64,000 nt of DNA from an uncultured Pelagibacteraceae bacterium. GTDB lineage: Bacteria; Pseudomonadota; Alphaproteobacteria; Pelagibacterales; Pelagibacteraceae. The stretch lies in assembly GCA_902551455.1 (NCBI GenBank), contig CACDDC010000002.1:21844-85843 (forward strand), in the 5' to 3' direction. This document shows, in pieces, positions 1-64,000 of the stretch. The position numbers and the translations under genes are program-made. The first letter of the stretch is position 1. Each line of letters starts with the position of its first letter. The notes under the pieces were generated by a model. It was not told the origin of the DNA and ran no database searches. It was given only the letters and a program-made list of their open reading frames with translations.

Positions 1-1
1 C

Positions 2-295
2 GGAAAATTAAAATTAGATCCTTCCCAATTAGAATGTGAGTGGGATGGAAAATCTCTCCCTGATAAACTGACTACTACAGAATTCTTAATCGTTAAAGAA
101 CTTGCTAAAAGACCAGGCATTATAAAAGAAAGGTCTCAATTAATGGATATAGCCTATAGGGAAGATACTGATATTGAAGATAGAACTATTGACAGCCATG
201 TAAAAAGAATAAGAAAAAAATTTAAAAAAGTAGATGGAGACTTTTCTGCTATTGAAACAAGATACGGCAGTGGATATCGTTGGAACGTTAATTAA
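2..295 (+). CDS. chvI: Response regulator C-terminal DNA-binding domain (ChvI-like, OmpR family), partial at window start
   Basis: Open frame from window edge; winged-helix motif ...TEFLIVKELAKRPGIIKERSQLMD...DRTIDSHVKRIRKKF...IETRYGSGYRWNVN*; stop overlaps ATG of the downstream kinase (TAATG). Confidence 0.85.
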   Translation, partial: GKLKLDPSQLECEWDGKSLPDKLTTTEFLIVKELAKRPGIIKERSQLMDIAYREDTDIEDRTIDSHVKRIRKKFKKVDGDFSAIETRYGSGYRWNVN

Positions 296-1827
296 TGTTC
301 AGTAGTTTTATAAAAAATTTATCGATATTAAAAAAATTTCTTTTTATAAATTTATTAATTTTTATAGTAATTGGAAGTTTTACAGTTCTTTATTTAAATA
401 CTATACAGCCAAATTTAATAAATAAAAAAGCATCAAATCATATAAAAATAATTGATAATACAATTGATAATATTAATAGATTAAAAATAGATTTTACAGA
501 AGAGGAAATTAGAAAGTTTTTATTTTCTACTCGATTCCTTTTTCAAAACTTGGATAGAGTAATTATATATGATAGTAAATTTAATTTAATTGGTGATACC
601 GATACTTTAGATTTAGACCCAAGATCTTTTTCACAAAAATTAGAAGTTATTGAATTAAATGAATTAAATACAAATAATATTTCAAAAGATGAAACTAAGA
701 AAAAAGGAAAAAATAAAAAAACATTTACTATTAATGACTTTGTTGAGAATTATGCGGAGTCGGATGAATTTGGTAAGCCTTATACTTTTACAAAAGAAAC
801 TTACAATCAATTTTTGCTGATTACTATTAAAAATGTGAATGATGGTAAAAATAATATAGGATATTTAGCGATTTCAGAAAATGCAAATGAAATAAGAACA
901 GCAATCAATGAAAGAAAGAATTTTATTATAAGAACTTTTTTTGTAGTAGTGATAGTAATTTTTGTGTTTTCTTTTGTTTTAAATAGATATTTTTTAAAAC
1001 CTATTAAAAACTTAGTTTCTTATACAAATATAATTAAAGACAAGACAAAAAAAAAATTAGATATTGAGTCAATAAAGAAAAGAAATGATGAGCTTGGTAA
1101 ATTGTCAAAATCATTAGATGAAATGACTAATGAATTACAAAACCGTATAAATACAGCAGAAAATTTTTCTACAGACTTAGTGCATGAAATCAGAAATCCT
1201 TTAGCTTCTTTAAAAAGTGCATCAGAAATAATATCAGAAACAGAAGATAGACAACAAAGAGATAAGTTAATTAATATTGTATCACACGATGTGGAGAGAA
1301 TAGAAAGATTGATAACAGATTATTCTCAAATGTTAAAAGATGAAGTTGCTATTTCATCAGAAAAAATGCAAAAATTAGATTTAATTTCAATTGCCAAGTC
1401 AGTAGTTGATGATTTTAATAGTATCTATAATTCTAAAAGGGGCATTTCAATTCAGCTAAAAATTAATGGAAAACATGAATATTATATATTGGGCATTGAA
1501 AACAGAATTGAACAAATAATAGCTAATTTATTGGATAACTCAATTTCATTTAGTAAAGATAATCAAAAAATTGTTGTTGAATTAGCAAAAGAAAATCAAG
1601 GAGAAATAAATTTAAAAGTTGTTGATGAAGGAGAAGGTTTTAGAGAAAAGGATACACAAAAAATATTTAAAAGGTTTTATAGCAATAGACCAGAGAAATT
1701 TGGTAAACATTCTGGCTTAGGGTTAAATATTGTAAAAAATTTGGTTGAACTGCACAATGGTAATATTTTTGCAACAAACAATAAGGGTAAAGGAGCAAAA
1801 ATTGAAATTTCTTTTCCAAGTGTTTAA
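295..1827 (+). CDS. chvG: Sensor histidine kinase (ChvG-like)
   Basis: TM segments, HAMP, HxxxR-type H-box (DLVHEIRNPLASLKSA), GLGL ATPase motif; pairs with the upstream regulator. Confidence 0.85.
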   Translation: MFSSFIKNLSILKKFLFINLLIFIVIGSFTVLYLNTIQPNLINKKASNHIKIIDNTIDNINRLKIDFTEEEIRKFLFSTRFLFQNLDRVIIYDSKFNLIGDTDTLDLDPRSFSQKLEVIELNELNTNNISKDETKKKGKNKKTFTINDFVENYAESDEFGKPYTFTKETYNQFLLITIKNVNDGKNNIGYLAISENANEIRTAINERKNFIIRTFFVVVIVIFVFSFVLNRYFLKPIKNLVSYTNIIKDKTKKKLDIESIKKRNDELGKLSKSLDEMTNELQNRINTAENFSTDLVHEIRNPLASLKSASEIISETEDRQQRDKLINIVSHDVERIERLITDYSQMLKDEVAISSEKMQKLDLISIAKSVVDDFNSIYNSKRGISIQLKINGKHEYYILGIENRIEQIIANLLDNSISFSKDNQKIVVELAKENQGEINLKVVDEGEGFREKDTQKIFKRFYSNRPEKFGKHSGLGLNIVKNLVELHNGNIFATNNKGKGAKIEISFPSV

Positions 1828-1854
1828 ACAAAAAGTTGATTATTTTAAATAATA

Positions 1855-3159
1855 TTGTTAAAAGCCACGCTCATGAATGATTACAAAGTAAAAGATATTA
1901 ATTTAGCTAATTTTGGAAGAAAAGAAATTTCTCTTGCAGAAACCGAAATGCCAGGACTTATGGCATTAAGAGATGAATATAAAGGAAAAAAACCTCTAAA
2001 AGGAGCAAGAATTTTAGGATGTCTTCATATGACGATTCAGACTGCCGTTCTAATTGAAACTTTAGTAGAATTGGGAGCAGAAGTTCGGTGGTCTTCATGT
2101 AATATTTTTTCAACCCAGGATCATGCTGCCGCAGCAATAGCTAAAGCAGGAATTCCAGTTTTTGCATGGAAGGGTGAGACGGAGGAAGAATATTGGTGGT
2201 GCGTAAGACAAACAATCGAAGGAAAAAAAGATTGGAAACCAAATATGATTCTTGATGATGGAGGTGATTTAACGGCATTAATGCATAAAGATTATAAAGA
2301 AATGATGAAATCTATAAAAGGACTTTCAGAGGAAACTACAACAGGTGTTTTAGCTTTAAAAAAAATGGAAAATGAGGGTAATTTATTAGTTCCGGCAATT
2401 AATGTTAACGACTCTGTAACTAAATCAAAATTTGATAATTTGTACGGTTGTAGAGAGAGTTTGGTGGATGGAATTAAAAGAGCAACAGATCTAATGATGT
2501 CAGGAAAAGTAGCAATAGTTGCTGGATTTGGAGATGTAGGAAAAGGAAGCGCTGCTTCGTTAAGACAAAGTGGAGCAAGAGTTATGGTCACTGAAACAGA
2601 TCCGATTTGTGCCCTACAGGCAGCAATGGAAGGATATGAAGTGGTTCTTATGGATGAGATGATCAAGGAGGCTGATATAGTTGTAACAGCCACAGGAAAT
2701 AAAGATATTGTTACCGCAGACCATATGAGAATGATGAAAGATAGAGCAATTCTATGTAACATCGGACATTTTGATAATGAAATTCAAGTTGATGCTTTAA
2801 AAAATTATAAATGGGATGAAATAAAACCTCAAGTACACGAGATAACCTTACCAAGTAATAAAAGGATTATACTTTTAGCTGAAGGAAGACTAGTAAACTT
2901 AGGGTGTGCAACAGGGCATCCTAGTTTTGTGATGAGCGCATCATTTACAAATCAAGTAACCGCACAAATAGAATTATGGAATAATTCTGAAAAGTATGAA
3001 AAGAAAGTTTATGTATTACCTAAACATCTTGATGAGAAAGTTGCAAAATTACACTTAGAAAAAGTTGGAGCAAAACTCACAAAACTCTCAAAAGATCAAG
3101 CAGACTATATAAGTGTTAAACAAGAGGGGCCATTCAAATCCGATGCCTATCGGTACTAA
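1855..3159 (+). CDS. ahcY: Adenosylhomocysteinase
   Basis: Near full-length; [27 protein letters not shown]-binding motif, C-terminal [12 protein letters not shown] track begins at a non-ATG codon; ATG at 1873 possible. Confidence 0.95.
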
Positions 3160-3622
3160 AAGTAGTAAAATTAATATTAGTAAAGAAATAGATACAAAAT
3201 TAATATCTAAAATAATTTCAAATCATTTAGTAAATGGGGATATAGTTTTTTTATATGGAGAAATAGGTGTGGGAAAAACAACTTTTGTGAAATATTTAAT
3301 TAATTTTTTACAAAAAAAAAATAAAGAAAAAACAACAGAGGTTCCAAGCCCAACATTTAATGTTGTAAATGAATATTTAATTAAAAAACAAAAATTTATT
3401 CATTATGATTTATATAGAATAAAAGATGAGACAGAACTTAATAATATTGGTCTATTTGAAGATTCCAAAAATTGTATCTCATTTGTTGAATGGCCAGAAG
3501 TAATAAAAAGAAAACCTAAGAATAGAATTGATTTATATTTTAATTATGAGAAAAATTTTAAGAAAAGAAATTTAATTATATCTACTGATTATAAAAAAAA
3601 AATATTTAATGAATTTAAATAA
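3143..3622 (+). CDS. tsaE: tRNA threonylcarbamoyladenosine biosynthesis ATPase TsaE
   Basis: [16 protein letters not shown]-loop, [22 protein letters not shown] at 3143 preferred to upstream 3113. Confidence 0.9.
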
Positions 3623-4568
3623 AAATTTAATTAGTCTTTCCGGAGATGCTTCATTTAGAAGATTTTACAGAAATAAAAATAAAAAGAATTCTATAATTGT
3701 TTTTGCAAACAAAGAGAAAAAAAATAATTTACTTGTTTATGATGCTGTAAATAAGATTTTAAAAAAAAATAATATTAAAGCTCCTAAATTAATTAAAGAA
3801 CATTATAAAGAAAACTTTATTGAAATTGAAGATTTAGGCAATAAAACTATTTATGATGTATTAAAAAATAATAAAAATAAAATTTCTTATTATTATAAAA
3901 TACTAATTATTCTAAAAAAGTTACAAAAAATAAAAGATAAAAAAGTCAAAACATTTAATAAAAAAAATTATTTTGTTCCAAAATATACAAAAAAAAAACT
4001 TTTTGAAGAGGCTAAATTATTTCTAGATTGGTATATTCCAAAAAAAGTTTCCAAAAAAAAACAAATTTTATTAAAAAAAAAACTTAAAAATATTATTTTA
4101 AATTTAATAAATAATTTACAAATAAAAAATAAAATTTTTGTACATCGTGATTTTCATATATCAAATATGATGCTATATAAAAAAAATATATATTTATTAG
4201 ATAGCCAGGATGCGGTTTATGGCAATATAGCTTATGATCTTGCTTCTTTGATTGATGATGTAAGATTTAAAACAACATTAGAAGAAAAAAAGAAAATTTT
4301 TAAAAAATATATTTCAATTAATAAATTATTTGAGACTACTAAATTACAAAATGACTTTGAAATTTTATCAGTTTTAAGAAATATAAAAATTATTGGTATT
4401 TTTACTCGACTTTCAATAAGAGATAAAAAAAAAAAATATTTAAAATTAATACCTAGAGCTTGGAATTTAATAGAACTTAGAATAGATAAAAATAATAAAT
4501 TTAAGGAATTAAAATATATTTTAGATAAATTTTTTCCAAAAAAATTAAGAAATAAATATGAAAATTAA
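3609..4568 (+). CDS. Aminoglycoside phosphotransferase-family kinase (AmgK-like N-acetylmuramate/GlcNAc kinase)
   Basis: Brenner motif VHRDFHISNMML, LLDSQDAVYGNIAYDLASL; adjacent to MurU-like nucleotidyltransferase. Confidence 0.8.
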   Translation: MNLNKNLISLSGDASFRRFYRNKNKKNSIIVFANKEKKNNLLVYDAVNKILKKNNIKAPKLIKEHYKENFIEIEDLGNKTIYDVLKNNKNKISYYYKILIILKKLQKIKDKKVKTFNKKNYFVPKYTKKKLFEEAKLFLDWYIPKKVSKKKQILLKKKLKNIILNLINNLQIKNKIFVHRDFHISNMMLYKKNIYLLDSQDAVYGNIAYDLASLIDDVRFKTTLEEKKKIFKKYISINKLFETTKLQNDFEILSVLRNIKIIGIFTRLSIRDKKKKYLKLIPRAWNLIELRIDKNNKFKELKYILDKFFPKKLRNKYEN

Positions 4569-5247
4569 AACAGCATTAATTTTGTGCGCAGGATATGGAA
4601 AACGTTTAAATCCAATAACATTAAAGATTCCAAAACCTTTAATTGAAATAAAAAATATAACCTTGCTAGAAAATTCAATAAATTTCTTAGAAAAATTAAA
4701 AATAGAAAATGTAAAAATTAATACTTACCATTTACATAATCAAATAAGCAATTTTATCATAAACCATGATTCAAAATTAAAAATTGAAATTATAAATGAT
4801 GGTAATGAGATTTTAGATACAGGAGGAGGCATTCTCAATTTAATCAATTCATCAGATGAAAATGATTTTATCGTATTGAACCCCGATACTATTTGGGGAG
4901 ATAATTATTTGAAAGAAACTAATAAAATGGTTGATTTTTATATAGAGAAAAAAATTAAAAATTTATTAATGATAGTTAAGAAAGAAAATAGTTTTGATGC
5001 TAGAATGAAAGGCGATTTTTCATTAATTGATAAAAAATTATTTAAAAATAAAGAAAATGATTTTATTTATACTGGCATACAAATTATAAACAAAAGTCTG
5101 TTCAAAAATGAGAAAGTTATGCCATTTTCAATCACAAAGATTTGGGATGAGGCAATAAAAAACAAAATGCTATATGGCTTTGAAAGTAAAGAACAATTTA
5201 TTCATTTAACTGATTTAGAGATTTACAATAAATTAGTTAAAAAATAA
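4558..5247 (+). CDS. Nucleotidyltransferase (MurU-like NDP-sugar pyrophosphorylase)
   Basis: ALILCAGYGKRLNPITLKIPKPLIEI signature. Confidence 0.85.
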   Translation: MKIKTALILCAGYGKRLNPITLKIPKPLIEIKNITLLENSINFLEKLKIENVKINTYHLHNQISNFIINHDSKLKIEIINDGNEILDTGGGILNLINSSDENDFIVLNPDTIWGDNYLKETNKMVDFYIEKKIKNLLMIVKKENSFDARMKGDFSLIDKKLFKNKENDFIYTGIQIINKSLFKNEKVMPFSITKIWDEAIKNKMLYGFESKEQFIHLTDLEIYNKLVKK

Positions 5248-5950
5248 TTAAATCATTAGCTCTTTTTTGATCTAAATATCTAGCTTCTTTGATCTTTTGA
5301 TTATTATAGAATTTAATTAACAAAGGATTGCCTGTTGGAATTTCAAGTTTAGAAATTTTTTTATCATCTAAATTAAACAAATATTTACATAATGCTCGTA
5401 AAGAATTTCCATGAGCGGCTATAATTATATTTTTGTTTAATTTATCAAAAATATTTTTTTGAAAGTAGGGTACTACTCTTTGATAAGTATCTTTTAAAGA
5501 CTCAGTGTCAGGAATTTTATCTTTAGGTATATTTTTATAAATTCCAATATTTAGAGGATGGTAAGGACTATTTTTACTTAGTGGGTCTGGTCTGACATTC
5601 CATGATCTTCTATATTCTAAAATTTTATCTTCTCCATAATTTTTTTTCATTTCTTCTTTGTTGAGACCTGTTAAAGCACCATAATGTCTTTCATTTAATT
5701 CCCATGCATTAACTACATTATTATTTTTAATTCTCAAAGTATTTAATATTAAATTTAGAGTTTCGATTGCTCTTTTCTGATATGAAGAAAAAAAAAGATC
5801 TATATTTAAATTAAGTTCTTTGATTAATTCGCCAGCCTTGCATGCTTCCAGTTTTCCATTTGGAGTTAACCCAATATCTACCCATCCAGTGAATTTTTTT
5901 TCCAAATTCCATTCACTTTGTCCGTGTCTTACTAAAATTAAATGACTCAT
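5237..5950 (-). CDS. gpmA: 2,3-bisphosphoglycerate-dependent phosphoglycerate mutase
   Basis: LVRHGQSEWNLEKKFTGWVDIGLTPNG; AAHGNSLRAL. Confidence 0.95.
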   Translation of the reverse strand: MSHLILVRHGQSEWNLEKKFTGWVDIGLTPNGKLEACKAGELIKELNLNIDLFFSSYQKRAIETLNLILNTLRIKNNNVVNAWELNERHYGALTGLNKEEMKKNYGEDKILEYRRSWNVRPDPLSKNSPYHPLNIGIYKNIPKDKIPDTESLKDTYQRVVPYFQKNIFDKLNKNIIIAAHGNSLRALCKYLFNLDDKKISKLEIPTGNPLLIKFYNNQKIKEARYLDQKRANDLIIF

Positions 5951-5982
5951 TTGCTAAATTTATTTATAAGATAAATATATAA

Positions 5983-6348
5983 ATGACAAAAAAAATATTT
6001 CACTTTTTAAACATTATATTTGTATTTTTGTATGTTTATCCAGGCAGTATATTGGGTTTTTTAATTTATAAAGATATTTCAAAACAACCTCAAATAACAA
6101 CAGATTTTATAGTTTCTTCAAACCATGTTTATGCATTTCTTTTTTTATCACTATTAGGATTAATCAGTTACATTAATAAATATAAAATAATCATTATTTA
6201 TTTTCTTTTAACCTCTGTAATTCTTGAATTGTTACATATTTTTATCCCTAACAGATCATTTCAATTTTCTGACTTATTTGGTAATATTCTTGGAGTTTTA
6301 ATATCTATTGCTTTGTTAATTTTATTTAATTTTTGGAGAAAAAAATGA
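5983..6348 (+). CDS. VanZ-like small membrane protein
   Basis: 4 predicted TM helices; ELLHIFIPNRSFQFSDLFGNILGVLIS. Confidence 0.6.
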   Translation: MTKKIFHFLNIIFVFLYVYPGSILGFLIYKDISKQPQITTDFIVSSNHVYAFLFLSLLGLISYINKYKIIIIYFLLTSVILELLHIFIPNRSFQFSDLFGNILGVLISIALLILFNFWRKK

Positions 6349-6653
6349 GTTCATTCGACGATAGACAAAAAAGTTTTGAAAAAAAGTTTGCACATGACCA
6401 AGAGCTTCAGTTTAAAGTAAGTGCAAGAAGAAATAAATACTTAGGTCAGTGGGCCTCAAAGGTTCTTGGTTATAATGAAGAAAAAGAAAAAGAATATATT
6501 CAATCTGTAATTAAAGCAGATTTTGCAGAAGCTGGAGATGAAGATGTTTTTAGAAAAGTGAAAGAAGATTTAAAAAATCATAATATTTCAGACGAAGATA
6601 TTAGGAAAAAAATGGATGAATTAAATGAAAAAGCTAAGTCGGAATTTATTTAG
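6345..6653 (+). CDS. DUF1476 family (ATP synthase zeta inhibitor-like) protein
   Basis: MSSFDDRQKSFEKKFAHDQELQFKVSARRNKYLGQWAS is the family N-terminus; ATG at 6345. Confidence 0.9.
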   Translation: MSSFDDRQKSFEKKFAHDQELQFKVSARRNKYLGQWASKVLGYNEEKEKEYIQSVIKADFAEAGDEDVFRKVKEDLKNHNISDEDIRKKMDELNEKAKSEFI

Positions 6654-7143
6654 TTTTTTTATTTTTTTTTTTTTATTTTTTACCAATTTAGCAAATAGTG
6701 GAGAAAAATTTATTACTAGTTTTGCCAAAGATATTTGGATTACCGATGGCGATACAATTAAAATTGGTAAAGAGAAAATTAGACTTTTTGGTATTGATGC
6801 ACCTGAAATAAAACAATTATGTAAAAATAAAAATAATAATCATTATGCTTGTGGAGAAAAATCAAAAAATTTTCTTAGTACTTTAATAAATTCTACAGAT
6901 AAAAAGATTTATTGTTACTATTCAGAACGTGATAGATATAATAGAATTATAGGAGAATGCTTTATAAAAGCAAATAGTTTAATAAATATTAATCAGAAGA
7001 TGGTTTCCCAAGGCCATGCCATTGCATATTTAAAATACTCTAAAAAATATTTAAAAGATGAATCTTCTGCTAAAACAAATAAACTTGGTATATGGGAAGG
7101 CACATTTGACTTACCAGAAGCATGGAGAAAAAAAAATAAATAA
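6625..7143 (+). CDS. Thermonuclease (SNase)-family nuclease, exported
   Basis: Signal peptide; ITDGDTIKIGKEKIRLFGIDAPE; GKEC-like block CGEKSKNFLS. Confidence 0.85.
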   Translation: MKKLSRNLFSFFIFFFLFFTNLANSGEKFITSFAKDIWITDGDTIKIGKEKIRLFGIDAPEIKQLCKNKNNNHYACGEKSKNFLSTLINSTDKKIYCYYSERDRYNRIIGECFIKANSLININQKMVSQGHAIAYLKYSKKYLKDESSAKTNKLGIWEGTFDLPEAWRKKNK

Positions 7144-7158
7144 ACTATAAGTTTATTA

Positions 7159-7758
7159 GTGATTCTAAATAAAAAATTATTATTTATATTTTTATTTTTT
7201 TTAATTTCTGCTTGCTCCTCTATTCCAAAAAATACAGCAGATGGTTGCTCAATATTTTCAGAAAGATATCTCTGGTATAAACATTCAAAAAGAACTGAAA
7301 AAAAATGGGGAACACCAATTTATATTCAATTAGCAATTATAAAAATGGAATCAGATTTTGATTGGTTGGCAAGACCAGAAAGACAAAAAATATTTAAAGT
7401 AATCCCATTTAAAAGACCCTCCACCTCTCTTGGTTATTCTCAAGCTGTAAAAGGAACTTGGAAACAATATAAAAATGAAACAGGCAATAAACTTGCAACA
7501 AGAACTAGATTTAAAGATAGTGTTGATTTTATAGGTTGGTATACAAATAAAACAGAAAAAATATTAAAAATTTCTAAGAAGGATGCATTTAGACAATATA
7601 TTGCTTACCATGAAGGCTGGGGAAATTATAAAAATTATAAGAGTAAACAAAAAATAATATTGCTTGCTAAAAAGGTACAAAAGCAATCAGAAAAGTACAA
7701 AAAACAATTAAATGGATGTAAAAAATCACTAAATAAAAAAAAATATATTATTTTTTAA
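7159..7758 (+). CDS. Lipoprotein, SLT/lysozyme-like transglycosylase
   Basis: Lipobox ISAC; IIKMESDFDWLARP...SLGYSQAVKGTWKQY; YIAYHEGWGNY; GTG start. Confidence 0.75.
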   Translation: MILNKKLLFIFLFFLISACSSIPKNTADGCSIFSERYLWYKHSKRTEKKWGTPIYIQLAIIKMESDFDWLARPERQKIFKVIPFKRPSTSLGYSQAVKGTWKQYKNETGNKLATRTRFKDSVDFIGWYTNKTEKILKISKKDAFRQYIAYHEGWGNYKNYKSKQKIILLAKKVQKQSEKYKKQLNGCKKSLNKKKYIIF

Positions 7759-10700
7759 TGAAGTTCTTTTTTTAGCTCAATATCTACAGCATCTATTCTC
7801 TTAGTATTTTTTGCTAAAGCTAAATACATAGTAGGAGTCACATATAGAGTAAAGAATGTAGAAATTATCATTCCCCCGAAAATTGTTGACCCAACTGCTA
7901 ATCTTGAACCCTCGCCAGCCCCTGGACCAATATTGCCTATAATCAAAGGCATCATCGCAATCATTGTACTCAAAGAGGTCATTATAATCGGTCTAAATCT
8001 TAATTCACATGCCTCTTTTACCGATGATTCTATATTTTTACTTTTTAATCTCAGTTGATTTGCATAGTCTACTATAAGAATACTATTTTTTGTCGATATA
8101 CCAATTAATATTACTAAAGCGATTTGTGAAAAAATATTTATAGAACTGTTTAAAAATAAAATAAATACTAATCCACCAAAAACTGCAAGTGGTACAGTTA
8201 AAACAATTATAAATGGATGTACAAATGAGTTAAAAGTTGCAGCCATAACTAGATATGCTGTTAGTAAAGCTAGAGCAAAAATTATAAATAATTCATTACT
8301 TGTTTCTTTAAGTTCCTCTGACTTACCTTTCCATGTTATTTGATTTTCTGGAGCAACTTCGCTCATTACTTTTTCTAAATATTTTATAGCTTCAGATAAC
8401 GTGTAATTTTCATTTATATTTGCAGATATAGTTACTGCTCGCTGCCTGTTATATCTAGATAGAACTTTTGCTGATCCTTCCTCTTTAAAATCAACTAGAT
8501 TAGCTACTGAAATTAATTTTTTATTATTTTCAGATCTGACAAAGATTTTTGCAAGTCCTTCTTTATTTCTTCTGTCAGATAAATATTGTTGTAAGATAAT
8601 TGGATATTCTTTTCCAAGTCTGTTAAAAGTAGTTACTCTTTTACCCCCATATAAGGTTTCTAAGGTTTGCCCTATAGTCTGTGTAGATATTCCAAGGTCT
8701 TTGGCTTTATTATTATTAATTATAAGTTTAACCTCTGGCTTATCTAAAGAATAATCTGACTCAATTCTAGATAAATTAGGATTCTTTCTTAAGCTTCTAA
8801 TAACTTGAGACTGTGCACTTTGTAATTCTTGATAAGTACTCCCTAAAATCACCATTTGAATAGGTTTATTGTAATTAGAAACTCTAATTGATTGTGGAGA
8901 AATTGGAAAAGCTACAGCTTGTGGAACTGTTACTATTTTTCCAATTGCCTGCCTCATAATAGTTTGAGAGTCCTGTTTTCTATTTTTCCAATGATCTAAA
9001 AGAGCAATAATAATAAAGCTATTAAATGAATTACTTGCCCTTCCAAAACCAGGCACTCTCATAATAAATCTATTGTAAGGGCTATCTTCAGCTTGAAGAA
9101 GAGGAATTAATCTTCCCTCAACTTCTTGGGCTCTTTTTTGAGTGTATTCAAAAGAGCTTCCCTCATCAGTAAATCCAATTATTAAGTATGCACCTCTATC
9201 TTCTATTGGCAAAAGTTCTTTTTTTGAAAAATTAAATAAAAGAATAGAAGCTGCTATTATAAAAATTATAAAAACTGATATAGTTTTTTTTTTATATATC
9301 CAAAATTCTAGAGTCTCCCGATAAAATTTGGAGAAAGTATTAAAAAATTTTTCAAATTTACTGATAACAATATTTTTAGAAGTTCTTCTTTTTAAAAATT
9401 TACTTCCAAGCATTGGAGAGAGTGTTAAAGCAACAAATGATGACACAACTATTGAAAAAGTTAATGCAATTGCAGTTTCTCTAAATAATGTACCTGAAAT
9501 ACCTTCTATAAATATTAATGGTAAAAAAACTGCAACTAAAATAAGTGTTGTTGCTATTATTGCAAAGGTAATCTGTTTAGAACCTTTATAGGCAGCAACA
9601 AGCGGTGTTTCTCCGTTTTCAACTCTTCTATAAATAGCATCTGTCATAATAACCGAGTCATCAGTAATAATACCAATGGCGAGTATAAAACTTAAAAGAA
9701 CAAAAATATTTATTGAAAGACCAAATAAGTATAAACCTAAAAAAGAAGCAATTAAACTCACAGGTAAAGCTACAGCTGGCACAATAACTGCTTTAAGATT
9801 TCCTAGAAATAAATATATAATTATTACAACAAGAACAAAAGCAATAACCAATGTTTTATATACTTCCTCAATTGCAGCACCTATATATGTAGCTCTATTA
9901 AAAGCTATTTCTAAATTTAAACCTTCAGGTAGAGTTTTTTTAACTTTAGTTATTTTTTTCTTTATTTCTTTTGACAATTCTACTGTAGATGCACCACTTC
10001 TAGCATAAATACCAATCCCAACAGTTTTTAAATTTAGCTCATCTTTTCTTTGAGCTTTAAATAGTGTTTTTTCTGAAACTGGGCCAAATTCAACAATTGC
10101 TATATCTGATAATTTAACAATATTATTCTTTTCTTTTTTAACAGGTAATTCTTTTAGTTTTTTTATGCTATCATAAGATTTATCTAGATTTAAAGTTAGA
10201 TCTATGTTGTTAGCCTCAAGTGTACCGGCAGGTAAACTAATATTTTCACTTCTTATTGCATTTTCAACTTCTTGAATTGTTAAGTTATTTGCTGCAAGTT
10301 TTATGGGATCTATCCAAACTCTTACACTTAATTCTCTTAAGCCACCCACTAATATTCGTCCAACATTTTTTACACTTGAAAAACTATCAACCAAATATCT
10401 TTCAGCATAATCTCCAAGCTCTAAATCAGTCCATGTTGCTGATGACAACGCCAACCACATTGTAGTAGTAAATCCTGCTGCTTGTTTTAATATTTGAGGA
10501 GGATCAGACTCTGAAGGAAGATTATCAACAACTCTTGCAACTCTTTCTCTAATGTCATTTGCAGCATCATCCAAATCTATATCTGTATCAAAGATAATAT
10601 TTATTGTGCTTCTTCCATTTTCAGATACTGAGTCTATATTTTTAATTCCTTCTGCCCCTCCAATTACATCTTCTATCACTTGAGTTACTTCTTGATCAAT

Positions 10701-10877
10701 GATTGGAGCAGATGCAGATTTATAATCTACTTGTATTTGAACTACAGGTGGCTGTAATCCTGTTGGTAACTCTCTTACTGGTAGTTTCCAAAATACAAAT
10801 ATTCCAAATACTATAAGTATAAGAGACATTACCCAAGAGACTACCGGTCTTCTGATGCTTACTTCAGTTATATACAT
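7755..10877 (-). CDS. RND family efflux transporter permease (AcrB/MexB type)
   Basis: 1040 aa, repeated TM domains, N-terminal SIRRPVVSWVMSLILIVFG. Confidence 0.95.
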   Translation of the reverse strand: MYITEVSIRRPVVSWVMSLILIVFGIFVFWKLPVRELPTGLQPPVVQIQVDYKSASAPIIDQEVTQVIEDVIGGAEGIKNIDSVSENGRSTINIIFDTDIDLDDAANDIRERVARVVDNLPSESDPPQILKQAAGFTTTMWLALSSATWTDLELGDYAERYLVDSFSSVKNVGRILVGGLRELSVRVWIDPIKLAANNLTIQEVENAIRSENISLPAGTLEANNIDLTLNLDKSYDSIKKLKELPVKKEKNNIVKLSDIAIVEFGPVSEKTLFKAQRKDELNLKTVGIGIYARSGASTVELSKEIKKKITKVKKTLPEGLNLEIAFNRATYIGAAIEEVYKTLVIAFVLVVIIIYLFLGNLKAVIVPAVALPVSLIASFLGLYLFGLSINIFVLLSFILAIGIITDDSVIMTDAIYRRVENGETPLVAAYKGSKQITFAIIATTLILVAVFLPLIFIEGISGTLFRETAIALTFSIVVSSFVALTLSPMLGSKFLKRRTSKNIVISKFEKFFNTFSKFYRETLEFWIYKKKTISVFIIFIIAASILLFNFSKKELLPIEDRGAYLIIGFTDEGSSFEYTQKRAQEVEGRLIPLLQAEDSPYNRFIMRVPGFGRASNSFNSFIIIALLDHWKNRKQDSQTIMRQAIGKIVTVPQAVAFPISPQSIRVSNYNKPIQMVILGSTYQELQSAQSQVIRSLRKNPNLSRIESDYSLDKPEVKLIINNNKAKDLGISTQTIGQTLETLYGGKRVTTFNRLGKEYPIILQQYLSDRRNKEGLAKIFVRSENNKKLISVANLVDFKEEGSAKVLSRYNRQRAVTISANINENYTLSEAIKYLEKVMSEVAPENQITWKGKSEELKETSNELFIIFALALLTAYLVMAATFNSFVHPFIIVLTVPLAVFGGLVFILFLNSSINIFSQIALVILIGISTKNSILIVDYANQLRLKSKNIESSVKEACELRFRPIIMTSLSTMIAMMPLIIGNIGPGAGEGSRLAVGSTIFGGMIISTFFTLYVTPTMYLALAKNTKRIDAVDIELKKELH

Positions 10878-11774
10878 TTAATTTGTAATTGGTTTAATTT
10901 TTCCTCTTGGCCTTACTTTTTTTAACCCCTCAGCTACTATTACATCTTTTTCATTTAAACCTGACAATACTTCTACTAATCCTTCATCTCTAATTCCAAT
11001 TTTTATTTCTTTTTTGTTTGCTATGTTATCTTTAGATATTTTATAAACATAAGCTTTATTTCCCTCCAATATCAAGCTGGTGTCGGGCACACTTAAAGAA
11101 TTTCTTAAATTAAAATTTACTGTTACTTCTAATAGAGAGCCTGGTATTAATTCAAAATTTTCATTACTAATTTTAATTCTTGTTAATAGGCTTCTAGTCT
11201 CAGCATTAATTCTACTTGAAACACCATCAACTTCTCCATTATAAATTTTATTTTTATAACCTGAGAATTTAACTTCAACAGGCAAACCTTTTTTCATTAC
11301 TGAAGCAAATACTTCTGGAATCTTTAAATCAGCATAAATTAATGAAATATCATCCAATGTTATAATTACTGAATTATCTGAACCCAAAACATCTTCTGTT
11401 AGCCCTCTTACTCCTAATACTCCACTAAAAGGAGCAACTATGTTTTCGTCATTTAATTTAACAATTAAATCTCCTTTATTTACATATTTTTTTAGATCTA
11501 ATTCAGATGAGAGCTGATTCTTTTTTATTCTAAAAGTTTCTGTTTTTTTTGAAACTGCAGTTCCAAAACTTTCAATTTTTTCAGAAAATTGATTTTTTAT
11601 TACCTCGGTCACAATAATTCCTGGAGGAGGTCTCTTTCCAAATTTTTTTGCAAAATGATTACCAATCATTGTTCTACCAACAACAACTGATATAATTATA
11701 AAAAAGAAAATTATTATTATTGATGTAATTTTAGTAGATCTTTTCATAATTAAATTTTTCCGTATTCTGCCCAA
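10878..11774 (-). CDS. RND periplasmic adaptor (membrane fusion protein)
   Basis: APFSGVLGVRGLTEDVLGSDNSVIITLDD; adjacent to RND permease. Confidence 0.9.
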   Translation of the reverse strand: MGRIRKNLIMKRSTKITSIIIIFFFIIISVVVGRTMIGNHFAKKFGKRPPPGIIVTEVIKNQFSEKIESFGTAVSKKTETFRIKKNQLSSELDLKKYVNKGDLIVKLNDENIVAPFSGVLGVRGLTEDVLGSDNSVIITLDDISLIYADLKIPEVFASVMKKGLPVEVKFSGYKNKIYNGEVDGVSSRINAETRSLLTRIKISNENFELIPGSLLEVTVNFNLRNSLSVPDTSLILEGNKAYVYKISKDNIANKKEIKIGIRDEGLVEVLSGLNEKDVIVAEGLKKVRPRGKIKPITN

Positions 11775-12565
11775 GAACCGTCGTAAATAATAGGCATATA
11801 TTTATTATTTATTAGAGAATATGCAAGTGCTAAAACAGAAGCAGTTATACCAGAACCACAAGAAAAAATAACATTCGTTGTCATTTCTTCACCCAAGATA
11901 TCTTTAAATATATTAAATATTTCATCTTTTTTTTTAAATGAATTGTTTTCATTTATTAATTTTTTGTAAGGAAGACATAAAGATTTTGGAATTGAGCCAC
12001 TTCTAATCCCATCTCTTGGTTCTTTAATTTTTCCCTCAAATCTTTCTTTACTCCTTGCGTCTAAAACTCTAAATTTATTTTTAATAATATTTGCATCAAT
12101 TTTTTTTTTATCTTTTACTAAATCTTTGATTTCTGTCGCAAAGTATTTAGAAACTTCTATTTTAGTAGGTAAGTTTGTTAATTTTCGATTTTCAATTTTC
12201 CATTTTTTTAAACCACCATCTAATACATTTACTAGTTGAGGGTTATGACCAAAGTAAATAAAATTATACCATAATCTACACGAACTTATTACATCAGAGT
12301 TATCGTAAATTACAATTTTATCTTTATTTGAAATTCCCATTGAAGAAATAATTTTTTCCCATGTATCTTTTTTTACCAGCATATGAGGTAAATTTGTATT
12401 TTGATCAGAATTTTTATCTATATCAAAAAAAATTGCATTTTTAATATGTTCTTTAATATATTCTTTATAGCCATCTCTGTTTGTAATTGGCATGTGCCAA
12501 GAACTATCAAATATTTTTACTTTTGATATATTTTTTTCCAACCAATCTGTTGTTACAAGTGACAT
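11750..12565 (-). CDS. sseA: Rhodanese-type sulfurtransferase (3-mercaptopyruvate sulfurtransferase-like)
   Basis: Tandem rhodanese domains; catalytic loop FSCGSGITASV. Confidence 0.9.
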   Translation of the reverse strand: MSLVTTDWLEKNISKVKIFDSSWHMPITNRDGYKEYIKEHIKNAIFFDIDKNSDQNTNLPHMLVKKDTWEKIISSMGISNKDKIVIYDNSDVISSCRLWYNFIYFGHNPQLVNVLDGGLKKWKIENRKLTNLPTKIEVSKYFATEIKDLVKDKKKIDANIIKNKFRVLDARSKERFEGKIKEPRDGIRSGSIPKSLCLPYKKLINENNSFKKKDEIFNIFKDILGEEMTTNVIFSCGSGITASVLALAYSLINNKYMPIIYDGSWAEYGKI

Positions 12566-12566
12566 T

Positions 12567-13025
12567 TTATCTTTTTTCTAAATATTTTTGATGGTATTCT
12601 TCTGCTGTACAATAATTTTTAATATAAGATATTTTTGTTACCACTTTACCAAATAATTCTTTATTAATGCGTTCTCTAACTTTTTCTGCAATTGTTTTTT
12701 GATTTTTATTTAAATAAAAAATTTCACTTCTATATTGTGTACCAAAATCTGGACCTTGAGAATTTAATGTAGTTGGATCATGAATTTCAAAAAAATAATT
12801 TAATATACTCTCGTAAGATATTATTTTTGGATCAAAATCTAATTTTACAACCTCTGCATGGTTTGTTTTGCCACCACAAACCTCTTGATATGTTGTATTT
12901 TTATTAATTCCTCCACAGTATCCAACTTCAGTTTTTATCACACCCTCAAGTCTACTAAATTTAATTTCAGGTCCCCAAAAACATCCACATGCTAAAATTG
13001 CTATTTCCATTGATAAATATTCCAA
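12567..13025 (-). CDS. msrA: Peptide methionine sulfoxide reductase MsrA
   Basis: GCFWGPEIKFSRLEGV, GYCGG, YQEVCGGKTNHAEVV. Confidence 0.95.
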   Translation of the reverse strand: MEYLSMEIAILACGCFWGPEIKFSRLEGVIKTEVGYCGGINKNTTYQEVCGGKTNHAEVVKLDFDPKIISYESILNYFFEIHDPTTLNSQGPDFGTQYRSEIFYLNKNQKTIAEKVRERINKELFGKVVTKISYIKNYCTAEEYHQKYLEKR

Positions 13026-13044
13026 TTAATCTAAAGTTATTATT

Positions 13045-13926
13045 ATGCTTTCCAAAAATCAATTAGGCTTTTTGTACATGTTTATTTCTGTTTGTGCGTT
13101 TTCTCTAATGGATTTAATAGTTAAATGGTCAGAAAATTATCCTTTAGGTGAAGTATTATTTTTTAGGGGTTTTTTTGGAATAATCCCTCTTTTATTTTTG
13201 ATACCTCGTAACAGATTTAAGAATTTTTATTATACTAGAAGATTAGGATTACATTTTCTAAGATGTATTTCGGGATTAATTGCATTAATTTCTATATTTA
13301 TAGCCTTGAGAAGTCTTCCCTTGGCTACAGTAGTGAGCATTTCCTTTGCTGCACCAATATTTACAACAATATTATCAATAATTTTTTTAAGAGAAAAAGT
13401 TGGAAGGTATAGGTGGTTAGCCGTAATTGTCGGATTTGTTGGCATAATAATTATCACAGAGCCAGGATTAAGCTCACTTAATATCTATTATATTTATCCA
13501 ATTATATTTTGTTTGGGTTTATCTTATGTAGCTATAACAATAAGACAATTATCTAAAACAGAGCCTGTTTGGCTTATATCATTAAATTTTTCATTAGTAA
13601 TAACTTTGGCTGGCATAACTACAATTCCATTTGGATGGATTATTCCAAGCATTAAAGATTTATTTTTATTAACGTCTGTAGGAATTTTAGGAGGATTTGC
13701 AAACTTATGGCTAAGCCAATCTTATAGATTGTCCGAGGTATCATTAGTAACTCCTCTTAAATATTTAACATTAATTTTTGGTATAATTTTTGGTTACACT
13801 ATATGGGGTGAAATTCCGACATTGAAAACTATGTTAGGATCTACATTAGTAATTGTTTCATCAATTATTATTTTCAGAAGAGAAATTTTACTTAAAAAGC
13901 AACCGTCAATTACTAGACATGAGTAA
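13045..13926 (+). CDS. EamA/DMT superfamily transporter
   Basis: 10 TM pattern; FRGFFGIIPLLFLIPRNRF. Confidence 0.85.
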   Translation: MLSKNQLGFLYMFISVCAFSLMDLIVKWSENYPLGEVLFFRGFFGIIPLLFLIPRNRFKNFYYTRRLGLHFLRCISGLIALISIFIALRSLPLATVVSISFAAPIFTTILSIIFLREKVGRYRWLAVIVGFVGIIIITEPGLSSLNIYYIYPIIFCLGLSYVAITIRQLSKTEPVWLISLNFSLVITLAGITTIPFGWIIPSIKDLFLLTSVGILGGFANLWLSQSYRLSEVSLVTPLKYLTLIFGIIFGYTIWGEIPTLKTMLGSTLVIVSSIIIFRREILLKKQPSITRHE

Positions 13927-14545
13927 GCCGCCAAAGTACTGGAATAAAGCAAAAAAATTGCTTTCAAAAAAAGATAAAGTATTTAAACAAATAATAAAAA
14001 AACATAACAAAGGCTATTTAACAACTAGAAAAGACCCGTTCTTCTCACTTTGTAGGACAATTGTAGGGCAGCAAATATCAACTAAAGCAGCAGACTCAAT
14101 ATGGCTTAAATTTGAAAAAAAATGTAAAAAAAAAATTAAACCTAGAGTAGTTATAAATTTAGCATTTAGAGATTTAAAAAAAACAGGATTATCTCGTCAA
14201 AAAATATCTTATATAAAAAATATTGCAAAAAGTTTTAATAGCAATTCTTTTAACGTATCAAAATTAAAAAATATGGATGATGAAACTGCAATAAATTATA
14301 TTACCCAAATCAAAGGTCTAGGTATTTGGAGTGCAGAAATGTTTTTAATGTTCAATCTAAATAAACCTGATATTTTTCCTATAAAAGATATTGGTCTTCT
14401 TAGAGCTATTTCAAAAAATTATAAAATTTCTTACCCTCCAAGTGAAAAGTTTTTAAATAAGCTTTCCAATCTACATTCAGGTTTTAGAACTGTTTTTACG
14501 TGGTACATGTGGAGAAGTATCGATCCTGTAGATGTTGAATATTAA
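13919..14545 (+). CDS. DNA-3-methyladenine glycosylase (AlkA/HhH-GPD)
   Basis: IVGQQISTKAADSIW, IKGLGIWSAEMFLMF; ATG at 13919 preferred to 13853. Confidence 0.85.
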   Translation: MSKPPKYWNKAKKLLSKKDKVFKQIIKKHNKGYLTTRKDPFFSLCRTIVGQQISTKAADSIWLKFEKKCKKKIKPRVVINLAFRDLKKTGLSRQKISYIKNIAKSFNSNSFNVSKLKNMDDETAINYITQIKGLGIWSAEMFLMFNLNKPDIFPIKDIGLLRAISKNYKISYPPSEKFLNKLSNLHSGFRTVFTWYMWRSIDPVDVEY

Positions 14546-14615
14546 ACTCCTTCAACAATTTGACAATGTCTATTAAATTTTCCTTTGACTAGTGTTTTGC
14601 AGATTAATACTAATT

Positions 14616-15506
14616 TTATTCTAACCATTGTTTATATTTATTTATATTTTCACTTATATTGTAAGGCAACTCTTCAAAACTTAAAATATCTAATTTAACT
14701 CCCTCGGAAAACTTATTTTTTCTTTTATCGATAGTTAGATTATAGACACTTTCTCTATTTTGAATTCGTTTTTCAATATTTTGAACTCCTATAGGATTTA
14801 AGTCATACTCATGATGATGAGTGTATGACCTTAGTTTTTCGTCAATAAGTTCAGGAGTATTCAAATAGGAAAAATGCCAACCTCCATCATCAACAAAATA
14901 AATATTATTATACTTTGTTTTTGATAAGAAATTATCAATTCTCCAGAAGCTATAAGATTTCGGCTTTATATCCCTTAACCATTGAGGTGATATTAAATTT
15001 TTTTTCCTGCATGCTCTGGAGCCATACCAAGTATAATTTCTTTGGTAGAGATTAAATTTGTAGTAGCACATTTTTTGTTTAAAAAAGATTAATTTTTCAG
15101 ATAAATTTTTAATATTTAATTTATCTAATTTAGGTATTTCATCGATATCAGAAATTATTATAATATCATCGGGATTAGCTTTATTTATTCCATTTAAAAT
15201 ATAATTTCTTTGATAGTGATCTCTTCTGTAACCATTTAAAACATATTTTTTACTTTTTTCGAAATCTGTATCATTATCTTTTATCTCCTCAATTTCTTTT
15301 GATTGAGAGTCTAAAATTAAATAATTAATTTTTTTAGAGAATTTAGAAAAATTTTTTATATTAAAATTTAATTTTTTTCTTTGTCCTCTATGATTGAAGG
15401 TGCTCTCGACTATAACAAAGTTATCTACAAATTTTTCTAGATAATTTAATCTTGCATCAAGAACAGTATCTTCGTTATGATACATGAAGCAGTCAAAGAT
15501 TTTCAT
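14616..15506 (-). CDS. Glycosyltransferase family 17-like (beta-1,4-N-acetylglucosaminyltransferase-like)
   Basis: MKIFDCFMYHNEDTVLDARLNYLEKFVDNFVIVESTFNHRGQ; DIDEIPK. Confidence 0.8.
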   Translation of the reverse strand: MKIFDCFMYHNEDTVLDARLNYLEKFVDNFVIVESTFNHRGQRKKLNFNIKNFSKFSKKINYLILDSQSKEIEEIKDNDTDFEKSKKYVLNGYRRDHYQRNYILNGINKANPDDIIIISDIDEIPKLDKLNIKNLSEKLIFFKQKMCYYKFNLYQRNYTWYGSRACRKKNLISPQWLRDIKPKSYSFWRIDNFLSKTKYNNIYFVDDGGWHFSYLNTPELIDEKLRSYTHHHEYDLNPIGVQNIEKRIQNRESVYNLTIDKRKNKFSEGVKLDILSFEELPYNISENINKYKQWLE

Positions 15507-15571
15507 TATTAATGTAAATAATGATAATTATATTAGATGTAAAGTTATAAATAATTTGCTAAAAAATCCCT

Positions 15572-18124
15572 GTGGAAAAGAAAATAGTAATAACAGGCGC
15601 CCTTGGTTATTTGGGAACAGAGCTATGCAGGATCTATTCAGGCGAAAGTTGGAAAAATAAAATTATTGCAACAGACAGTAGATTTGTATCAGAAAGAGTT
15701 AGTCAACTTGCTGATTGGAATATTCAATTTTTTCAAGGTCATATTTTAGATTTAGAATTTTTAAATAAACATTTAAAAGATGCAGATGTAGTACACCACC
15801 TAGCAGGAGTAACAAACGTTGCATATGTTAAAAATGAATCAAATAAGCTGCTAGATGAAAAAATTAAGAGTTATGCAATAGATGGAACCAATAATATTTT
15901 AAAAGTCATACCGAAAAAATGTAAAATTATTTTTCCATCAACACATGTAATTTTTGAAGGATTAGAAAATACAAAAAAAGATATAAATGAAAAAGAAACT
16001 CCAAAACCTGTTTTAATGTACTCATCTAGCAAGGTTCAAAATGAAATTGATATACATAATTCAGGAAACAATTATACGATTTTAAGATTAGGATCTGTAT
16101 ATGGATATTCTTTAGATACAATGAGAATAAATATAATGCCAAATCTTTTTTCTAAAATTGCTTCTCAAAATGGAACAATAAAATTATTTGCAGGAGGAAA
16201 GCAAATTAAAAGTTTAGTTTCATTAATTGATGTTGTTAGATGTATGAAGTTTGTTGAAGAAAATAATAAAATAAAAAAAGAAATTTTTCATTTAACAAAT
16301 GAAAATACTACAGTAAGAAAAGTAGCAGAAATTTGCAAAAAATATAATCCAAAAGTTAAATTACAAGATACAAATGATCAAATCCCAAATTTTGGTTATA
16401 CTTTATCTAACAAAAAACTTTTAAAAACTGGTTTTAAATTTTTGTATAATTTAGAAGAGTCAATTAAAGAAATGATTAGACAGTGGTCTTATTCAAAAAA
16501 TAAACATAAATTAGAACAAGTTTTTGCTGGGAAAAATGAATTCATAGATGAAAGGGGTAAAATAAGCAATTATGAACTACCTGAACCAATAAATTTAATT
16601 GGTTACATTGAATCTAAAAAGGGAACTATAAGAGCTAATCATTATCATCCAATACAGGAACAAAAATGTATTTTGATTAAAGGACAATTTATAAGTATTT
16701 ATAAGGATTTATTAAATAACAAAACTCATAAAATAACTCACGTTGTCAATGAAGGAGATCTCATTGTAACAAAACCAAACGTTGCACATGCAATGGTTTT
16801 TTCAAAAGACTCAATTTTTTTAAATTTAGTTAGAGGCGAAAGAGAGCACAAAAATTATGGAGTTACCCATACTATTAAATATGATTTTGTAAACAAAGAA
16901 GAAAAAAATTTATTATTAAATTGTTATAAGTTCGATTGTAGATCTTGTGGCAATACTAATTTAAAAAGATTTATTTCATTAGGCTATCAACCACTTGCAA
17001 ACAACTTATTAAATAAAAAGAAGGATGAGTATGAATTATATCCACTAGAAGTAAATTATTGTAATAAATGTCATAACTGCCAACTATCTGTATCAGTAGA
17101 TCCAAAAAAAATGTTTGCAAATTATTTATATACCTCTTCAACTTCAAAAACATTTAGAGACCATTTTATGAATGCTGCAAAAAAATATATGAAAGAGTTA
17201 AAATTAATACCAAAAAAATCATATATCATCGACATTGGAAGTAATGATGGTGTTGCATTAAAACCTTTTAAAGACTTAAAATTTAAAAAAATATTAGGTA
17301 TTGAACCTGCTAAAAACTTAGCAAAAATAGCTAATAAAAATAAAATTGAAACATTTAATGGTTTTTTAACAAAAAATAATCTTCGAAAAATCAAAAAAAA
17401 TGCTGATTTAATACTAGCGTCAAATGTTTTTGCACATTCAGATAATTTAAAAGACATGGCAGAATGTATGATAAGTCTTCTCAGCGAAAAAGGGACTATA
17501 GTAATCGAAGTTCAATATTTGCTGGATACTTTAAAAGATTTAACTTTTGATAATATTTATCATGAGCATTATAATTATTGGTCTTTAACATCTTTAATTA
17601 ATTTTTTTAAAAATTTAAAAGTTGTAATTTATAAAGCAGAAAGAATCCAAACACATGGTGGTTCAATAAGAATTTATATTAAAAAATATAATAGAAAAAT
17701 TAATATTGAAAAAAGTGTGAGGAAAATAATTCAGGATGAGGAAAGATATGGAATAAAAAATTATAAAACTTATGAAAATTTTGGAAAAAAAGTTCACAAG
17801 TTAAGAGAAAATGTGATTAAAAATATAAATTTACTTAAGAAAAAGGAAAAAACAATTATTGGTTATGGGGCACCTGCCAAAGCAACAACGGCTCTTAATT
17901 TTTTTGGTATTTCTAATGAAATTGATTACATAGTTGAAGATAATAAATTAAAACACAATAAAATTATACCTGGTGTAAATATACCAATATATTCTAAATC
18001 ACAAATAAAAGAAAAAAATCCCGCATTACTTGTTTTAGCTTGGAATTTTTATAATGAGATTAAATTTAATAATAAAAATATTTCTAATAAATTTATAAAT
18101 ATTAAAGAATTAGAAAAGAATTAA
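15572..18124 (+). CDS. Fusion protein: SDR epimerase/dehydratase + WxcM-like cupin + sugar C-methyltransferase
   Basis: N-term GALGYLGTELCRIY; middle cupin RANHYHPIQEQKCILIKG; C-term CRSCGN...CNKCHNCQL Zn motif and IDIGSNDG SAM motif; GTG start. Confidence 0.85.
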   Translation: MEKKIVITGALGYLGTELCRIYSGESWKNKIIATDSRFVSERVSQLADWNIQFFQGHILDLEFLNKHLKDADVVHHLAGVTNVAYVKNESNKLLDEKIKSYAIDGTNNILKVIPKKCKIIFPSTHVIFEGLENTKKDINEKETPKPVLMYSSSKVQNEIDIHNSGNNYTILRLGSVYGYSLDTMRINIMPNLFSKIASQNGTIKLFAGGKQIKSLVSLIDVVRCMKFVEENNKIKKEIFHLTNENTTVRKVAEICKKYNPKVKLQDTNDQIPNFGYTLSNKKLLKTGFKFLYNLEESIKEMIRQWSYSKNKHKLEQVFAGKNEFIDERGKISNYELPEPINLIGYIESKKGTIRANHYHPIQEQKCILIKGQFISIYKDLLNNKTHKITHVVNEGDLIVTKPNVAHAMVFSKDSIFLNLVRGEREHKNYGVTHTIKYDFVNKEEKNLLLNCYKFDCRSCGNTNLKRFISLGYQPLANNLLNKKKDEYELYPLEVNYCNKCHNCQLSVSVDPKKMFANYLYTSSTSKTFRDHFMNAAKKYMKELKLIPKKSYIIDIGSNDGVALKPFKDLKFKKILGIEPAKNLAKIANKNKIETFNGFLTKNNLRKIKKNADLILASNVFAHSDNLKDMAECMISLLSEKGTIVIEVQYLLDTLKDLTFDNIYHEHYNYWSLTSLINFFKNLKVVIYKAERIQTHGGSIRIYIKKYNRKINIEKSVRKIIQDEERYGIKNYKTYENFGKKVHKLRENVIKNINLLKKKEKTIIGYGAPAKATTALNFFGISNEIDYIVEDNKLKHNKIIPGVNIPIYSKSQIKEKNPALLVLAWNFYNEIKFNNKNISNKFINIKELEKN

Positions 18125-18627
18125 TATTTTATTATATTATTTAATCTTATAGTAGCAATTTTCTTTACCTGATCTTTTGCTTCTTGAAATTCTTTATCAA
18201 TCGAATTGTTTATTCTCTTTCTAAATATCTCAAGAATCTCTATTCTATTTTTGCCACTCACAGCTATTATAAATGGGAAATTAAATTTTTTTTTATATTC
18301 AGTATTTAGTTTCTTAAATTCTTGAAATTCTTCTCTTGTACAATTATTTAAATTTGCACCTGATTGTTCACTCTTAGAATGTTCAGTTAATTTTTCCTCA
18401 ACAGCTAAGTCAGGGTGAGCATTTAATATTTTTAAAATATTATTTTTCTCACAGTTTTCGTACTCTTTAATTATTTGAGCATGTAAATCATTAAAACTTT
18501 TAAAAGGTTTTAAATCAAACACATTTTCTGCGATCCATTCTGTTTTTTCAAAAATGTTGCCAAAAATTGTCAGAAAATCAGATTTATTTAGTTGATTAAT
18601 TTTATTGATAGAGTTTATTTTATCCAT
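18121..18627 (-). CDS. uraD: 2-oxo-4-hydroxy-4-carboxy-5-ureidoimidazoline (OHCU) decarboxylase
   Basis: LNAHPDLAVEEKLTEHSKSEQSGA; FIIAVSGKNRIEIL; purine catabolic neighbourhood. Confidence 0.9.
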   Translation of the reverse strand: MDKINSINKINQLNKSDFLTIFGNIFEKTEWIAENVFDLKPFKSFNDLHAQIIKEYENCEKNNILKILNAHPDLAVEEKLTEHSKSEQSGANLNNCTREEFQEFKKLNTEYKKKFNFPFIIAVSGKNRIEILEIFRKRINNSIDKEFQEAKDQVKKIATIRLNNIIKY

Positions 18628-18649
18628 ATTTATTTAGTTTTATATATAA

Positions 18650-18670
18650 ATTATACAATTTTTGTATAAT
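18650..18670. promoter_or_regulatory. Perfect 9-bp inverted repeat (ATTATACAA-TTT-TTGTATAAT) between divergent uraD and uraH; candidate operator
   Basis: Directly visible palindrome in the divergent promoter region. Confidence 0.6.
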
Positions 18671-18684
18671 ATAACACCACTACT

Positions 18685-19035
18685 ATGACGAAGTTAACTA
18701 CTCATGTTTTAGATATTTATTCTGGCAAACCTGGCCAAGGTATAAAGGTTGACTTATTTTACATTGGTACTTATGAAAAAAAAAAATTAAACACTGTAGT
18801 ATTAAATAATGATGGTAGGGCAGACAAACCTTTAGCCGAAGGTAAAAACTTTTTGGAAGGAAAATATGAGCTTGTGTTTTATGTAGGTGACTATTTTAAA
18901 AAAATAACTGATACCAAAAATATTCCTTTTTTAGATGATGTTGTTATAAGATTTGGAATTTCTAATTCTAAAGAGAATTATCATGTGCCATTACTTGTCT
19001 CACCTTGGAGCTATTCAACTTATAGGGGAAGTTAA
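18685..19035 (+). CDS. uraH: 5-hydroxyisourate hydrolase (transthyretin-like)
   Basis: LTTHVLDIYSGKPGQGI...; C-terminal SPWSYSTYRGS signature. Confidence 0.95.
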   Translation: MTKLTTHVLDIYSGKPGQGIKVDLFYIGTYEKKKLNTVVLNNDGRADKPLAEGKNFLEGKYELVFYVGDYFKKITDTKNIPFLDDVVIRFGISNSKENYHVPLLVSPWSYSTYRGS

Positions 19036-20471
19036 TGGCTTCCAACACTATAGAATTTATTTTAAATAATAGGATACATAAAATTTCAAATCCTAATCCA
19101 AATGAAACAATTTTAAATTATATCAGATTAAATTTAAAAAAAACTGGTACAAAAGAAGGATGTGCCGAAGGCGGTTGTGGAGCTTGCACAATAGTTTTAG
19201 GAGAATTAATAAGAAACAATATTGAATACAAAGCAATAAATGCTTGCATAGCTTTTTTGCCAATTCTTAATGGCAAACAATTAATTTTAGTTGAAGATTT
19301 AATGTCTTCAGACGGCAAATTGCATCCAGTACAAGACGCAATGGTAAAATTTCATGGTTCACAGTGTGGATTTTGTACACCAGGATTTGTTATGTCAATG
19401 TTTGCTATGTATAAAAATAATAAAAATTTCAATGATGAAATAGTATCAGACTCATTATCTGGAAATTTATGCAGATGTACAGGTTATAGACCGATAATTG
19501 ATGCTGCTAAAAGTTTGAATAAAAAAAAATATATTGATAAATTTGAAAAATTTAAAAAAAAAACAATTAACCTTCTTAAAAAAATTAGAACAAAAAATAT
19601 AGTAATTAAAAATGAAAACAAAACATATTTTGCACCTAAAACAATAACTGAATTAAAAAAAGTTCTTAAAAAAAATCCTGATGCAAGATTATTAAGTGGT
19701 GGTACTGACCTTTCTTTAGAAGTAACTAAAGCTCATAAAGAAATAAAAAAAATAATATACTTAAATTCAATAAAAAAATTAGATTTTATTAAAAATAAAA
19801 AAAAAGAAATAGAAATAGGTGCAGGTACACCATTAATTACTTTTGAGAAATTTATAAAAAAATATTACCCAGATTTTAATAATATTTTAAGAAGATATGG
19901 ATCTGTTCAAATCAGGAATGTTGGAACAATAGCAGGAAATATTGCTACAGCATCACCTATAGGTGATACTTTGCCACTATTGTTATCGCTAGATGCCAAA
20001 CTAATTTTAGACGGATCAAAAAAAAAAGAGTCAATTTCATTAAATAAATTTTTTATAAGTTATCGTAAAACTAAACTTAAAAAAGGACAATTTATTTATT
20101 CTGTGAAAATACCTATATACAAAAAAAATATATTTAAAGCATACAAGGTATCAAAAAGATTTGATGATGATATTTCATCTGTTTGTGGATCTTTTAATAT
20201 TGAGATAAATCAAAATAAAATAAAAAAAATTAAAATAGCCTATGGAGGAATGTCTGAAATTCCAAAAAGAGCAAAAAAAACAGAAAAAATGCTTATCAAT
20301 TCTATTTTTTCTGAGCAAATATTTAATAAAGCAATTAATTATTTAAAAAATGACTATAAGCCAATAGATGATATGAGGGCCAGCAAGTCTTATAGAATGG
20401 AAGTAGCAAAAAATTTGTTAATGAAATGTTTTTTAGAAGTAAGAAATAAAAAAATACTTAGAATAAATTAA
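19035..20471 (+). CDS. xdhA: Xanthine dehydrogenase small subunit (2Fe-2S + FAD)
   Basis: KEGCAEGGCGACTIVLGE; QCGFCTPGFVMSMFA; NLCRCTGYRPI; FAD domain. Confidence 0.95.
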   Translation: MASNTIEFILNNRIHKISNPNPNETILNYIRLNLKKTGTKEGCAEGGCGACTIVLGELIRNNIEYKAINACIAFLPILNGKQLILVEDLMSSDGKLHPVQDAMVKFHGSQCGFCTPGFVMSMFAMYKNNKNFNDEIVSDSLSGNLCRCTGYRPIIDAAKSLNKKKYIDKFEKFKKKTINLLKKIRTKNIVIKNENKTYFAPKTITELKKVLKKNPDARLLSGGTDLSLEVTKAHKEIKKIIYLNSIKKLDFIKNKKKEIEIGAGTPLITFEKFIKKYYPDFNNILRRYGSVQIRNVGTIAGNIATASPIGDTLPLLLSLDAKLILDGSKKKESISLNKFFISYRKTKLKKGQFIYSVKIPIYKKNIFKAYKVSKRFDDDISSVCGSFNIEINQNKIKKIKIAYGGMSEIPKRAKKTEKMLINSIFSEQIFNKAINYLKNDYKPIDDMRASKSYRMEVAKNLLMKCFLEVRNKKILRIN

Positions 20472-22771
20472 TGAAAAATAATAATTATATGCAAGTTAGT
20501 AGACCACACGATAGTGCATTTAAGCATGTTAGTGGATTTGCAGAATACACAGATGATATAAAAGAGCCAGAAGGAACTCTTTTTGGAGCAATAGGATGGA
20601 GTAAAAAAGCTAATGCAATAATTAAAAAAATTGATTTAAGCGAAGTTAAAACAAGCGAGGGAGTTGTTTCAATTGCAACAAGTTTAGATATTGAAGGTAG
20701 AAATGATGTTGGACCAGTTTTTGACGGAGATCCGATATTTACAGAAAAAAAGGTAGAATATTATGGCCAACCTTTATTTGCGGTAGCAGCTACTTCAATT
20801 AATTTAGCTAGAAAAGCTGTATTAAAAGCTAAAATTACTTATAAAGATTTACATCCAATCGTAACAATAAAAGAAGCTTTAAAAAAAAATAAACTTCTTT
20901 TCAATATAAGAAAAATAAAAAAAGGTAATCCGTCAAACAAAATCTTTAACTCTAAAAATTACCTAAAAGGAAATTTTACAACTGGAAGCCAAGAACATTT
21001 TTATTTAGAAGGACAAGTGGCATTTGTAATACCTAAAGAAGATAATGATTTAATTGTATATAGTTCAACTCAACACCCATCAGAAACGCAACAAATAATT
21101 TCAAAAATGCTAAATCAGAAAAGTAATTCTATAACTGTTTTAGTAAGAAGAATTGGTGGTGGATTTGGAGGAAAAGAAACAAATTTCATGACATCTAGTA
21201 TTTGTGCTCTACTTGCAAAAAAAACGAAAAGACCTGTAAAACTTAGATTAGATAGAGATGAAGATATAATTATAACTGGTAAGAGACATGAATTTTATTC
21301 TGAATATGAAGTTGGCTTTAATGATAGAGGGCTTATAAATGGTTTAAAAGTTAAACTAGCTTCAAAATGTGGAATGTCTCCAGATTTATCAGTTGCTATA
21401 AATGAAAGAGCATTACTACATATAGACAATGCATATTTTATTCCAAATATAGAAATTAATAATTATCTTTGTAAAACAAATACTTCCACTTCTACGGCAT
21501 TCAGAGGATTTGGTGGAAACCAAGGAATGATGGCAATAGAAAATATTATTGATTGTGTTGCTAGATACTTAAAAAAAGATCCATTAGAAGTCAGAAAAAT
21601 AAATTTTTACCAAAAAAATAAAAAAAATATAACTCATTATGGAATGAAAATTGAAGATAATGTAATTAATGAAATATTTGATAAGCTTGTAAAAAAATCT
21701 AACTATAAAAAAAGAGTTTTAGAAATAAAAAAATTTAATTCTAAAAATAATTATAAAAAAAAAGGAATTGCAATTACACCGGTAAAATTTGGAATTTCAT
21801 TTACAACTATTCATCTTAATCAAGCGGGAGCTCTAGTACATATTTATACCGATGGAAGCATACATTTGAATCATGGAGGTATTGAAATGGGTCAGGGAAC
21901 ACATACTAAAATTGCTCAGTTAGTAGCCAATTCATTTGGTTTAACTTATGATAAGGTGCAAATTTCTTCAACTAATACTTCCAAAGTTCCTAATACTTCC
22001 GCAAGTGCCGCTTCATCTACAACAGATTTAAATGGAGCAGCCGCACTTAATGCAGTATCAAAAATAAAGGCAAATTTAGAAAAATTTATTAAATCAAAAT
22101 ATAAAATTTTTTATAATAAAGAACCAATTTATAATAATGGATATATAATATTTGGGAATAGATCGTTTAAATTTGAAAACATTATTCAAGAAGCTTATTT
22201 AAATAGAATTTCTCTTTCATCATCTGGTTTTTACTCAACACCAAAAATAAAATTTAATAAGAACAAATTTTTTGGAAGGCCTTTTTATTATTTTTGTTAT
22301 GGAGCAGCTGTTACAGAAGTTACAATTGATACATTAACAGGAGAAAATATTATTAATAGAGTTGATATTTTACATGATGCAGGAAACGCAATTAACCCAG
22401 CTCTTGAATTAGGTCAAATAGAAGGAGGTTTTGTTCAAGGACAAGGGTGGTTAACAATGGAAGAGGTAAATTGGAATTCAAAAGGTAAAATAACAACTTT
22501 TTCACCTTCCACTTATAAAATACCAGCTATCAGCGATATCCCAAAAAAATTCAATGTTGAAATTTATAAGGAAGGAATAAATAAGGAGAATGTGGTTAAT
22601 AAATCTAAAACAACCGGAGAACCACCTCTTATGTTGGCAATGAGTGTTTTTTTTGCAATCAAAGATGCTATAGCTTCAATTGGAAATCATACAATCAGTC
22701 CAATTATTGATGCACCAGCTACTCCAGAAAATATACTTATGAGCATAAAAAATTTAAAATCAAAATTATGA
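20471..22771 (+). CDS. xdhB: Xanthine dehydrogenase molybdopterin-binding subunit
   Basis: RRIGGGFGGKETNFM; TAFRGFGGNQGM; GGIEMGQGTHTKIAQ; TGEPPLMLAMS. Confidence 0.95.
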   Translation: MKNNNYMQVSRPHDSAFKHVSGFAEYTDDIKEPEGTLFGAIGWSKKANAIIKKIDLSEVKTSEGVVSIATSLDIEGRNDVGPVFDGDPIFTEKKVEYYGQPLFAVAATSINLARKAVLKAKITYKDLHPIVTIKEALKKNKLLFNIRKIKKGNPSNKIFNSKNYLKGNFTTGSQEHFYLEGQVAFVIPKEDNDLIVYSSTQHPSETQQIISKMLNQKSNSITVLVRRIGGGFGGKETNFMTSSICALLAKKTKRPVKLRLDRDEDIIITGKRHEFYSEYEVGFNDRGLINGLKVKLASKCGMSPDLSVAINERALLHIDNAYFIPNIEINNYLCKTNTSTSTAFRGFGGNQGMMAIENIIDCVARYLKKDPLEVRKINFYQKNKKNITHYGMKIEDNVINEIFDKLVKKSNYKKRVLEIKKFNSKNNYKKKGIAITPVKFGISFTTIHLNQAGALVHIYTDGSIHLNHGGIEMGQGTHTKIAQLVANSFGLTYDKVQISSTNTSKVPNTSASAASSTTDLNGAAALNAVSKIKANLEKFIKSKYKIFYNKEPIYNNGYIIFGNRSFKFENIIQEAYLNRISLSSSGFYSTPKIKFNKNKFFGRPFYYFCYGAAVTEVTIDTLTGENIINRVDILHDAGNAINPALELGQIEGGFVQGQGWLTMEEVNWNSKGKITTFSPSTYKIPAISDIPKKFNVEIYKEGINKENVVNKSKTTGEPPLMLAMSVFFAIKDAIASIGNHTISPIIDAPATPENILMSIKNLKSKL

Positions 22772-23232
22772 AAAATGAATTTATGAAAAGAGCTATAGAG
22801 CTTTCAATTAAAAGTGTAAATAATGGAGGAGGACCATTCGGTAGCGTTATTGTTAAAAACAACAAAATTATATCAGAAGGATTTAATAAAGTTACATCTT
22901 CAAAAGATCCCACGGCGCATGGAGAAATAGTTGCAATACGTGAAGCATGTAAAAAATTAAGCGATTTTAGTCTTAAAGGTTGTGAATTATATTCTAATTG
23001 TGAACCTTGTCCGATGTGCTTATCAGCAATTTATTGGGCTAGAATTGAAAAAATATATTATGCAAATACGAGGGAAGATGCTCAAAAAATTGATTTTGAC
23101 GACTCATTTATTTATTCTGAATTTCAAAAAGACATTAATCAAAGAAAAATACCAATATTTCAAATGATGAGAAATGAAGCATTAGAAGCTTTTGAATTAT
23201 GGGATAAAAAAAAAGATAAAATAAAATATTAA
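22768..23232 (+). CDS. guaD: Nucleoside/guanine deaminase, CMP/dCMP deaminase fold
   Basis: PTAHGEIVAIREAC; NCEPCPMCLSAIYWARIEKIYYA. Confidence 0.85.
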   Translation: MKNEFMKRAIELSIKSVNNGGGPFGSVIVKNNKIISEGFNKVTSSKDPTAHGEIVAIREACKKLSDFSLKGCELYSNCEPCPMCLSAIYWARIEKIYYANTREDAQKIDFDDSFIYSEFQKDINQRKIPIFQMMRNEALEAFELWDKKKDKIKY

Positions 23233-24143
23233 TGGATATTTTAGCTTATACATTTAAATGGTTAGAATTATTATTAAGATGGGGACACGTTCTTTTTGCG
23301 ATATTATGGGTTGGAAATAGTTTTTTATTTAATTATCTAGATAATAAACTAAATAAAAACATTACTAGCAATGATGTCGACGCTGAAGGTTATTTAATGC
23401 ATTCAGGTTATTACTACAAGTTAAGTAGATTAAAAAAATCTCCACCCATAGATTATATTAATAGACTGGTAATATTTAAATGGCAAAGTTATCTAACTTT
23501 TATTACTGGTATTTTGTTACTAATAATTATTTACTACAAAAATTCTGGCATTTTAATGGTAGACAAAAGAGTATTGGAAATTTCCCCATTAAATGCAATT
23601 CTTATTTCTGCAGCATCTATTATAATTTCTTGGATTGTTTACGATTTTTTATGTAAGTCTAAATTAATAAATAATAATGTTATTTTTTCATTAAGTATAT
23701 TTATTTTGCTTGTTATTATTTCTTTTGTTTTAACTAAAATATTTGGTTCAAAATTTGCATTTTTGAGTGTTGGGTTAATAATTGGAACGAATATGTTTGG
23801 AAATGTGTTTACAGTAATTATTCCTAATCAAATGAATATAATAAATAGCAGTAAAAAAAATGAAAAATTTGATACCAGTTTATCATTAGCAGCTAAGCAG
23901 AGATCAATTCACAATAATTACTCAACTTTTTTAGTTTTATTTATAATGCTTTCTGGTCATTATAGCTTTATAATTTATCATAAATATAATTGGCTTATAT
24001 TATGTTTAGTTGGAATAATTTCTGTTGCCGCAAGACATTACTTTAATTTAAGAGGAAGAAACATTCATAGGTTGTATATTCTTATAAGTTCAATCTTTGC
24101 TTTAATTGTTCTTGCGGTTTTACTTTTAATTTTTAAAAATTAA
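23232..24143 (+). CDS. Membrane-bound urate oxidase-like protein (PuuD-like, no C-terminal cytochrome c domain)
   Basis: LLRWGHVLFAILWVGNSFLFNYLD; multi-TM; no CxxCH in the 303 aa product; purine cluster context. Confidence 0.8.
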   Translation: MDILAYTFKWLELLLRWGHVLFAILWVGNSFLFNYLDNKLNKNITSNDVDAEGYLMHSGYYYKLSRLKKSPPIDYINRLVIFKWQSYLTFITGILLLIIIYYKNSGILMVDKRVLEISPLNAILISAASIIISWIVYDFLCKSKLINNNVIFSLSIFILLVIISFVLTKIFGSKFAFLSVGLIIGTNMFGNVFTVIIPNQMNIINSSKKNEKFDTSLSLAAKQRSIHNNYSTFLVLFIMLSGHYSFIIYHKYNWLILCLVGIISVAARHYFNLRGRNIHRLYILISSIFALIVLAVLLLIFKN

Positions 24144-24157
24144 TATTATAGAAACAT

Positions 24158-24682
24158 ATGTCAGAAAAATTAATTGTTAGCTGGGAAGAGTACAACGAGA
24201 CAGTAGAGAAATTAGCAATTCAAATAGAGGAAAGTAATTATAAACCCACAATACTAATTGGTATAATGCGAGGTGCAGCTCCTATGATTGATGTTTTAAG
24301 CAGGATTTTTAAATTAAAATGTGCTTATTTAGCGGTTGAGTCTTATAGCGGTAAAGGAATTGAAGATGAACAAGGTGATATTGTTTTTTCAAGGGAAATG
24401 AGTTGTATTGCACCAAATATGGGAGGTAGAATTTTGCTTTGTGATGATTTGTCTGACACTGGAATTACTTTTAATAAAAGCATAGATTGGCTAAAAAAAT
24501 ATGAACCTATTAAAAATAAAATAGAAGATATAAAAACAGCTACCTTATGGAAGAAAAAAAAATCAACATTTGATCCTGATTATTGTGCTGTAAATTTACC
24601 AGATAATCCATGGATTGTTCAACCATTTGAAATTTACGAAGAAATAAGAATAGAAGATATTATTAAGAAACACCGTAAATAA
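24158..24682 (+). CDS. Xanthine/hypoxanthine phosphoribosyltransferase
   Basis: ILIGIMRGAAPMIDVLSRIF; ILLCDDLSDTGITF PRPP-binding motif. Confidence 0.8.
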   Translation: MSEKLIVSWEEYNETVEKLAIQIEESNYKPTILIGIMRGAAPMIDVLSRIFKLKCAYLAVESYSGKGIEDEQGDIVFSREMSCIAPNMGGRILLCDDLSDTGITFNKSIDWLKKYEPIKNKIEDIKTATLWKKKKSTFDPDYCAVNLPDNPWIVQPFEIYEEIRIEDIIKKHRK

Positions 24683-24688
24683 AAAAAA

Positions 24689-24708
24689 GGGCGATCCTAA
24701 GACCGCCC
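24689..24708. terminator. Hairpin GGGCGATCCTAAGACCGCCC between convergent genes
   Basis: GC stem flanked by an A-tract; intergenic between convergent ORFs. Confidence 0.7.
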
Positions 24709-24732
24709 AATTTAATAATATTACTAGTAAAT

Positions 24733-26022
24733 TTATGCTACTGCAAAACTAATTACACTTAGCACAGCTATAACCCATATAGCAGGGCTAGTAGAGTCAA
24801 ATTTTCCAGTGCAGATTTTAACTGCTGCATAAGAAACAAATGCTAAAGCTATTCCATTAGATATAGAATATGTAAATGGCATAGCGATCATAGCAAGTAC
24901 TGCTGGTCCTGACTCAGCTATATCATCCCATTCGATATCTGTAATATTTCTTACAAATAGTGTTGCAATGTAAATTAATGCAGCACCATCTATTTCTTTT
25001 GGTAAAGATGTAGCAAGTGGACTAAAGAATAAACAAGCTAAGAATAAAACACCTATTACAAGTGAAGTCATTCCTGTTCTTCCTCCAGCTTTTACACCAG
25101 CAGCACTTTCCACGTATGTTGTAACTGTAGAAGTACCTAGCATAGATCCTACAACAGTAGATGCACTATCAGACAACATTGCTTTATCAATGTCTTTTAT
25201 TTTACCATCAGGCCCTATTTTGCCTGACACATTAGCAACACTTGTAAGTGTTCCTGCGGTATCAAAAAAGTCGATAAAAAATAATGTGAAAATTACTGTT
25301 ACCATTGATGCACTTAGCGCAGCACCTAAATCAAAAGTCATTAAGTGTGTCATTGGTGGTGGAGCAGACATAACCCCATTAAATTGGCCTAAGCCTGTAA
25401 CCCAAGCAATTGCACTAAATACAATTATTCCAATAATAATGTTTCCTTTGATTTTCATTTTTTCCATTACTATCATTGAAATAAAAGCTCCTGCTCCTAA
25501 TAAAAGAAGAGGATTAGAAACATCACCTAGCTGAACAAGTGTCACCGGATTATCTGCAGTAAGTCCCATAATTTCAAAACCAATAATAGCAAGAAATAGA
25601 CCGATACCTGCTCCGATACCAAGTTTTAAACTTTTTGGAATCGAATTGATCAGCCAAGCTCTAATTGGCGTTAATGAAATAACTAAGAAGAGAACACCTG
25701 CAACTAATACAGCACCTAGTGCTTCAGCTGGGGTATATTTCATTCCTAAACAAACTCCATAAGCGATAAAGGCATTAATACCCATACCAGGAGCAAGTCC
25801 AACGGGCCAAGTTTTAGCGTAAAATGCAGCAATAAAACATGCTAATGCTGTAGCAAGAGCTGTCGCTGTAAAAACACCACCAAAATCAAATCCGCCGTCG
25901 GCAAGTATGACAGGATTTAAGAACATAATATAAGCCATTGTCAGGAAGGTCGACACCCCTGCAATTACTTCTGTTCTAAAATCTGTCTTATGTTTTTTAT
26001 AGTCAAAGTATTTATCTAACAT
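24733..26022 (-). CDS. NCS2 family permease, AzgA-like (adenine/guanine/hypoxanthine)
   Basis: KTDFRTEVIAGVSTFLTMAYIMFLNPVIL; internal ATG at 26022 preceded by GGAGG, preferred to ORF start at 26169. Confidence 0.9.
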   Translation of the reverse strand: MLDKYFDYKKHKTDFRTEVIAGVSTFLTMAYIMFLNPVILADGGFDFGGVFTATALATALACFIAAFYAKTWPVGLAPGMGINAFIAYGVCLGMKYTPAEALGAVLVAGVLFLVISLTPIRAWLINSIPKSLKLGIGAGIGLFLAIIGFEIMGLTADNPVTLVQLGDVSNPLLLLGAGAFISMIVMEKMKIKGNIIIGIIVFSAIAWVTGLGQFNGVMSAPPPMTHLMTFDLGAALSASMVTVIFTLFFIDFFDTAGTLTSVANVSGKIGPDGKIKDIDKAMLSDSASTVVGSMLGTSTVTTYVESAAGVKAGGRTGMTSLVIGVLFLACLFFSPLATSLPKEIDGAALIYIATLFVRNITDIEWDDIAESGPAVLAMIAMPFTYSISNGIALAFVSYAAVKICTGKFDSTSPAIWVIAVLSVISFAVA

Positions 26023-26168
26023 TAGACCTCCAAATTGAGACGACTGTAATTGATTCGAAACAAAATATCCTACGCAAAATATGAATAAGGGCCCAAATGT
26101 TAATAAAATAATTTTTTTTACAACTTTAAAGTTAATTTTTTCTAACAAATTGATGATAGAATCAGTCA

Positions 26169-26471
26169 ATGAAATTAAGATTCTTATTAATTATTATTTC
26201 AAGTTTATTGATATTATCAAGTTGTGAAACAATTAAAAAAAAATCTGATTCTGTTGCAAAAAAAGAAAACGATAAATTTGGTAAATTCATAGGCGATCAT
26301 ATTGAAGAATTAAAAATTGAACTTGGAAATTCAACAGAAGATTATCTTAATGAAAAAGGCAATAAAATTTTTGTTTATAAAAGCAAAAAATACGGAATAA
26401 CTTGTGAAAGAAAATTCGAGGTTGATGAAAAACTAATTATTATTGGTTTTTCCTCGAGCGGATGTATTTAA
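26169..26471 (+). CDS. Small lipoprotein, unknown function
   Basis: Signal peptide with lipobox (LSSC). Confidence 0.7.
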   Translation: MKLRFLLIIISSLLILSSCETIKKKSDSVAKKENDKFGKFIGDHIEELKIELGNSTEDYLNEKGNKIFVYKSKKYGITCERKFEVDEKLIIIGFSSSGCI

Positions 26472-26575
26472 ATTTAAAAATAGTTAATTTATTCCTTATT
26501 TTCTAAATAAATTCTTATATCAATAGCTATGTATTTAAAATAATATAACAACATTATATTAAGGAAGGAGAATAT

Positions 26576-27892
26576 ATGGCTACAAAAAGAACATTAAGTT
26601 CAGGAGCCACTAACAAGAAACTGCCACTCAATCAATCTATACCTTTAGGTATTCAACATGTTTTTGCAATGTTTGCGGGCAACATCACTGTTCCATTGAT
26701 TGTCGCTGGTGTTTTTGGAGTGACAACTGAAGAAAAAATATTTTTAATTCAAATGGCCTTGTTTGCCGCTGGTGTAGCAACAATTATACAAACTGTAGGA
26801 TATAAAAATATTGGTTCAAGGCTTCCGATTATTCAAGGAACAAGTTTTGCTTTTATTCCTATAATGTTGCCCTTTAAGGCTTTTGGTTTGGGAGCAATTT
26901 TTACAGCCGCATTTATAGGAGGAATTTTTCAAATATGGATTGGTAAAATGTTAAAACCAATTCGTCACATGTTTCCTCCATTAGTAACAGGAATAGTTGT
27001 GTTAATGATTGGAATCAGTCTGCTTAAAGTTGGTTTTAAGTATGCTGGAGGCGGGGTCTGGTTAATGAATAATAAACCAGAAATCTTTGCAAATTGGGAA
27101 CATTTAACTATTGCTGGTACAGTTTTAATAGTTGCGCTTTTAACAAACTTAAAAGGAAAAGGAATGGTATCCGCAGCTTCTATACTTATTGGAATAATAG
27201 CAGGATTTGTTGTCGCTGCATTGTTAGGACAAGTTAGATGGGGAAAAATAGAAGCAGCTGAATGGTTTGCATTTCCAATGCCATTACAATATGGAATAGA
27301 TTTTGTTTGGGGTGCAGTAATATTGATGTTGTTCATGTCTATAGTAACAACAATTGAAACTATTGGAGATATTAGTGCTACAACAATGGGCGGAGCTAAC
27401 AGAGAAGCTACTGATAAAGAACTTTCTGGCGGTATAATGGCTGATGGAGTTGGAACAGCTTTTGCATCAATATTTAATGCAATGCCAAATACTTCTTATT
27501 CACAAAATGCAGGACTTGTTGCTTTCACCGGAGTAATCAGCAGGCATGTAGGAACTGTTGCTGGCGTTATTTTAATATTATTAGGATTATTTCCAAAACT
27601 TGGAGGAATTATTGCCGCAATGCCAGATTCTGTAATTGGTGGAGCAGCTATTATAATGTTTGGATTAATTGCTGGAGCAGGAATAAAACTTATTTCAAAA
27701 TCAGAAATGAACCAAAGAAATATTTTAATATTAGCTTTATCATTATCTTTTGGAATTGGTTTATACGCTTTTCCTGAATTTGTTGCTCATATTCCAGATT
27801 TTGGGATTAAATTAAAACTGCTTTTAACAACAGGATTAATACCTGCTGGATTACTAGCATTTATTTTAAACGCAACACTACCAAAAAAATAA
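26576..27892 (+). CDS. Uracil-xanthine permease family (NCS2/UraA-UapA) transporter
   Basis: LGIQHVFAMFAGNITVPLIVAG; QNAGLVAFTGVISRHVG; GGAGAA RBS. Confidence 0.95.
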   Translation: MATKRTLSSGATNKKLPLNQSIPLGIQHVFAMFAGNITVPLIVAGVFGVTTEEKIFLIQMALFAAGVATIIQTVGYKNIGSRLPIIQGTSFAFIPIMLPFKAFGLGAIFTAAFIGGIFQIWIGKMLKPIRHMFPPLVTGIVVLMIGISLLKVGFKYAGGGVWLMNNKPEIFANWEHLTIAGTVLIVALLTNLKGKGMVSAASILIGIIAGFVVAALLGQVRWGKIEAAEWFAFPMPLQYGIDFVWGAVILMLFMSIVTTIETIGDISATTMGGANREATDKELSGGIMADGVGTAFASIFNAMPNTSYSQNAGLVAFTGVISRHVGTVAGVILILLGLFPKLGGIIAAMPDSVIGGAAIIMFGLIAGAGIKLISKSEMNQRNILILALSLSFGIGLYAFPEFVAHIPDFGIKLKLLLTTGLIPAGLLAFILNATLPKK

Positions 27893-27904
27893 TTAAATTA
27901 ATAC

Positions 27905-27927
27905 TTGTGGGGACTTAGTCCCCACAA
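27905..27927. terminator. Bidirectional terminator TTGTGGGGAC-TTA-GTCCCCACAA
   Basis: Perfect 10-bp stem between convergent permease and hsp20. Confidence 0.85.
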
Positions 27928-27940
27928 ATAAGGTTTAAAC

Positions 27941-28387
27941 TTATTTAATATCTATAAGTTTTTTCTTTTTATATTCTGGTACAATTCTTTCACAAGCTAT
28001 CGTTAAAAGACCATCCTTCAATTCTGCACCACCTACTTTCACATCATCTGCAATTGTAAACGATCTTGCGAATTGTCTTTGAGAAATACCTTTATGAATA
28101 ATTTCACCATCATCATTTTTATTTTCAGACTTATTAACTTGTTTTGTTCTTACAGTTAATAAATTGTCTTCAAACTCTACCTCGACATCTTTTTTGTTAA
28201 AGCCAGCTAGAGCAACTTCAATTGAGTAATTGTCCTTACCAGTTTTTCTTATGTTGTATGGTGGATAATTTGACTGCATAGCCAAACTCCCATTTCCCAG
28301 CATATTTTCAAATTGGTCAAACATATCATCAAAACCAATTGAAAAAGGTCTTAGTGAGTTAAATATAGATAGATCCTTACTTGTCAT
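27941..28387 (-). CDS. Small heat shock protein Hsp20 (IbpA-like)
   Basis: Alpha-crystallin domain YPPYNIRKTGKDNYSIEVALAGFNKKDVEVE; start at 28387 with GGAGGA. Confidence 0.95.
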   Translation of the reverse strand: MTSKDLSIFNSLRPFSIGFDDMFDQFENMLGNGSLAMQSNYPPYNIRKTGKDNYSIEVALAGFNKKDVEVEFEDNLLTVRTKQVNKSENKNDDGEIIHKGISQRQFARSFTIADDVKVGGAELKDGLLTIACERIVPEYKKKKLIDIK

Positions 28388-28446
28388 TCTATCCTCCTTT
28401 GTTAGCAAGGTTATTTTGTAAGCCCCATTAGGCAACTTACATTTAG

Positions 28447-28475
28447 TATATGGTTACTATTTCTTTTTTTTCAAG
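28447..28475 (-). promoter_or_regulatory. Candidate heat-shock sigma (RpoH) promoter upstream of hsp20
   Basis: On minus strand CTTGAAA ... CCATATA with ~15 nt spacing. Confidence 0.55.
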
Positions 28476-28481
28476 ATTAAG

Positions 28482-30560
28482 CTATTTGATTTTATTTGTA
28501 ATTTTTAAAGCAAACGCATAATCAAAAGCTATTTCCTCTATCGCACCATCTCGACCAGATTTTCCACCATGACCAGCATTCATTTCAGTTTTTAGTAAAA
28601 GAAGATTGTTATCTGTTTTAAAATCTCTTAACTTTGCAGTAAATTTTGCAGGCTCATCAAATAAAACTCTATTATCGCTTAAACTAGTTGTAATTAAAAT
28701 ATTGGGATAATCCATTTTTTTTATATTATTATACGGAGCATAAGAATAAATATAATTAAAATGCTCTTTGTTTTCTTTTGCATTTCCAAATTCATCAAAT
28801 TCTCCTACTGTTAAAGGTAATGAATGATCAAGGTTTGTAGTTAAAGAATCTACAAATGGAACTGCCATTATAATTCCTAAAAATAAATCGGGAGCTTGGT
28901 TAACTACAGCACCCATTAGCAAACCTCCTGCAGATCCACCCATTCCAATAATTTTTTTTTTAGATGTATATTTTTTATTAATTAAGTAGTTAGCTACATA
29001 TATATAATCTTCAAAAGTATTTTTTTTATTTAATAACTTGCCTTCTTTCCACCATTTCATCCCTCTTTCTAATCCACCCCTTATATGTGCTGTTACCCAA
29101 ATTATATCTCTATTAATTAAACTCAATCTTGTTGAGGAAAATGATGGTGACATTGAACTTCCATATGATCCATATCCATATAACAAAAGATTTGATGATC
29201 CATCTAATTTAGTATTTTTATGTCTAGTAATAGTAATTGGGACCATTCTTCCATCATGTGAAGGACACTCTAATCTTTCGACTATATAGTTATTTGAGTC
29301 ATGGCCAGATGGTATAACTTGTTCTTTAACTAGTTTTTTTTCTTTTGTCTTTAAATTATAAAGGTATGTTCTCCCAGGAGTTTTTGGTGATGAATAAGAT
29401 AAATAAATTAAATCAGTATTTTTATCTTTTTGAATTAATGAAACACTAGGAACAATGACTTTCTCATCTGCAAAAAACAATTCTTCTTCTTTTTTTGTTT
29501 TTAAATTTCGTACAAATAACTTTCCGAGAGCATCTGATGTTTCTGCTCTTATCACCCAATTATTTAAAAAAACTAATCCACCGATTAACACTTCATTTTT
29601 CGGTTGTATGTATGTTTCCCATATTTGATCTGATAAGTCCTTACATCTTTCAATTTTAAAATCTTCAGCATCTTCATTAGTATGATTATAAAAATAACCG
29701 TCCCAAGAGTTTACAGAATATATTATACCTTTTTTTCTTTTCTTAATTAGTTTTGGTGTTGGGTATTTTTCGTCTACACTAAAATAATATTGTTCAGAAG
29801 TATTATGGTCAGAAGTAACAATAAAAAAATATTTTTCATCTGAACTTAAACCTATTCCTACAGTAAAACCTTCATTTTCTTCCTCAAAAATTAATTCATC
29901 ATTTTTAGTTGAACTTCCAATTTTATGTCTGAATATTTTTCTTGGTCTGTGAAACTTATCTAATTTAGAATAAAAAATATATTTATCATCCAAACTAAAA
30001 TCTATACTTCCGCTAGTTTCTTCAATTTTTTCAGTAACTAATTTGTTTGATGAAATATCTCTTATGTAGATAGTATAGTATTCAGAACCCTTTAAATCTA
30101 AAGAATAACCTAAAAAGTTATCATTAAAACTAACCTCTAAATCTCCAACCCCAAAATATTCTGTACCTACTTTTTTTTTTTCTTTATCTCCATTCCATAT
30201 TTCTTCAGGTTCACTCAAACCAATTTTTTTTCTTAGTTTGATGGAGTAATTTCCTTCCACAGTTGTTTTTGTCCAATATTCATATTTTATATCTTTGTAA
30301 GGAAGTGATTCGTCATCTAGTTTTATTCTTTTTTTAATTTCATTAAACAATTTTTTTTGAATTTCTTTTGTATCTTTTAAATTATATTCTGTATAAGCAT
30401 TTTCTTCTTCTAGATATTTTTTCACCTCAGGCTTAAGTTTTGAACTATCTTTTAAAACTTCGAGTATATTTGATTGATGTATCCAGCTATAGTTATCCTC
30501 CCAAGTCACATTGTGACAAGTTTTTAGTTCAGGTTTTTTTAATAATTGTGGTATTTTCAT
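28482..30560 (-). CDS. ptrB: S9 prolyl oligopeptidase family (oligopeptidase B)
   Basis: GGSAGGLLMGAVVN catalytic Ser motif; NAGHGGKSGR. Confidence 0.9.
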   Translation of the reverse strand: MKIPQLLKKPELKTCHNVTWEDNYSWIHQSNILEVLKDSSKLKPEVKKYLEEENAYTEYNLKDTKEIQKKLFNEIKKRIKLDDESLPYKDIKYEYWTKTTVEGNYSIKLRKKIGLSEPEEIWNGDKEKKKVGTEYFGVGDLEVSFNDNFLGYSLDLKGSEYYTIYIRDISSNKLVTEKIEETSGSIDFSLDDKYIFYSKLDKFHRPRKIFRHKIGSSTKNDELIFEEENEGFTVGIGLSSDEKYFFIVTSDHNTSEQYYFSVDEKYPTPKLIKKRKKGIIYSVNSWDGYFYNHTNEDAEDFKIERCKDLSDQIWETYIQPKNEVLIGGLVFLNNWVIRAETSDALGKLFVRNLKTKKEEELFFADEKVIVPSVSLIQKDKNTDLIYLSYSSPKTPGRTYLYNLKTKEKKLVKEQVIPSGHDSNNYIVERLECPSHDGRMVPITITRHKNTKLDGSSNLLLYGYGSYGSSMSPSFSSTRLSLINRDIIWVTAHIRGGLERGMKWWKEGKLLNKKNTFEDYIYVANYLINKKYTSKKKIIGMGGSAGGLLMGAVVNQAPDLFLGIIMAVPFVDSLTTNLDHSLPLTVGEFDEFGNAKENKEHFNYIYSYAPYNNIKKMDYPNILITTSLSDNRVLFDEPAKFTAKLRDFKTDNNLLLLKTEMNAGHGGKSGRDGAIEEIAFDYAFALKITNKIK

Positions 30561-30578
30561 ATAATTATATTTTAATAC

Positions 30579-31094
30579 ATGAATATTTTTTTCTTATCAC
30601 TTATTATTTTTGTCATAGTCTATTTATTACTTAATTGGTTCGTTAGAACGTCAAGTAAAAAAATTTCGAATTTTATAAGAACGACTACTATTATTTTATC
30701 AATAATATTAGCCATAGTAATGATATATGCAGGTAGATTTTTGTTTTCTCTGCCATTTGTATTGATGGTATTGCCTTTAATTAAAACAAAAGCAGGACTG
30801 ACTTTACTTCAATTCTTTAGAATATGGAGCCTTTTGAGAATGCTAAAAAATTCTGGTAGATTTAATTTTAATAATTTCAATCAAAATTTAAATACTCAAT
30901 CTATTTCATTAGATGAGGCCTACAAAATCTTAAATTTAGATCCAAGTATTAAATATAAAAAGGAAGAAGTGTTAGATGCTTATAAAAAAATTATGAAAAA
31001 AATACATCCTGATGTTAGCCCAGAACTTACTCGATTAGCTGCTATTGTTAATGAAGCAAAAGATATAATATTAAAAAATAATAATTTAATCTAA
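30579..31094 (+). CDS. Membrane-anchored J-domain-like protein
   Basis: TM N-term; C-term SLDEAYKILNLDPSIKYKKEEVLDAYKKIMKKIHPDVS. Confidence 0.75.
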   Translation: MNIFFLSLIIFVIVYLLLNWFVRTSSKKISNFIRTTTIILSIILAIVMIYAGRFLFSLPFVLMVLPLIKTKAGLTLLQFFRIWSLLRMLKNSGRFNFNNFNQNLNTQSISLDEAYKILNLDPSIKYKKEEVLDAYKKIMKKIHPDVSPELTRLAAIVNEAKDIILKNNNLI

Positions 31095-32045
31095 AATTTC
31101 ATTAAATTTAGAATAAATTTTTTCAGGATTTATTTTATCTTTTCCAAGAGTTCCATGTCTAACTTCAGTTTCACCATCAGGAATGATCGGATACATTTTT
31201 GGGCTATAACTTCCATAAAGCAAAGGAGTATCAGACATAAGTACTATAGTTGGAATCTCTAGTGCAGCAGATAGATGACTAAAGCTTGAGTCATTGCAAA
31301 TTGCAATTTGGCAATTTTTAATTATGGGCATTATTTCATCAATATTTTTTTTATCTAATGCGACACATTTTTCTTTTAAATCAGTAGACAAAATTTCATT
31401 TAAAATAAATTGTTCTTGTTCGCTACTACCTGTTGCTAGAAAAAATCTGCAATCATATTTTTCCAGAGCCATATGCATAAATATAATAAACTTTTCAGCT
31501 GGCACTCTTTTAGTTGGTCCTGAACCACCAATACCTAGAATTATGTTTTTTTGATTATTATTAATTTTATATTTCATTTTAAAATCTTGGACTAAGGATT
31601 TTTCTAACTTTATTAGTGGATTACTTTCTATATCAATATTTAATTCTTTTTGAATAAACATTGTTGCAAATTTGATTATATGTTGATTTTTTTTTTTAAA
31701 CAAAGGATACTGATATATTTTTTTAATTCCAGAAAGTTTACATATTAAATTAAATCTCAATGAAGAATTAAATATAAAAACTTTATCAAACTTATATTTT
31801 TTTAGTTCATTTACTAGACGCAATGAGCCAGCAAATCCATTATGACTACCATTCTCATTATCTCGATCTAATATAATAATTTTTTTAATATGCTTATTAT
31901 TATTTAATAAGATAGAAGCTTTGGTGTTTTCTTTAACTAAAATGCTAATAGGAACATTGAACTTTTTAGATATTGCTTCAATAAAAGGAATATAAATCAC
32001 CATATCCCCGATTCCCATCCGATTTTGTATTACTAATATTTCCAT
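31086..32045 (-). CDS. Glycosyltransferase family 9 (heptosyltransferase-like)
   Basis: RMGIGDMVIYIPFIEAISK; CNDSSFSHLSAALEIPTIVL. Confidence 0.85.
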   Translation of the reverse strand: MEILVIQNRMGIGDMVIYIPFIEAISKKFNVPISILVKENTKASILLNNNKHIKKIIILDRDNENGSHNGFAGSLRLVNELKKYKFDKVFIFNSSLRFNLICKLSGIKKIYQYPLFKKKNQHIIKFATMFIQKELNIDIESNPLIKLEKSLVQDFKMKYKINNNQKNIILGIGGSGPTKRVPAEKFIIFMHMALEKYDCRFFLATGSSEQEQFILNEILSTDLKEKCVALDKKNIDEIMPIIKNCQIAICNDSSFSHLSAALEIPTIVLMSDTPLLYGSYSPKMYPIIPDGETEVRHGTLGKDKINPEKIYSKFNEILD

Positions 32046-32092
32046 TTTTTTTAAATCTTTACTAAATTTTTTTTTTTATATAAGTTTTATTT

Positions 32093-32977
32093 ATGACTGA
32101 AATTAAAGGCATTTATGCGGCCTCTCTATCAGTATTAGATGAAAATTTATCGTTAAATGTTGATAAAACAATAAATCATGCTGAAAATTTAATAGATAAT
32201 GGTTGTCACGGAGTTGTATTTTTTGGAAGTACTGGACAATCACAATTGATTTCAGTCAGTGAAAAAATTCAATTAATAAATAATCTGTCAAAAAACAAAT
32301 ACAAAGATAAGTATATAATAGGCACTGGTCTAAATTCTTTAAGCGAAACAATTAACTTTATGAAGATTTCTTCCTCTTTAAATTTTAAAGATTTTTTAAT
32401 AATGCCTCCCGCTTACTATAAGTATGGTGACAAAGAAGTGATAAATTACTATTCTAAAATAATTGAACAAATAAATGATTGTAGAATAATATTATATAAT
32501 TTTCAAAAATTAAGTGGTTATAAATTTAGTAAAGATTGTGTAGAAAATTTAGTTAAAAAATTCCCAAAACAAGTAGTGGGCGTTAAAGATAGCTCGTATA
32601 ATTTATTTGAAGTTATAAAAATAAAAAATTTTTCTGTTTTAATAGGTTCCGAGGAAAAGCTTTTAAAAGGACTAGAGCTGGGTTGTGCAGGAATAATAAC
32701 AGCTACATGCAACGTTACGTCAGGTTTAGCGAGAAAGGTATATGAAGATTTTTATCAAAAAAAAAATCAAACAATTAATGAAAAATTATGCAAAGTAAGA
32801 AAAGTTTTTGAAAATTATAATCTTATTTCAGGTTTACATACTTTTATGTCGCAAAAAGATAAAATTTATGAAAATGTACTGCCCATACTTAGCTTATTAT
32901 CAGAAAATGATAAGAAAAAATTATTTGAAGATTTAAATAAATTAGATTTTAATATTAATAATTTAAAAATAACTTAA
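32093..32977 (+). CDS. Dihydrodipicolinate synthase/N-acetylneuraminate lyase family aldolase
   Basis: HGVVFFGSTGQSQLISVSEK; VVGVKDSSYNL. Confidence 0.85.
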   Translation: MTEIKGIYAASLSVLDENLSLNVDKTINHAENLIDNGCHGVVFFGSTGQSQLISVSEKIQLINNLSKNKYKDKYIIGTGLNSLSETINFMKISSSLNFKDFLIMPPAYYKYGDKEVINYYSKIIEQINDCRIILYNFQKLSGYKFSKDCVENLVKKFPKQVVGVKDSSYNLFEVIKIKNFSVLIGSEEKLLKGLELGCAGIITATCNVTSGLARKVYEDFYQKKNQTINEKLCKVRKVFENYNLISGLHTFMSQKDKIYENVLPILSLLSENDKKKLFEDLNKLDFNINNLKIT

Positions 32978-34165
32978 ATGAACTTAGCTAGTTTTTTAAA
33001 AAATCTTTTTAAAGATGATGGATTTATTTTGGTAGATGCAAATTCCAAAGAACACATTGTTGGCAATCCTAAAAAAAAAAATCCAATCAAATTAAGATTA
33101 TTAGATAAATCTTTACATTATAAATTGCTATTGTTACCAGACTTGTATTTTGGCGAGGCTTATTCTGATGGGTCTCTAGTAATTGAAAACGGATCTCTAA
33201 CAGAGTTTTTAGAAATTGCATTTAAAAATATTGGAAGAAATGAAATTAATGCTTATTCAAAAATTATAAAAAAAATTAGAGGAAGTTATCGTTATTTAAC
33301 AAATTTCAATTTAATCTCTAAATCAAAAAGTAATGTTGCGCATCATTATGATATTTCTGAAAAACTTTACGATTTGTTTTTAGATAAAAATAGACAATAT
33401 TCATGTGCATATTTTAAAAATCACAACGACTCTCTAGAAAATGCCCAGAATAATAAGATTGAACATATAATTAAAAAATTAAACCCGAAACCTAATCAAA
33501 AAGTTTTAGACATTGGATCTGGATGGGGTTCACTGGCCATCGAAATTGCTAAAAAAACTAGATGTGAAGTTTTGGGAATAACACTTTCTGAAAACCAGTT
33601 AGAACATAGTATTAATAAAGTAAAAGAACTTAATCTTGAAAACCAAGTAAGATTTAAATTAATGGATTATAGAGAATTAAATGAAAAATTTGATAGAATA
33701 GTTAGTGTTGGCATGTTTGAACATGTAGGTAGAAAATTTTATAAGAAATATTTTAATTCTGTTTATAATCTTCTTAATGAAGATGGAGTCGCGCTAATTC
33801 ATACTATTGGGTCTATAGATGCTCCAAGAGATCCACATCCTTGGATTACAAAGTATATTTTTCCTGGCGGATATACACCGAGTTTAAGTGAAGTTGCTTT
33901 ACCAATAGAAAAATCAGGTTTAATAATTAATGATTTGGAAGTATTAAGAATGCATTACTCACACACCCTTAGACACTGGAAAGAAAGATTTTTAAGTAAT
34001 AAAGATAAAGTGTTAACAATGTTTGATGAAAAATTTTTTAGAATGTGGGAATTTTATCTAGTAGGTTGTGAAATGGCTTTTAAGTGGGGAGATCAGGTTG
34101 TATTTCAATTTCAATTAAGCAAGAAATTAATGTCTACACCAAATACAAGAGACTATATTTATTAA
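32978..34165 (+). CDS. cfa: Cyclopropane-fatty-acyl-phospholipid synthase
   Basis: HHYDISEKLYDLFLDKNRQYSCAYF; LDIGSGWGSLAIEIA; GMFEHVGRKFY. Confidence 0.9.
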   Translation: MNLASFLKNLFKDDGFILVDANSKEHIVGNPKKKNPIKLRLLDKSLHYKLLLLPDLYFGEAYSDGSLVIENGSLTEFLEIAFKNIGRNEINAYSKIIKKIRGSYRYLTNFNLISKSKSNVAHHYDISEKLYDLFLDKNRQYSCAYFKNHNDSLENAQNNKIEHIIKKLNPKPNQKVLDIGSGWGSLAIEIAKKTRCEVLGITLSENQLEHSINKVKELNLENQVRFKLMDYRELNEKFDRIVSVGMFEHVGRKFYKKYFNSVYNLLNEDGVALIHTIGSIDAPRDPHPWITKYIFPGGYTPSLSEVALPIEKSGLIINDLEVLRMHYSHTLRHWKERFLSNKDKVLTMFDEKFFRMWEFYLVGCEMAFKWGDQVVFQFQLSKKLMSTPNTRDYIY

Positions 34166-34196
34166 TTATTTATTGATAAATCTATTTTGCTATTAA

Positions 34197-35366
34197 ATGA
34201 AAAAAAGAAAAAAAAAAGTTCTAAAAAAAAAAAAGAGAAAGTCTAATATAAAGACTTTAAAAAAAAGAAAATATAAAAAAAAAATAATTAAAAATAGAAA
34301 AAAAAGAAAAAAAAATACATTAATCAAATTTGAATCTAAGAAATTAAAAAATTTAAATAAAAAAAATCTAATATTAAAATTTGTAAGACTCCAAGAAAAA
34401 TTAATATCTAAACTTTCAATTAACATTAAATTTGATATTTTTTCTATAGATAGAGCGATACAAAATTTTTTCCAAGGGATAGATAAAAAAATAGAGGATT
34501 ACAAAGAAATTAAAATAGAAGAAAAAAAACGTTTGAAGATTGAGCAAATGGAAAAAATTAAAAGAAAGAAGGATGAAGAAGAAAAATACAACATAGAGAA
34601 AGAAAAACTACAGCTAAAATTAAAAGAAAAACAAATTAAGGAAGAGGAAAAAATAGAGAAAGAAAGAGCAAAAGATATAAAACTTTTTTTAAGGAAAGAG
34701 CAAGCAATTCTAAGAAAAGAGCAGGCTGAAAGACAAAAGAGGTTCTTACAAGAGTTAAAATTAGAGAAGCAAATAGAGAAATTTAGAATTAGAGAAGTTA
34801 AAGAATTAGAAAAACTTGAAAAAATTTCTCTCAAGGAACAGAGAGAGGATTATGCTGGACTTCAAGAGCGAATTGAAAAATTAAAGGATAAATACAGGTT
34901 AATTAGAGACCAAAAAATTAGAGAAAGAGTAGAAGCTCTTGGAGTTAAAACTTTTGAAGATGATGATAGAGAAAAACTTCTTCAAAGAGAAAAAGAATAT
35001 AATTTAGGAAGACAAAAAATAGAGTTTGCTCTTGAAAGTTTTTACAGAAGTGCATCTAGTCTAGTATTTCAATTAAATAAAAGACATTTAACAAGACATA
35101 TGTCGATATTTAGATGTATTGATAGAAGATTTGAAACAGGTGAAATTTTTATTAAATGGGATGAGTCATCTGATGACGAGTGGTTAATATTGATTTATAT
35201 AAAAGATAATTTACCGGATAAAGGAATAGTTATAGAAGATAAATGCAATCCAGAGAAAAATTTGTCACATGAATTTAATTCAAATGAAATATTTAGGGCA
35301 TCAGATCTTATGGTTGATTCTTTAACCCAACTACTTGCAAGAGAAAGATCAAAAAAAGCAAGCTAA
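34197..35366 (+). CDS. Lys/Glu-rich coiled-coil protein, unknown function
   Basis: 389 aa; highly basic N-term then long charged coiled coil, C-term ~120 aa globular. Confidence 0.7.
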   Translation: MKKRKKKVLKKKKRKSNIKTLKKRKYKKKIIKNRKKRKKNTLIKFESKKLKNLNKKNLILKFVRLQEKLISKLSINIKFDIFSIDRAIQNFFQGIDKKIEDYKEIKIEEKKRLKIEQMEKIKRKKDEEEKYNIEKEKLQLKLKEKQIKEEEKIEKERAKDIKLFLRKEQAILRKEQAERQKRFLQELKLEKQIEKFRIREVKELEKLEKISLKEQREDYAGLQERIEKLKDKYRLIRDQKIRERVEALGVKTFEDDDREKLLQREKEYNLGRQKIEFALESFYRSASSLVFQLNKRHLTRHMSIFRCIDRRFETGEIFIKWDESSDDEWLILIYIKDNLPDKGIVIEDKCNPEKNLSHEFNSNEIFRASDLMVDSLTQLLARERSKKAS

Positions 35367-35369
35367 TAA

Positions 35370-36788
35370 TTATCCATTAACAAAAATTGAAACTCCTCTT
35401 TGATTAATGTTTACATCGTAATTTTGTGTATCAGGAGGGAAAGCTCGCTGACTACAATCAAGACGATCACACTTTCTGCAAGAAACACCAATTTTAGACT
35501 CACTTTTTTCGTCATTTAGATTTAAACCATCAGCATATACAAAATCCTTAGCATATTTTATCTGACACCCAAGTCCAATTGAAAGCAAACCTTTTTCTTC
35601 TCCATATTTAGAAATTCCTTTTTCAACTGTTCTTGCTATACAAACATATTTTTCACCATCAGTCATTTTACTTACGGCTGCACTAATTTTACCTGGGTTA
35701 GAAAAAGCGCTATAAACATTCCATTTTGGGCAAGCTCCGCTTAATCTAGGTAACTCTATACCTGACAGTGAAAATCTTTTTGAAACATTTCCACTTCTAT
35801 CTACTCTTATCATATGCAATGGTATACCTCTTAATTTTGGATTAGGATTATTTAAGCAGGTGACCCTGTGACAAACTTGTTCAAAAGAAACAGCAAACGT
35901 TGATTGTAAAAGCTCGAGATCATATCTGTGTTTTTTTACACATTCATGAAAGAAAATTTCATAAGGCATTATTATTGCAGCTCCAGTATAATTTAGCAAC
36001 GCAACTTTTGATACTTTTCTACTTGTTTCTGAAGGAAAAGAAAAATCATCTAAGTATTCTTCGATGATTTCATCAGCCTCTAACTGAGCTACCAATGCAG
36101 CAGTAAACAATTTTTTTGTTTCAAGATTTAATAAGTCAGATAAATGAAATTCTTTTTTTTCTGGTAAAAAAATTTTAGAAAAAGGTTTATTTTCTTGTGG
36201 AAGAATATCTTTTACAATTATTTTATGATTTTCATTTAAATAGCTACAAAGAGATAAATATCTTGTTCTATTATTCATTTTAACTTTTTCATAAATCGAT
36301 GTTGCGAATTCTTCAAGTTTAGGAAAATAATTTTCAAATTTTTGAATAAAATCGGAAACAATTTCTCCTGGAAAAGTTGTTCTACCGTCATATATTTTTT
36401 TTTCAATATTTTGTCCAAGTTCATGTTCTTTATTTTTATGATCAATTCCTAGTTTTACTAATGCTTTAGCTATTTTAGGATTTAGCCTTACTATTTCCTG
36501 AACTTCATCTGATCTAATATCTAGGTCTTCCAATATAGATATTTTTACAACTTCTTGAGTTCTAGACTCTAGATCTGGGTCTGTTCTTTTTGTTAGATCT
36601 TCTTTTTGTAATTCTAATAAATCTTGAATTCTTAATAACAAATCCCCATCAGGCTTTCTTTGGTTGGATTCAATGAGAGATAGATATGCTGGTGTAATGC
36701 CTAACTCTTTGGCAAGGTTGATTGCCTTAATATTTTTGTTTTGTCTTTTTGCTCTAATTATCTGGCCATAATTGTATATTTTTCTCAT
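35370..36788 (-). CDS. XRE family short-chain acyl-CoA-type regulator (ScfR/RamB/PrpR-like)
   Basis: HTH IIRAKRQNKNIKAINLAKELGITPAYLSLIESNQRKP; C-term CRKCDRLDCSQRAFPP Cys motif. Confidence 0.85.
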   Translation of the reverse strand: MRKIYNYGQIIRAKRQNKNIKAINLAKELGITPAYLSLIESNQRKPDGDLLLRIQDLLELQKEDLTKRTDPDLESRTQEVVKISILEDLDIRSDEVQEIVRLNPKIAKALVKLGIDHKNKEHELGQNIEKKIYDGRTTFPGEIVSDFIQKFENYFPKLEEFATSIYEKVKMNNRTRYLSLCSYLNENHKIIVKDILPQENKPFSKIFLPEKKEFHLSDLLNLETKKLFTAALVAQLEADEIIEEYLDDFSFPSETSRKVSKVALLNYTGAAIIMPYEIFFHECVKKHRYDLELLQSTFAVSFEQVCHRVTCLNNPNPKLRGIPLHMIRVDRSGNVSKRFSLSGIELPRLSGACPKWNVYSAFSNPGKISAAVSKMTDGEKYVCIARTVEKGISKYGEEKGLLSIGLGCQIKYAKDFVYADGLNLNDEKSESKIGVSCRKCDRLDCSQRAFPPDTQNYDVNINQRGVSIFVNG

Positions 36789-36800
36789 TTTTAACTGATA

Positions 36801-36889
36801 GTTAATAAATTGTTAATTTTTAGTTAATATTTTTATCAATTTATCATATAAAATCAATAAAAAACTTTACTTGTTAAAAATTTGTTAAT
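36801..36889. promoter_or_regulatory. Array of GTTAA(T/A) direct repeats phased at 11 bp (36801, 36812, 36823; 36873, 36884) between the regulator and aceA
   Basis: Exact 11-bp spacing visible. Confidence 0.55.
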
Positions 36890-36900
36890 ATTTATTGGTC

Positions 36901-37014
36901 ATGAACTATTTAATAAATTCTGAAGATAAACAAAAACCTTCAAATTGTGTATCTTATCACGACGACATATGTTTTGCTGACAACGATACTAATGAAGAGG
37001 GTAATCAGGATTAG
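36901..37014 (+). CDS. Putative 37-aa ORF in the aceA leader
   Basis: ATG...TAG MNYLINSEDKQKPSNCVSYHDDICFADNDTNEEGNQD; weak RBS. Confidence 0.35.
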   Translation: MNYLINSEDKQKPSNCVSYHDDICFADNDTNEEGNQD

Positions 37015-37066
37015 TAGATAATTCATCTTCAAACTTCAATAGGTTAAATACGCCAGGGTAAAATTA

Positions 37067-38341
37067 ATGACAAAATCTAATGTTTCCTACGATTTAAAAA
37101 GATTTTCTGGAATTAAGAGAGATTACTCCGAAGAAGAGGTTGAAAGATTAAGAGGTTCAATAAAAATTCATTACTCGATGTGTGAGATGCAATCAAAAAA
37201 ATTGTGGAACTTGCTAAATACTGAGCCATATTTAAATACTCTAGGTTCATTATCCGGCAATCATTCAGTTCAACATGCAAAAGCAGGATTAAAGGCAATT
37301 TATGTTAGTGGTTGGCAAATAGCTGCAGACGCAAATACGGCGGGCGAGATGTATCCTGATCAGTCACTATATCCATTTGATAGTGCACCAAAATTAGTTG
37401 ACTCAATAAATAATGCACTTATTAGAGCAGATCAGATACAACATATGGAACTTAAAGATGGTGACATGAATAAAAAAGATAAAGTTGATTATATGTTACC
37501 AGTAATTGCTGATGGAGAAGCAGGATTTGGTGGACCTTTAAATGTATTTGAGCTAACAAAAAAATTTATAAAAGCTGGAGCAGCAGGTGTACATTTTGAA
37601 GATCAGTTAGCGAGTGAAAAAAAATGTGGTCATATGGGTGGCAAAGTATTAGTTCCAACTGCCACAATGATAAAAAATTTAAAAGCTGCAAGATTAGCTG
37701 CTGACATAGCTGATGTGCCTTTAATAATTCTTGCAAGAACAGATGCTAATGCAGCAAAACTTATTACAAATGATCATGATGAAAACGATAAACCATTTTT
37801 AACAGGAAAAAGATCTCCCGAAGGTTTTTATTACGTCAAGGATGGTATTGAACAAGCTATTTCAAGAGGTCTTGCATATGCTCCTTATGCAGACTTAATA
37901 TGGTGTGAAACTGCTACACCAAATATAGAAGAAGCAAAAAAGTTTGCTGATGCAATACACAAAAAATTTCCTGGTAAAATTTTAGCTTATAATTGTTCAC
38001 CATCATTTAATTGGAAAAAACATTTATCTGAAAATGAAATATCTGCTTTTCAACAAAAAATTGGAGCCATGGGATATAAATTTCAATTTATAACATTGGC
38101 AGGTTTTCATACACAGAATATAGCAATTTTTGAACTAGCAGAAAAATATAAAAATCAAGGTATGGCAGCTTACTCAAAAATACAAGAGCAAGAATTTGCA
38201 AAAGAAAAAGATGGTTATACTAGCGTCAAACATCAAAGGGAAGTGGGAACATCTTACTTTGATGCTGTATCTAATACTATTAGTTCTGGTAAAAGTTCAA
38301 CTACAGCAATGAAGGGTTCTACTGAGGAAGAACAATTTTAA
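37067..38341 (+). CDS. aceA: Isocitrate lyase
   Basis: [25 protein letters not shown] (KKCGH active site); [13 protein letters not shown]. Confidence 0.95.
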
Positions 38342-39063
38342 TTAGATTTTAATTTTTGTATTTGGTTCCAAGCAGAATTAATTGCTCTCATTTTTTTTTT
38401 ACTTTCCTCAATAACTTCCTTTGGAACGCCTTTATTCATTAGTAAATCAGGATGATTTTCTTTACTTAGTTTAATATATTTTTTTCTTATTAATTGGATA
38501 TTATCACTTGGGAGACTTTCTAAAACTACATAAGGATTAAGTTTATCTGAACTTTTTCTGCTTTCTCTTATACTATCAAATTGGACTTGGCTCAGACCAA
38601 AAATTTTTGATATATTTTCAATCATTATTAACTCTGATTGACTTACTTCCCCATCTGATTCTGCAATATAGAAAAGAATATTTATAACCTCTTCGAGAAC
38701 ATTAATGTTTCCCTGATAAAATTGTGCGATTTGTTTTGCATATGGCTCATATCCTGTGCTTTCTTCTTTTGCCCTATTAAAGATTTTACCAACTTCATCT
38801 AGTTCATTTTCCGGAATCCTCAATTTATCTTTTACCGCTATCAATTCTTCACGGCTTACTTTTCCATCAGCTTTACTCAATTTTGCAGAAAGAACTATTA
38901 ATGATAAAGCAAAAATTCTTTGTGATTGGGCAGATGCTCGAAATCCAGCATTTGTTCTAGTTCTAGAAATTTTTCCTCCGAGCAATGATCCTAAAAGCAT
39001 TCCAAAAGGCCCACCTATTGAAAAACCTATCATGCCACCAATTAAACTACCCCATATAGACAT
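38338..39063 (-). CDS. TerB/DjlA-like protein with C-terminal J domain
   Basis: Gly-rich N-term, TerB-like acidic helices, [22 protein letters not shown] (HPD). Confidence 0.85.
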
Positions 39064-39065
39064 TT

Positions 39066-39746
39066 TTATTCAAACCCTTTTAATCGATATTCCCAATCCC
39101 CTAATCTAGAATAAGAAACTTTTAATATTATTTTTTTTTCAACATCGTACCAAATATCAAAGTTTAATTTTTTATCATTTGGTAAATTTTTATCCCTAGA
39201 TTTTAATTTATAATGATTGGCGTTATATTTTATATTATTAATAGTCAAACTTTCTTCTCCAATAAATTTTACAACTTGCTCTTTGATACTTCCAGATAAA
39301 GGGCTAATTTGTTTATTAGCATCTATTATTTCATGATTCCACCAATTACCTATCACATTATCAACTTCGGCTTCTCCTTTATAAGATGAGCCATGTATAT
39401 CAAATTTATTAGTTTTATTATTATAATTTAAATTTACGAATTTTTCTTTTTTATTTTGAAAAGTGTTAGATTTAAATTTAACTAATTTTCCACTTTCGTA
39501 TGTTTCAATGGCTTCACTTAAAATTGAAAACAAAGTTGCTCCCAAAATTTTTACTTTAAATTTTGTATAGTTTTTAACAACAGTTGTATTGTCATTATAT
39601 TCAAAAAAATAGTTACTGTAGCCTACAATCTCACCATTTCTTAAAACATCCATTTCTATTTTTACGATACCTTTATAATGATCAGTATGAGCTTGGAGCT
39701 CTGCAGCAAAAATTATAAATAATAAAAAATAAATATATTTTTTCAT
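39066..39746 (-). CDS. Exported protein of unknown function (possibly DUF6134-like)
   Basis: Signal peptide; KIEMDVLRNGEIVGYSNYFFEY. Confidence 0.6.
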   Translation of the reverse strand: MKKYIYFLLFIIFAAELQAHTDHYKGIVKIEMDVLRNGEIVGYSNYFFEYNDNTTVVKNYTKFKVKILGATLFSILSEAIETYESGKLVKFKSNTFQNKKEKFVNLNYNNKTNKFDIHGSSYKGEAEVDNVIGNWWNHEIIDANKQISPLSGSIKEQVVKFIGEESLTINNIKYNANHYKLKSRDKNLPNDKKLNFDIWYDVEKKIILKVSYSRLGDWEYRLKGFE

Positions 39747-39781
39747 TTTGTATAAATTTCAGGTATGAATATATAAAAAAA

Positions 39782-40429
39782 ATGTTTTTAACTATAAAAA
39801 AAATCCCTATAAAAAGTTGGAGCTCTCCAAAACCTTTGAATTTTAAACCTAAAATACTAACTTTTTTTTATTTATGTTTAGGACTAACATTTTTTGGTCT
39901 TGGAGAAGGTTTATTGCTTGTTTCTTTAACCGGAGCTTCACCGTGGAGTGTACTAGCTCAAGGCATATCCTTACATATCAATTATTCAATTGGACTAATT
40001 ACTTTTTTTATAAGTTTATTTGTTATTTTTTTATGGATTTTTTTAAATCAAAAACCCGGAATAGGTACTATCCTTAATGCTGTAATAATTGCATTCATGA
40101 TTGATGTTTCTTTAACTTATATAAGCACACCTGAGAATTATTTTTTCAAAATCATTATGGCAATAATTGCAGTTTTGATTGTTGGCCTAGGAAGTGGATT
40201 TTACTTAATAGCTAATTTAGGTCCTGGGCCAAGAGATGGTTTAATGACAGGATTACAACGAAAAACAAATTTACCAATTGCATTAGTAAGGGCATTTCTG
40301 GAAATTTCCGTTGTTACCATAGGCTGGTATTTAGGCGGCAAAGTAGGTGCAGGAACATTGCTTTTCGCTTTTGGTGTAGGACCGAGTGTTGCACTTGGCT
40401 TGCTTATAGTAGGAAAATTATTTAAATAA
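39782..40429 (+). CDS. YczE/YitT-like membrane protein
   Basis: ANLGPGPRDGLMTGLQRKTNLPIALVRAFLEISVVTIGWYLGG. Confidence 0.75.
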   Translation: MFLTIKKIPIKSWSSPKPLNFKPKILTFFYLCLGLTFFGLGEGLLLVSLTGASPWSVLAQGISLHINYSIGLITFFISLFVIFLWIFLNQKPGIGTILNAVIIAFMIDVSLTYISTPENYFFKIIMAIIAVLIVGLGSGFYLIANLGPGPRDGLMTGLQRKTNLPIALVRAFLEISVVTIGWYLGGKVGAGTLLFAFGVGPSVALGLLIVGKLFK

Positions 40430-40435
40430 TTAATT

Positions 40436-41533
40436 ATGGCCAGTCTATTTAGAAAAATTTTTCCAAAAAGATTTAGTCCCTATTGGCAAAAAATAAAAGA
40501 AAACGAAAAATTAGATAAAGATATTAAATATATTACAGACTTATTTATAAATTCGGAGTCATATAAATATGTTTCAAATATGTGGCATATTATTAATATT
40601 TCTCACTATAAAAAAATACTAGAAAAGGGAATCGAAAATTATGGATCTGGAATTGCTCAGCAATATTTTACTTTTACAAATTACGAAGAAGATTATTTAA
40701 AAAAATTATTAAATAATCCTGAAGTAAAAAAAATAAATAAAAATAATTGTAATTTTAAAGTTCATGATGGTTTTACTTTAGATCAAAGTACTAATTATAA
40801 TTATTTATGTAAATTACTTTATGAATATTTTAAAAGTAATAATTATTTTGAATTTCTAAAAATTTTAAATGATAAAACGTACATTGGTTTTAATGATCCT
40901 TATATAACTTTAGACAGCATAAATATTACTACAGACAAAATCGTTTCATTATTAGACTTTGAAAAAATAAATAATTTTAAGGAAATTGAAAATAACAACA
41001 CCATACTTGAACTTGGAGCAGGATCAGGGAGGCTTTCAGAATGTATACTATCTTTAAGAAATAATATTAATTACACAATATGTGATATACCTCCGTCCAT
41101 ATATGTTTCTTATAAAAGGCTGAAGCTTGCATTCCCACAAAAAAAAATTTCGCTGTTAATTAATATAAATGATATAGATCAATTAACTAAACAAATTAAA
41201 AATAATGATATTTCATTTATTTTTCCCCATCAATTAAAATTTATAAAATCTAATTTTTATAATATGGCTTTAGCGGTAGATTGTTTACACGAAATGGATA
41301 AAAAAACTCTCAAATTATATTTTGAACTTATTTCTAATATCACAGAAAATTTTTATTTTTCTATTTGGTCCAAAACAAAAAATTGGTTTTCTGGAAAATT
41401 ATTTAAAAGAACAGAAGAATTAGTTTTTGAAAATGGAGATTATCCAATTCCAATATTTTGGAAAAATGTTTTTAAGGAAAACTTAGTATTTCCATCAAAT
41501 CAAATTGGCCTAGGATATAAATTTAAAAAATGA
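40436..41533 (+). CDS. Putative sugar O-methyltransferase
   Basis: ILELGAGSGRLSECIL SAM motif. Confidence 0.7.
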   Translation: MASLFRKIFPKRFSPYWQKIKENEKLDKDIKYITDLFINSESYKYVSNMWHIINISHYKKILEKGIENYGSGIAQQYFTFTNYEEDYLKKLLNNPEVKKINKNNCNFKVHDGFTLDQSTNYNYLCKLLYEYFKSNNYFEFLKILNDKTYIGFNDPYITLDSINITTDKIVSLLDFEKINNFKEIENNNTILELGAGSGRLSECILSLRNNINYTICDIPPSIYVSYKRLKLAFPQKKISLLININDIDQLTKQIKNNDISFIFPHQLKFIKSNFYNMALAVDCLHEMDKKTLKLYFELISNITENFYFSIWSKTKNWFSGKLFKRTEELVFENGDYPIPIFWKNVFKENLVFPSNQIGLGYKFKK

Positions 41534-41627
41534 TTTATTTATAAAAAGTAAAACAAATGTTGAAATTTCTTAGTTGATGAGAAATTCTAAAGGTGACTTA
41601 ATCTAATATTAGGTTTAAAATACCTTT

Positions 41628-41846
41628 ATGAAAAAATATTTTGAATATACAGACGCAGTTAGCAATAAGTTTTGGGAAATAAGCTTGAAAGGAAAACATG
41701 TACTAATTTCCTATGGAAGAATTGGAATTAAAAAGCCTGCAAAAATTGAAAAAATTTTTAAAGGTCAAACTGCTAGTGAAGATGCAAAAAAATTTGCTGA
41801 TTCAAAGATTAGAGAAAAGATAAATAAAGGTTATTTAGAAAAATAA
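41628..41846 (+). CDS. Stand-alone WGR domain protein
   Basis: FEYTDAVSNKFWEISLKGKHVLISYGRIGIKKPAKI. Confidence 0.85.
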   Translation: MKKYFEYTDAVSNKFWEISLKGKHVLISYGRIGIKKPAKIEKIFKGQTASEDAKKFADSKIREKINKGYLEK

Positions 41847-42040
41847 AAAAAACCCCCAAAACTTTCTTTCCGAGGGTTCTAATTTTGTTTAGTGTATGTT
41901 TTTAGAGTGTTCTCTAAATGGAAACGAATTACATTCACACACATATTCCGCCATTACTCACTTATTTAAGAACTTCATTGAGAAAACCCTCTAATTTAAA
42001 AGCAAGTTAAAAGATGATTTCATTGAAGAGTTGGGTTAGG
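41847..42040. repeat. Island boundary module R1 (hairpin 41853-41876; core 41928-41936; int-like frame 41918-42010)
   Basis: Near-identical to modules at 46.06, 47.91, 48.80 and 50.94 kb. Confidence 0.9.
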
Positions 42041-42047
42041 TTTGGAT

Positions 42048-42683
42048 ATGAAAGTAAGGGACCTTCTTAAAAAAGCGACTAAATTAAAAAAAGAAAATAA
42101 GGTTGAGGAAGCAATAAAAGTTTTAGATGAAGCGTATAAAAAAGGAATTTATGAACCTCCTTCATATGAAATGGAAGAGGATGAGGAATATACTGATTTT
42201 GATAAATTACTTTCTTTACAAGATTTAGTCAGAAAAGCAAAATATCTTCAAGAGGTTGGAAAAATAGATGAGTCACTTAAATATTTAGATGAATTAATTA
42301 AATCTACTTCTAGCAGAGCAAATTATAGTGTTTGGGAGATAGATGAACTTTCAAATATACATAATCATAAGGCAATAGTTTTAAAAAAAGAAAAGCGTTT
42401 TAATGAAGAGTTTATAGAAAGACTTAAATCTTATTGTTTAAGAGGTATTTCGGCAAATCTGAAATCTGCTAGTAAAGATAAGTTTTTAAGTAAAAATTTT
42501 ATCCCTGTTTTGAAACATATGTTGGATCCAGTAAAATTACTTAAATTTGTTGAAGATAATTCAAAAAAAACAACAATTAAGTTTGATAAAAGAGAAGTAG
42601 TAGGATTTGTTCAACTAGTTATAAATCAACATTATAAAACTGATAAGATTGGCATAGAATTTAAAAAATTAGTAAAAGGTTGA
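42048..42683 (+). CDS. TPR-like helical repeat protein
   Basis: KVRDLLKKATKLKKENKVEEAIKVLDEAYKKG...VRKAKYLQEVGKIDESLKYLDELIK. Confidence 0.7.
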   Translation: MKVRDLLKKATKLKKENKVEEAIKVLDEAYKKGIYEPPSYEMEEDEEYTDFDKLLSLQDLVRKAKYLQEVGKIDESLKYLDELIKSTSSRANYSVWEIDELSNIHNHKAIVLKKEKRFNEEFIERLKSYCLRGISANLKSASKDKFLSKNFIPVLKHMLDPVKLLKFVEDNSKKTTIKFDKREVVGFVQLVINQHYKTDKIGIEFKKLVKG

Positions 42684-42691
42684 ACTTGGGT

Positions 42692-45600
42692 ATGAAAAAT
42701 CTTTATTCTCCATCAATGCTTAAAAGTTATTTAAGTTGTAAGTATATAATTTTTAATGACATTTATGAGAAGAAATTAAAATTAAAAAAAATTGAATTAT
42801 CTAAAAATGATAAATTAAGACTTGAAAAAGGTAATGATCACGAAAAAAACTATCTTAAAGAACTTAAGAAGAAATATAAAAAAGTAATTGATATAAAAAA
42901 TTCTGATTTATCTAAAGAGGAGAAAATTTCCAAAACTATTCAATCAATGAAGGAAGGATGGGAAGTAATACATGGAGGTTATTTAAAAAGAGATAAATGG
43001 AGAGGTGAATTTGATTTTTTAATTATTAATAAAAATTTGAAGTCAAAGTTTGGTAATTATAGTTATGAAGTAATTGATACTAAAAATTCAAATAAACCAA
43101 AACCAGATCACATCATTCAATTGGGTATGTACACTTATATGTTAGAGGGTACCCAAGGCGTATTACCAAAAAAATTTACAATTGTTTTAAAAGATATGGT
43201 GAAGGAAGATGTTCAGGTTAATCAAGTAAATGAGTTTTTTAAAACACATAGAGAAAACTATGAAAAATTTACCTCAAACGGAATTGACAAAACAAAACCT
43301 GAGAAATGTAGTTTTTGTCAAATATGTTCATGGCAAGAGGAATGTGAAAAAATATGGATTAAAGAAGATAATCTAAATCAAGTAGGAGGATTAACAAGAG
43401 TTCATTTAAAAAAATTATTAGAAATTAAAATTAATAATGCTACTAAATTGTCAAAACAAGATTCTACTAAAATTCTTAAAGGATTTAGAAAAGAAATTTC
43501 ACATAAACTTATTACTCAAGCAAAACTTCAAAAAGAATATGAAAAAACCAACGTACCTGTTCATCAACCAAATCCTAATAATTTAAATGGTATTAAAGGA
43601 TTTAATTCATTACCAGAACCTACTGCTTGTGACTTATATTTTGATATTGAGAGTGTTGAAGATCATATTTATCCAGGTGGTTTAGAATATCTCTTTGGAA
43701 TTTATTATGTTGAAAATGATAAAGAAAAATTTAAAGCATTTTGGGCACATAATAAAGATGAAGAAAAAAAAAATGTTATTAATTTTTTTGAATTTACAAA
43801 ATCACATTTTAAAAAATATCCTTCATCTAAAATTTATCATTACGGTTCTTATGAAATCACAGCGTTGTTAAAACTTACCTCATTTCATAAAGTTAAAGGA
43901 ATTGAATATGATCATTATTTAAACTTAGATAAATTTGTAAATTTACTAAATGTAAATAAACAAGGACTATTCATTTCTGAAAATAGTTATTCATTAAAAA
44001 ATGTTGAAAAATTTTATGATTTTAAACGCGAAGGTGATGTTCAAAAAGGAGATGTATCCCAAGAATATTATAGTGAATGGATTGAGACTGAAGATCAAAA
44101 GTTTTTAGATGAAATAGAAAGTTATAATAAACAAGATTGTCGATCAACTTATGAACTTCATAAATGGTTATTGAAAATTAAACCATCAGATACCTCTTGG
44201 TTTGTTCCTCAAAGAAAAGATAGTGAAATGGAACTTAGAGATTGGGAAGTTGATATGTTGGCGTATCAAGACAAAGTTGAAAAATCAAAAATTAAAGATC
44301 CAAAAATTAAACAATTAATGTCAGATATTATTGGTTTCTATAATCGAGAAGATAAACCTGCTTGGCGTGAGTTTTTTGAGAGAAGAAATAACTCTGATGA
44401 AGAGTTAATTGATGATCCAGAATGTATTGGAAACATGAAATCTAATGGCAAACCTACTCCAGATAAGAGATCTTTAATTTATTCTTATAAATTTGAAGAT
44501 CAAGATTTTAAACTGAGAAAGAGTAAGAAAACTGTAATTGCTAACAATCAAGATATTGAACAAAAAGATTATGCGGGAACAATTATTGATATTGATTACA
44601 AAAAAAAAGAAGTTCTTTTAAAAAGAGGAACCTCGCAAGGAATATTGCCAGCAATTTTATCAATTGGTCCTGACAAACCAAGACCGAATACTAAACTTAT
44701 TTCAAATACTTATAAATTTATTGATACTCTTATTGGAAAGGAGAACAAATATAAGGCATTAAATGATTTTTTAGATAAAAAACATCCAAGAATAAAAGGA
44801 ATTAAAACAGGAGATAAAATTATTTCATCTGATGAATTTCATAAAGAAATTCCAAAAATAATTTCAAATTTAGATAATAGTTATCTTTACATTCAAGGAC
44901 CTCCAGGGACAGGAAAAACTTATCAAGCAGCAAACGCAATTATAGAATTATTAAAACAAAACAAAAAAATTGCGATAACTGGATTATCTCACAAAGTTAT
45001 TCATAACTTACTTCAAAGAATTGAAGATATGGCATCAGAAAAACAATTTGAGTTTGAAGGATATAAAAGAGGAACTCTTGAAGATGACGATACTGTTTTT
45101 AATGGTGAATATATTAAGACATATGAAAAAGATCCTGTGTTTATGAATGCTCTTAAGGAAAGAGATAAAGGACAAATATTTGCGGGTACAAAATATCATT
45201 TAGCAAGCACTTTTTATGATGAAAAAATTGATTATCTTTTTATAGATGAAACAGGACAACTTAGTTTAGCGGATTTAATAAGCATTGGAAATATTGCTAA
45301 AAATATAATTTTAATTGGTGATCAAAATCAATTAGGTCAACCTATTAGAGGAACTCATCCAAATGAGTCTGGTCAATCAATATTAGACTACCTATTAGAG
45401 GGAAAAGATACAATTTCTGAAGATAGAGGAATATTTTTAAATAAAACATATAGATTAAATTCTAAATTAAATGAATTTATCTCTTCTAATTTTTATGAAG
45501 AACGACTTATTTGTGACAAAAGCACAGATAAAAGAATAATAAATTTTAACAAAAAATCGAAAATCAAAGATAGTGGAATTCACTATATTGAAATGAATCA

Positions 45601-46054
45601 CAAAAATAATGTTCAAACAAGTATAGAAGAATTTGAAGTAATTAGAGATTTAATGAAAGAAATGATCGGACTTGAGTTTGATGATAAAGGAAAAAAAAGA
45701 AAATTATCTGTAGATGATTTTTTGATTATTAGTCCATATAATACCCAAGTAAATTTATTAATTTCAAAATTAGAAGAATCTAAAATTAAAAATCCTAGAG
45801 TAGGGACAATTGATAAGTTTCAAGGTCAAGAAGCACCTGTTACAATTATTTCTATGACATCATCAGATAGTGACTCTTTACCACGAAATAAAGAGTTTTT
45901 CTTTAGTAGAAATCGATTAAATGTTGCAATTTCTAGAGCGCAAGTAGCATCTATAATATTATTTAATCCAAATTTATTAGATAGTTCTCCAAAAAATTTA
46001 GATCAAATAAAGTTAATGAATAATTTTTTTAAATTACTCAATTATAAAATTTAA
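42692..46054 (+). CDS. RecB-like (TM0106/Cas4-type) nuclease + RNase H-like domain + SF1 helicase (Dna2/Upf1-like)
   Basis: C-x2-C...C Fe-S/Cas4-like CSFCQICSWQEEC; DLYFDIESVEDH; Walker A YIQGPPGTGKTYQAAN; DETGQLSLADLISIGNIAKNIILIGDQNQLGQP; VGTIDKFQGQEAPVTIISMTSS...NVAISRA. Confidence 0.9.
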   Translation: MKNLYSPSMLKSYLSCKYIIFNDIYEKKLKLKKIELSKNDKLRLEKGNDHEKNYLKELKKKYKKVIDIKNSDLSKEEKISKTIQSMKEGWEVIHGGYLKRDKWRGEFDFLIINKNLKSKFGNYSYEVIDTKNSNKPKPDHIIQLGMYTYMLEGTQGVLPKKFTIVLKDMVKEDVQVNQVNEFFKTHRENYEKFTSNGIDKTKPEKCSFCQICSWQEECEKIWIKEDNLNQVGGLTRVHLKKLLEIKINNATKLSKQDSTKILKGFRKEISHKLITQAKLQKEYEKTNVPVHQPNPNNLNGIKGFNSLPEPTACDLYFDIESVEDHIYPGGLEYLFGIYYVENDKEKFKAFWAHNKDEEKKNVINFFEFTKSHFKKYPSSKIYHYGSYEITALLKLTSFHKVKGIEYDHYLNLDKFVNLLNVNKQGLFISENSYSLKNVEKFYDFKREGDVQKGDVSQEYYSEWIETEDQKFLDEIESYNKQDCRSTYELHKWLLKIKPSDTSWFVPQRKDSEMELRDWEVDMLAYQDKVEKSKIKDPKIKQLMSDIIGFYNREDKPAWREFFERRNNSDEELIDDPECIGNMKSNGKPTPDKRSLIYSYKFEDQDFKLRKSKKTVIANNQDIEQKDYAGTIIDIDYKKKEVLLKRGTSQGILPAILSIGPDKPRPNTKLISNTYKFIDTLIGKENKYKALNDFLDKKHPRIKGIKTGDKIISSDEFHKEIPKIISNLDNSYLYIQGPPGTGKTYQAANAIIELLKQNKKIAITGLSHKVIHNLLQRIEDMASEKQFEFEGYKRGTLEDDDTVFNGEYIKTYEKDPVFMNALKERDKGQIFAGTKYHLASTFYDEKIDYLFIDETGQLSLADLISIGNIAKNIILIGDQNQLGQPIRGTHPNESGQSILDYLLEGKDTISEDRGIFLNKTYRLNSKLNEFISSNFYEERLICDKSTDKRIINFNKKSKIKDSGIHYIEMNHKNNVQTSIEEFEVIRDLMKEMIGLEFDDKGKKRKLSVDDFLIISPYNTQVNLLISKLEESKIKNPRVGTIDKFQGQEAPVTIISMTSSDSDSLPRNKEFFFSRNRLNVAISRAQVASIILFNPNLLDSSPKNLDQIKLMNNFFKLLNYKI

Positions 46055-46310
46055 AAAAAAACCCCCAAAACTTTCGTTCCGAGGGTTCTAATTTTGTTTA
46101 ATTTCTGTATTTAGAGTGTTCTGGTTGGGGAATCGTATTACATTCGCATACATTTATTGCCATTACTCACTTATTTAACTTCTTCACTGCAAACTTCACT
46201 GCAGAATCAGACGAAACGAGAAGGGTACGAGAAAGGTGACCTCGTACGCCACAAAGGCATTGATACCCATGTGCAAAAACTACTTTGATGACTTCATTGA
46301 GGAGTGGGGT
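46055..46310. repeat. Island boundary module R2 (hairpin 46062-46085; core 46137-46145; longest int-like frame 46124-46288)
   Basis: Sequence identity to the other modules; extra ~60 bp between GGTGAC and GATGAC not present in R1/R3/R5. Confidence 0.9.
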
Positions 46311-46378
46311 TAAAATGGGTTATGGAAAAAGAAACTCTAACATTAGTTACCACAGAAAAAATGAGTTAGGATTAATTT

Positions 46379-47905
46379 ATGACAAAATCTGCTTTATATT
46401 GCTTTTCATCTATTCCTCAAGCAGCGGCATCGGTTTATTTTTATGATTTTAATAAAGATAAAAATGATGGTTTAAAATACAAAGTAGAAGAAATTATTAA
46501 AATTTTAAAAGATAATAGTTTTAACCCATTGCAAACTAATTCTTATGATATTTCAAGTTTTGCAGATGGAGCATACCCATTTTATGTCAAAATTAATAAT
46601 AGCAAAAAGGTAGATACAATTTATTTTGAATTAAGGAATAGCTGCGGATGGGGATCGAGCATGTTTTTTGAGAGACCAGAAAGACTTGTTAAAGAGAGAG
46701 AAATGAAAAAAAATATGCCCGAAGGTTATCAATTGGATATGACGTTAGCACCAGCTATGGCAGTTAAATTTAAAACTAGAAACCGAAAAGGATATAATTC
46801 TCTAGAAAACTGGACAATAGACGGAAACGAATTTATTAAAAATAAAAAAGCAATAAAAAAAAGATTAGGTCGTCTACTTATTAGATCAAATTTAATTGTT
46901 TTAGATGATACTGGCAATATTGACAGACTAGATGAAAATATAGATAAAAAAAAAATATACAAAAAAGCAATTAAACAAACCAAGTACTATGGTGTTGATG
47001 ATGGTCTTTCTTTTGAAAGATTATACATACCCGTTAAAAACAAGTCCTACCCCGTTTATATACATCATATTTTTAGGTCAGAAAAAGAAGAATTGAAAGA
47101 TTTAGAGAGTGATTTACCTATTGCTGAATTTGTGTCGCCTATATTTCCAATTATATCCATACAAGATGTTGAGGGTTGCTATTTAAGCAAGGATAAAGAC
47201 GCTAAACTAATTTTTATTAAAAAAGAAGAGAAAAAAATAAGTGAATATTTAAGCAATCAAATCACTAAAAAAGAAAAAAATATTAAAGTATGTCAATTAG
47301 ATCTTGAAAATTTATCTTCCTTAACATTTTTAAATAAATTAAATTATAAATTAGATTCCATCACTTTTTTTAATTTAAAAAATATTGATGATTGGTCTCT
47401 TTTGTTAAAAATAAAAAATGTTAAAACTATATCATTTTATAAATGTAGCTTAGATATTACCAAAAAAATAAATGCAGATATTATAAAAAAAATAAATAAA
47501 CGAAATATTAATATTGTTATTGAAGGTCTTGTTACAAATTTAAATGTTAAATTGATTGAAATTCCTTTTGAAGGAGGCACTTATTCGGGAGAAATTAATT
47601 CTGATGGTATGCCCGAAGGTTATGGTCAGTTAAGTTATGAAGATGGAAGATTATATACTGGTACTTTTAAAGGAAAGTTTCATGGATTTGGATCTTATGT
47701 ATTGCCTAGTGGATCCGTTTATATCGGAGAATGGAAAAATGGAAATCAAGAAGGTTCTGCCATATTCACATCTAAAGATGGATTTAGATATGTAGGAAAA
47801 TTTAAAAATAACAAATATCATGGCAAAGGAGAATTTTATATTATGCAAACAGGTGAAAAAATTATAGTTGAACATAATGAAGGTGAAGAAATCAAAAAAA
47901 AATAA
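46379..47905 (+). CDS. Unknown N-terminal domain with C-terminal MORN repeats
   Basis: YSGEINSDGMPEGYGQLSYEDGRLYTGTFKGKFHGFGSYVLPSGSVYIGEWKNGNQEGS. Confidence 0.8.
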   Translation: MTKSALYCFSSIPQAAASVYFYDFNKDKNDGLKYKVEEIIKILKDNSFNPLQTNSYDISSFADGAYPFYVKINNSKKVDTIYFELRNSCGWGSSMFFERPERLVKEREMKKNMPEGYQLDMTLAPAMAVKFKTRNRKGYNSLENWTIDGNEFIKNKKAIKKRLGRLLIRSNLIVLDDTGNIDRLDENIDKKKIYKKAIKQTKYYGVDDGLSFERLYIPVKNKSYPVYIHHIFRSEKEELKDLESDLPIAEFVSPIFPIISIQDVEGCYLSKDKDAKLIFIKKEEKKISEYLSNQITKKEKNIKVCQLDLENLSSLTFLNKLNYKLDSITFFNLKNIDDWSLLLKIKNVKTISFYKCSLDITKKINADIIKKINKRNINIVIEGLVTNLNVKLIEIPFEGGTYSGEINSDGMPEGYGQLSYEDGRLYTGTFKGKFHGFGSYVLPSGSVYIGEWKNGNQEGSAIFTSKDGFRYVGKFKNNKYHGKGEFYIMQTGEKIIVEHNEGEEIKKK

Positions 47906-48110
47906 AAAAACCCCCGAAACTTTCATTCCGAGGGTTCTAATTTTGTTTAATTTTTGTATTTAGAGTGTTCTTGTTGGGGAATCGTATTACATTTACCTAT
48001 AAATTACGCCAATACTCACTTATTTAAGAAGTTCATTGAAAACTTCATTGAGAAAACCGTCTAATTTAAAAGCAATTCAAAAGATGATTTCATTGAGGAG
48101 TGGGGTTAAA
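47906..48110. repeat. Island boundary module R3 (hairpin 47911-47934; core 47986-47994; int-like frame 48003-48116)
   Basis: Sequence identity to the other modules. Confidence 0.9.
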
Positions 48111-48112
48111 GT

Positions 48113-48370
48113 ATGATGATGATAAAAGGCATATTTTTACTTATAAAATTTGGGTTTATTGGTTTCTTTAATGAATTGAGATTTTTATTTAAAGGTTTAT
48201 CTGAAATATTAATAAGTGGATTTGATAATTTAAATTATCATATTTTTCAACCCATCCGACTTTTAAGATTTGAGGATGTGAGGGATTTTGCTACTTCTAC
48301 TGAAGGAATAATAATTATAATTTTATGTTTTTTAATAATAATTTTTTTGATTTCTAAAAAAAGGTTTTAA
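48113..48370 (+). CDS. Small membrane protein, unknown
   Basis: 85 aa, C-terminal TM IIIIILCFLIIIFLISKKRF, sits directly after module R3. Confidence 0.5.
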   Translation: MMMIKGIFLLIKFGFIGFFNELRFLFKGLSEILISGFDNLNYHIFQPIRLLRFEDVRDFATSTEGIIIIILCFLIIIFLISKKRF

Positions 48371-48372
48371 AC

Positions 48373-48765
48373 TTATTTTTCGAACTCTTTTTTTATTGGA
48401 GTAAAATATAAAAAGACTAGTATTGCACCACTAGTCGCCCACCCCAATCCATCAATCAAATAAAGTATTGGGTCAGAAGCATTTATTCCCATCAATAAAG
48501 AATATATTGATCCAAAAATAAATAGGAATAGATACATTTGTTTTCCAATATTTTTAAATTTATATAATAGATATAAGTTTACCAAGTAAAACACCAAAAA
48601 AATTATTGCAATTACCCCAAGCATATCAGTCATGTCATTTGGTGGATTTGCACTCTCATTAAAAGCAACAACTATTTCAGACTCATAAAAAATGGAAATA
48701 ATTGCCAATATCAATATCGATAAATCTAATAGAATAAGTCTTTTAAATATTATTTTTAAATTCAT
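48373..48765 (-). CDS. Small integral membrane protein, unknown
   Basis: 4 TM segments; only minus-strand island gene. Confidence 0.6.
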   Translation of the reverse strand: MNLKIIFKRLILLDLSILILAIISIFYESEIVVAFNESANPPNDMTDMLGVIAIIFLVFYLVNLYLLYKFKNIGKQMYLFLFIFGSIYSLLMGINASDPILYLIDGLGWATSGAILVFLYFTPIKKEFEK

Positions 48766-48797
48766 TCTGATTGAAAGAGTACTATATTTATGAATAA

Positions 48798-49005
48798 AAA
48801 AAACCCCCGAAACTTTCGTTCCGAGGGTTCTAATTTTGTTTAGTGTATGTATTTAGAGTGTTCTCTAAATGGAAACGTATTACATTCGCATTCCTAGTAC
48901 GCCAATACTCACTTATTTAAGAAGTTCATTGCAAAGTTCATTGCAGAATCACCCCAAATAGAAAGCAAATAGAAAGGTGACTTGATTTAAAAAAAAAGTT
49001 AAGAT
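48798..49005. repeat. Island boundary module R4 (hairpin 48804-48827; core 48879-48894; int-like frame 48869-48961)
   Basis: Core ATTACATTCGCATTCC matches groEL end ATTACATTCCCATTCC 15/16. Confidence 0.9.
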
Positions 49006-49016
49006 TCATAAAATTT

Positions 49017-50039
49017 ATGACAGAACCATTCTCCGAAAAGGAAATGCAGGCAATATACTTGAGAGTTATTCAAGAATTTAAGTATAAAAAATTAGAGATA
49101 GATAAAAAGTTAGATGAGATTGTAAATAAAAAAATCGCTAAAATTGAAAAAGATTGTAAAAAATTTAAAGATGGCATTCTTTATTTTGGAAATGGTTATG
49201 TAGGTGAAAAAAATAAAAATGGAATGCCCGAGGGAATGGGCAGTCTTCTTTTTGGTTCAACAGAAGATGTTTATGTTGGTCAATTTGATAGTGGATTAAA
49301 ACATGGTTTAGGCAAATATACTTATTTTAGTGGAGGTGGGAGTGCTCATCATCCATTTTCAATTCCTTATTATGTCGGTGAATGGTTTGCAGACTCATAT
49401 CACGGACTTGGAAAACATTTAATTACTCAATTTGAAGATCTTATGATTTATGAGGGCACACACACTCATGATAAAAAAACTGGATTTGGAACTTATAAAA
49501 AATTTAATAGCGATAACGTTGATAAATTCTGTAATACTGAAATGATAGGATATTTTTTTGATGGTGTTGGTGATAAATTAATGATTGAAATTAATAGAGA
49601 TGATAACGGCAATTTATCACAAGATACTATAAGTGGTCTTTTTGAATATAATCAAGAAAATGGAACAAAAAATCCTATGTATGTATTTACTAAAATAGAT
49701 GAATGGGAAAATCTTGAACCAAAGAAAATGGATAAGTCAATATCAGATTTAATTTATAAACTTTATGATTCTTATTTTAATTTAGACCCATTTACAAAAA
49801 AATTTTCAGATCTTACAATAAAGGTTAAAAAAAATGTGATGAAATTGATGTTTGACTCTAACAAATATTTTGAAAAAAATTCAGAAGATGAAAATTATTT
49901 CAAATTTCTTCAAAAAGTAAACAGTTTAAACAAAGTTGTCACACAAATTGGCGAAAATGAAAAGTTAATTGAATTAAACGAAATGGTTGAAAAAGAAAAA
50001 AAAGAATTTGTTTCAATAGAAAAAAAACTTAAGTCATAA
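49017..50039 (+). CDS. MORN-repeat protein
   Basis: YVGEKNKNGMPEGMGSLLFGSTEDVYVGQFDSGLKHGLGKYTYF. Confidence 0.8.
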   Translation: MTEPFSEKEMQAIYLRVIQEFKYKKLEIDKKLDEIVNKKIAKIEKDCKKFKDGILYFGNGYVGEKNKNGMPEGMGSLLFGSTEDVYVGQFDSGLKHGLGKYTYFSGGGSAHHPFSIPYYVGEWFADSYHGLGKHLITQFEDLMIYEGTHTHDKKTGFGTYKKFNSDNVDKFCNTEMIGYFFDGVGDKLMIEINRDDNGNLSQDTISGLFEYNQENGTKNPMYVFTKIDEWENLEPKKMDKSISDLIYKLYDSYFNLDPFTKKFSDLTIKVKKNVMKLMFDSNKYFEKNSEDENYFKFLQKVNSLNKVVTQIGENEKLIELNEMVEKEKKEFVSIEKKLKS

Positions 50040-50053
50040 TAAAAATATTTCTT

Positions 50054-50308
50054 ATGAATTCTCAAGAGTTAGAAAGTAAATATCAATCACTACTTGATAG
50101 AATTGAGTTAATTAAAAAAAAGGTATATCTCAGACATACTATTGAATTGTTAGATCAACTTAGAGAATTTTGCTCAAAAAAAAAAGAAACTGACGCCTTT
50201 ACAACAGAGATTTATGAGCAACAAAATAAAAATCTTGATAAAATTGAAAGCATGAATGATGATGTAATGGGTGAAATGAAAGATGCTTTAAATAAAACTA
50301 AAAAATAA
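50054..50308 (+). CDS. Small coiled-coil protein, unknown
   Basis: 84 aa, same strand between two MORN genes. Confidence 0.6.
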   Translation: MNSQELESKYQSLLDRIELIKKKVYLRHTIELLDQLREFCSKKKETDAFTTEIYEQQNKNLDKIESMNDDVMGEMKDALNKTKK

Positions 50309-50312
50309 ACTT

Positions 50313-50936
50313 ATGAAAAAAACTTGGATATCAGATAATAAAACTCAAAAATATATTGGTGAATTCGATGGAGAAAAAAAACACGGAGAAGGAACTTATA
50401 TCTGGGAAGGAATGGGTGAGGTTTCAGGTAAATTTAAAGATGACCAATTTCCTGACTACGGAAAATTTATTCAATATGGACAATTTGAATATATCGGTGA
50501 AATGAAGAACCGCGATGGGCAGTTTAATGGAAAAGGAATTCAAATAAATTTAATTACAAAAGATAAATATGAAGGTGAATTTAAAGATGGAGCACCTCAT
50601 GGATATGGAGTGTTTACTCAAAACGATGGTTCAACTTTTAAAGGTAATTGGAAGAACGGTTTAAAGCATGGTAAAGGAACTTTAGTAAACGCAATATTTT
50701 TTAGGAGTGGTGAAGAAAAAGGTGAAGAATTTATAATGGATGGTGGTCCTCAAACTGGAGAATACAAAGATGACTTACCAGTTGGAGAATTTCATTGGGA
50801 AATGAAAAGTGGAAGAAAATATATCGGTGAATTAAATAAAGATGGACTTTTTCATGGTAAAGGAACTTTAACACATCCTGATGGAAAAATTGAAAAAGGT
50901 ATTTGGGAAAATTGCAAACTTATTAAATCAAAATAA
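50313..50936 (+). CDS. MORN-repeat protein
   Basis: KYEGEFKDGAPHGYGVFTQNDGSTFKGNWKNGLKHGKGTLV. Confidence 0.85.
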   Translation: MKKTWISDNKTQKYIGEFDGEKKHGEGTYIWEGMGEVSGKFKDDQFPDYGKFIQYGQFEYIGEMKNRDGQFNGKGIQINLITKDKYEGEFKDGAPHGYGVFTQNDGSTFKGNWKNGLKHGKGTLVNAIFFRSGEEKGEEFIMDGGPQTGEYKDDLPVGEFHWEMKSGRKYIGELNKDGLFHGKGTLTHPDGKIEKGIWENCKLIKSK

Positions 50937-51150
50937 AAAAAACCCCCGAAACTTTCGTTCCGAGGGTTCTAATTTTGTTTAGTGTATGTATTTAGAGTGT
51001 TCTCTAAATGGAAACGTATTACATTCTCATACTGGTTTCTAATAATACTTGATTTACTTAACATTTTGAAAATTCCTTCATCACTCTTCATCACTATTTA
51101 AAGCAATTTCAAAGCAATTCAAAAGATGATTTTATTGAGGAGTAAGGTTA
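50937..51150. repeat. Island boundary module R5 (hairpin 50943-50966; core 51018-51026)
   Basis: Sequence identity to the other modules. Confidence 0.9.
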
Positions 51151-51169
51151 AAATAGGTTAGGTCAAAAC

Positions 51170-51970
51170 ATGCTCGAATGGGATAATAGAATAAAATACA
51201 ATTTCAATTATTTAAAAAAAAATATTGATATTAAAAAATTCCTAAAATTAGTGACTAAATATAAATGGAATTTTAATCATGAAACAGATATTTTAGATGG
51301 AGCAGTAATCCCTAGTTGTATAAACAAAAATAATAAAGATCCTAATTTAATTAAAAGTTTAAATTTTGAAAAGTCTTCTACAGAAGAAATCTTAAACGAG
51401 GCATTTTCCAGTTCTGATTTCGATCAAAAACTTTTTGAAAATGGAACATTTTTTAAAAAATTGCACCCTAATTTTAAATTAACAAAGCATATAAAATTAG
51501 GTGATCAGTCTCCCATTTTCATGCCAGAGGAGATAGTAGATCAAGATACAGAGTTATATAAATTGAAGAATCAAGTAGATGGGAACTTTCCACCATTTTG
51601 GATTTCACCTTTTTTACAGGATGTAGTGGATGGAACTTCTGTTTGTTCACATTCCCTTATAGAAATAAAAAATGATAATACTTATTTTTATATGCACACT
51701 GTTTATTTTGATCAAGAAGGATATGATTATCAATACGATCCTTACTTAATAAATTTATTTGATCATAAATTAAATGATAAAAGTTTTTTGGATGAAATTA
51801 TAAATTTCGAACAAAAAAGAGTTGAGTCAGATCGTAAGAATTTTAAAGATTATTTGAAAGAATATAATAGTGAAGCAAAATTAATAAATATTTATCGTAT
51901 AGACTTCAAAACCAAGAAACCGATTTATAACTTTAGTAAATCTGGTAAGTTTATTAATATAAGCAAGTAG
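51170..51970 (+). CDS. Orphan protein, unknown function
   Basis: 266-aa ORF with coding-like composition; no family recognised. Confidence 0.6.
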   Translation: MLEWDNRIKYNFNYLKKNIDIKKFLKLVTKYKWNFNHETDILDGAVIPSCINKNNKDPNLIKSLNFEKSSTEEILNEAFSSSDFDQKLFENGTFFKKLHPNFKLTKHIKLGDQSPIFMPEEIVDQDTELYKLKNQVDGNFPPFWISPFLQDVVDGTSVCSHSLIEIKNDNTYFYMHTVYFDQEGYDYQYDPYLINLFDHKLNDKSFLDEIINFEQKRVESDRKNFKDYLKEYNSEAKLINIYRIDFKTKKPIYNFSKSGKFINISK

Positions 51971-52009
51971 AAGGGTGACTTTATTTAAAAAGTAGGGTTA
52001 AATTCAAAT

Positions 52010-52576
52010 GTGAAGAAATATCATTTTACATTAGATTATTTTAAACAAAATTTTAAATATAGAAATTTTTGTGAAGATTTAGATTATGTAATAAAGAACC
52101 AAATATTAGATTATCCAATCGATGCTATAATTTTACACCATACAATTTTTGATAAAGTAGGTAAATTTATGACCCCAACTAAAATTGATGAAAATTACCA
52201 AGAGACCGATTGGGACAAATATTCTGAAAAAGTAGATAATGAATTTTTCGATAATAAAAAAAATAAAAAATTTAAAGATTGGTTTTTAAAAAAAAGAGAC
52301 TCAGGATTATTGTTAACTTCCTTAAATAGTAATTTTACATTAATTCATAATTTAAATATTGGATTTCAGTATTTTTCATTAATATATTCTAAATTTAATA
52401 ATAAATATTATTTTTTTGAAACTTGGGAAGAGTGGCACATTGCCAGAAATTCTTTTAGTAAAGAACCATCAAAAGACAAAATAATAGAAATGATTAAAAA
52501 AAAGTATAAAGACTCAGACCCAAAAATAGAATTAAGTGTATTTGAAGAGGATTTTAATGATTTTTTAAACAATTAA
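52010..52576 (+). CDS. Orphan protein, unknown function
   Basis: 188-aa ORF, GTG start; no family recognised. Confidence 0.55.
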   Translation: MKKYHFTLDYFKQNFKYRNFCEDLDYVIKNQILDYPIDAIILHHTIFDKVGKFMTPTKIDENYQETDWDKYSEKVDNEFFDNKKNKKFKDWFLKKRDSGLLLTSLNSNFTLIHNLNIGFQYFSLIYSKFNNKYYFFETWEEWHIARNSFSKEPSKDKIIEMIKKKYKDSDPKIELSVFEEDFNDFLNN

Positions 52577-52599
52577 ATTTAAAGATTATTTAGATATCC

Positions 52600-52630
52600 T
52601 TCATCATTCCTTCATCATTCCTTCATCACT
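52600..52630. repeat. 11-bp tandem repeat (TTCATCATTCC x ~2.8)
   Basis: Directly visible; similar to TTCCTTCATCACTCTTCATCAC in module R5. Confidence 0.8.
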
Positions 52631-52657
52631 AATGATTTTCGTTAAGATAAAAAAAAA

Positions 52658-52675
52658 GGGCAGTAAAAACTGCCC
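52658..52675. terminator. groEL terminator GGGCAGTAAAAACTGCCC
   Basis: Stem with A-tract/T-tract on both sides (bidirectional). Confidence 0.85.
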
Positions 52676-52706
52676 TTTTTGAATTTTTGTTTGAGAGTAA
52701 TGGGGA

Positions 52707-54377
<1,671 letters not shown>

Positions 54378-54387
54378 TTAATATTTA

Positions 54388-54678
54388 TTATTTACTTGAT
54401 ATACCCATAATGTCAGATTCCTTCATTATGCTGTATTCCTTACCATCTATTTTTACTTCAGTACCTGACCATTTTCCAAATAGAACTTTATCTCCAACTT
54501 TTACGTCCATTGGTATAATTTTTCCGTCTTCAGTCTTAGATCCACCCCCAACAGCAACAACTTTGCCTTCTTGAGGTTTTTCTTGTGCGGTGTCTGGTAT
54601 TATTATTCCACCAGCAGTCTTTTCACTGCTGTCTAAAACTTCTATAAGCACTCTGTCGTGCAAAGGTTTAAACTTCAT
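54388..54678 (-). CDS. groS: Co-chaperonin GroES
   Basis: [40 protein letters not shown]. Confidence 0.98.
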
Positions 54679-54700
54679 ATATTACTCCTTTGAATATTGA

Positions 54701-54733
54701 GATCATATAGAGGCATAATGCAAGATTTTCAAG
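54701..54733 (-). promoter_or_regulatory. Candidate RpoH (heat-shock) promoter of groESL
   Basis: Minus strand CTTGAA-N14-CCTCTATAT. Confidence 0.6.
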
Positions 54734-54784
54734 ATATCAGTTTTAATTATATAAACCTAAAAAACCCAAGAAAAATCGATATTT

Positions 54785-55618
54785 TTGGGATATATGTCCA
54801 AGATGACATTAAATATAGATAACAAAGGACTAAGATCCATAGTATCTGAATTCGATCTTTTATTTATTGATATATGGGGAGTAATCCACAATGGGGTAGA
54901 ATTATATAAAGACTCTATTGATGTTTTAGATAAATTAGAAGAAATCAAAAAAAATTATATACTTTTAACTAATGCACCAAGACCTAATTCAAAAGTACAA
55001 AATTTTTTAATGAAAATGGGTTTGGATGAAAAAAAATGTCAAAATGTATTTACGTCTGGAGAAGCATCATTAAATCATTTAAATTCTAAATGGAAAAACT
55101 ATAAATTTTATCATATTGGGCCTCCTAGAGATTTTGATTTATTTAAATTATTTGAAAAAAATAAAGTTAATAAAATTGAAAATTCAGATTTCTTGTTATG
55201 TACAGGTCTATTTGATGAACAGACAGAAAATTTAGATTTTTATAAAAAGCTATTTGAGTCTAAAACAAATATTAGAATGATTTGTACAAATCCAGATTTA
55301 GTTGTAGATAGAGGAGAAAAAAGAGAATACTGCGCTGGATCTATTGCTAGAATTTTTGAAAATTTTGGAGGTAAAGTTGATTATTTTGGAAAACCTTACT
55401 CTCTAGTTTATAATCAATCTACAAATACAAAAAATAAAAAAATTTTATGCATAGGAGACAATTTAAACACCGATATAAAGGGGGCCAATATTCAAAATTA
55501 TAGTTCATTGTTTATTTCAGGTGGGATTCATAAAAATGAAATAAGCGGAGATGTGCAAAGCTTACTAAAGAAATATAATGTAACAACAAATTTTATACAG
55601 TCTAAATTAAAATGGTAA
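54785..55618 (+). CDS. HAD-superfamily class IIA hydrolase
   Basis: FDLLFIDIWGVIHNGVELY; CIGDNLNTDIKGANIQNYSSLFISGG. Confidence 0.85.
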   Translation: MGYMSKMTLNIDNKGLRSIVSEFDLLFIDIWGVIHNGVELYKDSIDVLDKLEEIKKNYILLTNAPRPNSKVQNFLMKMGLDEKKCQNVFTSGEASLNHLNSKWKNYKFYHIGPPRDFDLFKLFEKNKVNKIENSDFLLCTGLFDEQTENLDFYKKLFESKTNIRMICTNPDLVVDRGEKREYCAGSIARIFENFGGKVDYFGKPYSLVYNQSTNTKNKKILCIGDNLNTDIKGANIQNYSSLFISGGIHKNEISGDVQSLLKKYNVTTNFIQSKLKW

Positions 55619-56535
55619 AAAAAATTAAAGTTTATAAAAATTTTAAAATTAACAAATCTCATAAAAATTCTATAATTTTTATTGGGAATTTTGATGGATT
55701 GCACATTGGGCACCAAAAACTATTCGGGTCTGCTAGAAAATATAAAAAAAAAATTAAACTTGGTGTTGTTACATTTGATCCAATACCAAAGATGTTTTTT
55801 AATAAAAAAATTAGCAATTATAGATTATCTAATTTTAATCAAAAATTAATTTTGCTAAAAAAATTTAATGTTGATTTTGTTATAAATAAAAAGTTTGATA
55901 TTAAATTCTCTAAGATTAAAGCTCATAATTTTATTAAAGATATCTTATTTAAATATATTAAGCCAAAATATATATTTGTAAGTAATAATTTTAGATTTGG
56001 AAATAAAAGAGAAGGCAGTGTTTTGCTTTTAAAGAAATTAGAAAAAAAATTTAATTATAAAGTAGTAAAACCTAAGCCTTTGATAAAAAATAAAAAAGTA
56101 ATTTCATCTTCACTAATTAGAAAATTGTTATCACAAGGTAAATTGAATTTAGTTAATAAATATTTAGGGCGTAACTGGTGTGTGGAAGGCACGGTAGAGC
56201 AAGGAAGACAAATGGGAAAAAAAATTGGATTTCCTACTTGCAATATAGACTTAGGAAATTACGTTATTGCAAAACCAGGAGTTTATGCAGTTAAAGTTTA
56301 TTTGCCAAAGCACAAGAAATATTTAAAAGGAATAGCAAATTTAGGATATAGACCAACTTTTAATCAAAAAAGAATTCTTTTAGAGGTAAATATATTTAAT
56401 TTCTCTAAAAATCTTTATAATAAGAAGCTAATTATTGAATTTATAAAATATATTAGGACAGAAAAAAAGTTTAATAGCGTTGATCAATTAAAAAAACAAA
56501 TAAAAAATGATGTTAAATTTGCAAAAAAATTATAA
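55612..56535 (+). CDS. ribF: Bifunctional riboflavin kinase/FAD synthetase
   Basis: IGNFDGLHIGHQKLF; GRQMGKKIGFPTCNI. Confidence 0.95.
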   Translation: MVKKIKVYKNFKINKSHKNSIIFIGNFDGLHIGHQKLFGSARKYKKKIKLGVVTFDPIPKMFFNKKISNYRLSNFNQKLILLKKFNVDFVINKKFDIKFSKIKAHNFIKDILFKYIKPKYIFVSNNFRFGNKREGSVLLLKKLEKKFNYKVVKPKPLIKNKKVISSSLIRKLLSQGKLNLVNKYLGRNWCVEGTVEQGRQMGKKIGFPTCNIDLGNYVIAKPGVYAVKVYLPKHKKYLKGIANLGYRPTFNQKRILLEVNIFNFSKNLYNKKLIIEFIKYIRTEKKFNSVDQLKKQIKNDVKFAKKL

Positions 56536-56541
56536 ATAAAA

Positions 56542-59268
56542 ATGAGTAAAGAAAACATTAATCTTCCAAAGACTTTATTCTCTATGAAAGCAAACTTGCC
56601 TTCAAAAGAACCAGGGTTTGTTGAATATTGGGATAAAATAAAATTATATGAAAAATTAAGAAAATCTGCAAAAGGTAAAGAAAAATTTGTTCTCCATGAT
56701 GGACCTCCATATGCAAATGGAAACATTCATATGGGTACTGCTCTAAACAAAATACTTAAAGACATCATAACAAAATTTCATCAAATGAATGGAAAGGACT
56801 CTGTTTATGTACCTGGGTGGGATTGCCATGGTTTGCCTATTGAATGGAAAATTGAAGAACAATATAAAAAAAATAAAAAAAATAAAAATGAAGTTCCAAT
56901 TACGGAATTTAGAAAAGAGTGTAGAGATTTTGCTGATAAATGGATTAAGATTCACAAAGAACAATTTAAAAGGCTAGGTGTTATTGGAGATTGGGAAAAT
57001 TATTATTCAACAATGAGTTTTGATGCAGAGGGACAAATTGTAAGAGAACTTGGAAAATTTTTAAAAGAAGGAAGTCTTTACAAAGGTTATAAACCAGTTC
57101 TTTGGTCAACTGTAGAAAAAACAGCACTGTCTGACGCAGAAGTAGAATATATGGATCACATATCTGATACAATTTATGCGTCATTTGTTATTAAAAAATC
57201 TAAAATTAAAGAATTAATTGAGTCAGAAATAATCATTTGGACCACAACACCTTGGACAATTCCAGCAAATAAAGCTTTAGCCTATAATAGCAAGTTAAAG
57301 TATGTACAAGTACTGATTCAGGATGAAAATGAATTTAAAAATAGAAAAATTGTAATTGCTAAAGATTTATTAGATTCAGTAATAAAAGACTGTAAAATTG
57401 AAAAATTTAAGATTTTAAATGAGATTGAAGGAAAAAATTTTTCAGGGACCATTTGCCATCATCCTTTTTATAAGATGGGCTATAAATATGATGTTCCACT
57501 GTTAGAAGCCAAATTTGTTACAATTGAACAGGGTACTGGATTTGTTCATTGTGCCCCAAGTCATGGACCAGATGATTTTAACTTATGTTTAAATAATGGA
57601 ATTAAAGCATTAGAAACCGTAGACGATGATGGCAAATATACAAAACACATACCGATATTTGAAGGTACTCATATTTTTAAAGCCAATCCTATAGTTATAG
57701 AAAAACTCAAAGACCAAAAAAAACTTTTAGCAAATGGTAAATTAAATCATTCCTATCCACATTCTTGGAGGTCAAAAGCACCTTTGGTTCATAGAGCTAC
57801 TCAACAATGGTTTATTTCAATGGAAAGTCATGGTTTGAGAAAAAAAGCTCTTAAAGCAATTGATGAGACTTCATTTTTTCCCAACAAGGGTAAAGAGAGA
57901 ATTAAATCAATGATTGAAACAAGGCCAGACTGGTGTGTTTCAAGACAAAGAGTCTGGGGAGTGCCCTTACCAATATTTGTCTCAAAACAAACAAACAAAG
58001 TTTTAATTGACGAAGAAGTATTTGAGAATATTGCAAAAATCTATGAAAAAGAGGGTTCAGATTGCTGGTTTTCTGACGATCCACAAAGATTTTTAGGAAA
58101 AAAATATAATGCAAAAGATTTTATAAAATTAAAAGATATTGTTGAAGTATGGTTTGATAGTGGCTCAACACACTCGTTTGTATTAGAAAAAAGAAAAGAT
58201 TTAAAATGGCCAGCTTCAATGTATCTAGAGGGATCAGATCAACATAGAGGATGGTTTCATTCATCATTATTAGAATCATGTGGAACTCGTGGAAGAGCAC
58301 CTTTTGAATCAATTCTCTCCCACGGATTTGTAGTTGATGGTAAAGGACATAAAATGTCAAAGTCCCTAGGTAATGCAATTTTTCCTGAAGATATTTTAAA
58401 AAAATATGGTGCTGATATTCTGAGAATCTGGGTTACCGCATCGAATTATGCGGAAGATCTTAGAATTGATTATTCAATACTAGAACAGCATGCAGAATCT
58501 TATAGAAAAATTAGAAATACTTTTAGATATTTGCTTGGAAACTTAAATGATAACTTTTCTGAAACTGATTTTAAAAAAGTAGAACTAAATAAACTTCCAG
58601 AATTAGAGCAGTATATGCTTCATAAAGTTTATTTATTAAGTTTGGCATTTCAAAAAAATTTTAAATCGTATACTTTTCATAATCTTTATAAAGAGCTTTT
58701 AAATTTCTGTACTGTAGATCTTTCAGCTTTTTATTTTGATATTCGAAAGGATACGCTTTATTGTGATCCGATAGAATCTCAAAAAAGAAAAGATTGTATT
58801 AAAGTTTTAAACATAATACTTGAATGTTTATTAAGTTGGTTTGCACCCATATTATCTTTTACCACTGAAGAAATTTTTAAATTAATTAATAAAGATGAAG
58901 AAAGCAGTATTCATTTGAAAAAATTTGTTAATATTCCTAAAAATTGGTCAAATGAAAATTTAAATCAAAAATGGTTAAATCTAATTATGATCAGAGACCA
59001 TTCAAACATAAGTATTGAAAATAAAAGAGCTGAAAAAATAATAGGTTCAAGCTTAGAAGCAACAATTAAGATTAAACTTAAAAAAGATTTATACAAACTT
59101 GCAAAAGAATTTGATTTTGCAGAATTGTGTATTACTTCAGGTGCAGAATTAATTAATGATGATAGTATAAGTAATGAAATTATTGTAGAAACATTTAAAG
59201 CAGAAGGTGAAAAATGTAATGTTTGTTGGAAAATTAAAAAAGAAAAATGTGATAGACATAACATTTAA
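56542..59268 (+). CDS. ileS: Isoleucyl-tRNA synthetase
   Basis: HDGPPYANGNIHMGTALNKILKD; KMSKSLGNAI; C-terminal Cys motif. Confidence 0.98.
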   Translation: MSKENINLPKTLFSMKANLPSKEPGFVEYWDKIKLYEKLRKSAKGKEKFVLHDGPPYANGNIHMGTALNKILKDIITKFHQMNGKDSVYVPGWDCHGLPIEWKIEEQYKKNKKNKNEVPITEFRKECRDFADKWIKIHKEQFKRLGVIGDWENYYSTMSFDAEGQIVRELGKFLKEGSLYKGYKPVLWSTVEKTALSDAEVEYMDHISDTIYASFVIKKSKIKELIESEIIIWTTTPWTIPANKALAYNSKLKYVQVLIQDENEFKNRKIVIAKDLLDSVIKDCKIEKFKILNEIEGKNFSGTICHHPFYKMGYKYDVPLLEAKFVTIEQGTGFVHCAPSHGPDDFNLCLNNGIKALETVDDDGKYTKHIPIFEGTHIFKANPIVIEKLKDQKKLLANGKLNHSYPHSWRSKAPLVHRATQQWFISMESHGLRKKALKAIDETSFFPNKGKERIKSMIETRPDWCVSRQRVWGVPLPIFVSKQTNKVLIDEEVFENIAKIYEKEGSDCWFSDDPQRFLGKKYNAKDFIKLKDIVEVWFDSGSTHSFVLEKRKDLKWPASMYLEGSDQHRGWFHSSLLESCGTRGRAPFESILSHGFVVDGKGHKMSKSLGNAIFPEDILKKYGADILRIWVTASNYAEDLRIDYSILEQHAESYRKIRNTFRYLLGNLNDNFSETDFKKVELNKLPELEQYMLHKVYLLSLAFQKNFKSYTFHNLYKELLNFCTVDLSAFYFDIRKDTLYCDPIESQKRKDCIKVLNIILECLLSWFAPILSFTTEEIFKLINKDEESSIHLKKFVNIPKNWSNENLNQKWLNLIMIRDHSNISIENKRAEKIIGSSLEATIKIKLKKDLYKLAKEFDFAELCITSGAELINDDSISNEIIVETFKAEGEKCNVCWKIKKEKCDRHNI

Positions 59269-59271
59269 AAA

Positions 59272-59766
59272 ATGAGCAATTTACTTTCAAAAAAAAATAT
59301 ATTTTATATTTCAATAATTTTTTTTACTTTTCTTTTAGATAGATTTACTAAAGTTTATATATTAAACTATGTTGAAGTTAATGGAAGTATAGACATATAT
59401 GTTAATCCATTTTTAAATTTCATTTTAGTTTGGAATTCAGGGATTGGATTTGGTTTATTTTCTTTCGAAGGAAGTATATTTTATCATTTAGTCACTCTTA
59501 TAATAATATTTATTAATTTATTGATAATCTACATGATTATTAAGGCTAACGATTACAGAATTTACTTTCTATTAATTATATTAGGTGGATCATTAGGTAA
59601 TTTGTTTGATCGAATTTATTATTCTGCTGTACCTGATTTTATTGACTTAAATTATAATGGTTTTCATTGGTTTATATTTAATGTTGCGGATATTTTTATT
59701 TCTATAGGCATTATATGTCTTATAATTACAGAGTTATTTATTTTTAATAAAAAAAATGAAAAATAA
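59272..59766 (+). CDS. lspA: Lipoprotein signal peptidase
   Basis: [43 protein letters not shown]. Confidence 0.95.
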
Positions 59767-60073
59767 ATCTATATTAATATTGTTAATTCTTAGTATGTTT
59801 ATACTAAGTTCCTGTGGATCTGGAATTAAAGATGCTTTGGAAGGAAAAAGAAGAAGTGTAAGTGGAGATGAATTTTTAATTAAAAAGAAAAATCCATTAA
59901 GTTTGCCGCCTAGTTTTGGTGATCTGCCTACTCCTACTGAGGAAGAAAATATACCTGATGAAAATAATTCAGATGAAATAAAAAATATACTTGGAAAAAA
60001 TCAATCCAATAGTGATTCAGGTGAAATAAGCGAAGTAGAAAGTTTAATTTTAGAAGAATTAAATAAAAATTGA
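59756..60073 (+). CDS. DUF3035-like lipoprotein
   Basis: Lipobox [27 protein letters not shown]. Confidence 0.75.
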
Positions 60074-61221
60074 TGTTTAATAAAATAATTAAATTTGAAA
60101 ATTTTTCCTCAAAAAAAAAAAATAAAAAAATAATAAAAATTTTAGATAATTTAATTAATAGATCTACTAGTGATCAATTATTAAAATCACTTACGCCAAA
60201 TTATAATTATAGTTTTATCGAAAATAGATTAAAAAAATTTAAAAGAGAAAAAATATTTAAAATAATTGGTATGGGTGGATCTATATTGGGTGCGGAAGCA
60301 ATTTATAATTTTTTAAAATGTAAAAAAAAATTTTATTTTATAAATAATCTTCAAAATACACTTAAGAATATAGAAAAAAAAAAAACGACAAATATAATTA
60401 TTTCAAAATCTGGTAACACTCTTGAGACAATCGCAAATGTTAATTTGTATATAAAAAAAACAGATAAAAAGATCATTATTACTGAAAAGAAAAATAATTA
60501 TCTATTCAATTTAGCAAATAAACTCAAATGTGAGATAATTGAACATAATAATTTTATTGGTGGCAGATATTCAGTTCTTTCTGAAGTTGGAATGGTTCCA
60601 GCTGTATTGATGGGTTTTGAAGAAAAAAAATTTAAACAATTTAATAATTTAATAAAAAATAATTCTTTTAAAAAAAAATTAATCCTGAATGTAAGCAACT
60701 TAATAGAATTAAATAAAAAAAAACAAAACTCAATCATTTTAAATTATGATGAGAAATCAGATAGCTTTTTTAAATGGTACCAACAATTGGTAGCAGAAAG
60801 CCTAGGAAAAAAATCTAGAGGTATTCTTCCAATAATATCTACAATGCCAAAAGATAATCATAGTTTAATGCAATATTTTTTAGATGGCCCAAAACAAAAC
60901 TTTTATACCTTTTTTTCTGTAAATGAAAAGGGGTCAGCTAAATTAGATAATAAAAATTTATTATTAAATCAAAAAAAATTTCATAAAAAGAACATTAACG
61001 AAATTATAAATGCTCAAAAAAATGCAACTAGGAATGTGTTTTTAAGAAAAAAAATTCCATTTAGAAATTTCACCATCAACCAAAGATCAGAAAAAGTAAT
61101 AGGATCTCTTTTTTGTTTCTTTATATTGGAAACTATTTTGTTAGGAAAAGCTTTGAATGTAAATCCTTATGACCAACCGTCAGTAGAACTAATAAAAAAT
61201 GAAACAAAAAAGCTATTTTAA
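60070..61221 (+). CDS. pgi: Glucose-6-phosphate isomerase
   Basis: IGMGGSILGAEAIYNFL; ISKSGNTLETIAN; GGRYSVLSEVGMVPA. Confidence 0.85.
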   Translation: MMFNKIIKFENFSSKKKNKKIIKILDNLINRSTSDQLLKSLTPNYNYSFIENRLKKFKREKIFKIIGMGGSILGAEAIYNFLKCKKKFYFINNLQNTLKNIEKKKTTNIIISKSGNTLETIANVNLYIKKTDKKIIITEKKNNYLFNLANKLKCEIIEHNNFIGGRYSVLSEVGMVPAVLMGFEEKKFKQFNNLIKNNSFKKKLILNVSNLIELNKKKQNSIILNYDEKSDSFFKWYQQLVAESLGKKSRGILPIISTMPKDNHSLMQYFLDGPKQNFYTFFSVNEKGSAKLDNKNLLLNQKKFHKKNINEIINAQKNATRNVFLRKKIPFRNFTINQRSEKVIGSLFCFFILETILLGKALNVNPYDQPSVELIKNETKKLF

Positions 61222-61776
61222 TTTATAAAATATTATTTTTGATATTCCATAAAATCTAGTATTAATAATATGAAATTTATCATTTAATGGGTCATTTGTT
61301 TTTTTGTTTCTATGAAGAATAAGTAAACCATTTTTATTTAAAAAATTATTTTTTTCAATTATAGAAAATAAACTAGATATTCTTTTTTCCTTATATGGTG
61401 GGTCAGCAAAAATTAAATCAAAATTTTTATTGAGATGTTTTTTAATTTTTATATCAAATATATCTTTTTCAATTAAATCATAATTTTTTATATTATTTAA
61501 ATATTGTATATTTTTATAAAAAGTTCTAATTGCAGGCTTATAATTTTCAACAAATGTTACATGTTTAACTTTTCTTGAAAGACATTCCAGCCCAAATGAC
61601 CCACTTCCAGAAAATAAATCTAATACAATTGATTTTTCTAAATCAAATTTTTTAAATTTAGAGTGTATTAATAAATTAAATATTGACTCTTTCGTTAAGT
61701 CTTTAAGAGGCCTTGTTTTACTGTCAGTGGGTTGAAATAATTTTTTTCCTTTATATGAACCAGATATAATTCTCAT
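61213..61776 (-). CDS. rsmD: 16S rRNA (guanine966-N2)-methyltransferase
   Basis: MRIISGSYKGKKLFQP; LDLFSGSGSFGLECLSR; FADPPY. Confidence 0.95.
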   Translation of the reverse strand: MRIISGSYKGKKLFQPTDSKTRPLKDLTKESIFNLLIHSKFKKFDLEKSIVLDLFSGSGSFGLECLSRKVKHVTFVENYKPAIRTFYKNIQYLNNIKNYDLIEKDIFDIKIKKHLNKNFDLIFADPPYKEKRISSLFSIIEKNNFLNKNGLLILHRNKKTNDPLNDKFHIINTRFYGISKIIFYKLK

Positions 61777-63041
61777 TTTTTAATAACCTTGTATCCAATA
61801 TCTCTTCTGTAGTACTTATTTTCCCATTCAAGATTATCTAACATTTTTAAAGCTCTATTTCTTGCGTCTTCCAAGGATGAATTGATCACTGTGGCACTTA
61901 ATACTCGACCACCGTTAGAATAAACTCTACCCTGTTTATCTTTGATCGTAGAAGCTTGAAATATTTGCTGGCTAGAATCTTGCTTTATATCTCCAATTTT
62001 TTTTATCTCTTTATATTTTTCAAATTTTTCAGGATAACCTTTGCTAGCAGCTACAACAGTTATACAATATTCTTTAATCCACTTGATATTAATTTTATCC
62101 AATGTTTTATTTAAAGTTGACTGAATTATTTTTAATAAATCACTTTTTAATCTCATCATTAATACTTGGCATTCTGGATCACCAAAACGTATATTGTACT
62201 CAATAAGTTTAGGTTCAGAATTATTAATTATTAATCCAGCATATAATATTCCTTTATAGGGATATCCTTTTTGCTTCATAGCTTTAATTGTTGGTTCAAT
62301 AATTTTTTTTCTTATTTTTGAATCAATTTCACTGGTAATTAATAGTGATGGCGAATAAGCACCCATACCTCCTGTATTGAGACCAGTATCATTTTCACCA
62401 ATTCTTTTATGGTCTTGGGCACTGCCTATAGGAATATAATTTTCACCATCTGTTATTACAAAATAACTTACTTCCTCTCCATCTAAAAATTCTTCAACTA
62501 TAACATTTTTTGAAGTTTTAAATTTACCATTTAATATGCTTTTAATATCATTAATTGCTTCCTTTTTAGATTTACAAATACTAACACCTTTGCCAGCCGC
62601 TAGACCATCTGACTTTACGACTATTGGTAAATTAAATTTATTTATAACATCTTCAACTTGCTCAATTTTATTTACAAATTCGTATTTTGCAGATGGAATA
62701 GAAAACTCTTTACAAATTTTTTTCATAAATGCTTTAGATCCTTCCAGCTGAGATGCTGATTTGCTAGGTCCAAAAACTTTTATTTTTTTTTCTTCAAAAA
62801 AGTCTGTAATACCATTAACTAAAGGTATCTCCGGCCCTATTACCAATAAATCAATTTTTTTTGAAATAACAACTTTATAAAGTTCTTCAAAATTATTTAA
62901 GTCAACTTCTAAATTTTCACATATTTCTGATGTACCAGCATTACCAGGAATACAATATATTTTTTTTACAGATCTTGATTGTTTTAATTTATAGCATAAT
63001 GCATGTTCTCTAGCACCACTTCCAATTATTCCTATATTCAT
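61773..63041 (-). CDS. purD: Phosphoribosylamine-glycine ligase
   Basis: IGSGAREHALCYKLKQS; VVKSDGLAAGKGV; NIRFGDPECQ. Confidence 0.97.
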   Translation of the reverse strand: MNIGIIGSGAREHALCYKLKQSRSVKKIYCIPGNAGTSEICENLEVDLNNFEELYKVVISKKIDLLVIGPEIPLVNGITDFFEEKKIKVFGPSKSASQLEGSKAFMKKICKEFSIPSAKYEFVNKIEQVEDVINKFNLPIVVKSDGLAAGKGVSICKSKKEAINDIKSILNGKFKTSKNVIVEEFLDGEEVSYFVITDGENYIPIGSAQDHKRIGENDTGLNTGGMGAYSPSLLITSEIDSKIRKKIIEPTIKAMKQKGYPYKGILYAGLIINNSEPKLIEYNIRFGDPECQVLMMRLKSDLLKIIQSTLNKTLDKINIKWIKEYCITVVAASKGYPEKFEKYKEIKKIGDIKQDSSQQIFQASTIKDKQGRVYSNGGRVLSATVINSSLEDARNRALKMLDNLEWENKYYRRDIGYKVIKK

Positions 63042-63062
63042 GTAATACTTTATAAACTATAA

Positions 63063-63263
63063 ATGTTTAAAAAATTAGCAAAATTAAAATATCATCCAAA
63101 TAATTTTGAAATTATTGAGAATGGAGATCATGTGGTTTGCTCTGTTTCAGGTAAGGAAATTAGTTTAGAAAAACTTACCTATTGGAATGTTGACTTACAA
63201 GAAGCCTACTATTCCCACATTGAAGCTTCGATTAAAAAAGATCAACTTATCAAAAAAAAATGA
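63063..63263 (+). CDS. DUF2093 family protein
   Basis: NGDHVVCSVSGKEISLEKLTYWNVDLQEAYYSHIEA. Confidence 0.85.
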   Translation: MFKKLAKLKYHPNNFEIIENGDHVVCSVSGKEISLEKLTYWNVDLQEAYYSHIEASIKKDQLIKKK

Positions 63264-63264
63264 G

Positions 63265-64000
63265 TTATTTCCATCTATTATGTGACCATATCCATTGATC
63301 CGGATTCTCTAATATCATTTTCTCAAGTTTATAATTTAATTCTTGTGTTATATTTTCTAGTGGCAAATCTTTACTAAATTGGATTGGTTCATAAATTTTC
63401 ATTTTAAAATAAACACCATTTAATCTATGAATATATATTGGAACCACATCACAAAGATATTTTTTTACAAGCTGAGCAGGTATTGTTGTAGTATATGCAT
63501 TATTATTAAATAATTTAACTTTAGTACCTTCACTGACTCTTTGATCAATCATCAAGGCAATAGAATGACCTTTTTTAAAAAATTCCAGCAACTCCCTTGT
63601 TCCTGAAATTCCTTTTTTTATTTGTATTCTGCAAATATGATTCCTTCTTATATTTTCCATGATTTTATTTAAAAAAATATTATTTAAAGGTCTATAAATT
63701 GCAGCAAGGTCTATGCCAAAGTTTTCTATTTGCATTGCCATAAGCTCAAAGTTATTAAAATGCCCAGATACAAACACTACTTTTTTTTTATTTTTTTTTA
63801 TTTCCTCCAAGTATTCTGATCCTTCTATAGAAATATATTTGCTAAAAGTATTATTTTTAAACTTTTTCAAATGCACATATTCCGCTAAAATTCTTCCATA
63901 ATTACCCCACATGCATTTAATAATTTTTTCTCGATCTTTATCACTTTCGCCAATATTGGAATTTCTTAAATTACTTAATATTTTATTTTTAGATCTAAAT
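63265..64000 (-). CDS. Lysophospholipid/lipid A acyltransferase (LpxL/HtrB-like), partial; frame stays open to window edge
   Basis: FVSGHFNNFELMAMQIENFGIDLAAIYRP; MIDQRVSEG; frame continues upstream of 63912 as ...SDKDREKIIKCMWGNYG. Confidence 0.85.
   Translation of the reverse strand, partial: FRSKNKILSNLRNSNIGESDKDREKIIKCMWGNYGRILAEYVHLKKFKNNTFSKYISIEGSEYLEEIKKNKKKVVFVSGHFNNFELMAMQIENFGIDLAAIYRPLNNIFLNKIMENIRRNHICRIQIKKGISGTRELLEFFKKGHSIALMIDQRVSEGTKVKLFNNNAYTTTIPAQLVKKYLCDVVPIYIHRLNGVYFKMKIYEPIQFSKDLPLENITQELNYKLEKMILENPDQWIWSHNRWK

What the first reader, a model, noticed from the sequence alone, without database searches (positions are those of the whole stretch)
41847..51150. Five near-identical intergenic modules segment the cargo into cassettes
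Each copy starts within a few bases of a gene's 3' end and runs to the start of the next gene: hairpin (CCCCCGAAACTTTCGTTCCGAGGG), TTCTAATTTTGTTTA, ATTTAGAGTGTTC, core ATTACATTC, CACTTATTTAAGAAGTTCATTG and, in four copies, GATGATTTCATTGAGGAGTGGGGTTAAA. All five share one orientation. The layout (gene + conserved element, repeated, same orientation, unrelated cargo) looks like an integron or element array, yet no known integron attC structure or intact integrase gene is visible in the window.
Basis: seen in the sequence. Interest (0 to 1): 0.8.

Follow-up and report, generated by a model that had tools for sequence, protein, structure and literature searches.

The report
SAR11 gene cassettes stacked at groEL
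The five repeats are the joints of a stack of small gene cassettes that insert one after another at the very end of the groEL gene in SAR11 ocean bacteria, each cassette bringing a replacement stop signal for groEL, and this gives a concrete route by which very streamlined genomes pick up new genes.

Summary
In detail: five oriented modules (41842-51150) separate unrelated cargo, with no integrase or attC. Comparison across SAR11 shows what they are. Each module joins two half-sites at an 8-bp core, TTACATTC, which is the reverse complement of the last codons and stop of groEL (52707-54365, minus strand). The left half (A1) is a groEL-strand 3'UTR plus terminator. The right half (B1 or B2) carries rigidly spaced direct repeats. 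Across 150 groEL loci the halves recombine freely: native|groEL (empty site), native|B, A1|B and A1|groEL all occur, as attB, attL, attP and attR would. In 112 unselected loci, 69 sites are empty and 43 carry extra DNA. A1 is scattered over the groEL tree (31 carriers, 29 changes). It is about 93% identical across genera whose groEL is 75% identical. Cassettes recur in different order, cut exactly at the core. Every groEL still has a terminator (150 of 150). Best explanation: small non-autonomous integrative cassettes inserted at the groEL 3' end by a recombinase acting in trans, newest next to groEL. The recombinase is not identified. It works like an integron or additive island but is not an integron. 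Interest is fairly high: a new variant of a known kind.

The parts
39782..40429 (+). YitT/YczE-like membrane protein; left chromosomal flank. It abuts groEL directly in empty sites of relatives (L079, L103, L111, L114)
40436..41533 (+). NanM-like putative sugar O-methyltransferase, between the flank and the first module; cassette membership unclear
   Evidence: TIGR04371, 2.5e-24
41590..41625 (+). Trace of a B1 end (AAGGTGACTTAATCTAATATTAGGTTTAAAATA) without core: eroded left end of the first cassette
   Evidence: (family D3)
41628..41846 (+). Cargo: 72-aa WGR-domain protein
   Evidence: PF05406, 1.3e-11
41842..42040 (.). Module 1: A1 terminator half, core TTACATTC at 41929-41936, B1 half (one TTCATTG repeat lost)
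42042..46054 (+). Cargo: weak TPR-like ORF (42042-42683) and 1124-aa TM0106-type RecB-like nuclease/superfamily 1 helicase (42680-46054), PADLOC MkoA/MkoC-like
46051..46330 (.). Module 2: A1 half, core at 46138-46145, B1 half with about 85-nt insertion
46379..47905 (+). Cargo: 508-aa MORN-repeat protein
   Evidence: PF02493, 1.5e-11
47900..48112 (.). Module 3: A1 half, core at 47987-47994, B1 half
48113..48765 (.). Cargo: small plus-strand ORF and a minus-strand membrane protein (48373-48765). The latter part recurs next to groEL in L068 and L045, and internally in L040
48793..49008 (.). Module 4: A1 half, core at 48880-48887, B1 half
49017..50936 (+). Cargo: MORN-repeat proteins 49017-50039 and 50313-50936, with an 84-aa ORF at 50054-50308 between them; the first part recurs next to groEL in L062
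50932..51150 (.). Module 5: A1 half, core at 51019-51026, then a different right half (B2) with TTCATCAC repeats
51170..52576 (+). Cargo of the groEL-proximal cassette: two proteins without a Pfam, NCBIfam or PADLOC match
52598..52706 (.). groEL-proximal half-site: CTTCATCA repeats (52598-52629) and native-type terminator hairpin GGGCAGTAAAAACTGCCC (52658-52675) serving groEL on the minus strand
52707..52714 (-). groEL core TTACATTC, i.e. the last GroEL codons and stop (attB-like)
52707..54365 (-). groEL, the anchor gene, intact; groES at 54388-54678 (-)

Best explanation
The modules are junctions between small non-autonomous integrative gene cassettes stacked at the 3' end of groEL. Each cassette is [core - right-arm att repeats (B) - often an outward promoter - 1 to 3 genes - groEL-directed terminator and left arm (A) - core]. 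A site-specific recombinase acting in trans inserts a circular cassette at the core TTACATTC (groEL's last codons plus stop). The groEL protein is left unchanged, the cassette's A end becomes the new groEL 3'UTR and terminator, and older cassettes and the old terminator are pushed outward. Shown: core and half-site exchange, precise borders, shuffled order, horizontal transfer, retention of a groEL terminator. Inferred: circular intermediate, tyrosine integrase in trans, newest cassette next to groEL, promoter function of the B end.
For: (1) Half-site exchange at the core: A1|groEL 18, native|groEL 51, other|groEL 31, A1|B1 10, A1|B2 9, native|B1 8, other|B1 6, native|B2 1, other|B2 1. (2) Distance from groEL to the next conserved gene: 69 of 112 unselected loci are empty (300 bp or less), 43 hold extra DNA; the window is the largest seen at 12.3 kb. 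(3) 26 of 28 strong carriers in the genus are at groEL. (4) Horizontal transfer: 31 A1 carriers need 29 changes on the groEL tree; the 85-nt UTR is 89-93% identical to that of another genus while groEL DNA is 74-76% identical. (5) Window cassette 48373-48879 recurs next to groEL in L068 and L045 and internally in L040, and its similarity ends at the core; cassette 48880-51018 starts at the core in L062. (6) Terminator: 312 of 318 pairs form on the groEL strand against 256 of 318 on the other (29 distinct hairpins); hairpin plus T-run after groEL in 150 of 150 loci. (7) att geometry: AGAGTGTTCT 25 nt left of the core in all five window copies; TTCATTGnnnnnTTCATTG 45 nt right of the core, or 55-56 (about one helical turn); GATGACTT 50-51 nt beyond.
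Against: No recombinase is found in any groEL island. The only tyrosine recombinase in most genomes is an enzyme near glycosyltransferase genes, not linked to groEL. No circular form or virus-borne copy was seen. Two arrays lie elsewhere (L051 at atpC/rppH; L047/L052 in a tRNA-Met element) with a short groEL-like stretch that the model does not fully explain. Homologous recombination between the 100-190-bp repeats could also move cassettes. In the window the cassette next to groEL ends in a native-type terminator, so its pairing of ends (B2 with native-type A2) rests on a few other loci.
Confidence: 0.85

Rival explanations
1. Ordinary terminator or REP-like repeat: the module is a common intergenic terminator copied between genes, with no role in mobility.
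For: The left half really is a strong terminator on the groEL strand.
Against: Only the five clustered copies are in the genome; carriers are groEL-linked; the right halves and the core-exact exchange of halves have no place in this view.
Confidence: 0.03
2. Homologous recombination alone: cassettes are exchanged between cells through flanking groEL and A1 sequence, and the array expands by unequal crossing-over between modules.
For: Modules share 100-190 nt; recombination with flanking homology is proposed for SAR11 HVR2 (PMC2217521).
Against: native|B1 and native|B2 joints share only about 8-9 nt with the empty site native|groEL, too short for RecA; fixed arm spacing is not expected.
Confidence: 0.1
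3. True mobile integron: cassettes with attC sites inserted by an IntI-type integrase.
For: Same layout: small cassettes, repeated site, one orientation, variable order.
Against: No RYYYAAC...GTTRRRY pair in four of five modules, no IntI or other tyrosine recombinase in the islands, the site is derived from groEL, and cassettes often carry a promoter-like B end.
Confidence: 0.02
4. The integrase of the tRNA-Met element (L047:6216-7166 and relatives L136-L139) is the cassette recombinase, with the site next to it as an integron-like platform.
For: In L047 its stop codon directly abuts a groEL-like core, A1 and a run of cassette modules; one carrier genome, G010, encodes a relative.
Against: The element is bounded by a tRNA-Met and a tRNA-Met fragment, so the integrase probably serves that site; relatives have no groEL-like core behind them; only 12 of 300 genomes encode one at E<=1e-25.
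Confidence: 0.15
5. The near-universal ~325-aa tyrosine recombinase found near glycosyltransferase genes acts in trans at groEL.
For: It is the only PF00589 protein in most carriers and in most well-assembled genomes, and no serine recombinase was found.
Against: It is equally present in genomes without cassettes; no A1, B1 or core sequence lies beside it; it has a plain N-terminal SAM-like domain, whereas the site layout suggests arm-type binding.
Confidence: 0.2

Closest known systems
Additive flexible genomic islands, e.g. fGI-2 of Methylophilaceae at tRNA-Lys (PMC10872708)
   Same: Islands of very variable size, with recurring copies of the last ~20 bp of the target gene, mostly unknown cargo, and a streamlined aquatic host.
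   Different: Target is a protein gene (groEL), not a tRNA; each joint carries a terminator for the target gene and fixed arm repeats; the whole set of att half-site combinations is seen.
Staphylococcal phage-inducible islands at the groEL 3' end (PMC8125051)
   Same: Insertion at the 3' end of groEL with the last 18 bp of the gene in the att site, groEL unaltered.
   Different: Those are larger phage satellites with their own integrase and packaging relations to a helper phage, usually single; here 0.9-4.2-kb cassettes without integrase, stacked six deep, in an unrelated phylum.
Integron gene cassettes
   Same: Works alike: small cassettes, common recombination site, ordered array, recombinase not in the cassette.
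   Different: No attC, no intI; site derived from groEL; half-site geometry with arm repeats; cassettes often carry a promoter-like end and a terminator.
Tycheposons of Prochlorococcus and relatives (discussed in PMC10872708)
   Same: Cargo-rich integrative elements of marine streamlined bacteria using short 3'-end targets.
   Different: tRNA targets, 4-200 kb, characterised by a tyrosine recombinase; here groEL, 1-4 kb, none encoded.

Membership tests
Integron | attC sites (RYYYAAC...GTTRRRY with imperfect inverted repeat) | tested here: not met
   no such pair in modules 1-4; one pair in module 5 that spans unrelated sequence
Integron | IntI integrase gene adjacent to the array | tested here: not met
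   none in the window or in 150 groEL loci; the only PF00589 gene of the (79% complete) genome is on another contig
Integron | Array of small cassettes at one site, variable order | tested here: met
Additive flexible genomic island | Variable island extended by repeated insertion at one integration site | tested here: met
Additive flexible genomic island | Recurring copies of the target gene's 3' end at element joints | tested here: met
Phage-inducible chromosomal island (groEL type) | Own integrase/excisionase and phage-interference genes | tested here: not met
   none found among the window cargo or, for integrase, at any groEL locus
Phage-inducible chromosomal island (groEL type) | Integration at the groEL 3' end leaving the protein unaltered | tested here: met
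Tyrosine-integrase-dependent element | Recombination by a tyrosine recombinase | not testable with these tools
   Inferred from site geometry only; candidates
Serine-recombinase element | Resolvase-family recombinase in carrier genomes | tested here: not met
   PF00239 absent from 27 carrier genomes (most incomplete)
REP / ordinary terminator | Dispersed occurrence at unrelated loci | tested here: not met

The most novel reading that the evidence does not exclude
SAR11 has its own cassette system: a family of integrase-free gene cassettes, each ending in a replacement terminator for an essential chaperonin gene, stacked at groEL by a recombinase supplied in trans and exchanged across genera, i.e. 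an integron analogue that evolved independently with groEL as its docking site.
Probability: 0.4. Interest if true: 0.85.

Novelty: new variant of a known kind. Interest (0 to 1): 0.68.

Why it matters
SAR11 bacteria are among the most numerous cells in the ocean, have very small genomes, and their hypervariable regions were described without a clear mechanism (no attC signal found, PMC2217521). A defined docking site, with empty and filled states readable in any SAR11 genome, makes the traffic of accessory genes directly countable, and it shows how an insertion hotspot can sit on the transcript end of an essential gene without harming it.

Tried and rejected
Rfam search of the window: nothing. 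tRNA as target: no tRNA in the window. Phage, plasmid and viral collections: no copy of either half; three viral contigs with a groEL-like tail were not followed further. Searching for a cis integrase with a profile built from 12 SAR11 integrases: none at 150 groEL loci. Serine recombinases: none in 27 carrier genomes. Native atpC-rppH borders do not hold the groEL-like stretch seen in L051, so it came with the insertion. The conserved ~325-aa recombinase has no A1, B1 or core sequence near it. The integron reading was rejected on attC and IntI.
Full report
OBSERVATION. The genome holds no further copy except a 37-nt, 76% match elsewhere. There is no Rfam match and no tRNA in the window.

WHAT THE MODULE IS. 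A scan of 300 genomes of the genus found 49 with some match and about 28 with strong ones; an exact-pattern scan gave 19 further named SAR11 stretches. Read in the module's orientation, the last copy in most of these genomes runs straight into GGM-repeat codons on the opposite strand: the 'core' ATTACATTC is the reverse complement of the end of groEL...GAATGTAAT with the stop codon TAA. In the window groEL is 52707-54365 (-), with groES to its right. The hairpin folds as a strong intrinsic terminator on the groEL strand (-15 to -21 kcal/mol, followed by a run of T) and only weakly on the other (-5 to -10.5). Over 29 distinct hairpins, 312 of 318 base pairs form on the groEL strand against 256 on the other, the difference being G-U pairs that become C-A mismatches. 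So the left half (A1) is a groEL 3'UTR plus terminator.

HALF-SITES. Around the core TTACATTC, the left half is A1, native-type (GGGCAGTAAAAACTGCCC) or another terminator. The right half is groEL, B1 (CACTTATTTAAGAAGTTCATTG...), B2 (TCATACTGG...TTCATCAC repeats) or B3 (a short groEL-like stretch). The counts are: native|groEL 51, other|groEL 31, A1|groEL 18, A1|B1 10, A1|B2 9, native|B1 8, other|B1 6, A1|B3 3, native|B2 1, other|B2 1, plus a few unclassified sites that include chance matches. This is the four-way pattern of attB, attP, attL and attR of conservative site-specific recombination. The right half is geometrically rigid: the paired TTCATTG repeats start 45 nt from the core, or 55-56 nt (about one helical turn), and GATGACTT follows 50-51 nt later in nearly all of 33 cases. 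AGAGTGTTCT lies 25 nt left of the core in all five window copies. By analogy with lambda-type att sites (own knowledge) this suggests arm-type binding by an integrase; that step is inferred.

DOCKING SITE. In 150 groEL loci fetched from relatives, groEL is followed by typA, the YitT/YczE-like gene or another conserved gene. Of 112 loci chosen without regard to the module, 69 have 300 bp or less between groEL and the next conserved gene and 43 have more. The window's 12.3 kb is the largest. In all 150 a hairpin with a T-run follows groEL within 110 nt, whatever was inserted. Of 28 strong carriers in the genus, 26 have the array at groEL, one shows the usual left neighbour at a contig end and one is unresolved; L037 was confirmed at groEL after fetching more sequence.

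MOBILITY. On a tree of groEL 3' coding sequence, 31 A1 carriers among 150 rows need 29 changes. Between the window's genus and another genus (L263) the 85-nt UTR is 89-93% identical while groEL is 74-76% identical. A search of the order found matches in 24 of 150 high-quality genomes and in three genera. Cassette order changes: the window's fourth-module cassette (48373-48879) is next to groEL in L068 and L045 and internal in L040, with DNA similarity ending at the core; the next one (48880-51018) starts exactly at the core in L062, next to groEL.

CARGO. WGR protein; TM0106-type RecB-like nuclease/helicase with Mokosh-like similarity; MORN-repeat proteins; a small membrane protein; two unknowns. 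Behind the B1 end a GATGACTT...GGGTTAAAAT stretch often leads to the gene start. It reads as a -35/-10 pair with 17-bp spacing; promoter function is inferred.

RECOMBINASE. None is encoded at any of 150 groEL loci. Carriers usually hold one PF00589 protein of ~325 aa, which is also present in nearly all of 24 well-assembled genomes, most without cassettes. No serine recombinase was found in 27 carriers. One array (L047/L052, 28-kb contig) lies inside an island bounded by an intact tRNA-Met and a tRNA-Met fragment; there an integrase gene ends against a groEL-like core and A1. Another lies between atpC and rppH, where native borders have no such core. These exceptions show that the cassettes can ride elsewhere; how they got there is open.

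COMPARISON. Integration at the groEL 3' end is known for staphylococcal phage satellites, with the last 18 bp of the gene in the att site (PMC8125051). Additive islands with recurring target-gene ends are known at tRNA-Lys in Methylophilaceae (PMC10872708). The 2007 SAR11 study reported hypervariable regions, no attC, and an integrase gene in HVR2 (PMC2217521). None of the papers found describes groEL cassettes in SAR11 (open-access library only). The array works like an integron but fails the defining tests for membership. It fits the broad class of additive islands, as a new variant.

CONFIDENCE. groEL-anchored, site-specifically inserted cassettes: 0.85. Recombinase in trans, tyrosine type: about 0.65, identity open. 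Last-in-next-to-groEL order follows from the joints (native terminator at the far end, A1 at groEL) but was not watched happening; in the window the cassette nearest groEL carries a native-type terminator.

Noticed in passing
L047:6216-7166 with L052 and L255 (CAJQRZ010000039.1): An ~18.6-kb island between an intact tRNA-Met and a tRNA-Met fragment, with its own integrase; the groEL-type cassette array sits directly behind the integrase gene.
   Followed up: partly
L051:5967-7485 (CACIBQ010000014.1): A cassette with A1 and B1 ends lies between atpC and rppH, and a 20-nt groEL-like stretch sits right behind the rppH stop codon; native atpC-rppH borders lack it.
   Followed up: partly
L135, L148-L152, L246-L248: A conserved ~325-aa tyrosine recombinase, near glycosyltransferase genes in the loci read, occurs in nearly every well-assembled Pelagibacter genome searched; function unknown.
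   Followed up: partly
L073 (G015) at the groEL end: Hybrid groEL 3'UTR: native hairpin GGGCAGTAAAAACTGCCC joined to the A1 arm GTTTAGTG...AGAGTGTTCT, as if terminators had been swapped within the UTR.
   Followed up: no
window 51961-52006: A B1-like tail (AAGGGTGACTTTATTTAAAAAGTAGGGTTAAATTC) without core lies in front of the second gene of the last cassette, perhaps a trace of a fused older cassette.
   Followed up: no
L140-L142, L145, L146: Other SAR11 integrases sit next to phosphoribosyltransferase/MTA phosphorylase genes (with tRNA-Met in L141 and L142) or next to tmRNA (L145, L146), suggesting further integration hotspots.
   Followed up: no
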